NCBI GenBank assembly: GCA_018645085.1
Contig: JABGPG010000238.1
Span: 11,699-56,455, forward strand
Direction: 5' to 3'
DNA length: 44,757 nucleotides
Source of the DNA: Deltaproteobacteria bacterium
GTDB taxonomy: Bacteria; SAR324; NAC60-12
The position numbers and the translations under genes were made by a program. Numbering within the stretch: position 1 is the first letter of the stretch; every line of letters begins with the position of its first letter. Of the stretch, positions 1-44,757 are shown in pieces. The notes below the pieces were generated by a model. It was not told where the DNA came from and searched no databases. It saw nothing but the letters and a program-made list of their open reading frames with translations.

Positions 1-623
1 ATCATTCTCAAGAAAGTTTCAGCAGCCATCTTTTTCATCTTGGCGAGAGAAGATTCGTGGGATTTTCCTGCACCTAAAAACATCGTCATGCCTTCTATAG
101 AACAAGAAATATATAAGGCAAGCTCACGTTTCGAGTCCTCTTTCAGCTCAGGGTTGACCCCGTCAATCAAGTTATAAATCACTTGTCTTTCCGCAGTATA
201 CATCTGATTCATCAATTGGGCAGCATAAGGGTCGTGGTTAGACAAGGCCCATAGTTCAGGAAAAAATTTTGTGGTTTCCTGAGTATTTAGATCTTGAACA
301 AGGTATTCAATCACTGAGGTGAAACGCTCCTCCGGAACAGCACTGGCATCTTCAATAATCTTGTCGAACTCTTTCAGGTAAGACTTCAAAATATTATCAA
401 GCATATCGCGAAAAAGTGCTTCTTTCGTTTGATAATAATAATTAAGATTCCCTACAGTAATTCCTGCCATTAACGCAACCCGCCTCATGGTCAGTTTGTT
501 GTAACCGTTCTCAACAAATACTTCTCTGGCCACCTCAAGGATGATCTCGATGCGCTCCTGCCCTTTGACAAAACGGGACTTTTTTGCCCGAGACAGAGGT
601 CTGTTTTTTTCGTCAGCAGTCAT
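1..623 (-). CDS. TetR/AcrR-family transcriptional regulator (3' end truncated by window edge)
   Basis: Manual reverse-strand translation from the ATG at 623: MTADEKNRPLSRAKKSRFVKGQERIEIILEVAREVFVENGYNKLTMRRVALMAGITVGNLNYYYQTKEALFRDML... The N-terminal HTH is typical of TetR. The ORF is open to the window edge. Confidence 0.85.
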   Translation of the reverse strand, partial: MTADEKNRPLSRAKKSRFVKGQERIEIILEVAREVFVENGYNKLTMRRVALMAGITVGNLNYYYQTKEALFRDMLDNILKSYLKEFDKIIEDASAVPEERFTSVIEYLVQDLNTQETTKFFPELWALSNHDPYAAQLMNQMYTAERQVIYNLIDGVNPELKEDSKRELALYISCSIEGMTMFLGAGKSHESSLAKMKKMAAETFLRM

Positions 624-863
624 TCAAATAATGATTGTTTGTAAATTTGTCAGCTAAACAGAACAGTAAAAAAAATTGCTATTGACATAAATTTAAAACG
701 GCAGTTCTGAAGATGTTGTAGTGAAAATTCACCCTGTAAATGAACTATTGTGTACGAAGCTAAATTTCAAAGTTATTGAATCCGCAAAACTCAAACTCCT
801 TATAATTATCTGAGATCTACGTAAATTTACTAATAGACAGGACTTTGTAATATCTATTTAATT

Positions 864-881
864 TTAGGACGCTTGTCCTAA
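864..881. promoter_or_regulatory. Perfect inverted repeat TTAGGAC-GCTT-GTCCTAA, candidate TetR operator
   Basis: Seven-bp perfect arms with a 4-bp spacer, in the intergenic region between the divergent TetR gene and gmaS-like ORF. Confidence 0.55.
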
Positions 882-984
882 TATATTCTTATTTTCTAAA
901 AAACTTCAAGCATTAATAAAAAGATTGTTCCAGATAATTTAATATTTTATTAGTTTACTAAGCAAATTTTAGCAGAGCTGACCG

Positions 985-2313
985 ATGGAATTACCTGAAA
1001 TACAAGAAGTAATTAAGCAAGCAGACATTGATTCAATTCGGATCGATTTCCCTGACATACATGGAATTTGCCGAAGCAAGCTGATACCCGCCAGACGTTT
1101 GGAAGCTACACTTGAAGAAGGGTTGAATTTTGCGGAAGCGACCTACATTGTAGATTTTGCAAACGACATAGCTTTTGAAGGTGGATGTGGTGGTGATTCA
1201 GGTTGGTCAGATATGACAGCCCGTCCAGACCTTGAGACCTTCGCGATTTTACCTCATCAACCTCATACCGCCCGTATCATTGCCAATACTTTTTTAAAAG
1301 GGGTTCCGCATCCCGTAGACCCCAGAGGCACATTAAAGAAAATTTTGGATCGCTACGAAAAGCTGGGTTTGAAAGCCTTTGCTGCATCTGAGTTGGAATT
1401 TATGCTCTTCGATCCAGTCAGTGGAGAAAATTACAACAATTCACCTTCCTGTGTTTATCAGGTTAATTCTTCGGTGGATAAACTTGGTATATTGCGTACC
1501 ATCCAAAACGCGTGTCTGGATTTGGGTATTGAGATTATTTATCTTAATCATGAATTTTTCCCAGGACAGTTTGAGGTCAATTGGAAATACTGTGATGCCA
1601 TGAAAATGGCGGATCAGACTTTCACTTTCAAACATCTCTGCAAGGAAATCGCCACCCAAAACGACTTGCATCTCACTTTCATGGGGCGGCCAAAAAGTGG
1701 CGGCGGCGGAAATGGTTATCATATCCATCTATCTTTAAATAATCTGGATAATGGAAAAAATGCCTTTGACGAGCCGGACGGAAAAGACGGTATGTCTGAA
1801 CTCCAACGCCATTTTATCGGTGGTCAATTAGCTCATGCGAAAGGTATGGCTGCCCTGTTGGCACCGACAATCAATTCCTATAAGCGCTATGTTCCGGACT
1901 CATTTGCTCCATATTTTATAGCCTGGGGCGGAGATAACCGTACTGTATATTGCAGGGTCCCGGATGAACGTGGAACAGCTGCCAGAGTTGAAAACCGCTC
2001 CGCTTGTGCGTCCGCTAATCCTTACCTTGCTATTGCCGCTACTTTAGCTGCCGGATTGGATGGTATCGAAAATAAAATCGATCCGGGAGAACCGGCAAAT
2101 TGTGATATTTATCACGATGAATCCGGACAATATGAACCAATGCCGTTTTATCTCCGTGATGCGATTAATGCCTTAAAAAAAGATGAATTTCTGAATGAAA
2201 TCTTCAGTCCGGAATTGTTGTCAGCATTTATTGCACTCAAAGAACGAGAGGAAGATCGTTTTAGAACAGCGGTAACAGATTGGGAATTTAACGAATATTC
2301 CTATCATCTTTAA
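985..2313 (+). CDS. gmaS: Glutamine synthetase family protein (GmaS/GlnT-like, gamma-glutamylmethylamide synthetase-like)
   Basis: 442 aa with the GS catalytic domain (AASELEFMLFD, GGGGNGYHIHLSL, RVENRSACASANPYLAIAATLAAG). It is followed directly by three Mgs-type subunits, which supports GmaS-like rather than housekeeping GlnA. Confidence 0.75.
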   Translation: MELPEIQEVIKQADIDSIRIDFPDIHGICRSKLIPARRLEATLEEGLNFAEATYIVDFANDIAFEGGCGGDSGWSDMTARPDLETFAILPHQPHTARIIANTFLKGVPHPVDPRGTLKKILDRYEKLGLKAFAASELEFMLFDPVSGENYNNSPSCVYQVNSSVDKLGILRTIQNACLDLGIEIIYLNHEFFPGQFEVNWKYCDAMKMADQTFTFKHLCKEIATQNDLHLTFMGRPKSGGGGNGYHIHLSLNNLDNGKNAFDEPDGKDGMSELQRHFIGGQLAHAKGMAALLAPTINSYKRYVPDSFAPYFIAWGGDNRTVYCRVPDERGTAARVENRSACASANPYLAIAATLAAGLDGIENKIDPGEPANCDIYHDESGQYEPMPFYLRDAINALKKDEFLNEIFSPELLSAFIALKEREEDRFRTAVTDWEFNEYSYHL

Positions 2314-2443
2314 TTGAAAAAACAGGCTATATAAAAAAATAAACAAGTACAGGAGATAGAGATTTGTTGAAGGCGCTTGAAAGTAGAGCACTGATAAAAT
2401 CCAGCTATCCTCTAACCTAGTTAAAATAATAAAAGGTTTGCTT

Positions 2444-3361
2444 ATGTGTGGACTCACAGGAATCATTGCTAATAATCCGGAAGGACTAGGTGTTGGCTTA
2501 ACAAAAATGCTCAAGGAGATTGAGCATCGTGGACGGGATGCCACCGGATTTGCAGTGTATGAAATCCGGGATGATATTCAAATTCGTGTTTCTATCCGGA
2601 ACATCGACAGCAAACCGGAGTTGTTGAAAATTCTTGAAAAATACGATCAACCCTCTGCAACCAACGTAACTTCCAGTGGCCGCAGCTACAAAGGTGTGGG
2701 GATTTTCGATTTTTATGAAACTTCGCTAAACATGCCACCTTCAGAAATCGAAGCCCTGCATCACGAAATAGACAGCCATCCTGATTTGTGCGTTCATTCG
2801 CTTGGTAAAAAAATTAAAGTTTATAAAGATCAAGGTACGGCGCGCGATTTGGAGAACCATCATCAATTTAATATCGGCCCGGCTACACACGGCATCGGTC
2901 ATGTACGCTTGGCAACGGAAAGCCTAGAGGATATTAATTTTGCCCACCCTTTCATATCTGAAATGTATCCGGGATTAAGTCTGGTACATAATGGACAATT
3001 CACTAATTATTTCAATTTGCGCCGTAGTTTGGAAACAAAAGGTGTACGCTTCAAAACTAATAATGATTCTGAAATAGCAGTCCAGTATCTGGCTTTTCTA
3101 ATGAAACAAAATGGAGGTGATCTCGAAGGGGCAATACATCAGGCGATGGAAAAGTTCGATGGTGTGTTTACCATAATTGTCAGTACGGAAGATCAAATCG
3201 GCATTTTTCGCGATGAGTTGGGAATGAAGCCTGTTTTGTTTTTTGAAACAGAGGACGGTTCGGTCTTGTTTGGTTCAGAAGAAATATCACTGGCCAAAAT
3301 AGCAACAGATGTGAATGCGACTGAAATGGAACCAGGAGGAGTGAAAGTATGGAACATTTAG
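2444..3361 (+). CDS. mgsA: Class II glutamine amidotransferase subunit, MgsA/GlxB-like (N-methylglutamate synthase subunit A)
   Basis: Starts MCGLTGIIANN, with the Cys nucleophile at position 2. The track start at 2438 is an upstream TTG; ATG at 2444 is the likely start. Other family features: HGIGHVRLATES, LVHNGQFTNY, FRDELGMKPV. Confidence 0.75.
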   Translation: MCGLTGIIANNPEGLGVGLTKMLKEIEHRGRDATGFAVYEIRDDIQIRVSIRNIDSKPELLKILEKYDQPSATNVTSSGRSYKGVGIFDFYETSLNMPPSEIEALHHEIDSHPDLCVHSLGKKIKVYKDQGTARDLENHHQFNIGPATHGIGHVRLATESLEDINFAHPFISEMYPGLSLVHNGQFTNYFNLRRSLETKGVRFKTNNDSEIAVQYLAFLMKQNGGDLEGAIHQAMEKFDGVFTIIVSTEDQIGIFRDELGMKPVLFFETEDGSVLFGSEEISLAKIATDVNATEMEPGGVKVWNI

Positions 3362-4053
3362 ACATCACAGGTAAAAGTATTGGTGAGACAAATCGGGCAT
3401 TAAGAAATCTCATTGCCGATCATGATCAAGTGATCATTGACAATCCACATTCCTCACACAATTTGGGAACAGCTCTCAAAGGCAATGGCAAGGTAACCAT
3501 CAACGGCAGCACTGGCTATTTCACCGGCGGTTTTTTGGCCGGGCCTACTCTTGATATCCTGGGGAACACTGGATGGTACACCGGTGATAATATGAGTGCC
3601 GGTGAAATTATTATTAGCAAAAACACCGGAAGCAACTGTGGTCCTTCGATGATGGGAGGCACTATTCTGGTACGCGGTAATAGCGGAAGCCGTGTAGGTT
3701 TTGCGATGAAAGGTGGAAATCTGATTGTCTGCGGAGATGTTGGACGCTGGGCCGGTTACATGACTTTGGGCGGACGCATCATTGTGTTAGGTGAAATGGG
3801 GCCGGTAATCGGTGAATCAATGTACCGTGGCATTATTCATACCGCTGATCCTGCTGTGGAAAAGAAGTTGGGAAATAATGTCAGCGTTATTCCCATTTCG
3901 GATGCTGAAAAAAAAGAAGTCTCTGCCCTGTTTGAAAAATACCAAATTGATCATCCAGTTAACTCTTTGAAAAGCGTGATTCCGTTAAAAACAGGACGGA
4001 CAAAATATACGATATTTAATCCAACTCACAAAGTGAGGTCTAAAAATGACTGA
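3349..4053 (+). CDS. mgsB: GltB C-terminal (GXGXG) domain-like protein, MgsB/GlxC-like
   Basis: Repeated Gly-rich beta-helix (GNTGWYTGDNMSAGEIIISKNTGSNCGPSMMGGTILVRGNSGSRVG...). Overlaps the end of mgsA. Confidence 0.75.
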   Translation: MEHLDITGKSIGETNRALRNLIADHDQVIIDNPHSSHNLGTALKGNGKVTINGSTGYFTGGFLAGPTLDILGNTGWYTGDNMSAGEIIISKNTGSNCGPSMMGGTILVRGNSGSRVGFAMKGGNLIVCGDVGRWAGYMTLGGRIIVLGEMGPVIGESMYRGIIHTADPAVEKKLGNNVSVIPISDAEKKEVSALFEKYQIDHPVNSLKSVIPLKTGRTKYTIFNPTHKVRSKND

Positions 4054-5359
4054 AGAAGCAACAAAAACAAGAAACCGTAAAAAAGATAAAATTCCAAAGG
4101 TGCCAAATCCCGATGGAATATGGACAAAAGAGGTTCGCGCTGAAATAAATCATAAAGCAGTAACCGGTCAGCATCGTATACGTGGAATGGGTGTAAACAT
4201 GCGATACCCCAACTTTGATGATTTGCTGGTTTTGCCGGCGCAGCTTTCACGTTTGTCTGTCGACACTTACCGCGAACCATGTGTCACCAAAACAGTTTTG
4301 GGAACACGCTTCGCGAAAAAACCGCTGGAAATTGAAACTCCGATTATGATTTCCGGAATGTCATACGGTGCGTTAGGTAAAGAAGCAAAAACCGCATTGG
4401 CCAAAGCAACCCAAATTGTCGGGACTTCGATCAATAACGGAGAAGGCGGATTACTTCCGGAAGAAAGAGACAACTCCTATAAACAGGTTGTACAGATCCT
4501 TCCCAGCCGTTTCGGCTTTTCGCTGGAAACGATTGAAGCTGCGGATGCGCTGGAAATTATTTGCGGAATTGGGGCGAAACCCGGACTTACAGGACATCTC
4601 TTAGGAAGTAAAATTACAGAGGAAATTGCGGAAATGCGACAAATTCCTGCAGGACTGGATCTTTACAGCCATCCTCGTCACGGTGATATATTTGGTCCGG
4701 ATGACATGGTTTTGAAAATTCAGGAACTGAGAGATATTACCAATTATGAAATTCCGATTTTCCTGAAAATTGCGGCAGGCCGTGTTACTGAAGATGTTAA
4801 AATTGCCGTTAAAACCGGTGCGGACGGAGTCGTGATTGATGGCTGTCAGGGCGGTACAGGAGCGGCGCCGGTAGTGGCTTTGAAACATTTGGGCATCCCT
4901 ACCTTACCAGCATTGGTGCAAGCCACAAAGGCTCTTGAGGATATGGGGGTCAAAGATGAATTCAGTCTCATCGTTTCAGGCGGGATCAAGGACGGAGCGG
5001 ATGTTGCCAAAGCAATGGCACTTGGTGCGGATGCAGTTGCTATCGGAACCGGAGCGAATATTGCCTTGGGATGCACGACCTGTCACCAGTGCCACGAAGG
5101 AATTTGCGGTTCCGGAATCTGTACGCAAGAACCGCAGTATCGTGAATTGCTTAAATGTGACGCAGCTGAAAGAGTGGCAAATTATATAACTGCCATGACA
5201 AACGAAGCTGTGATCCTCGCCAAAGCAGCGGGTAAAACTAGGCTGTCAAATCTGGAGCGGGAAGACATTCGTTCAATTACTTTGGAAGCTTGTGCAATGA
5301 CCGGAATTCCATTGGTCGGAACAAATTATACTTTTACGGAAAGGTTTGGGTTTTGTTGA
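4046..5359 (+). CDS. mgsC: FMN-binding glutamate synthase-like protein, MgsC/GlxD-like
   Basis: Contains METPIMISGMSYGALGKEAKTALAKA-type GltB FMN domain, GGTGAAPVVALKHLGIPT, and CTTCHQCHEGICGSGICTQ for an Fe-S site. Overlaps mgsB. Confidence 0.78.
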   Translation: MTEEATKTRNRKKDKIPKVPNPDGIWTKEVRAEINHKAVTGQHRIRGMGVNMRYPNFDDLLVLPAQLSRLSVDTYREPCVTKTVLGTRFAKKPLEIETPIMISGMSYGALGKEAKTALAKATQIVGTSINNGEGGLLPEERDNSYKQVVQILPSRFGFSLETIEAADALEIICGIGAKPGLTGHLLGSKITEEIAEMRQIPAGLDLYSHPRHGDIFGPDDMVLKIQELRDITNYEIPIFLKIAAGRVTEDVKIAVKTGADGVVIDGCQGGTGAAPVVALKHLGIPTLPALVQATKALEDMGVKDEFSLIVSGGIKDGADVAKAMALGADAVAIGTGANIALGCTTCHQCHEGICGSGICTQEPQYRELLKCDAAERVANYITAMTNEAVILAKAAGKTRLSNLEREDIRSITLEACAMTGIPLVGTNYTFTERFGFC

Positions 5360-5383
5360 CATTATAAATCAGAGCTAATCTGC

Positions 5384-5668
5384 TTGAAACAGTTGTTCAG
5401 GATTGACAAATGTTACTTTTGGGTTCCGTTTTTTGAATTACAAAAGATGTTGATGTTATCAAGTGACTCTATGCAGAAAAACGAAATATTTGTTGATTTA
5501 ATAATTCCGGTGAAATGGAAGCAGGCAACGCTGGGGAGTGACCTGCCAAGGGATAACCGGAAGTTTTTTTCATACCTTGAAAACCTAAAGAAGGAGGCTA
5601 CAGGGAAAAAAGGATTCCGATTTCGTAATCAATTTATGCTGTATTACGACTTGATGAATCCGGCTTAA
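5384..5668 (+). CDS. Hypothetical protein, 94 aa; existence uncertain
   Basis: Same-strand ORF filling the gap between mgsC and the binding-protein gene. TTG start; no family recognised. Confidence 0.3.
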   Translation: MKQLFRIDKCYFWVPFFELQKMLMLSSDSMQKNEIFVDLIIPVKWKQATLGSDLPRDNRKFFSYLENLKKEATGKKGFRFRNQFMLYYDLMNPA

Positions 5669-5747
5669 CTTGTAATCCGGCATGTGTCATTCCTCTTCAT
5701 GGTGAATTGGAAAGCGCCTGCCATAGTAATAAACAAATAGAGGTAAA

Positions 5748-6935
5748 ATGAAACACTTTGTAATTACGACAATGTTCGGAACATTGGTAGTACTTCTTTC
5801 ACTGGGAACGGTTTCAGCCGGATCGTTCAATATTGATGCTGTACTTGCAACAAATCTTTCGTCCTGTAAAGCAGCTCCGAGTGGGACACCTTTGAAAATC
5901 GGTTATGCCGCCGATTTTTCGGATCTGGGAGGATTTGCTGATAAACCAGCCAGTCAAGCCGCATTATATTTTGTGGAACTGGTTAACTGTGCAGGCGGAG
6001 TTGACGGATCTCCAATCAAGTTAATTATAAAAAATATCGAAGGCAATCCGGAAGTAACTCAACGTGTCGGACATGAATTGATGGCTGCAGGAGTATCAGC
6101 CATGCTCGGACCTCCATTTCCGGATTTCGGTGAGCCTCTGTTACAAGTAACTGCAGGAAAAGTTGCGACTCTGTTTGTTGCTTCAACAGAACCCATGCTG
6201 GCTAATTCAAAAGCACTTTCGTACCTGGTCGCTTTTGATGACACAGCGCAAGCGACCGCCGCCGCCAAATTCGCACTTCAACAAGGATGGAGAACGGCGG
6301 TAACATTTTCCGCACCTGGTCCTTATTTTGGTTACAATCCGAAAATTTTCAGCAAAGTTTTCAAAGCCGGTGGAGGTAGCATAACCGCCGATTACAACTT
6401 TGTGCCGATTGATGACATGGATTTTTCCACGCAAGCCAATAAAATGGCTTCGGCGGGAAAAGCTCCGGATGTGGTTTATTCAGCCATGCTTTCCTTTCAA
6501 AGTGCTGTTTTGCGGGGGCAGTTAGATGCTGCTGGTGTAAAGACTAATTATCTGGTAACCGATGCTTTTGAAGCAACAGGAGGTTATTTCACAAAAGGCG
6601 TAGAAGGTTTTTATCACACTACACATTCCTATCCGGCGGAGGGTAGCCGCGTCAAAATATTAGCTGACGGTTATCAGGCAGCAAAAGGCGCTCCTTTGGA
6701 AAATGCCTCTTTCGGTGGATTGGCTGTTGATGCATTGGCAGTCATTATCAGTGCTTTCCAAAGTTCTGGTTCAATGGATCCAAAAATACTTGGTGCTGCA
6801 ATTGCTAATGCCGACGGAGTAGAAGGTGCTACAAGTAACCTTTCTTATTCGGGTGCCAATGGAGCTCCTTCTAAACCGGTCTTTGTTCACCGTGTTGTAG
6901 ATGGAGCACCAACGTTAGCGGCCACAATTCAGTAA
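5748..6935 (+). CDS. Periplasmic substrate-binding protein of a HAAT/Liv-type ABC transporter
   Basis: Signal peptide (MKHFVITTMFGTLVVLLSLGTVSAG), then a Peripla_BP_6-like sequence (LKIGYAADFSDLGG...AALYFVELVNCAGGVDG). Immediately upstream of livF/livH/livMG. Confidence 0.8.
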   Translation: MKHFVITTMFGTLVVLLSLGTVSAGSFNIDAVLATNLSSCKAAPSGTPLKIGYAADFSDLGGFADKPASQAALYFVELVNCAGGVDGSPIKLIIKNIEGNPEVTQRVGHELMAAGVSAMLGPPFPDFGEPLLQVTAGKVATLFVASTEPMLANSKALSYLVAFDDTAQATAAAKFALQQGWRTAVTFSAPGPYFGYNPKIFSKVFKAGGGSITADYNFVPIDDMDFSTQANKMASAGKAPDVVYSAMLSFQSAVLRGQLDAAGVKTNYLVTDAFEATGGYFTKGVEGFYHTTHSYPAEGSRVKILADGYQAAKGAPLENASFGGLAVDALAVIISAFQSSGSMDPKILGAAIANADGVEGATSNLSYSGANGAPSKPVFVHRVVDGAPTLAATIQ

Positions 6936-7663
6936 TGGATAGTGGTTTGCTTAACGTTGAAAACCTGAATACCCGCTATGGTTCTATACGAGCTATTCGC
7001 AGAGTCGGATTAACTGTTAAGGCTGGTGAGATTGTCTGTCTCATCGGCCCTAATGGTGCAGGAAAAACGACTTTGCTGGGGACTGTAGCAGGGCTATTGA
7101 ATCCGGTTCAGGGACAGGTAGTTTTCAATAATGTAGATATAACAGGCTGGTCTCCGGATCGAGTACTCCGTGCAGGTCTTTCCCTAGTACCGGAACATCG
7201 CAGAATTTTCGGCAACTTTACTGTTCGTGAGAATCTGCTAGTTGGCGGTGTGACTCTATCTCAGGATCAACGGGAAAATTTGCTGGAGGAAATGCTGGAC
7301 CTTTTTCCTGTACTGAAAGATAAACTTTCGGTTTCCGCCGGATTTCTCTCTGGTGGTGAAGCTCAACAACTTGCCATAGGCCGTGCCTTGATGAGCAACC
7401 CTAAAATGCTGCTCATGGATGAGCCGTCATTGGGTTTGGCACCTGTACTTGTGGATGTGGTGTTTGAACTGATCTCCAAATTGCGTGATAGTGGTCGGAC
7501 CCTGCTGGTTGTGGAACAAAACGCACAACGTATACTTAACGTTGCCGACAGGGCTTATGTGATGCGTTCGGGGCAGGTTGTCGCAGAAGGTTCGGCTTCA
7601 GAATTGTCAGGAAGCGAGGACCTTTTTAAGACTTACCTTGGTGGTTCGGGAGTTGCGGCGTGA
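6935..7663 (+). CDS. livF: ABC transporter ATP-binding protein, LivF-like
   Basis: Walker A GPNGAGKTT; signature LSGGEAQQLAIGRALMSNPKMLLMDEPSLGLAP, typical of LivF. Confidence 0.88.
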   Translation: MDSGLLNVENLNTRYGSIRAIRRVGLTVKAGEIVCLIGPNGAGKTTLLGTVAGLLNPVQGQVVFNNVDITGWSPDRVLRAGLSLVPEHRRIFGNFTVRENLLVGGVTLSQDQRENLLEEMLDLFPVLKDKLSVSAGFLSGGEAQQLAIGRALMSNPKMLLMDEPSLGLAPVLVDVVFELISKLRDSGRTLLVVEQNAQRILNVADRAYVMRSGQVVAEGSASELSGSEDLFKTYLGGSGVAA

Positions 7664-8547
7664 TGGAACTGATTCAACAAATTGTCGATGGTTTGGGGCG
7701 AGGTAGTATTTACGCTTTGCTTGCTCTAGGGATTGCTGTGATTTTCGGAGTGATGCACATGGTCAATTTTGCACACGGCGAACTTATCACGGTCAGTGCA
7801 TACACTAGTTACTGGCTGCTTACAAGCGGCTTTGATTGGTGGTATGTGGCATTGGCGATAATAGTTGTTGCGGCTATTAGCTCTGTTGTTATTGAATTTG
7901 TGGCGTTTCGCTGGGTACGCGGCGCGCCTGACTTTACCATGTTGATGACCTCTTTTGGAGTCCATTTTCTAGTGCAGGCACTTTTCGTAATGTACGTGTC
8001 GGCTAATTTTCGACAATTTCCGCGCCCTGACTGGATATTTAACACTTGGAAAATTGGTGCAATCAACCTTGAAATTTACGACTTAGCGGTAATTGCTACC
8101 ACATTAATCACACTTCTCGGTACTTATTGTCTTTTACAACATACGATGTTTGGTATAAGCCTGCGCGCTGCAGCCGAAGATTTTGATGCTGCCCATCTTA
8201 TGGGTATTCGCAGTAACCGCGTTATCCGGGGAGCATTTTTTCTTTCCGGTCTTTTAGCTGGAGTTGCCGCAGTATTTTGGTTGATGCGTAGCGGTCAAGC
8301 CGGACCTGTTGCAGGTCTCAATCCAATGTTAAAAGGTGTTTTGGCTGCTTTAATTGGTGGTCTGGGAAGCCTGAGTGGAGCCGTGCTTGGAGGATTTGCG
8401 TTGGGCTTGGTTGAAGTTCTACTTATCGCACGCCTGCCGACCGAAGTTGTTGGCTTGACAGATGGAATTGTTTTTGTGCTGATTGCTCTACTTTTTGTTT
8501 TTCGACCTCAGGGTTTAATAACTGTGCATCACGTGGAGCGTGTCTGA
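7660..8547 (+). CDS. livH: Branched-chain amino acid-type ABC permease, LivH-like
   Basis: GLGRGSIYALLALGIAVIFGVMHMVNFAHGEL and LRAAAEDFDAAHLMGI, typical of LivH. Overlaps livF. Confidence 0.88.
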   Translation: MMELIQQIVDGLGRGSIYALLALGIAVIFGVMHMVNFAHGELITVSAYTSYWLLTSGFDWWYVALAIIVVAAISSVVIEFVAFRWVRGAPDFTMLMTSFGVHFLVQALFVMYVSANFRQFPRPDWIFNTWKIGAINLEIYDLAVIATTLITLLGTYCLLQHTMFGISLRAAAEDFDAAHLMGIRSNRVIRGAFFLSGLLAGVAAVFWLMRSGQAGPVAGLNPMLKGVLAALIGGLGSLSGAVLGGFALGLVEVLLIARLPTEVVGLTDGIVFVLIALLFVFRPQGLITVHHVERV

Positions 8548-10400
8548 TGCGACATGACTCTATCCGCCATCTCGTTTTTCCAACATTTGGCTCAATCTTA
8601 CTGATTGTGGTTTTGATTTGCGGGGGCATACTTTATACAGCAAACGGCGATGCATCACGTGACAGTCTGATCACACAAATGCTGATAAATGCCATCATCG
8701 TGCTTGGTATTCAAATTTACATCGGAAACACAGGAGTTTTATCCTTTGGGCACATCGGTTTCGGAGCGATTGCCGGATATACATTTGCTATTTGTGCCAT
8801 TTCTCCTGCACGTAAAATGATGCAAATTCCTGATGCTCCGTTTGGACTGGCGAATGTTGACTTGACCCCTTTAGCGTCAGGAATAATCGCAGTTGGTCTA
8901 ACAGTAGCGTTGGCATTTTTTGTCGGCATGGCACTTTCACGTGCAGGTGTCCGTTCAGGTGCAGTATCAGCAGTTGTGATTACTTTGGCCCTACTGTTTG
9001 TCGTTCACGAAGTAGCTCGAAACTGGACAGATCTGACCCGTGGAGGGAAGATAGGCCTTTCTTTCAGCCCTTTTGGTAATGCAACTCTTGAAGGGAAAAA
9101 CTGGATTTACGTATTTTTGTTTTGTGCGGTTTTGCTGGCTAGACTATTCAAGGAAACGCGAATTGGCCGTTTTGCGCAGTGCGTGCGTGAAGACGATCTT
9201 GCTGCGCGGACGATGGGAATTGATCCAGCAATTCAGCAAATGTGGGCTTTAATTATTTCAGTAGCCCTAGTGTCGGTTGGATCGACCTTAAGAGTTTTTG
9301 AGTTAGGTAGCATCAATCCAAGGTTGTTCTTTTTTGATTATACATTATTGACGCTCACCATGCTAATAGTCGGAGGGCGTAACGGTATTACTGGTGCTTT
9401 GACCGGAGTAGTGATTATCACCATCGGTAGTGAACTGACTCGCAAATTGTCTGAATTGGATATTGTAGCATTGAGTTGGATTTTGCGTGAAGGTCTGACC
9501 GATTTATTTCTGGGCGGCGCTATGCTCGGATTTATGATTCTGCGGCCTGCCGGTATTTTAGGAGATTTTGAGTTTGATCATTGGCTGCACGAACGATTCC
9601 TCCATAGGCAAAAGAAAAAGACTTGGACATCGAAGGAAGAACAGATACGAAGCAAAGTTGTTAAAAAAAACCAAACCGTGTTGAATGTTGAAGGTGTCAG
9701 CGTTAATTTTGGCGGTTTTCGGGCACTGGGAAATGTAGAGTTGAAGGCTACCGGGGACGAAATCGTGGGACTGATTGGTCCCAACGGCGCGGGAAAAACG
9801 ACATTGCTGAATGTTATTACAGGACTTGTAGAACCAGATTCCGGGCGAGTCCAACTCGGTGAAAAGAATTTGACGGGAATGCAACCGCACGAAATTGCAA
9901 GATCTGGATTGGTACGCACCTTTCAAAATTTTCGGTTATTTTCAGACCTGAGTGTCCGTGAAAATATCGAGGTAGTCCACTTGATGGCCGGAAAGTACCG
10001 TTCTGCACAAACTCCGGATGTTGACACTTTGCTGTTTCAAGCGGGGCTTTGGGAGTTTCAAAGTTTAAGAGCTGCAGGTTTGGATTATGGAAATGCACGG
10101 CGGTTGGAATTGGCACGTGCTGTTGCCGCCGCACCGGATTTTCTTCTACTTGATGAGCCAACAAGCGGAATGGATGATAACGAATCAATGGCCATGATTG
10201 ACCAAGTACGGACAATGTCTTCAATGGTTGGTTCCGGAGTTGTTGTTATCGACCACGATTTGAATTTCATCACCGGAATTTGTGACCGGGTTTATGTGCT
10301 TGACCAGGGGTGTGTGATTGCCTCCGGAACACCTGCGGAAATTTCAGCCGATCCTGCAGTAAAAGTGGCGTATTTGGGTACAACTGCCGAAGCTGCCTGA
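8547..10400 (+). CDS. Fused permease-ATPase, LivM-LivG-like
   Basis: 617 aa. The N-terminal half is LivM-like (GNTGVLSFGHIGFGAIAGYTF). The C-terminal half is LivG-like (GPNGAGKTTLLNVITGLVEPDSGRV, GLVRTFQNFRLFSDLSVRENIEV, LLLDEPTSGM), joined by a Lys-rich linker. Confidence 0.88.
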   Translation: MRHDSIRHLVFPTFGSILLIVVLICGGILYTANGDASRDSLITQMLINAIIVLGIQIYIGNTGVLSFGHIGFGAIAGYTFAICAISPARKMMQIPDAPFGLANVDLTPLASGIIAVGLTVALAFFVGMALSRAGVRSGAVSAVVITLALLFVVHEVARNWTDLTRGGKIGLSFSPFGNATLEGKNWIYVFLFCAVLLARLFKETRIGRFAQCVREDDLAARTMGIDPAIQQMWALIISVALVSVGSTLRVFELGSINPRLFFFDYTLLTLTMLIVGGRNGITGALTGVVIITIGSELTRKLSELDIVALSWILREGLTDLFLGGAMLGFMILRPAGILGDFEFDHWLHERFLHRQKKKTWTSKEEQIRSKVVKKNQTVLNVEGVSVNFGGFRALGNVELKATGDEIVGLIGPNGAGKTTLLNVITGLVEPDSGRVQLGEKNLTGMQPHEIARSGLVRTFQNFRLFSDLSVRENIEVVHLMAGKYRSAQTPDVDTLLFQAGLWEFQSLRAAGLDYGNARRLELARAVAAAPDFLLLDEPTSGMDDNESMAMIDQVRTMSSMVGSGVVVIDHDLNFITGICDRVYVLDQGCVIASGTPAEISADPAVKVAYLGTTAEAA

Positions 10401-10624
10401 AAAATAAAATTGTTTTGTGGGAGAAGTATGTTAAGTAAATAGAATTATTAGAAACTAATGAATTCCTTCAAATACTCAAATTATTTATCTGTGGCAGTCA
10501 GTAATCTCCTTGTTTTTTAAAGTTATTACATTGCTGATGAACCGCTAAAAAGACCAAGACGAACCATTGCTTACAAAGCAAGAAATATATTTAAATTTAC
10601 TGCATTAATATCAATATTTCTCCC

Positions 10625-10643
10625 TATTGTCGAAATGACAATA
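10625..10643. promoter_or_regulatory. Perfect inverted repeat TATTGTC-GAAAT-GACAATA, candidate operator for the dehydrogenase/AOR module
   Basis: Seven-bp perfect arms in a 294-bp AT-rich intergenic gap, about 50 bp upstream of the 2Fe-2S subunit start. Confidence 0.45.
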
Positions 10644-10694
10644 TAAGGATTTCAAAGTTTATAAGAAGGCATCATTTCTATACAAAAAATCAAA

Positions 10695-10973
10695 ATGACA
10701 GCGACACGATACAAAAAAATCGAACGGGGCAAGCCCATCAGCATTATGGTCAACGGTGAAGCGATCGAAGCTTTTCACGGCGAAAGCATTGCTGCCGCAA
10801 TGCTGGCTTCAGGAAGAAGAGCTTTTCGTCATACGGTCAAAGGAAAACAAGCCCGTGGTTTCTTTTGTGGAATGGGTATGTGTTTTGACTGCATTGCCAC
10901 GGTTGACGGAGTTCCACATGTGCGGACATGTATGACTGAGGTTTCTCCTGATTGTGTTGTGGAACTGGAATAA
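10695..10973 (+). CDS. (2Fe-2S)-binding small subunit, HcnA / opine oxidase / sarcosine oxidase alpha N-terminal-like
   Basis: 92 aa: ISIMVNGEAIEAFHGESIAAAMLASGRRAFR...RGFFCGMGMCFDCIATVDGVPHVRTCMTEV, a plant-type ferredoxin-like 2Fe-2S motif. Confidence 0.82.
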   Translation: MTATRYKKIERGKPISIMVNGEAIEAFHGESIAAAMLASGRRAFRHTVKGKQARGFFCGMGMCFDCIATVDGVPHVRTCMTEVSPDCVVELE

Positions 10974-11106
10974 AATTCTTTAGTGTTATGGGATTCGACG
11001 GCACACGATTCTGTTAACCAAAGAGTTGATTAGATTCCAAAGTATAATTAGCTAAACTTATGAATTTCTTGAAAATTTAATTTTATTAAACATATAAATA
11101 TTAAAG

Positions 11107-12561
11107 ATGTTTGAAAAACCTGAACAAACGGATATAGCCATTATCGGGGCGGGGCCTGCCGGAGTTGCTGCTGCTGTTACAGCGGCACATGCAGGTGCGC
11201 AGGTTACGCTTCTGGATGAATCTCCTCGTGCAGGTGGTCAGTATTATAAACAACCGGCCTTGGACGCAAAAGACAAACAGTTCCCCCCGACGGTTGCTGA
11301 AAATATTCGCAAGGGTCGGGAATTGTTGAGCGATTTGCAACATTCAAATATCAATTTTCAGCACAGTACTTTGGTTTGGAATGTACTGCCGGAAGAGCGA
11401 ATTCTCAATTTGTATGGTCCACAAGGCGCACAAAACTTACAGGCAAAGCGCATCATAATTGCCGCAGGTGCCTACGAACGTGTAACTCCTTTTACAGGCT
11501 GGACAAAACCCGGAGTGACTACAGTTGGCGGTGCGCAGCTTTTATTGAAGTCGCAGGGATTGAAAATCGGACAACGTTTGCTTTTAGCCGGAACCGGACC
11601 TTTGCTTCAACTTGCGGCGGTGCAGTTTATGGAAGCAGGAATGGAAGTTGCGGCAATTCTGGAATTGCAGTCACGCAAGGAATTTTTGTTAAAAGCTCCT
11701 AAATTATGGGGACATTGGGACAAACTCGGGCAAGGAATGGCGAATCAGAAACGTTTGCTCGAAGCAGGGATTCCGTTTAAATTCGGCTACACCGTCGCAG
11801 AAGCTACAGGTGATGAAGAGGTAAACGGAGCGGTGATTATGAAAGTAAATGGGAAGGGAATTCCGGTTTTGGGAAGTGAAGAAACAATTGAAGTTGATAC
11901 TATTTGTTTGAATTACGGTTTTGCACCGGCGGTTGAATTAGCTCGTGTAGCAGGGTGCACAATGGTTTTTGATAAATATTTTGGTAGTTTTGCAATTGAA
12001 ACAAATGAGAACCTGGAAACCAGTGTCAATGCTTTTTTCGTAGCTGGAGAAACTCGGGGTATCGGCGGAGTGGAAGTTGCGTTGCTCGAAGGAAAATTGG
12101 CGGGAGCTATCGCCGGTAGTCAATTGGGATTCACTCCGAAAGTTGATGAAAGCAATTTACGAAAAGAACAACAACAGGCAAGGAAAGCGGTCGCTGCACT
12201 TGGTACTATGTTTCCGCTCAAATCCGGATTATGTAAATTGGTAAAGGACGAAGTTCCTGTTTGCCGATGTGAAGAAGTGACTGCTGGAGAAGTACGCAGA
12301 GCAATTGAAATGGGAGTAACTCAACTAAATCAATTAAAACCCTGGACCCGTGTCGGAATGGGACGTTGTCAAGGCAGGATTTGCGGAGGAATTCTGAATC
12401 AAATGTTGGCAGATGAAACTGGTGTGTCAATAAGTGAAATCCAGCCTTTCACGTCGAGAGCACCTATCAAGCCTGTGCCTATGGAATCAGTCGGTGGAGG
12501 GGATGATTCCGGCGAATTCACCTGGGAAGATCATGTAGGTTACGGAGCAGCGAGGACATGA
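11107..12561 (+). CDS. FAD/NAD(P)-binding oxidoreductase, HcnB / opine oxidase subunit A-like with C-terminal [2Fe-2S] BFD-like domain
   Basis: TDIAIIGAGPAGVAAAVTAAHAGAQVTLLDESPRAGGQYY; C-terminal VCRCEEVTAGEVRRAI...GMGRCQGRICGG. Confidence 0.82.
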   Translation: MFEKPEQTDIAIIGAGPAGVAAAVTAAHAGAQVTLLDESPRAGGQYYKQPALDAKDKQFPPTVAENIRKGRELLSDLQHSNINFQHSTLVWNVLPEERILNLYGPQGAQNLQAKRIIIAAGAYERVTPFTGWTKPGVTTVGGAQLLLKSQGLKIGQRLLLAGTGPLLQLAAVQFMEAGMEVAAILELQSRKEFLLKAPKLWGHWDKLGQGMANQKRLLEAGIPFKFGYTVAEATGDEEVNGAVIMKVNGKGIPVLGSEETIEVDTICLNYGFAPAVELARVAGCTMVFDKYFGSFAIETNENLETSVNAFFVAGETRGIGGVEVALLEGKLAGAIAGSQLGFTPKVDESNLRKEQQQARKAVAALGTMFPLKSGLCKLVKDEVPVCRCEEVTAGEVRRAIEMGVTQLNQLKPWTRVGMGRCQGRICGGILNQMLADETGVSISEIQPFTSRAPIKPVPMESVGGGDDSGEFTWEDHVGYGAART

Positions 12562-14282
12562 TAATGAAGAAACTTAAAGCAGATGTTATCATTATCGGTG
12601 GAGGAATTGTCGGCTGCACTACTGCATACAATTTGTCGCAACGCGGTGCTGATGTTTTACTGATAGAAAAAAATGGTATCGGTAGTGGTGCTACGGGGCG
12701 GTCCGGTGGAGGAATTCGTCAATCGGCCAGGGTTTCCAACGAAATTCCTTTGGCCATGGAAAGCGTGGCGTTATTTCCGGGATTGTCAGCTGAACTTGGG
12801 ATTGACATTGAATACACTCAGTCCGGTAATTTCAGGCTGGTCGAAATGCCCGACCATCTGCGTCCAATGCAAGTTGATGTCGCCCGGCAGCAATCGCACG
12901 GCTTGGATGTGCGTTGGCTTGGTGTAACGGATGTCCTGGAACTTGCTCCGGGACTGCGCTGGCAAAATATCATGGGGGCAAGCTATTGTCCTGATGATGG
13001 ACATTGTGATCCATTCCGCATGGTTTCAGGCTTTTTTCGTAAAGCAAAAGAATTCGGCACAAAGGTTTTACTAAACAGCGAGGTACAAAGCATTGAGCAA
13101 ACGGATGACGGAAAAGCCGTTGTCAAAACCAGCACACATTCCGTTCAAGCAGAAAAAGTGATTATTGCGGCAGGCTTTGGTTCGCAGGAATTATGTCAAA
13201 AAATAGGTTTGGATTTGCCTCTGCAAAATGTGCGTTACGAATCCATGGTTACAGAACCGCTGCCTCCGATTTTATCACAAATGTTCGGGGTGGCCAGCAG
13301 TGATTTGTTTTTCCGGCAGACGCAGAACGGTGGAATTCATTTTGGGGGGGGGCTGCTCGAGGAAGAAGATGAGGAAGACACCAAGACTACCCGAGATAAT
13401 TTAAACATGGCTGTGGCGCATATTTCCCGACTAGTCAAGGACTTGGGAAAAACCAACTTGCTGCGGACATGGGGAGGACTTGATCCGAGTACTCCTGATG
13501 GTATGCCGATCCTCGATTATCTCAATGAAAACGTCTTGCTGGCCACAGGTTTTTGCGGACACGGCTTGGCGCTGGGACCCATTGTCGGAAGATATTTAGC
13601 GGAATGGATATCCAGCGGCCAACTTCCGGAAGCACTGGAACCATTCAAGCGGAACCGTTTTGACGGTTGGCTCCAAACTAAATGGACCCCCTCTGGTGCA
13701 TTTGCGGCAGTTTTAGCAACCGAAGACACTCAGACTTCCGGAAGAGGAACTGTTGGATCCGGGATCCCGTTTATGACACCGCCGGAATATGATGATTCGG
13801 AAGATGAAGGTTTGCATAAATTATTGTCGGTGAATCCGGAAATGTGTACCGGCTGCCGGATGTGCGAAAGTGCGTGTTCCATTGAACACGAAAAAATGGT
13901 TCGCCAAACTGGTTTACGGATTCAGGTGGCTTATCCGAGTGATGACTTTTTTCTGCCGATTATGTGCATTCATTGCGAAGAAATGCACTGCATGGAGGCT
14001 TGCGTATACGATGCTTTGGAAATCAACGATTATGGAATTGTTTCAGTTGTTGATGAAAATTGTATAGGCTGCATGCTCTGTATTCCGGCCTGTCCCACTG
14101 GAGGAATAACGTATGTAGACAGCAAAGAAACAGTTGTCAAATGCAATCTATGTGGTGGGAATCCGGCTTGTGCCAAATATTGTCCCACACAAGCAATTAC
14201 CTTCCGTCCGATTGATGATGAAATCCGTGAAAAAATGGAGACTGTGATGAGCAAACATCTTGATTCACGAATAGAAAAGTAA
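12558..14282 (+). CDS. FAD-dependent (DAO-family, HcnC/opine oxidase subunit B-like) oxidoreductase fused to a four-cluster [4Fe-4S] polyferredoxin
   Basis: N-terminal ADVIIIGGGIVGCTTAYNLSQRGADVLLIEK...GATGRSGGGIRQ (DAO). C-terminal CTGCRMCESAC, CIHCEEMHCMEAC, CIGCMLCIPACP and CNLCGGNPACAKYCP: 16 Cys in four cluster motifs. Confidence 0.85.
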   Translation: MIMKKLKADVIIIGGGIVGCTTAYNLSQRGADVLLIEKNGIGSGATGRSGGGIRQSARVSNEIPLAMESVALFPGLSAELGIDIEYTQSGNFRLVEMPDHLRPMQVDVARQQSHGLDVRWLGVTDVLELAPGLRWQNIMGASYCPDDGHCDPFRMVSGFFRKAKEFGTKVLLNSEVQSIEQTDDGKAVVKTSTHSVQAEKVIIAAGFGSQELCQKIGLDLPLQNVRYESMVTEPLPPILSQMFGVASSDLFFRQTQNGGIHFGGGLLEEEDEEDTKTTRDNLNMAVAHISRLVKDLGKTNLLRTWGGLDPSTPDGMPILDYLNENVLLATGFCGHGLALGPIVGRYLAEWISSGQLPEALEPFKRNRFDGWLQTKWTPSGAFAAVLATEDTQTSGRGTVGSGIPFMTPPEYDDSEDEGLHKLLSVNPEMCTGCRMCESACSIEHEKMVRQTGLRIQVAYPSDDFFLPIMCIHCEEMHCMEACVYDALEINDYGIVSVVDENCIGCMLCIPACPTGGITYVDSKETVVKCNLCGGNPACAKYCPTQAITFRPIDDEIREKMETVMSKHLDSRIEK

Positions 14283-14293
14283 CAGGGAAAATT

Positions 14294-16129
14294 ATGTACT
14301 ACGGATACACCGGAACCATCTTGCGGGTTAATTTGACGCATGGCGAAGTTACAAAAGAAGCACTCGATCTCAAAATGGCAGAAGAATTTGTCGGTGGACG
14401 CGGCTTAGCTTCCAGATTGCTCTGCGCAGAGATTGATCCTGAGATTGAAGCTATGAGTCCGGAAAATCCGCTGATCTTCGGAACAGGACCTTTGACTGGA
14501 ACGGGAGCACCGGCGACTGCGCGTTATGTCGTAGTTTGTAAAGCACCGTTGACTGGAACCATCGCTTGCTCCAATTCCGGAGGCTTTTTTGGACCAGAAA
14601 TAAAATTTGCCGGTTATGACGCACTGATTATTGAAGGCGAGTCTCCTGAACCAGTTTATCTGTGGATCCAGGATGATCGAGTTGAAATACGTTCTGCTTC
14701 ATTATTATGGGGAAAAACTCCCGTTGAGACAGAAAGCACTCTACAGAAGCTGACTCATCCGGCTTCGAAAATCGCCTGCATCGGTCCCGGTGGAGAAAAG
14801 CTGTCTTTGATGGCCGGAATCGTCAATGACAATTATCGTCTCGCAGCGCGAAGTGGAGTTGGTGCTTTGATGGGTAAAAAGAAGCTGAAAGCAATTGCTA
14901 TACGCGGAACCGGAGGAGTGAATCTCGCTGACCCCGAACAGTTTTGGAAAGCATCAATGGACATGCATGCTAAAATTACTGGAGATCCTGTTTCATTTGG
15001 AAGTTTCCGGGCTTACGGTACTGCCAGCCTTGTTAATTTGATCAACGAAATGGGGGCTTATCCCACCCGTAATTTTCAATCAGACACATTTGAAGATGCG
15101 GTAAAAACGGGAGGAGAAGCGATTACAGAAGATATTTTAGAACGTAACCGTGCCTGTTTCGCCTGCCCGATTTCCTGCACCCGGGTGACAGAAGTTAAAG
15201 AGGGACCGTACAAAGGCCGCGGTGAAGGGCCTGAATACGAATCTACCTGGTCTTTAGGCGCTCTCTGCGGGGTTTCGAATCTAGAGGCCGTGGCAAAAGC
15301 AAATTATCTTTGCGGAGATTACGGCATCGACACTATTTCCACCGGAGCGACTATTGCTTGTGCGATGGAGCTTTTTGAAACCGGTGCTTTGTCAGAAAAA
15401 GAAATTGGTTTCCCTCTGCGTTTTGGCGATGAGGCAGCAATGGTGCGAGCAGTTGAAATGACAGGCAAGCGCGAAGGGTTTGGTGATATTTTAGCGGACG
15501 GAAGTTATCGATTGGCTGAACGTTACGGACATCCTGAATTTTTCATGGGCGTAAAAAAACTGGAAATGTCCGCTTACAGCCCCAGAGTTTTTCAGGGTAT
15601 GGCGCTTCAATACGCCACCTCCAACCGTGGAGCGTGTCATGTGCGTGGCAATACTGTAGCTGCTGAACTGTATGGAATTCCACGTTATATGCCTCCGGAA
15701 GTTTTGGAGCAAAAAGAAGAAATGGTGCGGCGTCCATTCCAAAACTCCACTGCTTTTGTGGATTCCACCGGAATTTGTCTTTTTACAAAATTTGCAATAA
15801 CGCACCGTGAAATTTGTGCCTTGCTGGCTCCGGCTACCGGTATTGATTTTAACTTCGACCGCTCGATTGTTCAGGGCGACCGCATCTGGAATTTAGAACG
15901 CATGTTTAACCTTCGCGCCGGATTCACCGCTGCGGATGACAAACTACCCGCCCGCGTGAGTGAACCTTCTCCTGACGGACCGCGTGCCGGCAGCCGCGCA
16001 ATTCTGCAAAACCACATTCAAACCTACTATCAATTACGTGGTTGGGATGAAGAAGGCCGCCCCACTCGTTCAAAGTTGAAAGAGCTAAATTTAGAAGACT
16101 TCTGGAACGTCTGCAGCGAACATGATTAA
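14294..16129 (+). CDS. Aldehyde:ferredoxin oxidoreductase (AOR) family, W/Mo-bis-pterin enzyme
   Basis: 611 aa: MYYGYTGTILRVNLTHGEVTKE...FVGGRGLASRLL, LIFGTGPLTGTGAPATARY, SNSGGFFGPEIKFAGYDALIIEG, CFACPISCTRV ([4Fe-4S]), DSTGICLF. Confidence 0.9.
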   Translation: MYYGYTGTILRVNLTHGEVTKEALDLKMAEEFVGGRGLASRLLCAEIDPEIEAMSPENPLIFGTGPLTGTGAPATARYVVVCKAPLTGTIACSNSGGFFGPEIKFAGYDALIIEGESPEPVYLWIQDDRVEIRSASLLWGKTPVETESTLQKLTHPASKIACIGPGGEKLSLMAGIVNDNYRLAARSGVGALMGKKKLKAIAIRGTGGVNLADPEQFWKASMDMHAKITGDPVSFGSFRAYGTASLVNLINEMGAYPTRNFQSDTFEDAVKTGGEAITEDILERNRACFACPISCTRVTEVKEGPYKGRGEGPEYESTWSLGALCGVSNLEAVAKANYLCGDYGIDTISTGATIACAMELFETGALSEKEIGFPLRFGDEAAMVRAVEMTGKREGFGDILADGSYRLAERYGHPEFFMGVKKLEMSAYSPRVFQGMALQYATSNRGACHVRGNTVAAELYGIPRYMPPEVLEQKEEMVRRPFQNSTAFVDSTGICLFTKFAITHREICALLAPATGIDFNFDRSIVQGDRIWNLERMFNLRAGFTAADDKLPARVSEPSPDGPRAGSRAILQNHIQTYYQLRGWDEEGRPTRSKLKELNLEDFWNVCSEHD

Positions 16130-16367
16130 TGTTACTGTAAAACTCAGCGCCGATTTGCGTCGTTATCGTCCAGCTCTAAGAATTGATGAATCCCTGCCAC
16201 TTTCAGTCCCGGAAGAGACGACTTTGCTGGAACTCCTCTCAGAAATACTACAAATTCCAGCCCATGCGATCGCCATTCCAATTGTCAACGGAGTTAAGTG
16301 TAAACTCAATCAAAAACTGGTAGAAGGTGACCGGGTAGCCTTCTGGCCGCCGATGGCGGGGGGCTAG
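16122..16367 (+). CDS. MoaD/ThiS-family sulfur carrier protein
   Basis: 81 aa beta-grasp-like protein ending ...DRVAFWPPMAGG (C-terminal GG). Overlaps the AOR gene. Confidence 0.8.
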   Translation: MINVTVKLSADLRRYRPALRIDESLPLSVPEETTLLELLSEILQIPAHAIAIPIVNGVKCKLNQKLVEGDRVAFWPPMAGG

Positions 16368-16566
16368 TTTTATGTCTAATTTCTTTTCTTTGCAAGATTG
16401 ATCAGAAGTAGAAACATAAAATTGTTTGTCTACAGCTATTATACAGCTGGCAAACTAAGACATTATAAACTCGATTTGTTAAGCTGAGTGTTTTAAACTT
16501 ACGAGCAGAATTTAATAGTGATTCATCTGCAAATGAAGGCAGGCTGGAGTCAGCAAAAAAATTAGT

Positions 16567-16611
16567 AGTGTTTTTTCAGTAATTCATTTTATTCTTTACT
16601 GAAAAAAAACT
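16567..16611. repeat. AT-rich imperfect inverted repeat, possible bidirectional terminator
   Basis: agtgttttttcagtaa ... ttactgaaaaaaaact, between the MoaD-like gene and efp. Confidence 0.4.
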
Positions 16612-16645
16612 CTAAAATTAGTTAATTTTCACTGAAAGAATATAA

Positions 16646-17206
16646 GTGTACGAGACATCAGATATTAGAAAAGGGCTGCGCTTTGAGATGGATGGAGATC
16701 CATTTGTTGTAGTGGATTTTCAGTTTGTTAAACCGGGAAAAGGAACAGCGTTTACACGGACTAAAATCCGTAACATGATAAGCGGCGCAGTACTTGACCG
16801 TACATACAAGTCAGGTGAAAAACTCAAACCTGCTGATACAGAAGACCGGCAAATGCAGTTTTTGTATAATGACGGTGAATTCCATTTTATGGATAATAAC
16901 AACTATGAACAGGTGAGTCTGGAAAGCAGTGCTGTCGGTGACGCGGTGAATTATCTGACTGAAAATATGCTGATTGAAGTTGGTTTTTTCAAGGGCCGTT
17001 CAATCGGATTAAGCCTGCCGAATTTTGTTGTTCTGGAAGTTACAGAAACTGCTCCCGGAGAAAAAGGGAACACAGTCACTGGAGCTTCTAAACCGGCCGT
17101 AGTGTCAACTGGTTACAGTGTCAATGTGCCTTTATTCGTCAATGAAGGAGATCAACTTCGGATTGATACACGAACCGGTGAATATGTGGAGCGAGTCAAG
17201 GGCTAG
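16646..17206 (+). CDS. efp: Elongation factor P
   Basis: DIRKGLRFEMDGDPFVVVDFQFVKPGKGTAFTRTKIRNMISGAVLDRTYKSGEK...; GTG start. The modified-lysine region is PGKGTAF. Confidence 0.95.
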   Translation: MYETSDIRKGLRFEMDGDPFVVVDFQFVKPGKGTAFTRTKIRNMISGAVLDRTYKSGEKLKPADTEDRQMQFLYNDGEFHFMDNNNYEQVSLESSAVGDAVNYLTENMLIEVGFFKGRSIGLSLPNFVVLEVTETAPGEKGNTVTGASKPAVVSTGYSVNVPLFVNEGDQLRIDTRTGEYVERVKG

Positions 17207-17373
17207 TAGATCGTCCAGTTTGTCCTGTGAGGATGTGGCGTTCCCGGAGCGTAGTTATTCCGCCTATTCGAAAGAAAGTTGAAGTGAAATTTCCGGTCTG
17301 TTATCTGTTTCTGCTCAGTTCACTTCCATAAAAAGTTCATTATAATCCTCCTTTTTACCAGCCTTAATCAAAG

Positions 17374-18690
17374 TTGGAAATTTCATTAAACCTCATGTCC
17401 AACTCTTCACAGACTTTCAGCAACTCACTTTTATCAGGACGCTGCCACGGACGCGTCCTCGAAGTTGTTTGCGGGAATGAGAAGTCGGAAGAGCCAACTT
17501 CCGAAAATCATAAAAACATTATTGTTTTAGTTAAAGACCAGTTGTATGCACTGAATTATCAAGGTGATACAGAACTCTCTGCAGGCTCTTTAATTTCATT
17601 TGAGCTTGGCGAAAATAGTGAAGTTGTAAAGCTGAAAACGGAAGGCCCCGCCGTCAATTTTGAGGCAGAAGGCGATTTACTGCGCTGGAGACGTCCGGCA
17701 ATTAATCCTTCTAGAATGAAACTTCTTCGGATTCGTCAGCAAATAATACATGGGATCAGGGAGTGGTTTGAACTGCAGGAATTTATTGAAACTGAAACTC
17801 CTTTACTGGTTTCCGCACCCAGTCCTGAGTCACAATTCTCACCCGTAAAAACTGATTCCGGATTTCTGATTACCTCTCCTGAGTTTCAGATGAAACGTTT
17901 GCTGGCAGGTGGTTTTGAAAAAATATACCAGCTCGCGCGTTGTTTCCGTAAAGCCGAAAGTGGTCCCCTGCACAATCCAGAATTTACCATGCTCGAATGG
18001 TATCGTAGCAATGAAGCACTGGAAGTTTTGATGTCGGATATTGAACAGCTGGTGCTGCATCTCAGCAAAACTATTACTGCGGAAAACTTTCCGGTGAAAA
18101 TTCCACTTCCGCCATGGCCACGTGTGACAGTCTGTTCTTTATTTAAAAAACATTTGAACATCATTTTGGACGGTTGCGAATCTGCCTCACAATTAAGGGA
18201 AAAAGCACAACTATCCGGACATGCGGAATTACTGGTTGATCTTGCAACAGAGCCAAACCTTACAGAATCACTGGCTTATGAACAAATATTTTTCCGGCTC
18301 TGGAATCATATCGAAGCGGAGTTTGCCGATTCTACTCCATTGTTTGTGTATGAATGGCCGTTACCGCTGGCAAGTCTAGCCCGGCCTTGTCCGCAACGTT
18401 CCGGGTTTGCTGAACGAGTTGAACTATATGTGGACGGTATGGAGTTGGCAAATGGATTTAGAGAATTGACAGATGCTGCCGAACAAAGACGACGCTTTGA
18501 ACAGGATTTGAAAAACAGGCTTTCTGAGGGACGCAGTTCTGTGCCCTTAGATGAAAAGTTTCTAAGATGTCTTGAGCAGGGTCTGCCTGAAAGTTCCGGA
18601 ATGGCAATGGGAGTTGACCGCTTGGTCATGTGGCTTTGCGGTGCAAAGCAGATTCGTGAAGTGCTGTGCTTTACTGAAGATGAAATATAA
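17374..18690 (+). CDS. epmA: EF-P-(R)-beta-lysine ligase (EpmA/GenX/PoxA, LysRS-like) with extra N-terminal domain
   Basis: Class II LysRS-like core: LLRIRQQIIHGIREWFELQEFIETETPLLVSAPSPE, KRLLAGGFEKIYQLARCFRKAESGPLHNPEFTMLEWYR, GMAMGVDRLVMWLCG. Adjacent to efp. Confidence 0.9.
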   Translation: MEISLNLMSNSSQTFSNSLLSGRCHGRVLEVVCGNEKSEEPTSENHKNIIVLVKDQLYALNYQGDTELSAGSLISFELGENSEVVKLKTEGPAVNFEAEGDLLRWRRPAINPSRMKLLRIRQQIIHGIREWFELQEFIETETPLLVSAPSPESQFSPVKTDSGFLITSPEFQMKRLLAGGFEKIYQLARCFRKAESGPLHNPEFTMLEWYRSNEALEVLMSDIEQLVLHLSKTITAENFPVKIPLPPWPRVTVCSLFKKHLNIILDGCESASQLREKAQLSGHAELLVDLATEPNLTESLAYEQIFFRLWNHIEAEFADSTPLFVYEWPLPLASLARPCPQRSGFAERVELYVDGMELANGFRELTDAAEQRRRFEQDLKNRLSEGRSSVPLDEKFLRCLEQGLPESSGMAMGVDRLVMWLCGAKQIREVLCFTEDEI

Positions 18691-18757
18691 GTATAAGAGC
18701 TAATATGCTATTCCGCTTTTGCTTAAAGAAAAAAAGAATCCGTAAACAGGTCAATCA

Positions 18758-19075
18758 ATGGAACGCAGCATCATTCACATGATCCTCCACTTTTTGGTAC
18801 CTTTCATGGTTGCCAAAACTGCTTGGAAAGAAAACTGGTTACGCCCCTTTTTGATCATGGTGTTAACAATGGCAGTAGATTTGGATCACCTGCTGGCAGA
18901 CCCAATCTTCGATCCTAACCGTTGCGGTCTTGGTTTTCATCCTCTTCACAGTTGGCTGGCTATTGCAGTTTACTTCGCTCTTTTGTTTAGTCCACGTTTC
19001 CGGATTCCAGCTTTAGGTCTGCTGATTCACATGTTTTTGGACGGCACAGATTGTTTGTGGATGCTCTGGATGTGA
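18758..19075 (+). CDS. Small membrane protein, DUF6122-like
   Basis: MIHMILHFLVPFMVAK...MVLTMAVDLDHLLADPIFDPNRCGLGFHPLHS; His/Asp-containing hydrophobic protein. Confidence 0.55.
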   Translation: MERSIIHMILHFLVPFMVAKTAWKENWLRPFLIMVLTMAVDLDHLLADPIFDPNRCGLGFHPLHSWLAIAVYFALLFSPRFRIPALGLLIHMFLDGTDCLWMLWM

Positions 19076-19146
19076 GCTTATTCTTCCTTTATAAAAGCTC
19101 CTGTACAAAATAATTTGAAAAAATCAACCTTTTTTTAAAAAAAAGC

Positions 19147-19175
19147 TTGACAAGCTACTAGCACTCTTGTAAAGT
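19147..19175 (+). promoter_or_regulatory. Sigma70-like promoter TTGACA-N17-TAAAGT, overlapping CIRCE
   Basis: TTGACA at 19147-19152; TAAAGT at 19170-19175 with 17-bp spacing. Confidence 0.6.
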
Positions 19176-19184
19176 GAGTGCTAA
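19158..19184. promoter_or_regulatory. CIRCE element (HrcA operator)
   Basis: cTAGCACTC-ttgtaaagt-GAGTGCTAA. Matches TTAGCACTC-N9-GAGTGCTAA with one mismatch and exact 9-nt spacer. Confidence 0.9.
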
Positions 19185-19313
19185 CAAATCATGAATTCAT
19201 GCTTCGGGTAGTCCAGCAGAGGGCGGAACGGTTTTTAGATTCGTCTGACAACTCAACGATTCAGGGCATTCGAAATTTAATTATCAACAACTTTTAATTA
19301 TTAAGAGGAAAAT

Positions 19314-19535
19314 ATGGCTAGAATGGCTAAAAAAGTAAAAGAAATTTCACACGAAGAAATCAGTGATGCAATGTCCCGCTTTCTTAACAAAGGTGGCGTG
19401 ATCAACAAGATCGAATACAATGACAACGGTTTTTTGTTGGGCAATGATCTTGCGTTAGATGATTCCTATACAGAAGCATCTGATACAGTCATGAGTCAGT
19501 TGCACATGGACTTTGAGCCGGAAACCCGGATCTGA
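19314..19535 (+). CDS. Unknown 73-aa acidic small protein, downstream of CIRCE
   Basis: MARMAKKVKEISHEEISDAMSRFLNKGGVINKIEYNDNGFLLGNDLALDDSYTEASDTVMSQLHMDFEPETRI. SD-like aagagg upstream; terminator downstream. Confidence 0.7.
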   Translation: MARMAKKVKEISHEEISDAMSRFLNKGGVINKIEYNDNGFLLGNDLALDDSYTEASDTVMSQLHMDFEPETRI

Positions 19536-19562
19536 AGCACTGCTTCTCAGCAAGTCTTAAAA

Positions 19563-19597
19563 TTTCGGGCGGATACTTCAAAATATCTGCCCCGAAA
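19563..19597 (+). terminator. Rho-independent-type terminator hairpin
   Basis: TTTCGGGcGGATA-cttcaaaa-TATCTGCCCCGAAA, followed by cctccctttatttt. Confidence 0.65.
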
Positions 19598-19733
19598 CCT
19601 CCCTTTATTTTCTACCTCTCATTTATCTTTCCAGCAATTCTTTACAAAAGATCTTCTCTTGCGTATAGTCTTGTGGAGGATGCTCAAGAATTACAGTGCT
19701 TTTATTTAACAAGTGGATTTGCAGGCATTCAGG

Positions 19734-20144
19734 CTAAGCAGCTAAATCTTTGAAGGAATTCAAAATTTTACCTACATTGGCACGAACGGAAGGAACATCA
19801 AGGTTGTCATCATCGAAATACGGATGATCGTCTGCGACACCAATACGCTTCATAATTTTTTTAATAATAACACGTTCCTCGTCTTCAAACACACCGTCTG
19901 ATGCTGCGACTAAAGCCATTAGTTCAACAAGTGCGTGCTTTGCTTCTGTGGATTCAATGTGTTTTAACATCTCTTCCAGAGAAGTATTTGCCTTCATTTG
20001 CTCTTGTTCTTCCGGAGTAATTGCAGCAGCCTTGAAGGTAGCAATCAGAACTTTCTTTTCGGCAACGTGCATTTCTCTTTCAGCATGTGCTAAAAAGTTC
20101 ACTACAGTTAAGATATTAACAAGTTCGTCGCGACTGATAGCCAT
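19734..20144 (-). CDS. TerB-like family protein
   Basis: All-alpha acidic protein with LVELMALVAASDGVFEDEERVIIKKIMKRIGV, typical of TerB-like domains. Confidence 0.6.
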   Translation of the reverse strand: MAISRDELVNILTVVNFLAHAEREMHVAEKKVLIATFKAAAITPEEQEQMKANTSLEEMLKHIESTEAKHALVELMALVAASDGVFEDEERVIIKKIMKRIGVADDHPYFDDDNLDVPSVRANVGKILNSFKDLAA

Positions 20145-20274
20145 TATAATCCTGTCGAATTATTCAAAATATTTGGAAAAAACTGTTACGATTAAAATTT
20201 AGCTAATTATGTATAACCAAATTCGCAGAGAACGTAAAGAGATATTTTTCAGCTCTCCGAGTCAGGAAGCTTAA

Positions 20275-20691
20275 ATGGCTCATGATTCTCGCTATCACCC
20301 TGAATGGGAAACGGTTTCACGTTATGTAAGAGAGTTGTTTAACTACCACTGCGCGAGGTGCGATAAAGATTGTAGAAAAACTAAAAATGCTCAAATGGTT
20401 TTGCAAGTTCACCATATTGATGAAAATCCGGCAAATAACGCACTCGAAAATCTTATTCCGCTTTGTGCCAGTTGTCATCTTAAAATAGAAGGTGAGGCAC
20501 GTTTACATGCACCTTACCGTGAACAACAGTTAGAATTGTTTGAAGATCATACCTACATGAGCAGGATGAAGGAAATGCGTGAGAATGCGTTAGCAAAATT
20601 CGGATCAGCAGTTAAGCCGGGAGTTTCCGTACTAGACGCAGAAACATATGAAACAAATGCTATTGAGTGGGAAATTAACGAGCCTTCTTAG
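20275..20691 (+). CDS. HNH endonuclease domain protein
   Basis: FNYHCARCDKDCRK...LQVHHIDENPANNALENLIPLCASCHLKIEGE: HNH with two CxxC zinc pairs. Confidence 0.85.
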   Translation: MAHDSRYHPEWETVSRYVRELFNYHCARCDKDCRKTKNAQMVLQVHHIDENPANNALENLIPLCASCHLKIEGEARLHAPYREQQLELFEDHTYMSRMKEMRENALAKFGSAVKPGVSVLDAETYETNAIEWEINEPS

Positions 20692-20739
20692 TTTTGCTAA
20701 GCAAGATCCACCCAACTTTCATTTCATAGGCTGTAAATA

Positions 20740-21840
20740 TTAACGTCTTCTCCGTCCAAAACCTCCAAAGCCAAATCCCCTGCTGCGGCGTCTTCCGCCA
20801 AAACTGAATTTTTTCCTTGGTACAACTCTACGTTTTGAAACAGCGGGTTTTCTCTGTGATGTGCTACTGCCAAAACCTCCTCCGGCAGTTTTACGGTTGG
20901 TGGAGCGGAATTTTGTGCTCTTGATATTATTCAGGGATTTCTTTGAAGTTGAACGGAACTTGTTTGACGAGACACTTCTACCGCCGGCTGTCTTTGCGGA
21001 AGAAGATGAGGGCGTGGCCTTTTTCATTTTTGAAGTGGACGCTCCTCTGCGGTTTTGAATAGAACTAACTGACCTTGCTCCACCGTAACCGTAACCATAA
21101 CCTAATCCACCTCCCCAGATATATGGTGGTCTAAAGAGCATTGACATCATCATTGATGTCATTAAAAGATTCGTCATGCTGTAACCGGTACCATAATATG
21201 GAGCGTATGGAGCTCCGGCTGACTGGTACATCTGCGGATTAGGAGTAGACTGCAACTTCATCTCATCACCCGTACCACGTACAACGGAGGCAGTCATGAT
21301 TTCGATAGATTTATTTTCAGCAATATCTTTCCAGGCAGCTTGATCTGAGCCTGACGGCAATGTGCTAACTTGATCGGGATCCGGAACCAAAATTGAAAAT
21401 AACAGAAAATCCGCATCGCCTTTTTCGGTTTGAGGTACTATCAAAACATGATCCGCCATTCCATCCTGATTCAAATCGATTGTACTTATATCACGCACTT
21501 TGTTTGATATTTTGTTGACCAGAGTCGGTAGAAAATCTTTGTCAGAAACCTGAGCCTGTGACGTTTCTCTTAACGCTTCAGAGGTGATTGCAGGGATTAA
21601 TTTTGGATCCAGATGTTCCGTTAGATCAATGCCAAGTTTTTCGATAGCTTCCGCGTTAAGTTGATTGCTGACTCCAATTGGAATATTTTGGGAAGAATAA
21701 TTGTAGCGTGCGGATTCCTGACTTTTATCTTCTCCAAAAAATACCCAGTAAAATCCTAAGAACAGAATTGCGATGAGGATACCCTGCGTAGAAAACAATT
21801 TTTCTAAACCGTTAGGAGGTTCATTATCTTTGTTGGCCAT
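20740..21840 (-). CDS. Membrane-anchored hypothetical protein with Gly/Tyr-rich segment and Arg/Lys/Ser/Gly-rich C-terminus
   Basis: N-terminal TM (GILIAILFLGFYWVFFG), DLNQDGMADHVLIV (EF-hand-like loop), GGGLGYGYGYGGARS, and C-terminal KKFSFGGRRRSRGFGFGGFGRRRR. Confidence 0.7.
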   Translation of the reverse strand: MANKDNEPPNGLEKLFSTQGILIAILFLGFYWVFFGEDKSQESARYNYSSQNIPIGVSNQLNAEAIEKLGIDLTEHLDPKLIPAITSEALRETSQAQVSDKDFLPTLVNKISNKVRDISTIDLNQDGMADHVLIVPQTEKGDADFLLFSILVPDPDQVSTLPSGSDQAAWKDIAENKSIEIMTASVVRGTGDEMKLQSTPNPQMYQSAGAPYAPYYGTGYSMTNLLMTSMMMSMLFRPPYIWGGGLGYGYGYGGARSVSSIQNRRGASTSKMKKATPSSSSAKTAGGRSVSSNKFRSTSKKSLNNIKSTKFRSTNRKTAGGGFGSSTSQRKPAVSKRRVVPRKKFSFGGRRRSRGFGFGGFGRRRR

Positions 21841-21950
21841 AATTCGTGATTTAAGTTTATTTTAATTCAGTAATATTTTAATTATTTTAAGCTATTGAAA
21901 CTTTACTGCAGTACGCTGAAGGCGCAAGTTAAAACGAAGGTTCGAACAGC

Positions 21951-22883
21951 TCAGTCTGTGGGTGAGTCCATAAAATCTTTTTTCACAGACATGTCATGAG
22001 TACTTATTTTGAGATAACAATAACTGACCCATTGCGTGAAAAAAGTGTTCCGATGTGAACGCCAGCGGTTGAGTGGCTCCATAAAATCAAAATTTACGGG
22101 CGGTGGTACGTCCGGATTACCGTGGTCTCGCTTTGCTTCATCCGCCAGTCTGGTAGCGTTGTATTCTGGATGCCCCGTATGCGCAATGAAACGGTCATCT
22201 GAGGTTGAAAAAATAGAATAGCCGGCTTCCTTCCCGTATGCCAGTAATTTCAGTCGACCGTCGTTTGCCGCCTCTTCCATGGCCTCATCCGGAATCCCAG
22301 CATGACGACTTTGCGGACAGAAAAAGACATCGTCCAGTTCTCCAACAATTGGATGAGCAGGGGCAAGATTTTTCAATTCAAAAACCCCAAACAGTTTTTG
22401 ATCATAGTTAAATTTGTTTACACCTTCTAAATAAGCCATCACAAATCCCGCCCAGCAGAGTCCAAGTGTGCTGGGAATTGTTTGACGTGCATCCTTCAGG
22501 ATTGCGCTGATTTCGTTCCAGTAATGTACATCTTCAAAACGGACAGTCTCAACCGGCGCACCTGTGAGAATTAAGCCATCAAGCGGTTGATCCCGATTTG
22601 CTTCCTCGTAAGTAACATAAATGTCATCCACATGCCGTGGTTCCCATGTTTTGTAGTTATGGGATTCAAGACGAATCCAAACTGGTTCCAACTGCAAAAC
22701 CGAAAGTCCGAGAGGATGGAGAATATTAAATTCGTATTTTTCTCCAAGCGGCATAATATTGAGAATACCTATGCGCAAAGGACGAATATCCTGACGTTCC
22801 GCCTGTGAAGGAGGAATCCAGCGGATACCATTTTTTTCCAGGATTGGAACTGCGTGATAATCAGGACTAACAATGAGTGTCAT
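21951..22883 (-). CDS. metA: Homoserine O-acyltransferase MetA
   Basis: RPLRIGILNIMPLGEKYEFNILHPLGLSVLQLE, LDGLILTGAPVETVRFEDVHYWNE, LGLCWAGFVMAYLEGV (catalytic Cys), HPEYNATRLADE. Confidence 0.92.
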   Translation of the reverse strand: MTLIVSPDYHAVPILEKNGIRWIPPSQAERQDIRPLRIGILNIMPLGEKYEFNILHPLGLSVLQLEPVWIRLESHNYKTWEPRHVDDIYVTYEEANRDQPLDGLILTGAPVETVRFEDVHYWNEISAILKDARQTIPSTLGLCWAGFVMAYLEGVNKFNYDQKLFGVFELKNLAPAHPIVGELDDVFFCPQSRHAGIPDEAMEEAANDGRLKLLAYGKEAGYSIFSTSDDRFIAHTGHPEYNATRLADEAKRDHGNPDVPPPVNFDFMEPLNRWRSHRNTFFTQWVSYCYLKISTHDMSVKKDFMDSPTD

Positions 22884-23146
22884 AACTTTCTTTCTAAAAA
22901 ATAAAAGCGAACGGCATGAATTTGCTGTGTCTCAAAGCATGGCTAATTACGCATGCTCAAACTTGAATATCTTTTTCTTGAAAAAGTCATTTGCGGAAAA
23001 AACAAATACGCAACTAACAGTATTATTCAAATCAAAAAGACATGCCGAGACTCTCCACAGACGGAAAACAATATCCCTGCGGATTATACTTCAGACAGCT
23101 AAACAGGATAGACGAGAATCAATCAGGTGGGCCACTAAAAGAGGCG

Positions 23147-23282
23147 GACCAGCACTTTACTCGAATCGAGTCGTATCGACTCCCTTCCGGAAATTCCGGA
23201 GGGGCTGGCATTAGCACCTTGATGCGGAAAAAGGATGCTCGACACTTCAAAGGGCCAGATCCCTCAGTGTCATCTGGATACA
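23147..23282 (-). ncRNA. SAM-clan riboswitch (SAM-I or SAM-I/IV-variant type) upstream of metA
   Basis: Minus strand: CCAGATGACACTGAGGGATCTGGCCCTTTGAAGTGTCGAGCATCCTTTTTCCGCATCAAGGTGCTAATGCCAGCC... Shows S-box-like GGGA-CTGGCCC-TTTGAA, a P3-like GCAuCCTT/AAGGTGC and the conserved AAGGTGCTAA. The downstream gene is metA. Confidence 0.82.
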
Positions 23283-23355
23283 AAGTTTTATCTAAATTAT
23301 CACAATCAATGTCATAGTCAATCTTTTTTAATCACTTAATATGAATGTAGTGATA

Positions 23356-26300
23356 TCAAATTTCAGAGGGACTCATCAGTGCCTGTTTGAGGGATTCCTC
23401 AAAGTCTGATTTAAGCAGTTTTTCATGATCGTCAGCAGTAATGTAAAAGGTGTCGATAACTTGATGGCCGATGGTTGTAATGACGGCCTGCTGAATCGGC
23501 ACTCCCGCACGATCAAACGCACTGACTATTTTGTAATAAACCAAGGGCGCGTCTTCGGCAGTTATTTTAATACGCAGATAATTTTTATCACGTCTCGGAA
23601 ATTCAGTTTTATCACGTGAATCGCCTTTCCAAACCGGAAAATCTGCTGAAGAAACATTATTGGTTTCTTTGACCATGTAGCCTTTTTTGTCATCTTTGAG
23701 GTACTCCAGCTGAAATTTTGTGTAGTAGAGAAAAGTCTGAGGCTTTATTTTCAGTGCAGGCGGAGTATTTCTTCTGATGGAAGTTTCCACCTCCAGGGGA
23801 AAAATAACATTGTCCTCTTCCCTTTTTGAGACTTTCAAATAATAGCAAAAAGCAACGTGACCGCTCGCAAAATTTATTTGGTTGATCTTTGCCGATTCAA
23901 TGTTAAGGTGCTTCAGGTTCAAAGTGTAAGCAATTCTACTGTGAATTTGAGGCAGGTCATGCACATAAATCAGCAGAGCATTAAGTCGACCTCTTGCATT
24001 GGTGATGACATTTACAATTGCGGGACGTTCCAGTTTGTTGAAAATAGTAAGATTCTCCGCAATCATTCCCGGAGAAGAACTGAGCAGAAAACGATTTGGA
24101 AATGAAGCAAAAAACCAGTTGATTAAAGGACTGTAAAGCTCAGTCAGTTCGACCAAAGTTTTATTGCTGAGAGCTTGCCGAATTTTACGGATAAATTTCT
24201 CTGTAGTCTGGTCAGTACCATGTTTGTCAAGTGAACCAAGTTTAAGGTCACGCCAGAGGACTTGTAATTCATCTTCTGAATTTTCAAGCAGTTTTCTTTC
24301 TTTTTTATTAATCTGTTCCAATGGTTTGAGCAAAACAGAATCCAGGTTTTCGCGGAGACTTCTGTTAATCAGCAAATCAATACGTGTGTCGGATTCCAGA
24401 TCATTCTTTTTATTTTCCAGATATGAGAGGATAAAATCCATGGAATCCTCCTGCTTCTGAGAGGATCGCATTTCGGCAAAAACGCGGTATGTCTCCTCAA
24501 AAAATGTTCGTAATCCTCGTGTTGAATGAGCGTTGCTTTCACTCACAGAAATGTAATCGGAGATATTGCAGAGAAAAAGCAAAATTACATTGATCAGGTT
24601 GCGGTCTGCAATTTCGAAAAAACTTTGCAGTGCCTGATCAAAATAGGCTGAAGTTCTGCTGAGCTGCACGACTGTCGTGTGATGTACAATAAGCAAAGAT
24701 ACCAGCGTGAATAATTCCGGATCATCATAACCGATACGCTCCAGAGCCTTGACTGCAATCGAAGTTCCTGAAACTTCATGATCCGTCTGCGGATCGATTT
24801 TTCCGACATCGTGGAACAGGATGCCCCACTTGAGCGCTAAGATATGTTTTGGTTCAAGGTATTGATATAATTCCTGGTAATCTTTTTTTAACCGATCCAG
24901 TTCTTTTTGTGTACGATCCAGGGCATTCAGTGTATGAGTGCAAACCGGATGTTGATGGTAAGCCAGGTTACGTAGTAAAAAACGCATCTTATTAGTTTCC
25001 GGAATAAAACAACCCATCAGAGTCCGCGGTTCATTTTCCGCATTAATCGGTTCACAAATATCGAACATGATTCGCCAGGCACTTGCCGCAAATGGAGTCA
25101 GCATGAGTTTTGTAAAACGTTCTGCAATCTGCGTACGGTGAGTATCAATCACATCCGGAGTGATGATTCTGATCAGATCCGCCATTTCGTCCTTGAGGTC
25201 AAAAGACAAATCATATTCGGACTGTCCCACATATTCAAAGAGCTCAAGCAAAGCAGTGGGGTCGTTGAAGATCAGCGAAATTGGCACCTGCGGTAAACCT
25301 TCAAGCGCATTTACCTCAACAATTTGACGCTTACCCAGATGGACTACAACCTGGAAATTAGAGAAAGTCCTCACTATGGTGCGGTCCAGCAGGCGTTGTA
25401 AAATTGCCTGTGAAAGATATTGGATATAATTCACCATCTGCAGACGATAGCGGTCAAAAACGTCTATACTCTGGAAACGTTTTTTCTTGAGCAGGTAAAG
25501 CCGTTCTGTTGCGTCATTGATGATATTAATCTGGATGTCTTTTTCTGAAAGACCTCTTTCACGCGCTTCATCATCAAAATGAAACTTCACTGCAGTTGCG
25601 GAAAAGTTACGTAAGTCATACAAAAATTCCAGTGCCTGACAAAGTTTAAAACCTTGTCTCGGTGAAATTATACGTTTTTGAATCAGCAGGGCGAGCATAT
25701 CTGCAGTTTGATTTGGAAACACACCAAAAGTCGCCGCCGCCAGCCAAAGCGGAATTTGCAGAGAGCGTAAACCACCTTGATCTTCCTTGAGATTCATCTG
25801 GCTCAGTCCGGGGACTGCACGATCATGATAATCTCGTATCTGGCTCAGCACGAAGGTTTCATAAGGCAGGATTTGAAAGAATCTGCGTTTCAGGGCATTC
25901 GCTAAATTATTACTGCCCAGCAGAACTCTGCTTTCCAGAATGGCAGGAATGGTATGGATAGCGGCGGGATCCTTAAAACGTGATAAATCCTCGTCTAATT
26001 CAAAGTATTGGTGAGCAGTTTCAATACCTGCGATCCGGAGTAAATGCTCAATATGTATGATGAACTGTCGGCAAATCTCTGCTTCTCCGGAACTTAGCTG
26101 CTGTGTATCAAGACAATAGCCAAGATCTCTGTCTGAGGCGAAACTGAGTTCCGCACGTCCGTATCCTCCTCTGGCAAAGATCACTAGATGATTGAGCAAA
26201 AAATCACGTTTGAATTCAGCTTGCTCAGCAAGCGGCATGTGTTCTTTTAGGTACTTCAGCCGCTCATTGAGTTCTGCTGTCTCTTGAGTCAAATCTGCTT

Positions 26301-26814
26301 CAATACTGTTGTAATATTTCAGTAACTGTCTTTGTTCAGGATCTTCCGGATTTGATTCAATCTTCTCGATTTGTTTTTGAGTCAGTTGGAGTTTTTGCTG
26401 ATTTTTAGGTAGTGTTCTTTTTTTGAACCGGTACTCTTTTTTTAGTTCTTCAATTATTCTTACTTTGAGGATTGGCAGATCTTTAAAGGCATATTCGAAA
26501 GCAGTATGGATGATACTGTCCAGGAGGCGTGTGTTTTGAGCGAGCGTGGTAAAGGAGCTGTCGGTGTTTAGACTCTTTTCTACAATTATTTTATATTGCT
26601 CTTCATAATATTCTGCAGTAACAGCTGCAAAAACTTCTTCACGTGCAGCAAGATATTCCTGAGTCTGGCTGTCCTCAAGATGCAGAGGTTTCCAGGCTTT
26701 AATCAGTTTTTTTAATAAAGCTTTTTTGTGTTTTTCTAGTTTTTGCGGATCCTCTGTAAAGATGAACGGAGAGAGGAAGGGATAATTTTCAATTGGAGAA
26801 AAATTAGTATCCAT
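23356..26814 (-). CDS. glnD: GlnD-like [protein-PII] uridylyltransferase/uridylyl-removing enzyme (1152 aa, unusually long)
   Basis: Nucleotidyltransferase motif FARGGYGRAELSFASDRDLGYCLD, an HD domain (LKWGILFHDVGKIDPQTDHEVSG) and C-terminal ACT-like repeats. Confidence 0.85.
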   Translation of the reverse strand: MDTNFSPIENYPFLSPFIFTEDPQKLEKHKKALLKKLIKAWKPLHLEDSQTQEYLAAREEVFAAVTAEYYEEQYKIIVEKSLNTDSSFTTLAQNTRLLDSIIHTAFEYAFKDLPILKVRIIEELKKEYRFKKRTLPKNQQKLQLTQKQIEKIESNPEDPEQRQLLKYYNSIEADLTQETAELNERLKYLKEHMPLAEQAEFKRDFLLNHLVIFARGGYGRAELSFASDRDLGYCLDTQQLSSGEAEICRQFIIHIEHLLRIAGIETAHQYFELDEDLSRFKDPAAIHTIPAILESRVLLGSNNLANALKRRFFQILPYETFVLSQIRDYHDRAVPGLSQMNLKEDQGGLRSLQIPLWLAAATFGVFPNQTADMLALLIQKRIISPRQGFKLCQALEFLYDLRNFSATAVKFHFDDEARERGLSEKDIQINIINDATERLYLLKKKRFQSIDVFDRYRLQMVNYIQYLSQAILQRLLDRTIVRTFSNFQVVVHLGKRQIVEVNALEGLPQVPISLIFNDPTALLELFEYVGQSEYDLSFDLKDEMADLIRIITPDVIDTHRTQIAERFTKLMLTPFAASAWRIMFDICEPINAENEPRTLMGCFIPETNKMRFLLRNLAYHQHPVCTHTLNALDRTQKELDRLKKDYQELYQYLEPKHILALKWGILFHDVGKIDPQTDHEVSGTSIAVKALERIGYDDPELFTLVSLLIVHHTTVVQLSRTSAYFDQALQSFFEIADRNLINVILLFLCNISDYISVSESNAHSTRGLRTFFEETYRVFAEMRSSQKQEDSMDFILSYLENKKNDLESDTRIDLLINRSLRENLDSVLLKPLEQINKKERKLLENSEDELQVLWRDLKLGSLDKHGTDQTTEKFIRKIRQALSNKTLVELTELYSPLINWFFASFPNRFLLSSSPGMIAENLTIFNKLERPAIVNVITNARGRLNALLIYVHDLPQIHSRIAYTLNLKHLNIESAKINQINFASGHVAFCYYLKVSKREEDNVIFPLEVETSIRRNTPPALKIKPQTFLYYTKFQLEYLKDDKKGYMVKETNNVSSADFPVWKGDSRDKTEFPRRDKNYLRIKITAEDAPLVYYKIVSAFDRAGVPIQQAVITTIGHQVIDTFYITADDHEKLLKSDFEESLKQALMSPSEI

Positions 26815-26926
26815 AATTAAAACAGTTTGCTGTAGAGGGGAATGTTTGTTTTTTCAGCAGAATCCGGCAAAAATCCGGCATGAGTACTTGATAAAAGTTG
26901 TGCGGAAAATACTTGCTGATAATATG

Positions 26927-27991
26927 TCAGAAAAGAGTTTCTTGTTTTCTAGGAGGTGCTGAAATCCCCAAATGCTGATATGCTCTTTCGGTCGCCATCC
27001 GTCCGCGCGGAGTACGTTGCAAAAAACCTTTGAGCAGTAGAAAAGGCTCATAGACATCCTCAATCGTATCTTTTTCCTCTGAGACAGAAGCAGCAAGGGT
27101 ACTCAAACCGACTGGGCCTCCGCCAAATTTTTCTACGATTGCTTCGAGAATGAGACGATCCATTTTGTCCAGTCCCTCCAGATCGATTCTCATTTTATCA
27201 AGACTCTTCTCGACCAGCGGCAAAGTGATCACTCCTGAAGTTTCCATGTCCGCAAAATCACGACAGCGCTTCAGTAAACGGTTTGCGATTCTGGGTGTCC
27301 CTCTTGCTCTGCGCGCAAGTTCCAAAGATGCCTCTTCCACAATTTCAATACCCAATAAAGCAGCCGCACGCAGGATGATGGTTTTCAGTTCTTCAGGTTC
27401 ATAAAAATTAAGGCGGAACTGAATCCCAAAACGTTCCCTCAACGGAGAAGTAAGCAATCCGGCCCTTGTTGTTGCACCTACCAGAGTAAAATGTGGTAAA
27501 TCGATTTTTACGGTACGGGCACCCGGACCTTCTCCGATAATAATATCGAGCGTGAAATCCTCCATTGCGCTGTAGAGTACTTCCTCCACAACTCGGTTCA
27601 GCCGGTGAATTTCATCAATGAACAAAATTGTTCCAGGCTCAAGATTGGTGAGAATTGCTGCTAAATCACCTTGCCGTTCAATAACAGGTCCGGAAGTCGC
27701 ACGCAACTGCACTTCCATTTCACGTGAGAAAATATTTGCGAGTGTAGTTTTTCCTAATCCCGGAGGTCCGCTCAAAAGTACATGATCCAGCGCATGACCA
27801 CGTTTTTTGGCGGCGCCGATAAAAACAAGCAGATTGTCCTTAATTTCCTGTTGACCTATATAGTCACGTAAACGTTCCGGACGTAAAGATTGATCAAATT
27901 GCTCGCCAAGTTGTTGTTCAGGAGCAACCATTCGTGCTTCAGTATTTTCCGGAAGATCAGAGGACTCAGAGTCCACAGTTAGTTCCTGCAT
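26927..27991 (-). CDS. ruvB: Holliday junction branch migration helicase RuvB
   Basis: [64 protein letters not shown]. Confidence 0.97.
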
Positions 27992-27997
27992 TGGTGT

Positions 27998-29494
27998 TCA
28001 AGAAGAGGAAGAGAGATTTTCCGGATTCTCCTTTGAGGCGACTTCCGGACTGATACGCCAAGTGTAAAGCGGTGAAAAAACATATAAGATCAGGTAAGCA
28101 AGTGCGGCATGCCCGAAATATGGTGTGAAAGCGAAACCGACGATCAGCAGGATAGTGAAAATTAAAAATTTTCTACTACGGCTCATTAAGCGGCCGATGT
28201 GCATATAACGAATCGGAAAACTTATCATTAAGATTGCTGCGATTATCATTAAGACAAAACAAAATTGTGCCCAAAAAACCAAATCTGCAGAATTTGTTTC
28301 AAGCGCATTTCCAAGCATTATGAAAGGAGCAGCTGCTAACAGGGCAGCTCCTGGAACAGGGATACCTTTGAAAAATCCCGGAATACTGTTTTGATCCAGA
28401 ATAAATAAAACTAAACGTGTCACACCTAAGACAACATACATAATTGCAATCCATCCGTAAGGCAGAGCCTGAATGGATTCATCAGCAACTTTTGACATCA
28501 GGATGTAAAATATAACTGCCGGCGCAATGCAGAAACTGACTGTGTCGGAAACGTCATCTAGCACACCACCAAGGGTAATGTTATATTTTCTGGGTTTTGC
28601 AGATGGAAGAGGTGTTGTGAGTCCAAGTTTCCTGGCGACAGCACCATCAAGTTTATCAAAAAAACCTGCTCCCAGCAGAATCAAGTATGCTTCCTGAACT
28701 CGTCCCCGATAAGCAAAGAGTATGGCTAAAACACCCATCAGCGCATTCATCACTGTCAGTGCATTCGGGAAAACTGCTAAAATTCTGCGACGTAAAACCT
28801 CATCATTCAAACAAAGATCATCTAGGCATGCAGTACCGTATTTTCGACAATAACCTGCAATTGAGCCAAAATTAATGATCAACAGCAGGATTTCCAGAAA
28901 GAATAGCTGTTGAATCGGAATTGCTCCCAACCAGCTGATCCAGGAATAAAGTGATGAATCCGGACCTCCGGGCACATAAAAGGCGTGAATATAAAGTACA
29001 ACTCCAATTGGAGCAGCGACCATCGTACGGAGCCTGGTGACTTCCTTCATTTCTTCTTCCTCGCCTTTCCGGAGCGAAAAATTTCTCATGAAGTGCGCGA
29101 AATTGTCACGCATTAAAACTGTTACGCACAAGACAAATACAAAAACGACGTGCAGCATTTCCAGCCGGAAATTAGCATTTTCTGCTAAAGTCTGGTAGCG
29201 CCACATCATGCCCACTGCAACCATCGGAAAAATCATTGCATAAACGACTTTGTCCATGATCCGGTCCGCTAAATGAGCGAGTTTTGCCTGTGGTCGAAAA
29301 CGTGCCGCAAACCAGCCGTCAATTAAATCAAGGATCATTGCGGCAAGTAGAAAAATTACTCCGCTGTAGTAAACAAATGGATTGCGGTCCAGCATCACGC
29401 TGATGGCGCAGACCATGCCGGCAAACACCATTGGCGGTCGTCCATAAACGAGTAAAGCCGCAACATTAGTTGAAAGAAATTTAGGGTTAGACAT
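27998..29494 (-). CDS. Double-domain CDP-alcohol phosphatidyltransferase (PssA-like C-terminal half, degenerate N-terminal half)
   Basis: Two CDP-AP motifs: DLIDGWFAARFRPQAKLAHLADRIMD (degenerate) and DKLDGAVARKLG...GGVLDDVSD (canonical residues with insert). Confidence 0.8.
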   Translation of the reverse strand: MSNPKFLSTNVAALLVYGRPPMVFAGMVCAISVMLDRNPFVYYSGVIFLLAAMILDLIDGWFAARFRPQAKLAHLADRIMDKVVYAMIFPMVAVGMMWRYQTLAENANFRLEMLHVVFVFVLCVTVLMRDNFAHFMRNFSLRKGEEEEMKEVTRLRTMVAAPIGVVLYIHAFYVPGGPDSSLYSWISWLGAIPIQQLFFLEILLLIINFGSIAGYCRKYGTACLDDLCLNDEVLRRRILAVFPNALTVMNALMGVLAILFAYRGRVQEAYLILLGAGFFDKLDGAVARKLGLTTPLPSAKPRKYNITLGGVLDDVSDTVSFCIAPAVIFYILMSKVADESIQALPYGWIAIMYVVLGVTRLVLFILDQNSIPGFFKGIPVPGAALLAAAPFIMLGNALETNSADLVFWAQFCFVLMIIAAILMISFPIRYMHIGRLMSRSRKFLIFTILLIVGFAFTPYFGHAALAYLILYVFSPLYTWRISPEVASKENPENLSSSS

Positions 29495-29567
29495 GTTTGT
29501 TTATTAGGTTAAAAAACTTTTTCTACAATAACTGGCTTTTCCTGCAGCAACGCTAGCAGTAGTTATT

Positions 29568-30623
29568 TTAATACTCCTTTAAGCGATGTGCAACATTGAA
29601 GACATAAAGTAGCAACGCAGCTCTGATATAAACCCCGTTACGCAGTTGTCTCCAGTACATGGCACGTGGATCAGCATCGACTTCCGGAGAAATTTCATGC
29701 CTTCTTGGCAAAGGGTGTAAAATGATGGAATCTGTTTTCATTCGACTGACATTATCAGTAGTCAGACTATATTGTGAATAGTCAATCAGGTCGGACTCTC
29801 CAGAAAGATCATACTCGTCCTGAATCCTTGTCATATAAATACAGTCGACACTTGAGATAACACTTTCCAAGTTATCTGTTTTATGAATTTTCACACCTTG
29901 TGAGAGTAAATATTCTTCCAGATCGGCTGCAATCTGAAAAGAAGGCGGTGCAATAAACTCCATTTCGACATCTTTATACTGACTCAATAACATGACTGAA
30001 GAACGTACAGCCCTGCCACGCAGCAAATCACCCACAAAAGCATATCTTTTTTTACGTATACCACCAGTTTTCTGAAAGGAGCGGTGCATGGTGTAAAGGT
30101 CAAGCAGAGCCTGAGTAGGATGCTGATCTTTACCGCTACCGCCATTCATGATGGGCACGCTACGTCCACTATTGTCCAGCAAATAGGCCATATACTCGCA
30201 AAATCCAGGCTTTGGATCACGCATGATAATCATGTCAAAATAACTGCTGAAAACCCTTACACCGTCTTCCTGACTTTCACCTTTGTATTCTGATGATAAA
30301 GATGGATCCCGAACTTCTCCGGTGTCCATACCGACCATTTGGCAAGCAGTTAAAAATGAGAGGAAGGTTCTTGTAGAAGGCTGGGTGAAATAGAGCATTG
30401 CCTTTTTGTGACACAACAAGGATTTCAAAAATTCAATCCCGTTTGGTTTACGAGTCATTTCCTTGATGTGATCCGCAATATCAAATAATTCTTCCATCAG
30501 GTTAATGGAAAATTGGTGTGAGAGCATCACATGCTGGAGGCGTCCTTCTTTTTCATAATGACGCATGCGTACTTCCACTGCTTGTGAAAAGTACTCTTCG
30601 TAGGTTTTTAAAGATTCTTCCAT
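29568..30623 (-). CDS. pyrB: Aspartate carbamoyltransferase catalytic chain-like
   Basis: FTQPSTRTFLSFLTACQ (carbamoyl-phosphate motif), DQHPTQALLDLYT, RIQDEYD, HPLPRRHEI. Confidence 0.82.
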   Translation of the reverse strand: MEESLKTYEEYFSQAVEVRMRHYEKEGRLQHVMLSHQFSINLMEELFDIADHIKEMTRKPNGIEFLKSLLCHKKAMLYFTQPSTRTFLSFLTACQMVGMDTGEVRDPSLSSEYKGESQEDGVRVFSSYFDMIIMRDPKPGFCEYMAYLLDNSGRSVPIMNGGSGKDQHPTQALLDLYTMHRSFQKTGGIRKKRYAFVGDLLRGRAVRSSVMLLSQYKDVEMEFIAPPSFQIAADLEEYLLSQGVKIHKTDNLESVISSVDCIYMTRIQDEYDLSGESDLIDYSQYSLTTDNVSRMKTDSIILHPLPRRHEISPEVDADPRAMYWRQLRNGVYIRAALLLYVFNVAHRLKEY

Positions 30624-30805
30624 TTGTGAAGCAAGGCGAAATATATTAAAAATAAACTATACTAGCCTAAAATTCTATTCTGTAACAGTCCAGTGTGAAA
30701 TTGTGTTCAACACGAAATGCACTAATAAAAGTTCTAACTTGAAGAGTACTTTTAATGGACTATCAAATAGCTGTGGGAGGTAAAAAGACAGGACTGATTA
30801 GCAGC

Positions 30806-30835
30806 AAGAGCTTGTCCCCTCAGGGACACGCTCTT
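30806..30835 (-). terminator. Strong inverted repeat downstream of rplL, candidate terminator or RNA-processing hairpin
   Basis: aagagcTtgtccc-ctca-gggacaCgctctt: 13-bp stem with one mismatch, just after the rplL stop. No immediate U-tract. Confidence 0.5.
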
Positions 30836-30846
30836 GACAAAAGTAT

Positions 30847-31263
30847 TTACTTGATTTCCGCGCTTGCGCCGGCTTCTTCAAGTTTCTTTTTGACTTCTTC
30901 TGCTTCTTCTTTGGAGACACCTTCTCTAATAGCTTTGGGAGCAGCTTCAACTGCTTCTTTAGCTTCTTTGAGGCCCAGTCCAGTGATACCCCGAACTTCT
31001 TTAATGACGTTAATTTTCTTCTCACCAAAGCTGGTAAGAATAACGTCAAATTCGGTTTTTTCTTCGGCAGGTGCTTCAGCGGCTGCACCGGCAGCGGCAG
31101 GAGCTGCTACTGCAGCAGCTGCACTAACACCGAATTTTTCTTCCATTTCTTTTACCAGTTCAGACATTTCCAAAACGGACATGTTAGCGATAAAATCAAT
31201 TACTTGGTCTTTTGTGATACTTGCCATTTTATTTCTCAGACAAAGGTTAAGTTCATCTTCCAC
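30847..31263 (-). CDS. rplL: 50S ribosomal protein L7/L12
   Basis: Ala-rich hinge; [43 protein letters not shown]. Confidence 0.96.
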
Positions 31264-31297
31264 ACTAGCATGGGAAGAATGTTAATAAACCGGATTG

Positions 31298-31822
31298 TTA
31301 TTTGCTATCCCGGACTGCAGCCAGAGTGCGAACAAATTTCGCGGGAACTGCGTTTAGAGTACGAACAAATTGAGTTGCAGGTGCTTGCATCAAGAACAAC
31401 AACTTCATGAGGAGCTCTTCTCTAGAAGGTAATTTGGAAAGTGCTTCCACTTCACCTGAATTGAGGATGCTCGTTTTGCTGTCACCAACAAGGATTCCAG
31501 CAAGGATTTTCAAGTTTTTTAAACTTTTAGCGGCCTCAGACAATACTTTAGCCTGTTGCACAGCATCACCGTCACTGTAGATAAGTGCACGAGTCTGTGT
31601 GAACTGATCTGCAAGTTCTGCAAACGGAGTGTCTTCCGCAGCAATACGTGCCAGCGAGTTTTTGATTACTTTCATGGTGGATGAGGCATCATTCAACTTC
31701 TTTCGAAGTTCTACAACCTGATTTGCTTCAATACCACGATAATCAACCAGTACTCCTGCGGACATGCTATTAAAGATTGACCGTAGTTCACTGACTTGAA
31801 CTTCTTTTTGGCTTCGTTCCAT
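31298..31822 (-). CDS. rplJ: 50S ribosomal protein L10
   Basis: VLVDYRGIEANQVVELRKKLNDASSTMKVIKNSLARIA. Located upstream of rplL. Confidence 0.93.
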   Translation of the reverse strand: MERSQKEVQVSELRSIFNSMSAGVLVDYRGIEANQVVELRKKLNDASSTMKVIKNSLARIAAEDTPFAELADQFTQTRALIYSDGDAVQQAKVLSEAAKSLKNLKILAGILVGDSKTSILNSGEVEALSKLPSREELLMKLLFLMQAPATQFVRTLNAVPAKFVRTLAAVRDSK

Positions 31823-31959
31823 GGAACCTTTCCGATATGATTATGTTAAATAATTCACTCCTGCGGTTTATCAAAGAAGTGCTTTAAGACACACACTTCC
31901 ATAGAAAAAGCCCGAAAGCAGTTTCTGTTATAACCGAAGATTGAGATAAAAATTGAATA

Positions 31960-32070
31960 AGACAGAGGAAGGAACACAGTAAAATGTGCTGTGTCACTTA
32001 CGGAAGCTGTGTCTCGGCAGGGCATAAATTAAGCCGCTAGGCCCCTACTGTCTTAGACAAGAAAAATAAA
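31960..32070 (-). promoter_or_regulatory. L10(L12)4-binding leader (L10 leader) in the rplJ 5' UTR
   Basis: Minus strand: TCTAAGACAGTAGGGGCCTAGCGGCTTAATTTATGCCCTGCCGAGACACAGC. The ACAGTAGG...CCTGCCGAG pairing is characteristic of L10 leaders, in the 260-nt gap between rplA and rplJ. Confidence 0.75.
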
Positions 32071-32083
32071 AATTTTTCAGATG

Positions 32084-32773
32084 TTAAACTGTTTGTGGAT
32101 CTACTTTAAGCCCAGGACCCATTGTAGAACTCACACTAAAATTACGCAGATAAATACCTTTTGAAGCTGATGGTTTCATCCTTTTGACAGTGTCAACCAA
32201 GGCAGTTACATTTTCACAAAGCTTGTCTGCATCAAATGAAACTTTGCCAATAGCAGCATGGAGGTTACCTTGCTTATCGGCACGGAATTCTACCTGCCCT
32301 GCTTTAATATTTTTGATAGCGGTTTCAACTTCGAAAGTTACTGTACCGACTTTTGGATTTGGCATAAGTCCTCTTGGACCCAGTATTTTACCTATCCGTC
32401 CTACAACTGCCATCATATCCGGAGTTGCTACAACACGGTCAAACTCGAGCCAGCCTTCCTGAATCTTTTTGGCGTAATCTTCACCGCCCACATAATCGGC
32501 CCCGGCTTGCTCTGCCGCAATGGCTTTGTCTGCTTTTGCAAAAACCAGCACACGAATTTCCTTACCCAGGCCGTTTGGCATAGAACATGTTCCACGCACC
32601 ATTTGTTCAGCTTTACGTGTGTCAACTCCAAGTCTCAAAGCAACATCAACTGTCTCATCAAATTTGGTAGCTTTGACTTCTTTAAGCAAATTAATTGCTT
32701 CAGTCAAAGGATACAGTTTTTCTGCGTCCACTTTATCTTGGAAAACTTTTGTTCTTTTACTCAGTTTTTTCAT
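32084..32773 (-). CDS. rplA: 50S ribosomal protein L1
   Basis: [59 protein letters not shown]. Confidence 0.97.
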
Positions 32774-33195
32774 AATCCCTCAGTCAGTACGCCCATACTC
32801 CGGGCAGTTCCTGCCACGGATTTCATGGCAGATTCCAGGTTATAACAATTCAAATCAGGCATCTTCTGCTTGGCAATTTCCTCAAGTTGATTTTTATTCA
32901 AAGTACCAACTTTATCCTTATTTGGGGTCGAGGAACCTTTATTCAGTTTCAGAGCTTTTTTGATCAGCACAGGTACCGGAGGTGTTTTGGTAATAAAGGT
33001 GAACGAGCGATCCTTGTAAACAGTGATCACCACCGGAATGATTGTATCTTGTCCCTGAGTTTGTGCGTTAAAAGCTTTGCAGAACTCCATGATGTTCACA
33101 CCGTGCTGACCTAATGCTGGGCCAATCGGCGGAGATGGATTTGCTTTGCCTGCCGGAACTTGCAGTTTGATGAATGAGGTGATTTCCTTTGCCAT
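32770..33195 (-). CDS. rplK: 50S ribosomal protein L11
   Basis: [40 protein letters not shown]. Confidence 0.97.
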
Positions 33196-33207
33196 GGTTT
33201 TTTTGTC

Positions 33208-34038
33208 TTATTCTACTACGTGTTTTACTTTTTCGAACTCTACCTCCACAGGTGTGGGACGGCCAAAAATACTTACTAGTACTTTTAATTTTCTGCGTTC
33301 GAGATTTATTTCATCGATTGTACCACTGAAATTTCCAAAAGAACCTTCGGTGATAGTTACCTTTTGTCCAAGTGAAAACTCTTCTTCTGTTGCTTTCTGC
33401 TGGAATCTTTCGTTGACTTGTGAACGGATTGTTTCAAGTTCACGCTCATCCAGAGGCAACGGATTTTTTTGCGTACCGCCAATAAACCCTGAAACCCTGT
33501 TGACATCCATCAAAAGGTGCCACAATGCCGGGGTGAGCTCCATGTTGATTAGTACATATCCAGGAAAATATTTCTGGTTTACTTTACGTTTTTTCCCTTC
33601 CTTCGTGCGGATCACATCTTCTGAAGGAATGAAAATTTCGTCTACCAGATGTTCAAGTCCTTCAATCCTTAACTTTTCCTGAATCGTCTGTTCTACACGT
33701 CCTTCATAACCGGAATATGCCTGCAGAATATACCATTTTGCATTTGGGTTTTTCGGCTTTTCAGGAATTTGTGCTTCAATATCTTCTGCTTCTTCAGCCG
33801 TTTCAGCTGTATTATCTGCAGTTGGCTCAGTTTCGATTGCAGGAGCATCAGGCTGTGCTTCTGTCCCATCAGCACTTACTTCCGGAACATCAGTCTGTGT
33901 TTCTGTATCATCAGTGCTTACTTCCGGAGCATCGTTTTGTTGCTCTCCCAAAGTACTGTCCTGAGTTTCTGCAGTTTCGTTTTGTTCTTCCAATACCATT
34001 TCGGTTCCAGTTTGATCTTCCACTATTTTATCCGGCAA
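33208..34038 (-). CDS. nusG: Transcription termination/antitermination protein NusG with a long acidic N-terminal extension
   Basis: Core from about aa 100: AKWYILQAYSGYEGRVEQTIQEKL...FPGYVLINMELT; KOW GQKVTITEGSFGNFSGTIDEINLERRKLKVLVSIFGRPTPVEVEF. Preceded by an E/D/T-rich extension. Confidence 0.95.
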   Translation of the reverse strand: MPDKIVEDQTGTEMVLEEQNETAETQDSTLGEQQNDAPEVSTDDTETQTDVPEVSADGTEAQPDAPAIETEPTADNTAETAEEAEDIEAQIPEKPKNPNAKWYILQAYSGYEGRVEQTIQEKLRIEGLEHLVDEIFIPSEDVIRTKEGKKRKVNQKYFPGYVLINMELTPALWHLLMDVNRVSGFIGGTQKNPLPLDERELETIRSQVNERFQQKATEEEFSLGQKVTITEGSFGNFSGTIDEINLERRKLKVLVSIFGRPTPVEVEFEKVKHVVE

Positions 34039-34216
34039 TGACCATTTGCATGATGTCAGAAAGTCCTAAATCGGCGATACCCAAGTAGAGCGCTACAGCT
34101 AAAGATACACCTACAACTACTGAGGTTGATTTTATTGTTGCCTCACGTGTCGGCCACTGCACGCGTTTAAATTCCGCAATGACATCTTTAAAAAACTGTT
34201 GAATTCGTTTAAACAT
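34028..34216 (-). CDS. secE: Preprotein translocase subunit SecE
   Basis: IQQFFKDVIAEFKRVQWPTREATIKSTSVVVGVSLAVALYLGIADLGLSDIM; 62 aa, upstream of nusG. Confidence 0.93.
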   Translation of the reverse strand: MFKRIQQFFKDVIAEFKRVQWPTREATIKSTSVVVGVSLAVALYLGIADLGLSDIMQMVIAG

Positions 34217-34316
34217 AAGCAGATTTATGTATGAAGATAAAACATCCTGATAAAATATTTTTACTATTGTTATAAAGCATTACTGTTCAGTCACAAAACT
34301 CAGCGCCAATTATTTC

Positions 34317-34392
34317 TGGCAGGGCAGACAGGGGTCGAACCTGCGACCTTCGGTTTTGGAGACCGATGCTCTACCAACTGAGCTACTGCCCT
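34317..34392 (-). tRNA. tRNA-Trp (CCA), encoded 3' CCA
   Basis: AGGGCAGTAGCTCAGTTGGTAGAGCATCGGTCTCCAAAACCGAAGGTCGCAGGTTCGACCCCTGTCTGCCCTGCCA; cloverleaf with anticodon CCA. Confidence 0.96.
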
Positions 34393-34420
34393 ATCAGGAC
34401 GCAAAATATAAGGAAACGGG

Positions 34421-34570
34421 CTACTTCGTTTCTTTATGCAAAGTGTGTTTTCGATCCCACCTACAGTATTTACGTACTTCCATACGCTCTGTTTTTAATT
34501 TCTTGTTGCGGGAAGCTGTATAATTTCGGCGCTTGCACTCAGTGCATTCTAGGTGAATCGTGTCTCTCAT
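34421..34570 (-). CDS. rpmG: 50S ribosomal protein L33
   Basis: Manual reverse-strand translation: [49 protein letters not shown]. Not in the ORF track because it is short. Confidence 0.95.
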
Positions 34571-34602
34571 GATTTCTATATTTAAAAAATAAATAATTTA
34601 TT

Positions 34603-34677
34603 TGGAGCCTGAGAGCAGGATTGAACTGCCGACCTCTTCCTTACCAAGGAAACGCTCTACCACTGAGCTACCCAGGC
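34603..34677 (-). tRNA. tRNA-Thr (GGT), encoded 3' CCA
   Basis: GCCTGGGTAGCTCAGTGGTAGAGCGTTTCCTTGGTAAGGAAGAGGTCGGCAGTTCAATCCTGCTCTCAGGCTCCA. Confidence 0.95.
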
Positions 34678-34711
34678 TTAAAACTCACACCGTAAAAAGC
34701 TCTTCAAGCTG

Positions 34712-34796
34712 TGGTGGGGAGAGAAGGATTCGAACCTTCGAAGGCGAAGCCGTCAGATTTACAGTCTGATCCCGTTGACCGCTTGGGTATCTCCCC
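34712..34796 (-). tRNA. tRNA-Tyr (GTA), encoded 3' CCA
   Basis: GGGGAGATACCCAAGCGGTCAACGGGATCAGACTGTAAATCTGACGGCTTCGCCTTCGAAGGTTCGAATCCTTCTCTCCCCACCA; long variable arm. Confidence 0.96.
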
Positions 34797-34800
34797 ATGC

Positions 34801-34876
34801 TGGAGCTGGCAATAGGACTTGAACCTACAACCTGCTGATTACAAATCAGCTGCTCTACCAGTTGAGCTATGCCAGC
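34801..34876 (-). tRNA. tRNA-Thr (TGT), encoded 3' CCA
   Basis: GCTGGCATAGCTCAACTGGTAGAGCAGCTGATTTGTAATCAGCAGGTTGTAGGTTCAAGTCCTATTGCCAGCTCCA. Confidence 0.95.
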
Positions 34877-35005
34877 ATGAGTTAAACGAATAATTATGAA
34901 ATGTTATGGAGGTTTTGTCAATCTAAAACATCAAGAGATGAGTATTTTTCTCTTTCCGTAATGCTATTAAAGTAAAAATGGCTCCCGATTCTTTAAGTTA
35001 ATAAA

Positions 35006-36292
35006 CTATGCGGCAGCCAAAGTTACGTCTGGGGAGGCAGGTTCTTTCTGCTCGGGAAGTTTAATCGTATGATCTTTACTGAACTGATAATCCTGAAAAA
35101 CTTCTTCTGCACTTAAAAGCTGATATTTACCTTTTTCAAGTTTATGAGTCGTATCTTTGAGACGGTAAACATAATGACCACAGGTCCAGATATTAAATTT
35201 TCGGAAATGGGTGCAGAGGCAGGTTTTGTCCGGAATAGAAATTTTATCCGGTTTGTTTTCCAGTTCCTTGTTATAGGCTTCTACGTAGGCACAATGTCCT
35301 TTATTGTCCAGGATATAACCGAAGGCTTCACAATTAGGTCGAATTCCGGAACCTATCCCTGGAGACTGTCGTAACATCCGCATTGGATATCCGGTTGGTG
35401 AGATAGTATTGACAACAAGATCCTCTTCTTCTGCAGCAAAGTAGTGATGCTTTGTACGGTCAGGCAGACCGCATTCTTTAGTCACGGTAAAGCGTGTTGC
35501 TACCTGTACTGCGGAAGCACCGGATTCAAAAAAGTCCACTGCATCAGTTCCGGTAAAAACTCCGCCTGCCGGAATCACAGGAATGTCCAGATCGTTTTCT
35601 TTTAAAAAAACCAACACATCCTGCACAATTGTTTTAAGATCATATTCCTGCCAGTCGTCAATGCCGAAACCTAAATGTCCTCCGGCCAGAGGGCCTTCTA
35701 CAATGATATAATCCGGAAGTCTTTTATACTTGGCAGCACGTTTAAGAAAAGGCCGTAATGCGCGTGCCGAAGAAACGATGATCCCAAGCAAAACATCATT
35801 GAATCTGGAATGATCCTTCATCAATTCCATCGAACCTAAATGCAGCCCGGCGCTTAAAGTTATACCTTCAACTCCGGCATCCATCGCAGCATGTAGACGT
35901 GTTTGCAGAGTGTCACGCGGATTGTTCATGGTTAGTTTTTCCATGCAGTTTACAAATACCGCACCGTCACCTTTTTTAGCATCCATGGTACGTCCAACAT
36001 GGAGTCGCTGAGCTTCAGCCAGTCTTTCCAGGTCAAACTGCACCACGGTTTTATCTGCGCTGTTGACGTTATATTTGTATTTGCGTTGTTTCTCCTGCAC
36101 ATAATGTGTCTTAAATCGCCGGTCGGAAACTGTGGGCACCATTGCGTCAGAAATGTGTCCGATACCACCTAAACGCGCTACTTCCAGAGCAAGTTCTGCT
36201 GTAGAAATATCTACTCCCATTCCGCCTACGAGAATAGGAACAAACTCCTTCCCACCGAGTTTAAAGCGAAAATCGTTTAACGCTTTGCTCAT
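35006..36292 (-). CDS. Nitronate monooxygenase / 2-nitropropane dioxygenase-family flavoprotein with Cys-rich C-terminus
   Basis: VPILVGGMGVDISTAELALEVARLGGIGHIS; EGPLAGGHLGFG; IPAGGVFTGTDAVDFFESGASAVQVATRF; C-terminal TCLCTHFRKFNIWTCGH. Confidence 0.8.
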   Translation of the reverse strand: MSKALNDFRFKLGGKEFVPILVGGMGVDISTAELALEVARLGGIGHISDAMVPTVSDRRFKTHYVQEKQRKYKYNVNSADKTVVQFDLERLAEAQRLHVGRTMDAKKGDGAVFVNCMEKLTMNNPRDTLQTRLHAAMDAGVEGITLSAGLHLGSMELMKDHSRFNDVLLGIIVSSARALRPFLKRAAKYKRLPDYIIVEGPLAGGHLGFGIDDWQEYDLKTIVQDVLVFLKENDLDIPVIPAGGVFTGTDAVDFFESGASAVQVATRFTVTKECGLPDRTKHHYFAAEEEDLVVNTISPTGYPMRMLRQSPGIGSGIRPNCEAFGYILDNKGHCAYVEAYNKELENKPDKISIPDKTCLCTHFRKFNIWTCGHYVYRLKDTTHKLEKGKYQLLSAEEVFQDYQFSKDHTIKLPEQKEPASPDVTLAAA

Positions 36293-36350
36293 ATCTTGTT
36301 CCCTCTAATTAGGATTTAACTATCAAATAAATTATTCATTAAGGATATAT

Positions 36351-37133
36351 TTAGTTTGCCATAATTGAATATCCGCAGTCGACATAGATCACTTGCCCGG
36401 TAATTCCTGAGGAAGCTTCGCTGGCTAAAAATACAGCAGTTTGGGCTACCTCAGCCTGAGTAGCGGTACGTTTCATTGCTGAGTGATCACCGGCAACTCT
36501 CATCAACTCAGCAAAATCCTTAATGCCTGCTGAAGATAAAGTTCTAATTGCACCCGGAGAAATTACATTAACCCGGATATTGTCCGGACCAACTTCTTTC
36601 GCCAGATAGCGAGAAGAAGCTTCCAGAGAGGCTTTTGCCGGACCCATCACATGATAATGCGGAACTGCCAGCAAGGAGCCAATGAAACTCATGCTGAGGA
36701 TACTACCGCCTCCGCGTTTTTTCATCATGGGGATAACACCTTCTGCCAGTGGTAACAGGGAAAATGCGCTGATTTCATGCGCTTTTGCATAACCGCCGCG
36801 GCTGGTGCTGGAGAAATCTACTTGTAAGTCTTTCTGGTCTGCAAAAGCTAAACTGTGAATTAAAAAATCCAGCTCTCCCCAATGATCATTTAATGCTCCG
36901 ATTAAAGACTGAATCGAATCATCACTTGAAACATCACATTCCTGTATCAGCGTAGCATTTACTTTGTCACCAAGCTTTCGGACATTTGCCTCAAAACGTC
37001 CCTTAGGATCAGTAAGATAAGTCAGCGCGAGTTCTGCACCTTGTTCATGAAAATGTTCTGCAACTGCCCAGGCAATGCTACGTTGATTGCCGACTCCAAG
37101 AATAACACCTTTTTTTCCAGATAAACTACCCAT
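36351..37133 (-). CDS. fabI: Enoyl-[acyl-carrier-protein] reductase FabI
   Basis: SDR-like: GVILGVGNQRSIAWAVAEHFHEQGAELALTY; catalytic YHVMGPAK (Y-x6-K); RVNVISPGAIRTLSSAGI. Confidence 0.94.
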   Translation of the reverse strand: MGSLSGKKGVILGVGNQRSIAWAVAEHFHEQGAELALTYLTDPKGRFEANVRKLGDKVNATLIQECDVSSDDSIQSLIGALNDHWGELDFLIHSLAFADQKDLQVDFSSTSRGGYAKAHEISAFSLLPLAEGVIPMMKKRGGGSILSMSFIGSLLAVPHYHVMGPAKASLEASSRYLAKEVGPDNIRVNVISPGAIRTLSSAGIKDFAELMRVAGDHSAMKRTATQAEVAQTAVFLASEASSGITGQVIYVDCGYSIMAN

Positions 37134-37208
37134 TTTTCTTTTCCTTGTTTTAATAATTATTTGCTATAGATTTAAAAACCCAAAATGTTTTTGACCAAAG
37201 CTTAGTTC

Positions 37209-38084
37209 TCACTCTTTTGAGTTCGGTCTAAATCGCCCAATAGCGTTGCCGAGCCGAATTGTTTGTCCTAATTCCAACTCATTCAGTTCAACTTGTCCTG
37301 GCGGGAACAGGCAAATTACAGTGGATCCCAGTTCAAACATCGCAACTTCTTCACCGCGTTCCAACTCATAAGGAGTTTTCAAGACAAGTTGTTTAGCCAG
37401 CGCACCCTGACGGTTTGAAATTTGATCATCGTAGCTGACTCGAATGCGTCCTACAACAGTTGCGCCAACTTTTATGAGCGCACATTCACCTTTTTCCGTT
37501 TGTATATAAGTGGTCAAACGTTCATTCCGGGCAAATAGATTCGGCACATGATGCACACCCAATGGACTGACAGTCCATAAATCTCCCGGAATATATGAGA
37601 ACTCACGAACCTCCCCTGCTACCATGCTGTGAATACGGTGGTAGTTCTGTGGAGCCAAATAAATGGTAATGAATTCTCCGCCTTCATATAAACTGTCACG
37701 TTTCGAATCAAGCAGTAAATCAGCTAATCGATAATCCAGCCCTTTTGCCTGAATCAGACGTCCATCATTGATGCGGCCGTATTCACCGATAAATCCATCT
37801 ACGGGGCTTAATATAACATCCGGATCTGGATCCAGCGGACGCGCATCTGGAAGTAACTTCCTGGTGAAAAATTCGTTGAATGTCCTGAACTCTGAAACCT
37901 GCTGAGTTGCTTCTGTCAACTCAACATTATAGATCCGTGAAAATATTCTTATCAACGGAGTAAGCAAAAAACGCGGCATTCGAATGTCAGCCACAAACCC
38001 GCAAAGTCTGCTGAAAAGATTGCGGGGCAAAATCCACATAAAATAATATGCCGGTGGACGTCCAAATCCCGGAATTGACATCAA
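37209..38084 (-). CDS. psd: Phosphatidylserine decarboxylase
   Basis: LSPVDGFIGEYGRI, YLAPQNYHRIHSMVAGEVREFSYIPGDLWTV, and the FELGSTVICLFPPG pyruvoyl self-cleavage motif. Confidence 0.95.
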   Translation of the reverse strand: MMSIPGFGRPPAYYFMWILPRNLFSRLCGFVADIRMPRFLLTPLIRIFSRIYNVELTEATQQVSEFRTFNEFFTRKLLPDARPLDPDPDVILSPVDGFIGEYGRINDGRLIQAKGLDYRLADLLLDSKRDSLYEGGEFITIYLAPQNYHRIHSMVAGEVREFSYIPGDLWTVSPLGVHHVPNLFARNERLTTYIQTEKGECALIKVGATVVGRIRVSYDDQISNRQGALAKQLVLKTPYELERGEEVAMFELGSTVICLFPPGQVELNELELGQTIRLGNAIGRFRPNSKE

Positions 38085-39919
38085 CCCCCGACTGGCTCAA
38101 CTTTTGATTTGCTCTGTCCCAGTAAGTCCATAATATATGAACCATCGACGGTTTCTTCTTTCATCAAAACATCAACGATTTTGTGTAAAACATCGATATT
38201 ATCACGAAGTAGTTTTTTAGCTTTCGAATCATGATATTTAATTGTTTTACGCATTTCCTTATCAATTTCTGCAGCAGTATTTTCACTAAATTCACGGCCT
38301 TTACCGATGTTACGACCCAAAACGTTCTGCTGACTATCACTGCCTAAAACGATTGGTCCAAACGATTTGCTCATACCCCAGTTGCAAATCATGTTTCTGA
38401 TCGTGTCGGTGGCCTGCTGAATGTCGTTGCTTGCTCCGGTTGTGACCTCATCAAAAATTATTTCCTCCGCCGCACGTCCCCCCATGGCGATAGTGATACG
38501 GTTACTCAGGAAATCAATATCGTAAGAATGATTATCATGTTTTGGCAAAAATGCTGTTAGACCAAGAGCTCGCCCGCGCGGAACGATTGTAACTTTGTGA
38601 ATTGGATCGGTTTTAGGCAGAAGCGCGGAAACCAGTGCATGACCTGCTTCGTGGTATGCAGTATTACGTTTTTCTTTTTCCGACATGACCATCGAGCGGC
38701 GTTCTGTGCCCATCATCACTTTATCACGCGCCCATTCAAAATCTGCTAATTTAAGTTCGGTTTTGTTGTTGCGTGCACCACCTAGAGCAGCTTCATTGAT
38801 CAGGTTTTTCAAATCTGCACCAGAAAATCCTGGAGTTCCGCGTGCAATAATGTTCATGTCAACGCCATCAGCCATCTGAACTTTTTTGGCATGGATTTGT
38901 AAAATTTCCTCTCGCCCTTTTACATCAGGCAGAGGGATACTCACCTGCCGGTCAAAACGACCGGGACGCAGAAGTGCAGGATCAAGAACATCTGGACGGT
39001 TAGTCGCCGCGATCACGATGATTCCTTCCATTCCATCAAAGCCGTCCATTTCCACCAAAAGCTGGTTGAGAGTCTGTTCGCGTTCGTCATTTCCACCGCC
39101 CATTCCTGTACCACGGCTTCCTCCGACGGCATCTATTTCATCAATGAAGATGATGCACGGTGCGTTTTGCCGACCTTGTTCAAACATATCTCTAACTCTG
39201 CTGGCACCAACACCGACAAACATTTCGACAAAATCAGAACCGCTCATACTGAAAAAGGGAACCTCCGCTTCTCCGGCAACGGCCTTTGCGAGCAAAGTTT
39301 TTCCAGTACCGGGTGATCCGGACATTAGCATGCCTTTTGGAATTCGGCCACCAAGTTTACGGAATTTTGCCGGATCCTTCAAAAAATCAACTGTTTCTTT
39401 CAAATCGTCTTTTGCTTCTTCAACACCAGCGACATCAGCAAAGGTCACTTTCATTTCACTCGGATCCATCTTTTTGGCACGGCTACGTCCGATGGAAAAT
39501 AAACCTCCTCCTCCGGCACCTCCTCCCTGCATTCTACGCATCAGCACCATCCATATTCCAAAAATCAAGATGAACGGTCCCCAATTTATCAAAATGCTTA
39601 AATACCACGGAAGACTTTTTTCAGGTACATAATTGATCGGAATTTGATACAGTCGAAGGTAGTCAATTACACTGGGGTCTTCTGCGGGGATATAGGTGCG
39701 GTAGCCCAGTCCGTCCTGAGTGAAACCCTCGATTAAGGAATCTCCGACTATCTGAGCATTGACAACTTCACCTGATGCAACGAGTGCCTTGAAGTCACTG
39801 TAAATCAGTTCCTGTGTGCGTTGAGTGCCGGTTGACATATTTCCACCGTCGAACATTTTTGCTAAAAAAAATGCCAGCACCAGCATACTGAGGATAATAA
39901 GAATGTTTTCTCTTTTCAT
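38081..39919 (-). CDS. ftsH: ATP-dependent zinc metalloprotease FtsH
   Basis: [66 protein letters not shown] zinc motif. Confidence 0.97.
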
Positions 39920-40100
39920 ATAAAAATAGTCCTAAAAGCAGAGCTTGAAGTCAGCCGTATTCTGTGACAGAGAATTCGGCATGAGCTTAAAAAAATAAAA
40001 AAATTATCTATTAAAAACCATGTTAACTGGTACATGATAGCATACAACTGCTTGCACAGTTAAGTAATTTTTTAACACTTATTTTCAATAGTAACTACAT

Positions 40101-41519
40101 TTGATGAAGCAATACAATCTATCTTCGCGTTTTAAAAGATTTTCACATGAATCTTCATTAACCCTAAAACTCGGTCTGCCGGTAATTATTGCGCATTTGT
40201 TACAAACTCTGATGCAGTTTGTGGACACAATAATGGCTGGACATGTTAGTTCTCATGATTTAGCAGGACTGGCAATTGCGACTGCGCTTTACCATCCGGT
40301 GTATTTGTTGATGCTGGGAATATTGATTTCTCTCGGTTCGATTATCGCACAACTTTTTGGCGCTGGAAAGCAGCAGGAGATCGTCACGAATGTGATACAG
40401 GGTCTGTGGCTCAGTCAGGTTTTAGCAGTTATCAGCATCTTGATTTTAGCAAATCTAGAGCCGGTTTTGTACTTGATGGGTTATGAACCGGAAGTGATCA
40501 GAGTTGCCTCAGATTATTTGCAGGCGTTGTGTTGGGGTATGCCACCTGTTTTCGCATTTCTTGTCTTGAGGATGTTTAGTGAGAGTTTGTCTATCACTCG
40601 TCCTACCATGTATATTTCACTGATCGGTCTCGGAGTCAATATTGTTTCAAACTATGCGTTGATGTTTGGGCACTTTGGTTTTCCCGCTCTGGGTGCTGTT
40701 GGCGCAGGTTGGACTACGAGTATGGTTCACTGGGTCATGTTTTGCGCGATGTTGATTTTTTGTCTGAAAGCATCGATGTTTGCCAGCTACCAGAAATTTA
40801 TTGCTTTCAGCAGGCCTTCCTGGTTATATCTGCGTGAAATTTTGAGAATAGGCATCCCCAATGGTTTTGGAATAGCTGCTGAAGTAGGTCTTTTCGCGAC
40901 GGTATCATTGTTGATGGGAACATTTGGGGTGACGGCAATCGCCGGACATCAGGTTGCAATCAGTGTGGCTTCCTTAACTTTCATGTTGCCGATGGGGCTT
41001 TCTATTGCCATTTCAATTCGAGTTGGCCAGGCAAAAGGCAGGGGTGATTATGTAGGTACACGTTATATAGGATATGCCGGCATCATACTTAGTGTTTTAA
41101 TTATGGCAGTAACCGCAACTGTGTTTGTAAACTTTCCGGAAATGATTGTAGCCTTGTATTCAGATGATCCGGATGTCCGTTCACTGGCTGTTCAATTACT
41201 CTATATGGCCGCGGTTTTTCAGTTGTCTGACGGAATGCAGGTAGGTGCTCTAGGAGCATTACGCGGACTTAAAGACACTCGTGTCCCTTTTGTCACAAAC
41301 GTAGTGGCATACTGGGGAGTCGGCTTGCCCACAGCATATTTGGTTGGAGTGTATTTTAACTTTGGTCCTGTGGGAATGTGGGTTGGTCTAATTGTTGGCT
41401 TGAGCATTGCTGCGGTGCTGCATAGTTGGCGTTTCCGGGTTCTGACCAGACGTCTTTTAAGCCAACCGGAAGCTAAAAAATCGCTTGATGATCAGCTTTT
41501 ACAAATGAACCCTGATTAA
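40101..41519 (+). CDS. MATE family efflux transporter (NorM-like)
   Basis: TLKLGLPVIIAHLLQTLMQFVDTIMAGHVSSHDLAGLAIA; multi-TM MATE features. Confidence 0.9.
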   Translation: MMKQYNLSSRFKRFSHESSLTLKLGLPVIIAHLLQTLMQFVDTIMAGHVSSHDLAGLAIATALYHPVYLLMLGILISLGSIIAQLFGAGKQQEIVTNVIQGLWLSQVLAVISILILANLEPVLYLMGYEPEVIRVASDYLQALCWGMPPVFAFLVLRMFSESLSITRPTMYISLIGLGVNIVSNYALMFGHFGFPALGAVGAGWTTSMVHWVMFCAMLIFCLKASMFASYQKFIAFSRPSWLYLREILRIGIPNGFGIAAEVGLFATVSLLMGTFGVTAIAGHQVAISVASLTFMLPMGLSIAISIRVGQAKGRGDYVGTRYIGYAGIILSVLIMAVTATVFVNFPEMIVALYSDDPDVRSLAVQLLYMAAVFQLSDGMQVGALGALRGLKDTRVPFVTNVVAYWGVGLPTAYLVGVYFNFGPVGMWVGLIVGLSIAAVLHSWRFRVLTRRLLSQPEAKKSLDDQLLQMNPD

Positions 41520-41693
41520 TAAATCCTTTTTTTAAATATCAAAGAACAAAATAGTTCTTCCATATTGTTTGGAATCGTAATTGCAGGTGAGATTGGTGCT
41601 AAATTCCAGCTGATATTTTCGAGGCCTGGTTCGGGCACTTGAAAATCAGGCGATATTTTCTCCATTTTATAAACTCACTTTAATAGGAAAACT

Positions 41694-43307
41694 ATGGCAG
41701 ACCAAGCCAGCGTTCTTTCAGATGTACGATTTCAGTTTCAGGATTTTTTTGGTGCCTTAAGTCTCACGAAGAGGATCACAATTTTGGTGGCCCTTGGAAT
41801 AATTCTCATCGGTATGGTGAGTATGATTTTTGTGGCAAACAGGGCTTCCTGGGCTCCATTGTATTCTAATCTAGAACCTGCGGATGCCGCCGCCATAGTT
41901 GAAAAATTACAGGAAAATCAAATTCCTTATATGCTTGCTCCGGGAGGCAGGTCCATCATGGTTGAACCGCACTTAGTAGACCGGGCCCGTTTAACATTAG
42001 CAAAAGAAAAAGTATTACCGGGCAGCGGAGTTGGTTTTCTTGATCTGTTTTCTACTCCAAGTCTGGGTGAAACAGAATTTCAGCAGGGAGTTAAATTCCG
42101 TGTTGCGCAGGAAGGTGAACTGGCAAGGCTGATTTCCACTATTAATGTTGTTAAGTCAGCAAAAGTTTCATTAGCAATTCCACAAAAAACACTATTTTCA
42201 GACAATCAGGAGGAACCAAAGGCGGCAATTGCGCTCAATCTTACCAGCAGCGGAGCCGGCCGTAAACAGATTGAAACTATAGTTCATCTGGTTGCGAGTG
42301 CGGTTGAAGGTCTCTCTCCGCGAAATGTTAAAATCACGGATCAAAGCGGAAACTTGCTGAGTCGAGGATTTTCTGACGATTCTGCAGGCGGTAAAATGAA
42401 TGATAATTATTCATATAAAAGCCGTTTTGAAAAGGAGCTGGAAACAAAAGTTGTCAGACAGATTGAGGAGGTTGTTGGTAAAGACCGCGTGAGGGTCAAT
42501 GCCTCTGCTAACCTGCGTTTTGATCGGAGGACAATCAAGGAAGAACTAGTTGATCCTGATCAAACCAGTGTTGTAAGTGAGCAGGTGGTCGATGAATCTT
42601 CAACTGGAACTCGCTCGATTCCTGTAGGACCAGCCGGAGTTACAACCAATTTACCCGAAGCAACGGGTAGAGAAGCCGCCACAGTTTCAGAGTTCAGCAA
42701 GAAAAACTCTACTCGTAACTTTGAAAGCAGCCGCAGGGAAATAATTCTCGAGTCTGCAGTTGGAGAAGTGGTCAGCCTCAGCATATCTGTACTTCTTGAT
42801 AACAGACGCTCACAAATTATTGATGATAGCGGAAACTCTTTAGGACGTACAAATACTCCCTGGACAGAAGGTGAAAAAGAAACTATCGTTGGTTTGGTAA
42901 AAGCCGCAATGGGCTATAATGAAGCCCGCGGGGACAGAGTATTTGTGGGTAATATGCCTTTTGAAGCAGCACTTGAAGAAGATAAAACTGCGGAAATTGA
43001 AAGTACACGAGTCCGCAACAAATTCGTTTTGGATGTTGTACGTTATGTCGCACTTGCACTTGCAATTCTGGCACTCATTATGTTGGTCATCCGACCGATG
43101 GTTCAGCGGCTGAGTTCAAAACCTGCTGACCTTGATCTTCTCATGGGTATGCCCGCAACAATTGGCGAACTGGAAGGAGAGGAACTGGAAATTCCGACCG
43201 AGCGTGAGTCCGGAATTCCACCTAGAGAAAAGATTCTCGAAATTGCCAAGCAGGATCCTCTCAAAACATCCGCGCTGATACACACCTGGCTGCGAGATCG
43301 TTCATAA
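41694..43307 (+). CDS. fliF: Flagellar M-ring protein FliF
   Basis: NRASWAPLYSNLEPADAAAIVEKLQENQIPYML; VLPGSGVGFLDLFSTPSLGETEFQQGVKFRVAQEGELARLI; C-terminal REKILEIAKQDPLKTSALIHTWLRD. Confidence 0.95.
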   Translation: MADQASVLSDVRFQFQDFFGALSLTKRITILVALGIILIGMVSMIFVANRASWAPLYSNLEPADAAAIVEKLQENQIPYMLAPGGRSIMVEPHLVDRARLTLAKEKVLPGSGVGFLDLFSTPSLGETEFQQGVKFRVAQEGELARLISTINVVKSAKVSLAIPQKTLFSDNQEEPKAAIALNLTSSGAGRKQIETIVHLVASAVEGLSPRNVKITDQSGNLLSRGFSDDSAGGKMNDNYSYKSRFEKELETKVVRQIEEVVGKDRVRVNASANLRFDRRTIKEELVDPDQTSVVSEQVVDESSTGTRSIPVGPAGVTTNLPEATGREAATVSEFSKKNSTRNFESSRREIILESAVGEVVSLSISVLLDNRRSQIIDDSGNSLGRTNTPWTEGEKETIVGLVKAAMGYNEARGDRVFVGNMPFEAALEEDKTAEIESTRVRNKFVLDVVRYVALALAILALIMLVIRPMVQRLSSKPADLDLLMGMPATIGELEGEELEIPTERESGIPPREKILEIAKQDPLKTSALIHTWLRDRS

Positions 43308-43420
43308 TGCTGATTCAGGATTCAGGCTGCAAGCAACAATTCAACCTGCAATTTTCCATTTTGTGTCAAATCCTGAATTCCGGCTCCTTAACCTAATAAT
43401 CATCAATCAATTTTAAATGC

Positions 43421-44757
43421 ATGTTGGATGAGAGTGAGTTTAAACCGTTTTCACTGACCGATTTCACGGTTGTTGAAGCAGAGTCTGCGGAAACTGCTGA
43501 TTCATCAGCTGGAAAAGAAAGTCCTGCAGAAGGTTTAAATAGCGCAGAGCAGGAAATCGAAGACAGACTTGCCTCTTTCAAACCCCTTACTTTTGATGTT
43601 GAAGGAGATTCTGCAGAGTTTGTCGCAAAAGTTGCTGCAGATGCTGAAAGCGGAAGAACGGATGCAGAAATAATCCAACTCTCAAAAGGTTTCAAAAATG
43701 CAGAGTTTTTTCAGGAAAATAGTCTGCTGACAAATGCAGAGGATTTTGCGGAATCGATCAGATCAGGTGCAAAACTTTACAAAACTCAACTGCTTACAAA
43801 AATTGAAGAACAGGCAAGTGATACTGAACGTATCTACCAGCAAACTATTGCAGAAAATCAAGAGGCAGAAAAGGAGAGGAAAAATCTGCTTTCTTCCACT
43901 GAAGAAAAAGTAGAAGAAATAAAAAACAAAGCTTATCAGCAGGGTTTTGAGAGCGGACTTCAGCAGGGAATGCAGCAGCGTTACGATGAAGCAGAACCGC
44001 TGGTATCGCAGATAAGTTCCGTATTGGCGCAGTTGAATTCGTTAAGGCAGGTTGTCCGTTTTCAGGCGGAAGAAGAGTTGGTGAAGTTAGCTCTGCAAAT
44101 TGCTAAAAATGTTGTTGCTAAAGAAATAAAACAGAACAACTCTGTGATCAAGAACATAGTTCAGGCTGCGCTGCACGAAACTGAAGTGCAGGGAAAGATA
44201 TATTTGTTTTTGCATCCGGATGACTACCAATTTCTGCTCGATAGTAAAAGTGATCTGGAACGATATTTAAGTGATGAACAAACCCTCCTGCTGCGGCAGA
44301 ATCCTGAAATGGAACCTGGTTCTATTTATGTTGAGTCTGATGAAGAAATAATCAGCAGATCCATTGAAGGGCAGTTCGATAAGCTGGAAGAATCGCTGAC
44401 AGAACAGCTTGAAAATAGACATGCACATTTATCCGAAGTAGATATAGATGCGCACGATTTTAGCCTAGAGACTGTTTCAGACTTGAAAGAAGTTGAATCG
44501 GAGTCTCTTGATTTAAGTCAAACTGAGACCACACAACAGATAGCGCCAGCAAGCTCAGCAGAAACAAGCGTTGAAACAGAGGAGCCTGAAAAGCAGCCAG
44601 ATAATGTGGAGCCACTTCCGGAAACTGCATCGGCGGAATCCGAAAATCTGCAGCCTGAATCACTAGACTCTGAAGCCGCAAGTGCTGAAACAGCAAACGT
44701 CGAATTAGCGGAACCGGAACAGGGTACAGAAGCTGTTGAAACAGTAACTACTGAAAC
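43421..44757 (+). CDS. fliH: FliH-like flagellar assembly protein with extended acidic N- and C-terminal regions (runs off window)
   Basis: Manual translation from ATG 43421: MLDESEFKPFSLTDFTVVEAESAET...KAYQQGFESGLQQGMQQRYDEAEPLVSQISSVLAQLNSLRQVVRFQAEEELVKLALQIAKNVVAKEIKQNNSVIKNIVQAALHETEVQGKIYLFLHPDDY...; Glu-rich tail open to the window end. Confidence 0.82.
   Translation, partial: MLDESEFKPFSLTDFTVVEAESAETADSSAGKESPAEGLNSAEQEIEDRLASFKPLTFDVEGDSAEFVAKVAADAESGRTDAEIIQLSKGFKNAEFFQENSLLTNAEDFAESIRSGAKLYKTQLLTKIEEQASDTERIYQQTIAENQEAEKERKNLLSSTEEKVEEIKNKAYQQGFESGLQQGMQQRYDEAEPLVSQISSVLAQLNSLRQVVRFQAEEELVKLALQIAKNVVAKEIKQNNSVIKNIVQAALHETEVQGKIYLFLHPDDYQFLLDSKSDLERYLSDEQTLLLRQNPEMEPGSIYVESDEEIISRSIEGQFDKLEESLTEQLENRHAHLSEVDIDAHDFSLETVSDLKEVESESLDLSQTETTQQIAPASSAETSVETEEPEKQPDNVEPLPETASAESENLQPESLDSEAASAETANVELAEPEQGTEAVETVTTE

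Follow-up and report, generated by a model that had tools for sequence, protein, structure and literature searches.

A conserved gene cluster in SAR324 and gammaproteobacterial genomes combining a glutamine synthetase-family ligase, an Mgs-like complex and a dehydrogenase fused to an aldehyde oxidoreductase-type polyferredoxin

Gamma-glutamylation-based amine use is known in the form of the methylamine pathway. The N-methylglutamate pathway comprises a glutamine synthetase (GS)-type ligase, GmaS, a three-subunit glutamate synthase-like complex, MgsABC, and MgdABCD, which includes a SoxB-family flavoprotein; MgdABCD and heterotetrameric sarcosine oxidase possess a SoxA-type alpha subunit with a folate-binding GCV_T domain in addition to SoxD and SoxG. 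The catalytic residues of RhGmaS are Asp177 and Glu186; strict conservation is reported for the former, to which the deprotonation of methylamine is ascribed (PMC7948447). A second group of relatives is formed by the heteromeric L-proline (ProDH), D-hydroxyproline and opine (OpnDH) dehydrogenases and HCN synthase, with three subunits and two FAD-type Rossmann motifs; an R-x-W FMN motif marks the ProDH/OpnDH group (PMC4575208). More than 4,000 WORs are divided into five classes according to subunit make-up in a 2026 classification (PMC13328260), and in the aldehyde oxidoreductase (AOR) structure of Aromatoleum, AorA carries four clusters and connects AorB to the FAD subunit (PMC10413684). While the individual parts of the locus described here are known, the open-access literature searched yielded neither the combination of GS and Mgs genes with a dehydrogenase-AOR pair nor the fused subunit, both of which are new as far as that literature goes.

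Gene content and proposed pathway

The stretch of 44,757 nucleotides that was analyzed (the window) belongs to a SAR324-phylum metagenome-assembled genome (MAG) of 3.1 Mb in 294 contigs, which is 88% complete. A run of 13 plus-strand genes between positions 985 and 16367 was confirmed by open reading frames and domain searches, every gene lying at the place and in the order and direction given in an earlier note on this DNA. The four-cistron ABC importer proposed there was recognized as livJ-F-H-MG (5748 to 10400), in which LivM and LivG are fused.

1 to 623, minus strand: TetR-type regulator, running off the window start and divergent from the GS gene; 56% identity over 196 aa to its UBA5680 counterpart
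985 to 2313, plus: GS-family ligase (Gln-synt_C, 8e-104; below every NCBIfam cut-off)
2444 to 3361, plus: mgsA-like class II glutamine amidotransferase (GATase_6, 6.5e-21)
3349 to 4053, plus: mgsB-like GXGXG subunit (GXGXG, 2.4e-23)
4046 to 5359, plus: mgsC-like FMN glutamate-synthase domain subunit (Glu_synthase, 8.7e-102)
5748 to 6935, plus: livJ-like substrate-binding protein (Peripla_BP_6, 6.1e-28)
6935 to 7663, plus: livF-like ATPase (ABC_tran, 4.1e-31)
7660 to 8547, plus: livH-like permease (BPD_transp_2, 1.9e-34)
8547 to 10400, plus: livM-livG fusion, permease and ATPase (BPD_transp_2 and ABC_tran)
10695 to 10973, plus: hcnA-like 2Fe-2S subunit, gamma (Fer2_4, 6.9e-25; Cys 58, 63, 66 and 79)
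11107 to 12561, plus: hcnB-like FAD/NAD subunit, alpha, with BFD 2Fe-2S and A3 domains and without GCV_T (Pyr_redox_2, Fer2_BFD, SO_alpha_A3)
12558 to 14282, plus: hcnC-like FAD dehydrogenase fused to an AorA/WorS-type polyferredoxin (DAO, 6.3e-78; 1y56_B and 8c0z_C)
14294 to 16129, plus: AOR/WOR large subunit (AFOR_C, 1.9e-139; matches to 1aor and 8c0z_A)
16122 to 16367, plus: MoaD-like (WorX-type) accessory protein (ThiS, 7.4e-6), overlapping aor by 8 bp

The mgsA-like frame was listed from a TTG at 2438; the alternative ATG at 2444, which gives an N-terminal Met-Cys-Gly, is probably the true start. The GS-mgsABC, liv and hcn-aor-moaD genes constitute three blocks in the window, separated by approximately 390 and 290 bp, and a promoter and terminator scan returned signal no higher than shuffled sequence. 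Downstream of the MoaD-like gene lie EF-P and a class II aminoacyl-tRNA synthetase-like gene, presumably EpmA/GenX-like judging from its position.

It is proposed that the cluster specifies a dedicated amine-oxidation pathway leading from an amine through a gamma-glutamylamide and an N-alkylglutamate to glutamate and an aldehyde, and from the latter to an acid, a tentative reading for which the case appears nearly evenly balanced. The GS-family enzyme would couple glutamate to an amine that is probably not methylamine, and the MgsABC-like complex would transfer the amine to 2-oxoglutarate to yield the N-alkylglutamate, which the HcnABC-type flavin complex would convert to glutamate and an aldehyde. 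Presumably docked on the fused polyferredoxin domain, the AOR may turn the aldehyde into the acid on the spot, its electrons entering the same FeS/flavin network, for which the FAD/NAD subunit HcnB may provide the exit. With the Liv importer taking up the amine or a precursor, the net conversion would be R-CH2-NH2 to R-COOH, the nitrogen being retained as glutamate. What is observed is a set of linked genes, one of them a fusion, whose products keep conserved residues; each reaction, the order of steps, the channelling and the electron acceptor are what we infer. Such a pathway would join gamma-glutamylation-based amine use with tungsten aldehyde oxidoreductases, a pairing not described in the literature searched.

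The dehydrogenase and its fused polyferredoxin

The suggestion of an opine oxidase-like dehydrogenase was upheld by domains and motifs: the alpha (FAD plus BFD 2Fe-2S), beta (DAO, R-x-W) and gamma (2Fe-2S) subunits are those of the heteromeric ProDH/OpnDH/HCN synthase type, with which the window complex shares the gamma and BFD 2Fe-2S clusters, the R-x-W motif and the two FAD-type Rossmann motifs. The beta subunit displays 26 to 30% identity to OoxB and PH1364, and no characterized member was placed close to it in the tree. The hcnB product (484 aa) retains the FAD/NAD, BFD and A3 parts of SoxA; the folate-binding GCV_T domain is absent, and no SoxD or SoxG gene was recovered from the cluster by domain search, so that the GCV_T, SoxD and SoxG parts named above for MgdABCD and sarcosine oxidase are missing from the window complex. 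As HcnB is devoid of GCV_T, the carbonyl product would leave the enzyme in free form, and the AOR would remove it.

The window beta subunit differs from those of this dehydrogenase type in being extended by an AOR-type polyferredoxin. Residues 1 to 370 of the 574-aa fusion protein represent a DAO-type flavoenzyme whose best solved relative is 1y56_B, which we take to be the beta chain of archaeal L-proline dehydrogenase, and residues 397 to 553 represent a polyferredoxin best matched by 8c0z_C, the corresponding AorA-type subunit in the Aromatoleum AOR; 9mqx_E and the small chains of 6x6u/6x1o rank next. Four cysteine motifs are present (430-440, 470-482, 502-512 and 529-542), and 16 of 16 cluster cysteines are invariant across eight copies of the fusion. 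An assembly artefact or a chance fusion was rejected, those eight copies being distributed over seven MAGs. The AlphaFold model of the fusion (mean pLDDT of 41) was too poor for use.

In an alignment to 1aor, the window AOR retains Thr243, Glu313, Tyr427 and His448 (PfAOR numbering) and the four cluster cysteines, the residue list being that of the main text of the WOR classification (PMC13328260). The score of its large subunit is 619 bits for AOR but half of that, 314 bits, for the formaldehyde-specific FOR, so that a formaldehyde-specific enzyme is disfavoured. The best-scoring solved large subunit is 9mqx_D (665 bits), and 9mqx_E matches the polyferredoxin; 9mqx is, as we understand it, an electron-bifurcating WOR (Class IV). 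The large subunit and the matching small subunit are common to that system and the window, but the WorABC bifurcation module is absent from the window cluster, whose flavin component is instead a ProDH-type dehydrogenase. Aromatoleum AorABC (Class III) likewise shares the AOR large subunit and an AorA-like four-cluster polyferredoxin; it has, however, a separate AorA and an AorC-like FAD/NAD cap, whereas the window wire is fused to the DAO domain, and no match was found between HcnB and the FAD subunit of 8c0z. A catalytic dehydrogenase fused to a wire subunit is not described in the main text of the WOR classification, which makes no mention of fusion, sarcosine, FAD-dependent or glutamine synthetase (PMC13328260).

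The coupling of the dehydrogenase to the AOR is stronger than previously claimed, because the AOR-type electron-wire subunit is physically fused to the dehydrogenase. It is conceivable, if doubtful, that an N-alkylglutamate dehydrogenase and the tungsten AOR share this nanowire subunit in one wired supercomplex, in which the aldehyde would be channelled and the low-potential AOR and flavin electrons pooled to reduce NAD+ or ferredoxin. Were this so, a machine of a new kind would take amines to carboxylates in two steps, within an amine pathway that is itself new. The fused gene offers a specific metagenome marker for tracing the proposed route.

The GS-family ligase, the Mgs-like complex and methylamine

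In alignments with GmaS sequences of reference plasmids, Paracoccus aminophilus pAMI6 among them, canonical GmaS reads YQNDHEDANGQFEMNW ... TSGATWAP, whereas the window GS reads IIYLNHEFFPGQFEVNW ... PDSFAP, with a flap unlike that of GmaS. Asn is found at the position of RhGmaS Asp177, Tyr at Gln175 and Phe at Trp300, and Glu186 is retained. The protein scores 333 bits against TIGR03105 (GS III), a curated profile with a cut-off of 470, and the cluster GS proteins form a separate clade (support 100/99). Its plasmid-borne relatives all fall below 60% identity, the top one among the matches listed being an unannotated protein at 38.6%. The replacement of Asp177 by Asn, the different flap and the separate clade rule out GmaS identity, and, with the profile score also below its cut-off, the former designation of the gene as gmaS-like was not sustained. 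Judging from sequence, the ligase is probably a gamma-glutamylamine synthetase, and the amine that it joins is probably one other than methylamine.

The mgsABC-like label stands as regards the three-subunit make-up, domain searches having identified amidotransferase, GXGXG and FMN glutamate-synthase domain subunits adjoining the GS-family gene. It does not extend to membership in the canonical MgsC clade: the window mgsC-like product is 46 to 48% identical to canonical MgsC, and the cluster MgsC proteins form a clade of their own (support 100/100). The case shows that a GS gene adjoining mgsABC is not necessarily a marker of methylamine use.

Canonical genes are encoded elsewhere in the same MAG. 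Contig C128 carries GmaS and MgsABC near an Amt gene, with GmaS 61 to 66% and the MgsC copy 80 to 83% identical to methylotroph references, and contig C50 harbors SoxB, SoxA (with GCV_T) and SoxD-type genes, among which SoxG was not recognized; by sequence, this set would be of either the sarcosine oxidase or the Mgd kind. The observation that mgdABCD is absent from the window was, therefore, correct for the window, and the presence of mgdABCD elsewhere, which had been named as counting against the proposal, is matched as far as the SoxB/A/D-type genes go, with both kinds of enzyme still candidates. The further claim that the dehydrogenase replaces MgdABCD was not established: given the C128 and C50 genes, the cluster is better regarded as an additional pathway, and a methylamine route is probably encoded elsewhere in the genome. 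Relative to the N-methylglutamate pathway, then, the window GS and Mgs proteins belong to clades apart from the canonical ones, with which they coexist in one genome, and an AOR is added.

A variant N-methylglutamate pathway for methylamine would follow the same logic as GmaS-MgsABC-Mgd, except that free formaldehyde from HcnABC would be converted to formate by the AOR instead of undergoing the folate capture of MgdABCD. The missing folate domain of HcnB agrees with such a scheme, as does the fact that a canonical-type GmaS was not picked up in G003 or UBA5680 (see below). Against this stand the canonical GmaS and MgsABC of the window's own genome, the Asn in place of a conserved Asp (PMC7948447 for conservation), the different flap and the AOR-over-FOR score of the large subunit, in view of which this variant appears improbable. 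That the large subunit is of the AOR rather than the FOR type, and that a canonical GmaS is encoded in the same genome, speaks against methylamine as the amine and formaldehyde as the aldehyde of the proposed pathway.

Conservation and distribution of the cluster

All loci compared come from MAGs. In the congeneric G003 (SAR324 cluster bacterium NIOZ-UU44), 13 of 13 genes are collinear with those of the window and EF-P is still next; the proteins are 72 to 96% identical, and dN/dS is 0.02 to 0.10 for 12 genes, dS being saturated for the GS gene. A scan of genome contigs, which covers close relatives such that remoter fusions may exist, located the fusion in five gammaproteobacterial MAGs (65 to 69% identity over the full length). 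In one of these, UBA5680, the window's 13 genes recur in a different order as one compact, tightly spaced cluster (GS-mgsABC-hcnABC-aor-moaD-liv). The TetR-type regulator also has its counterpart there at the same place (L056:3053-3640; TetR_N and BetI-type TetR_C_6); none was found near the G003 cluster. The array is not a product of chance, since it is collinear in G003, shows low dN/dS and recurs reordered in gammaproteobacterial MAGs. Synteny of the two halves in relatives, on which the earlier note had staked its proposal, is retained in both G003 and UBA5680, and the two halves are one conserved unit across two phyla, rearranged forms included.

UBA2133 displays the order GS-hcnABC-aor-moaD-liv followed downstream by a non-orthologous mgsABC, a pairing which suggests that the Mgs step is wanted, and L057 the order GS-hcnABC-aor-moaD-liv, its contig ending after an SDR. 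The fusion is present in 5 of 109 genomes of the gammaproteobacterial order and, within the phylum of the window, in 2 of 52; a 369-genome sample of the gammaproteobacterial class gave UBA5680 only. The GS ortholog occurs in 3 of the 109 and 2 of the 52 (5/161), each time in a fusion locus, which also holds an mgs set in four of these five genomes; such linkage would arise by chance at approximately 2.5e-8 if genomes were independent, a figure that kinship and lateral transfer make a guide only. That the halves are mere neighbours, a GS/GOGAT-like nitrogen module and an unrelated amino acid dehydrogenase/AOR transferred laterally together, would suit the patchy distribution over two phyla and the gaps between the window blocks. 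It is rendered very improbable by linkage that persists across phyla despite changed gene order, by the tight spacing in UBA5680, by the GS ortholog never occurring without the fusion among 161 genomes and by the regulator common to the window and UBA5680.

The predicted co-occurrence of GS/Mgs with HcnABC and AOR genes holds in one direction: the GS ortholog always accompanies the fusion, but the NP54 and ETNP20 loci (hcnABC-aor-moaD-liv) lack it. The dehydrogenase-AOR pair can, therefore, occur without GS, and a directly imported substrate is possible. The Liv importer would then feed HcnABC with an N-substituted or cyclic amino acid and the AOR would finish the aldehyde, GS/Mgs being a dispensable accessory that captures released amine. 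HcnABC relatives do use proline, hydroxyproline and opines, and opine dehydrogenase genes are known beside ABC transporters (PMC4575208). We nevertheless regard direct import as unlikely, as all five genomes with the GS ortholog have it ahead of the dehydrogenase, never apart from it, the Mgs set shares the locus in four of five GS-bearing genomes, and the GS-less cases are MAGs holding other GS/Mgs sets. LivJ, 77 to 90% identical across six other loci, gave PDB matches too weak for naming a ligand and an AlphaFold model (mean pLDDT of 34) that was too poor.

In weighing the proposed amine-oxidation pathway, the GS-less NP54 and ETNP20 loci and the gaps between the window blocks were counted against it. 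Elsewhere in its genome, NP54 encodes a GmaS of canonical appearance together with MgsA and an MgsBC fusion, and its second copy of the fusion locus, which is without liv, faces methylenetetrahydrofolate reductase-type genes. ETNP20 carries elsewhere a distinct mgsABC followed directly by a lone DAO gene, an independent Mgs-flavoenzyme pairing that was counted in favor of the pathway.

GmaS/Mgs sets and further redox genes in the two SAR324 MAGs

In the window's own MAG (G000), contig C128 (L113; G000:C128:9000-28900) bears a canonical GmaS-MgsABC set, which adjoins genes for Amt and for a quaternary-amine-type ABC transporter, and also a second GS/Mgs-like set, the glutamine-synthetase family gene of which runs into N. 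The second AOR-family gene of this MAG is located at G000:C140:21472-22689 (L147), with a 655-aa frame.

SoxB, SoxA, and SoxD-type genes, with GCV_T in SoxA, are present in G000 (L111, contig C50) and in the congeneric MAG G003 (L112, contig C21), and may encode either a sarcosine oxidase or Mgd; by our reading, the intervening genes are YtoQ-like and aminotransferase-like. DAO/dimethylglycine-dehydrogenase-like proteins of 800+ aa are encoded many times per genome in G000 (23 matches) and in most of the genus, which suggests that these organisms use a broad range of N-methyl amino acids.

The interval between mgsC and livJ

An ORF without a Pfam match, which is probably not a gene, separates mgsC from livJ in the window:

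5384-5668, 94-aa ORF with a TTG start

Loci of the gammaproteobacterial MAGs

In ETNP20, a lone DAO flavoprotein gene directly follows mgsABC-like genes (L142:634-5079; G062:C67), possibly constituting another variant of the N-alkylglutamate pathway. At L143:3425-10895 (G058:C66), NP54 harbors a canonical-looking GmaS together with MgsA, a 674-aa MgsB-MgsC fusion, and an 885-aa protein whose start is GltD-like. At L058:11296-19099, the second hcnABC-aor-moaD copy of NP54 faces an opposite-strand set comprising MetF, MTHFR C-terminal, and CoA-transferase genes and possible Hdr-like genes.
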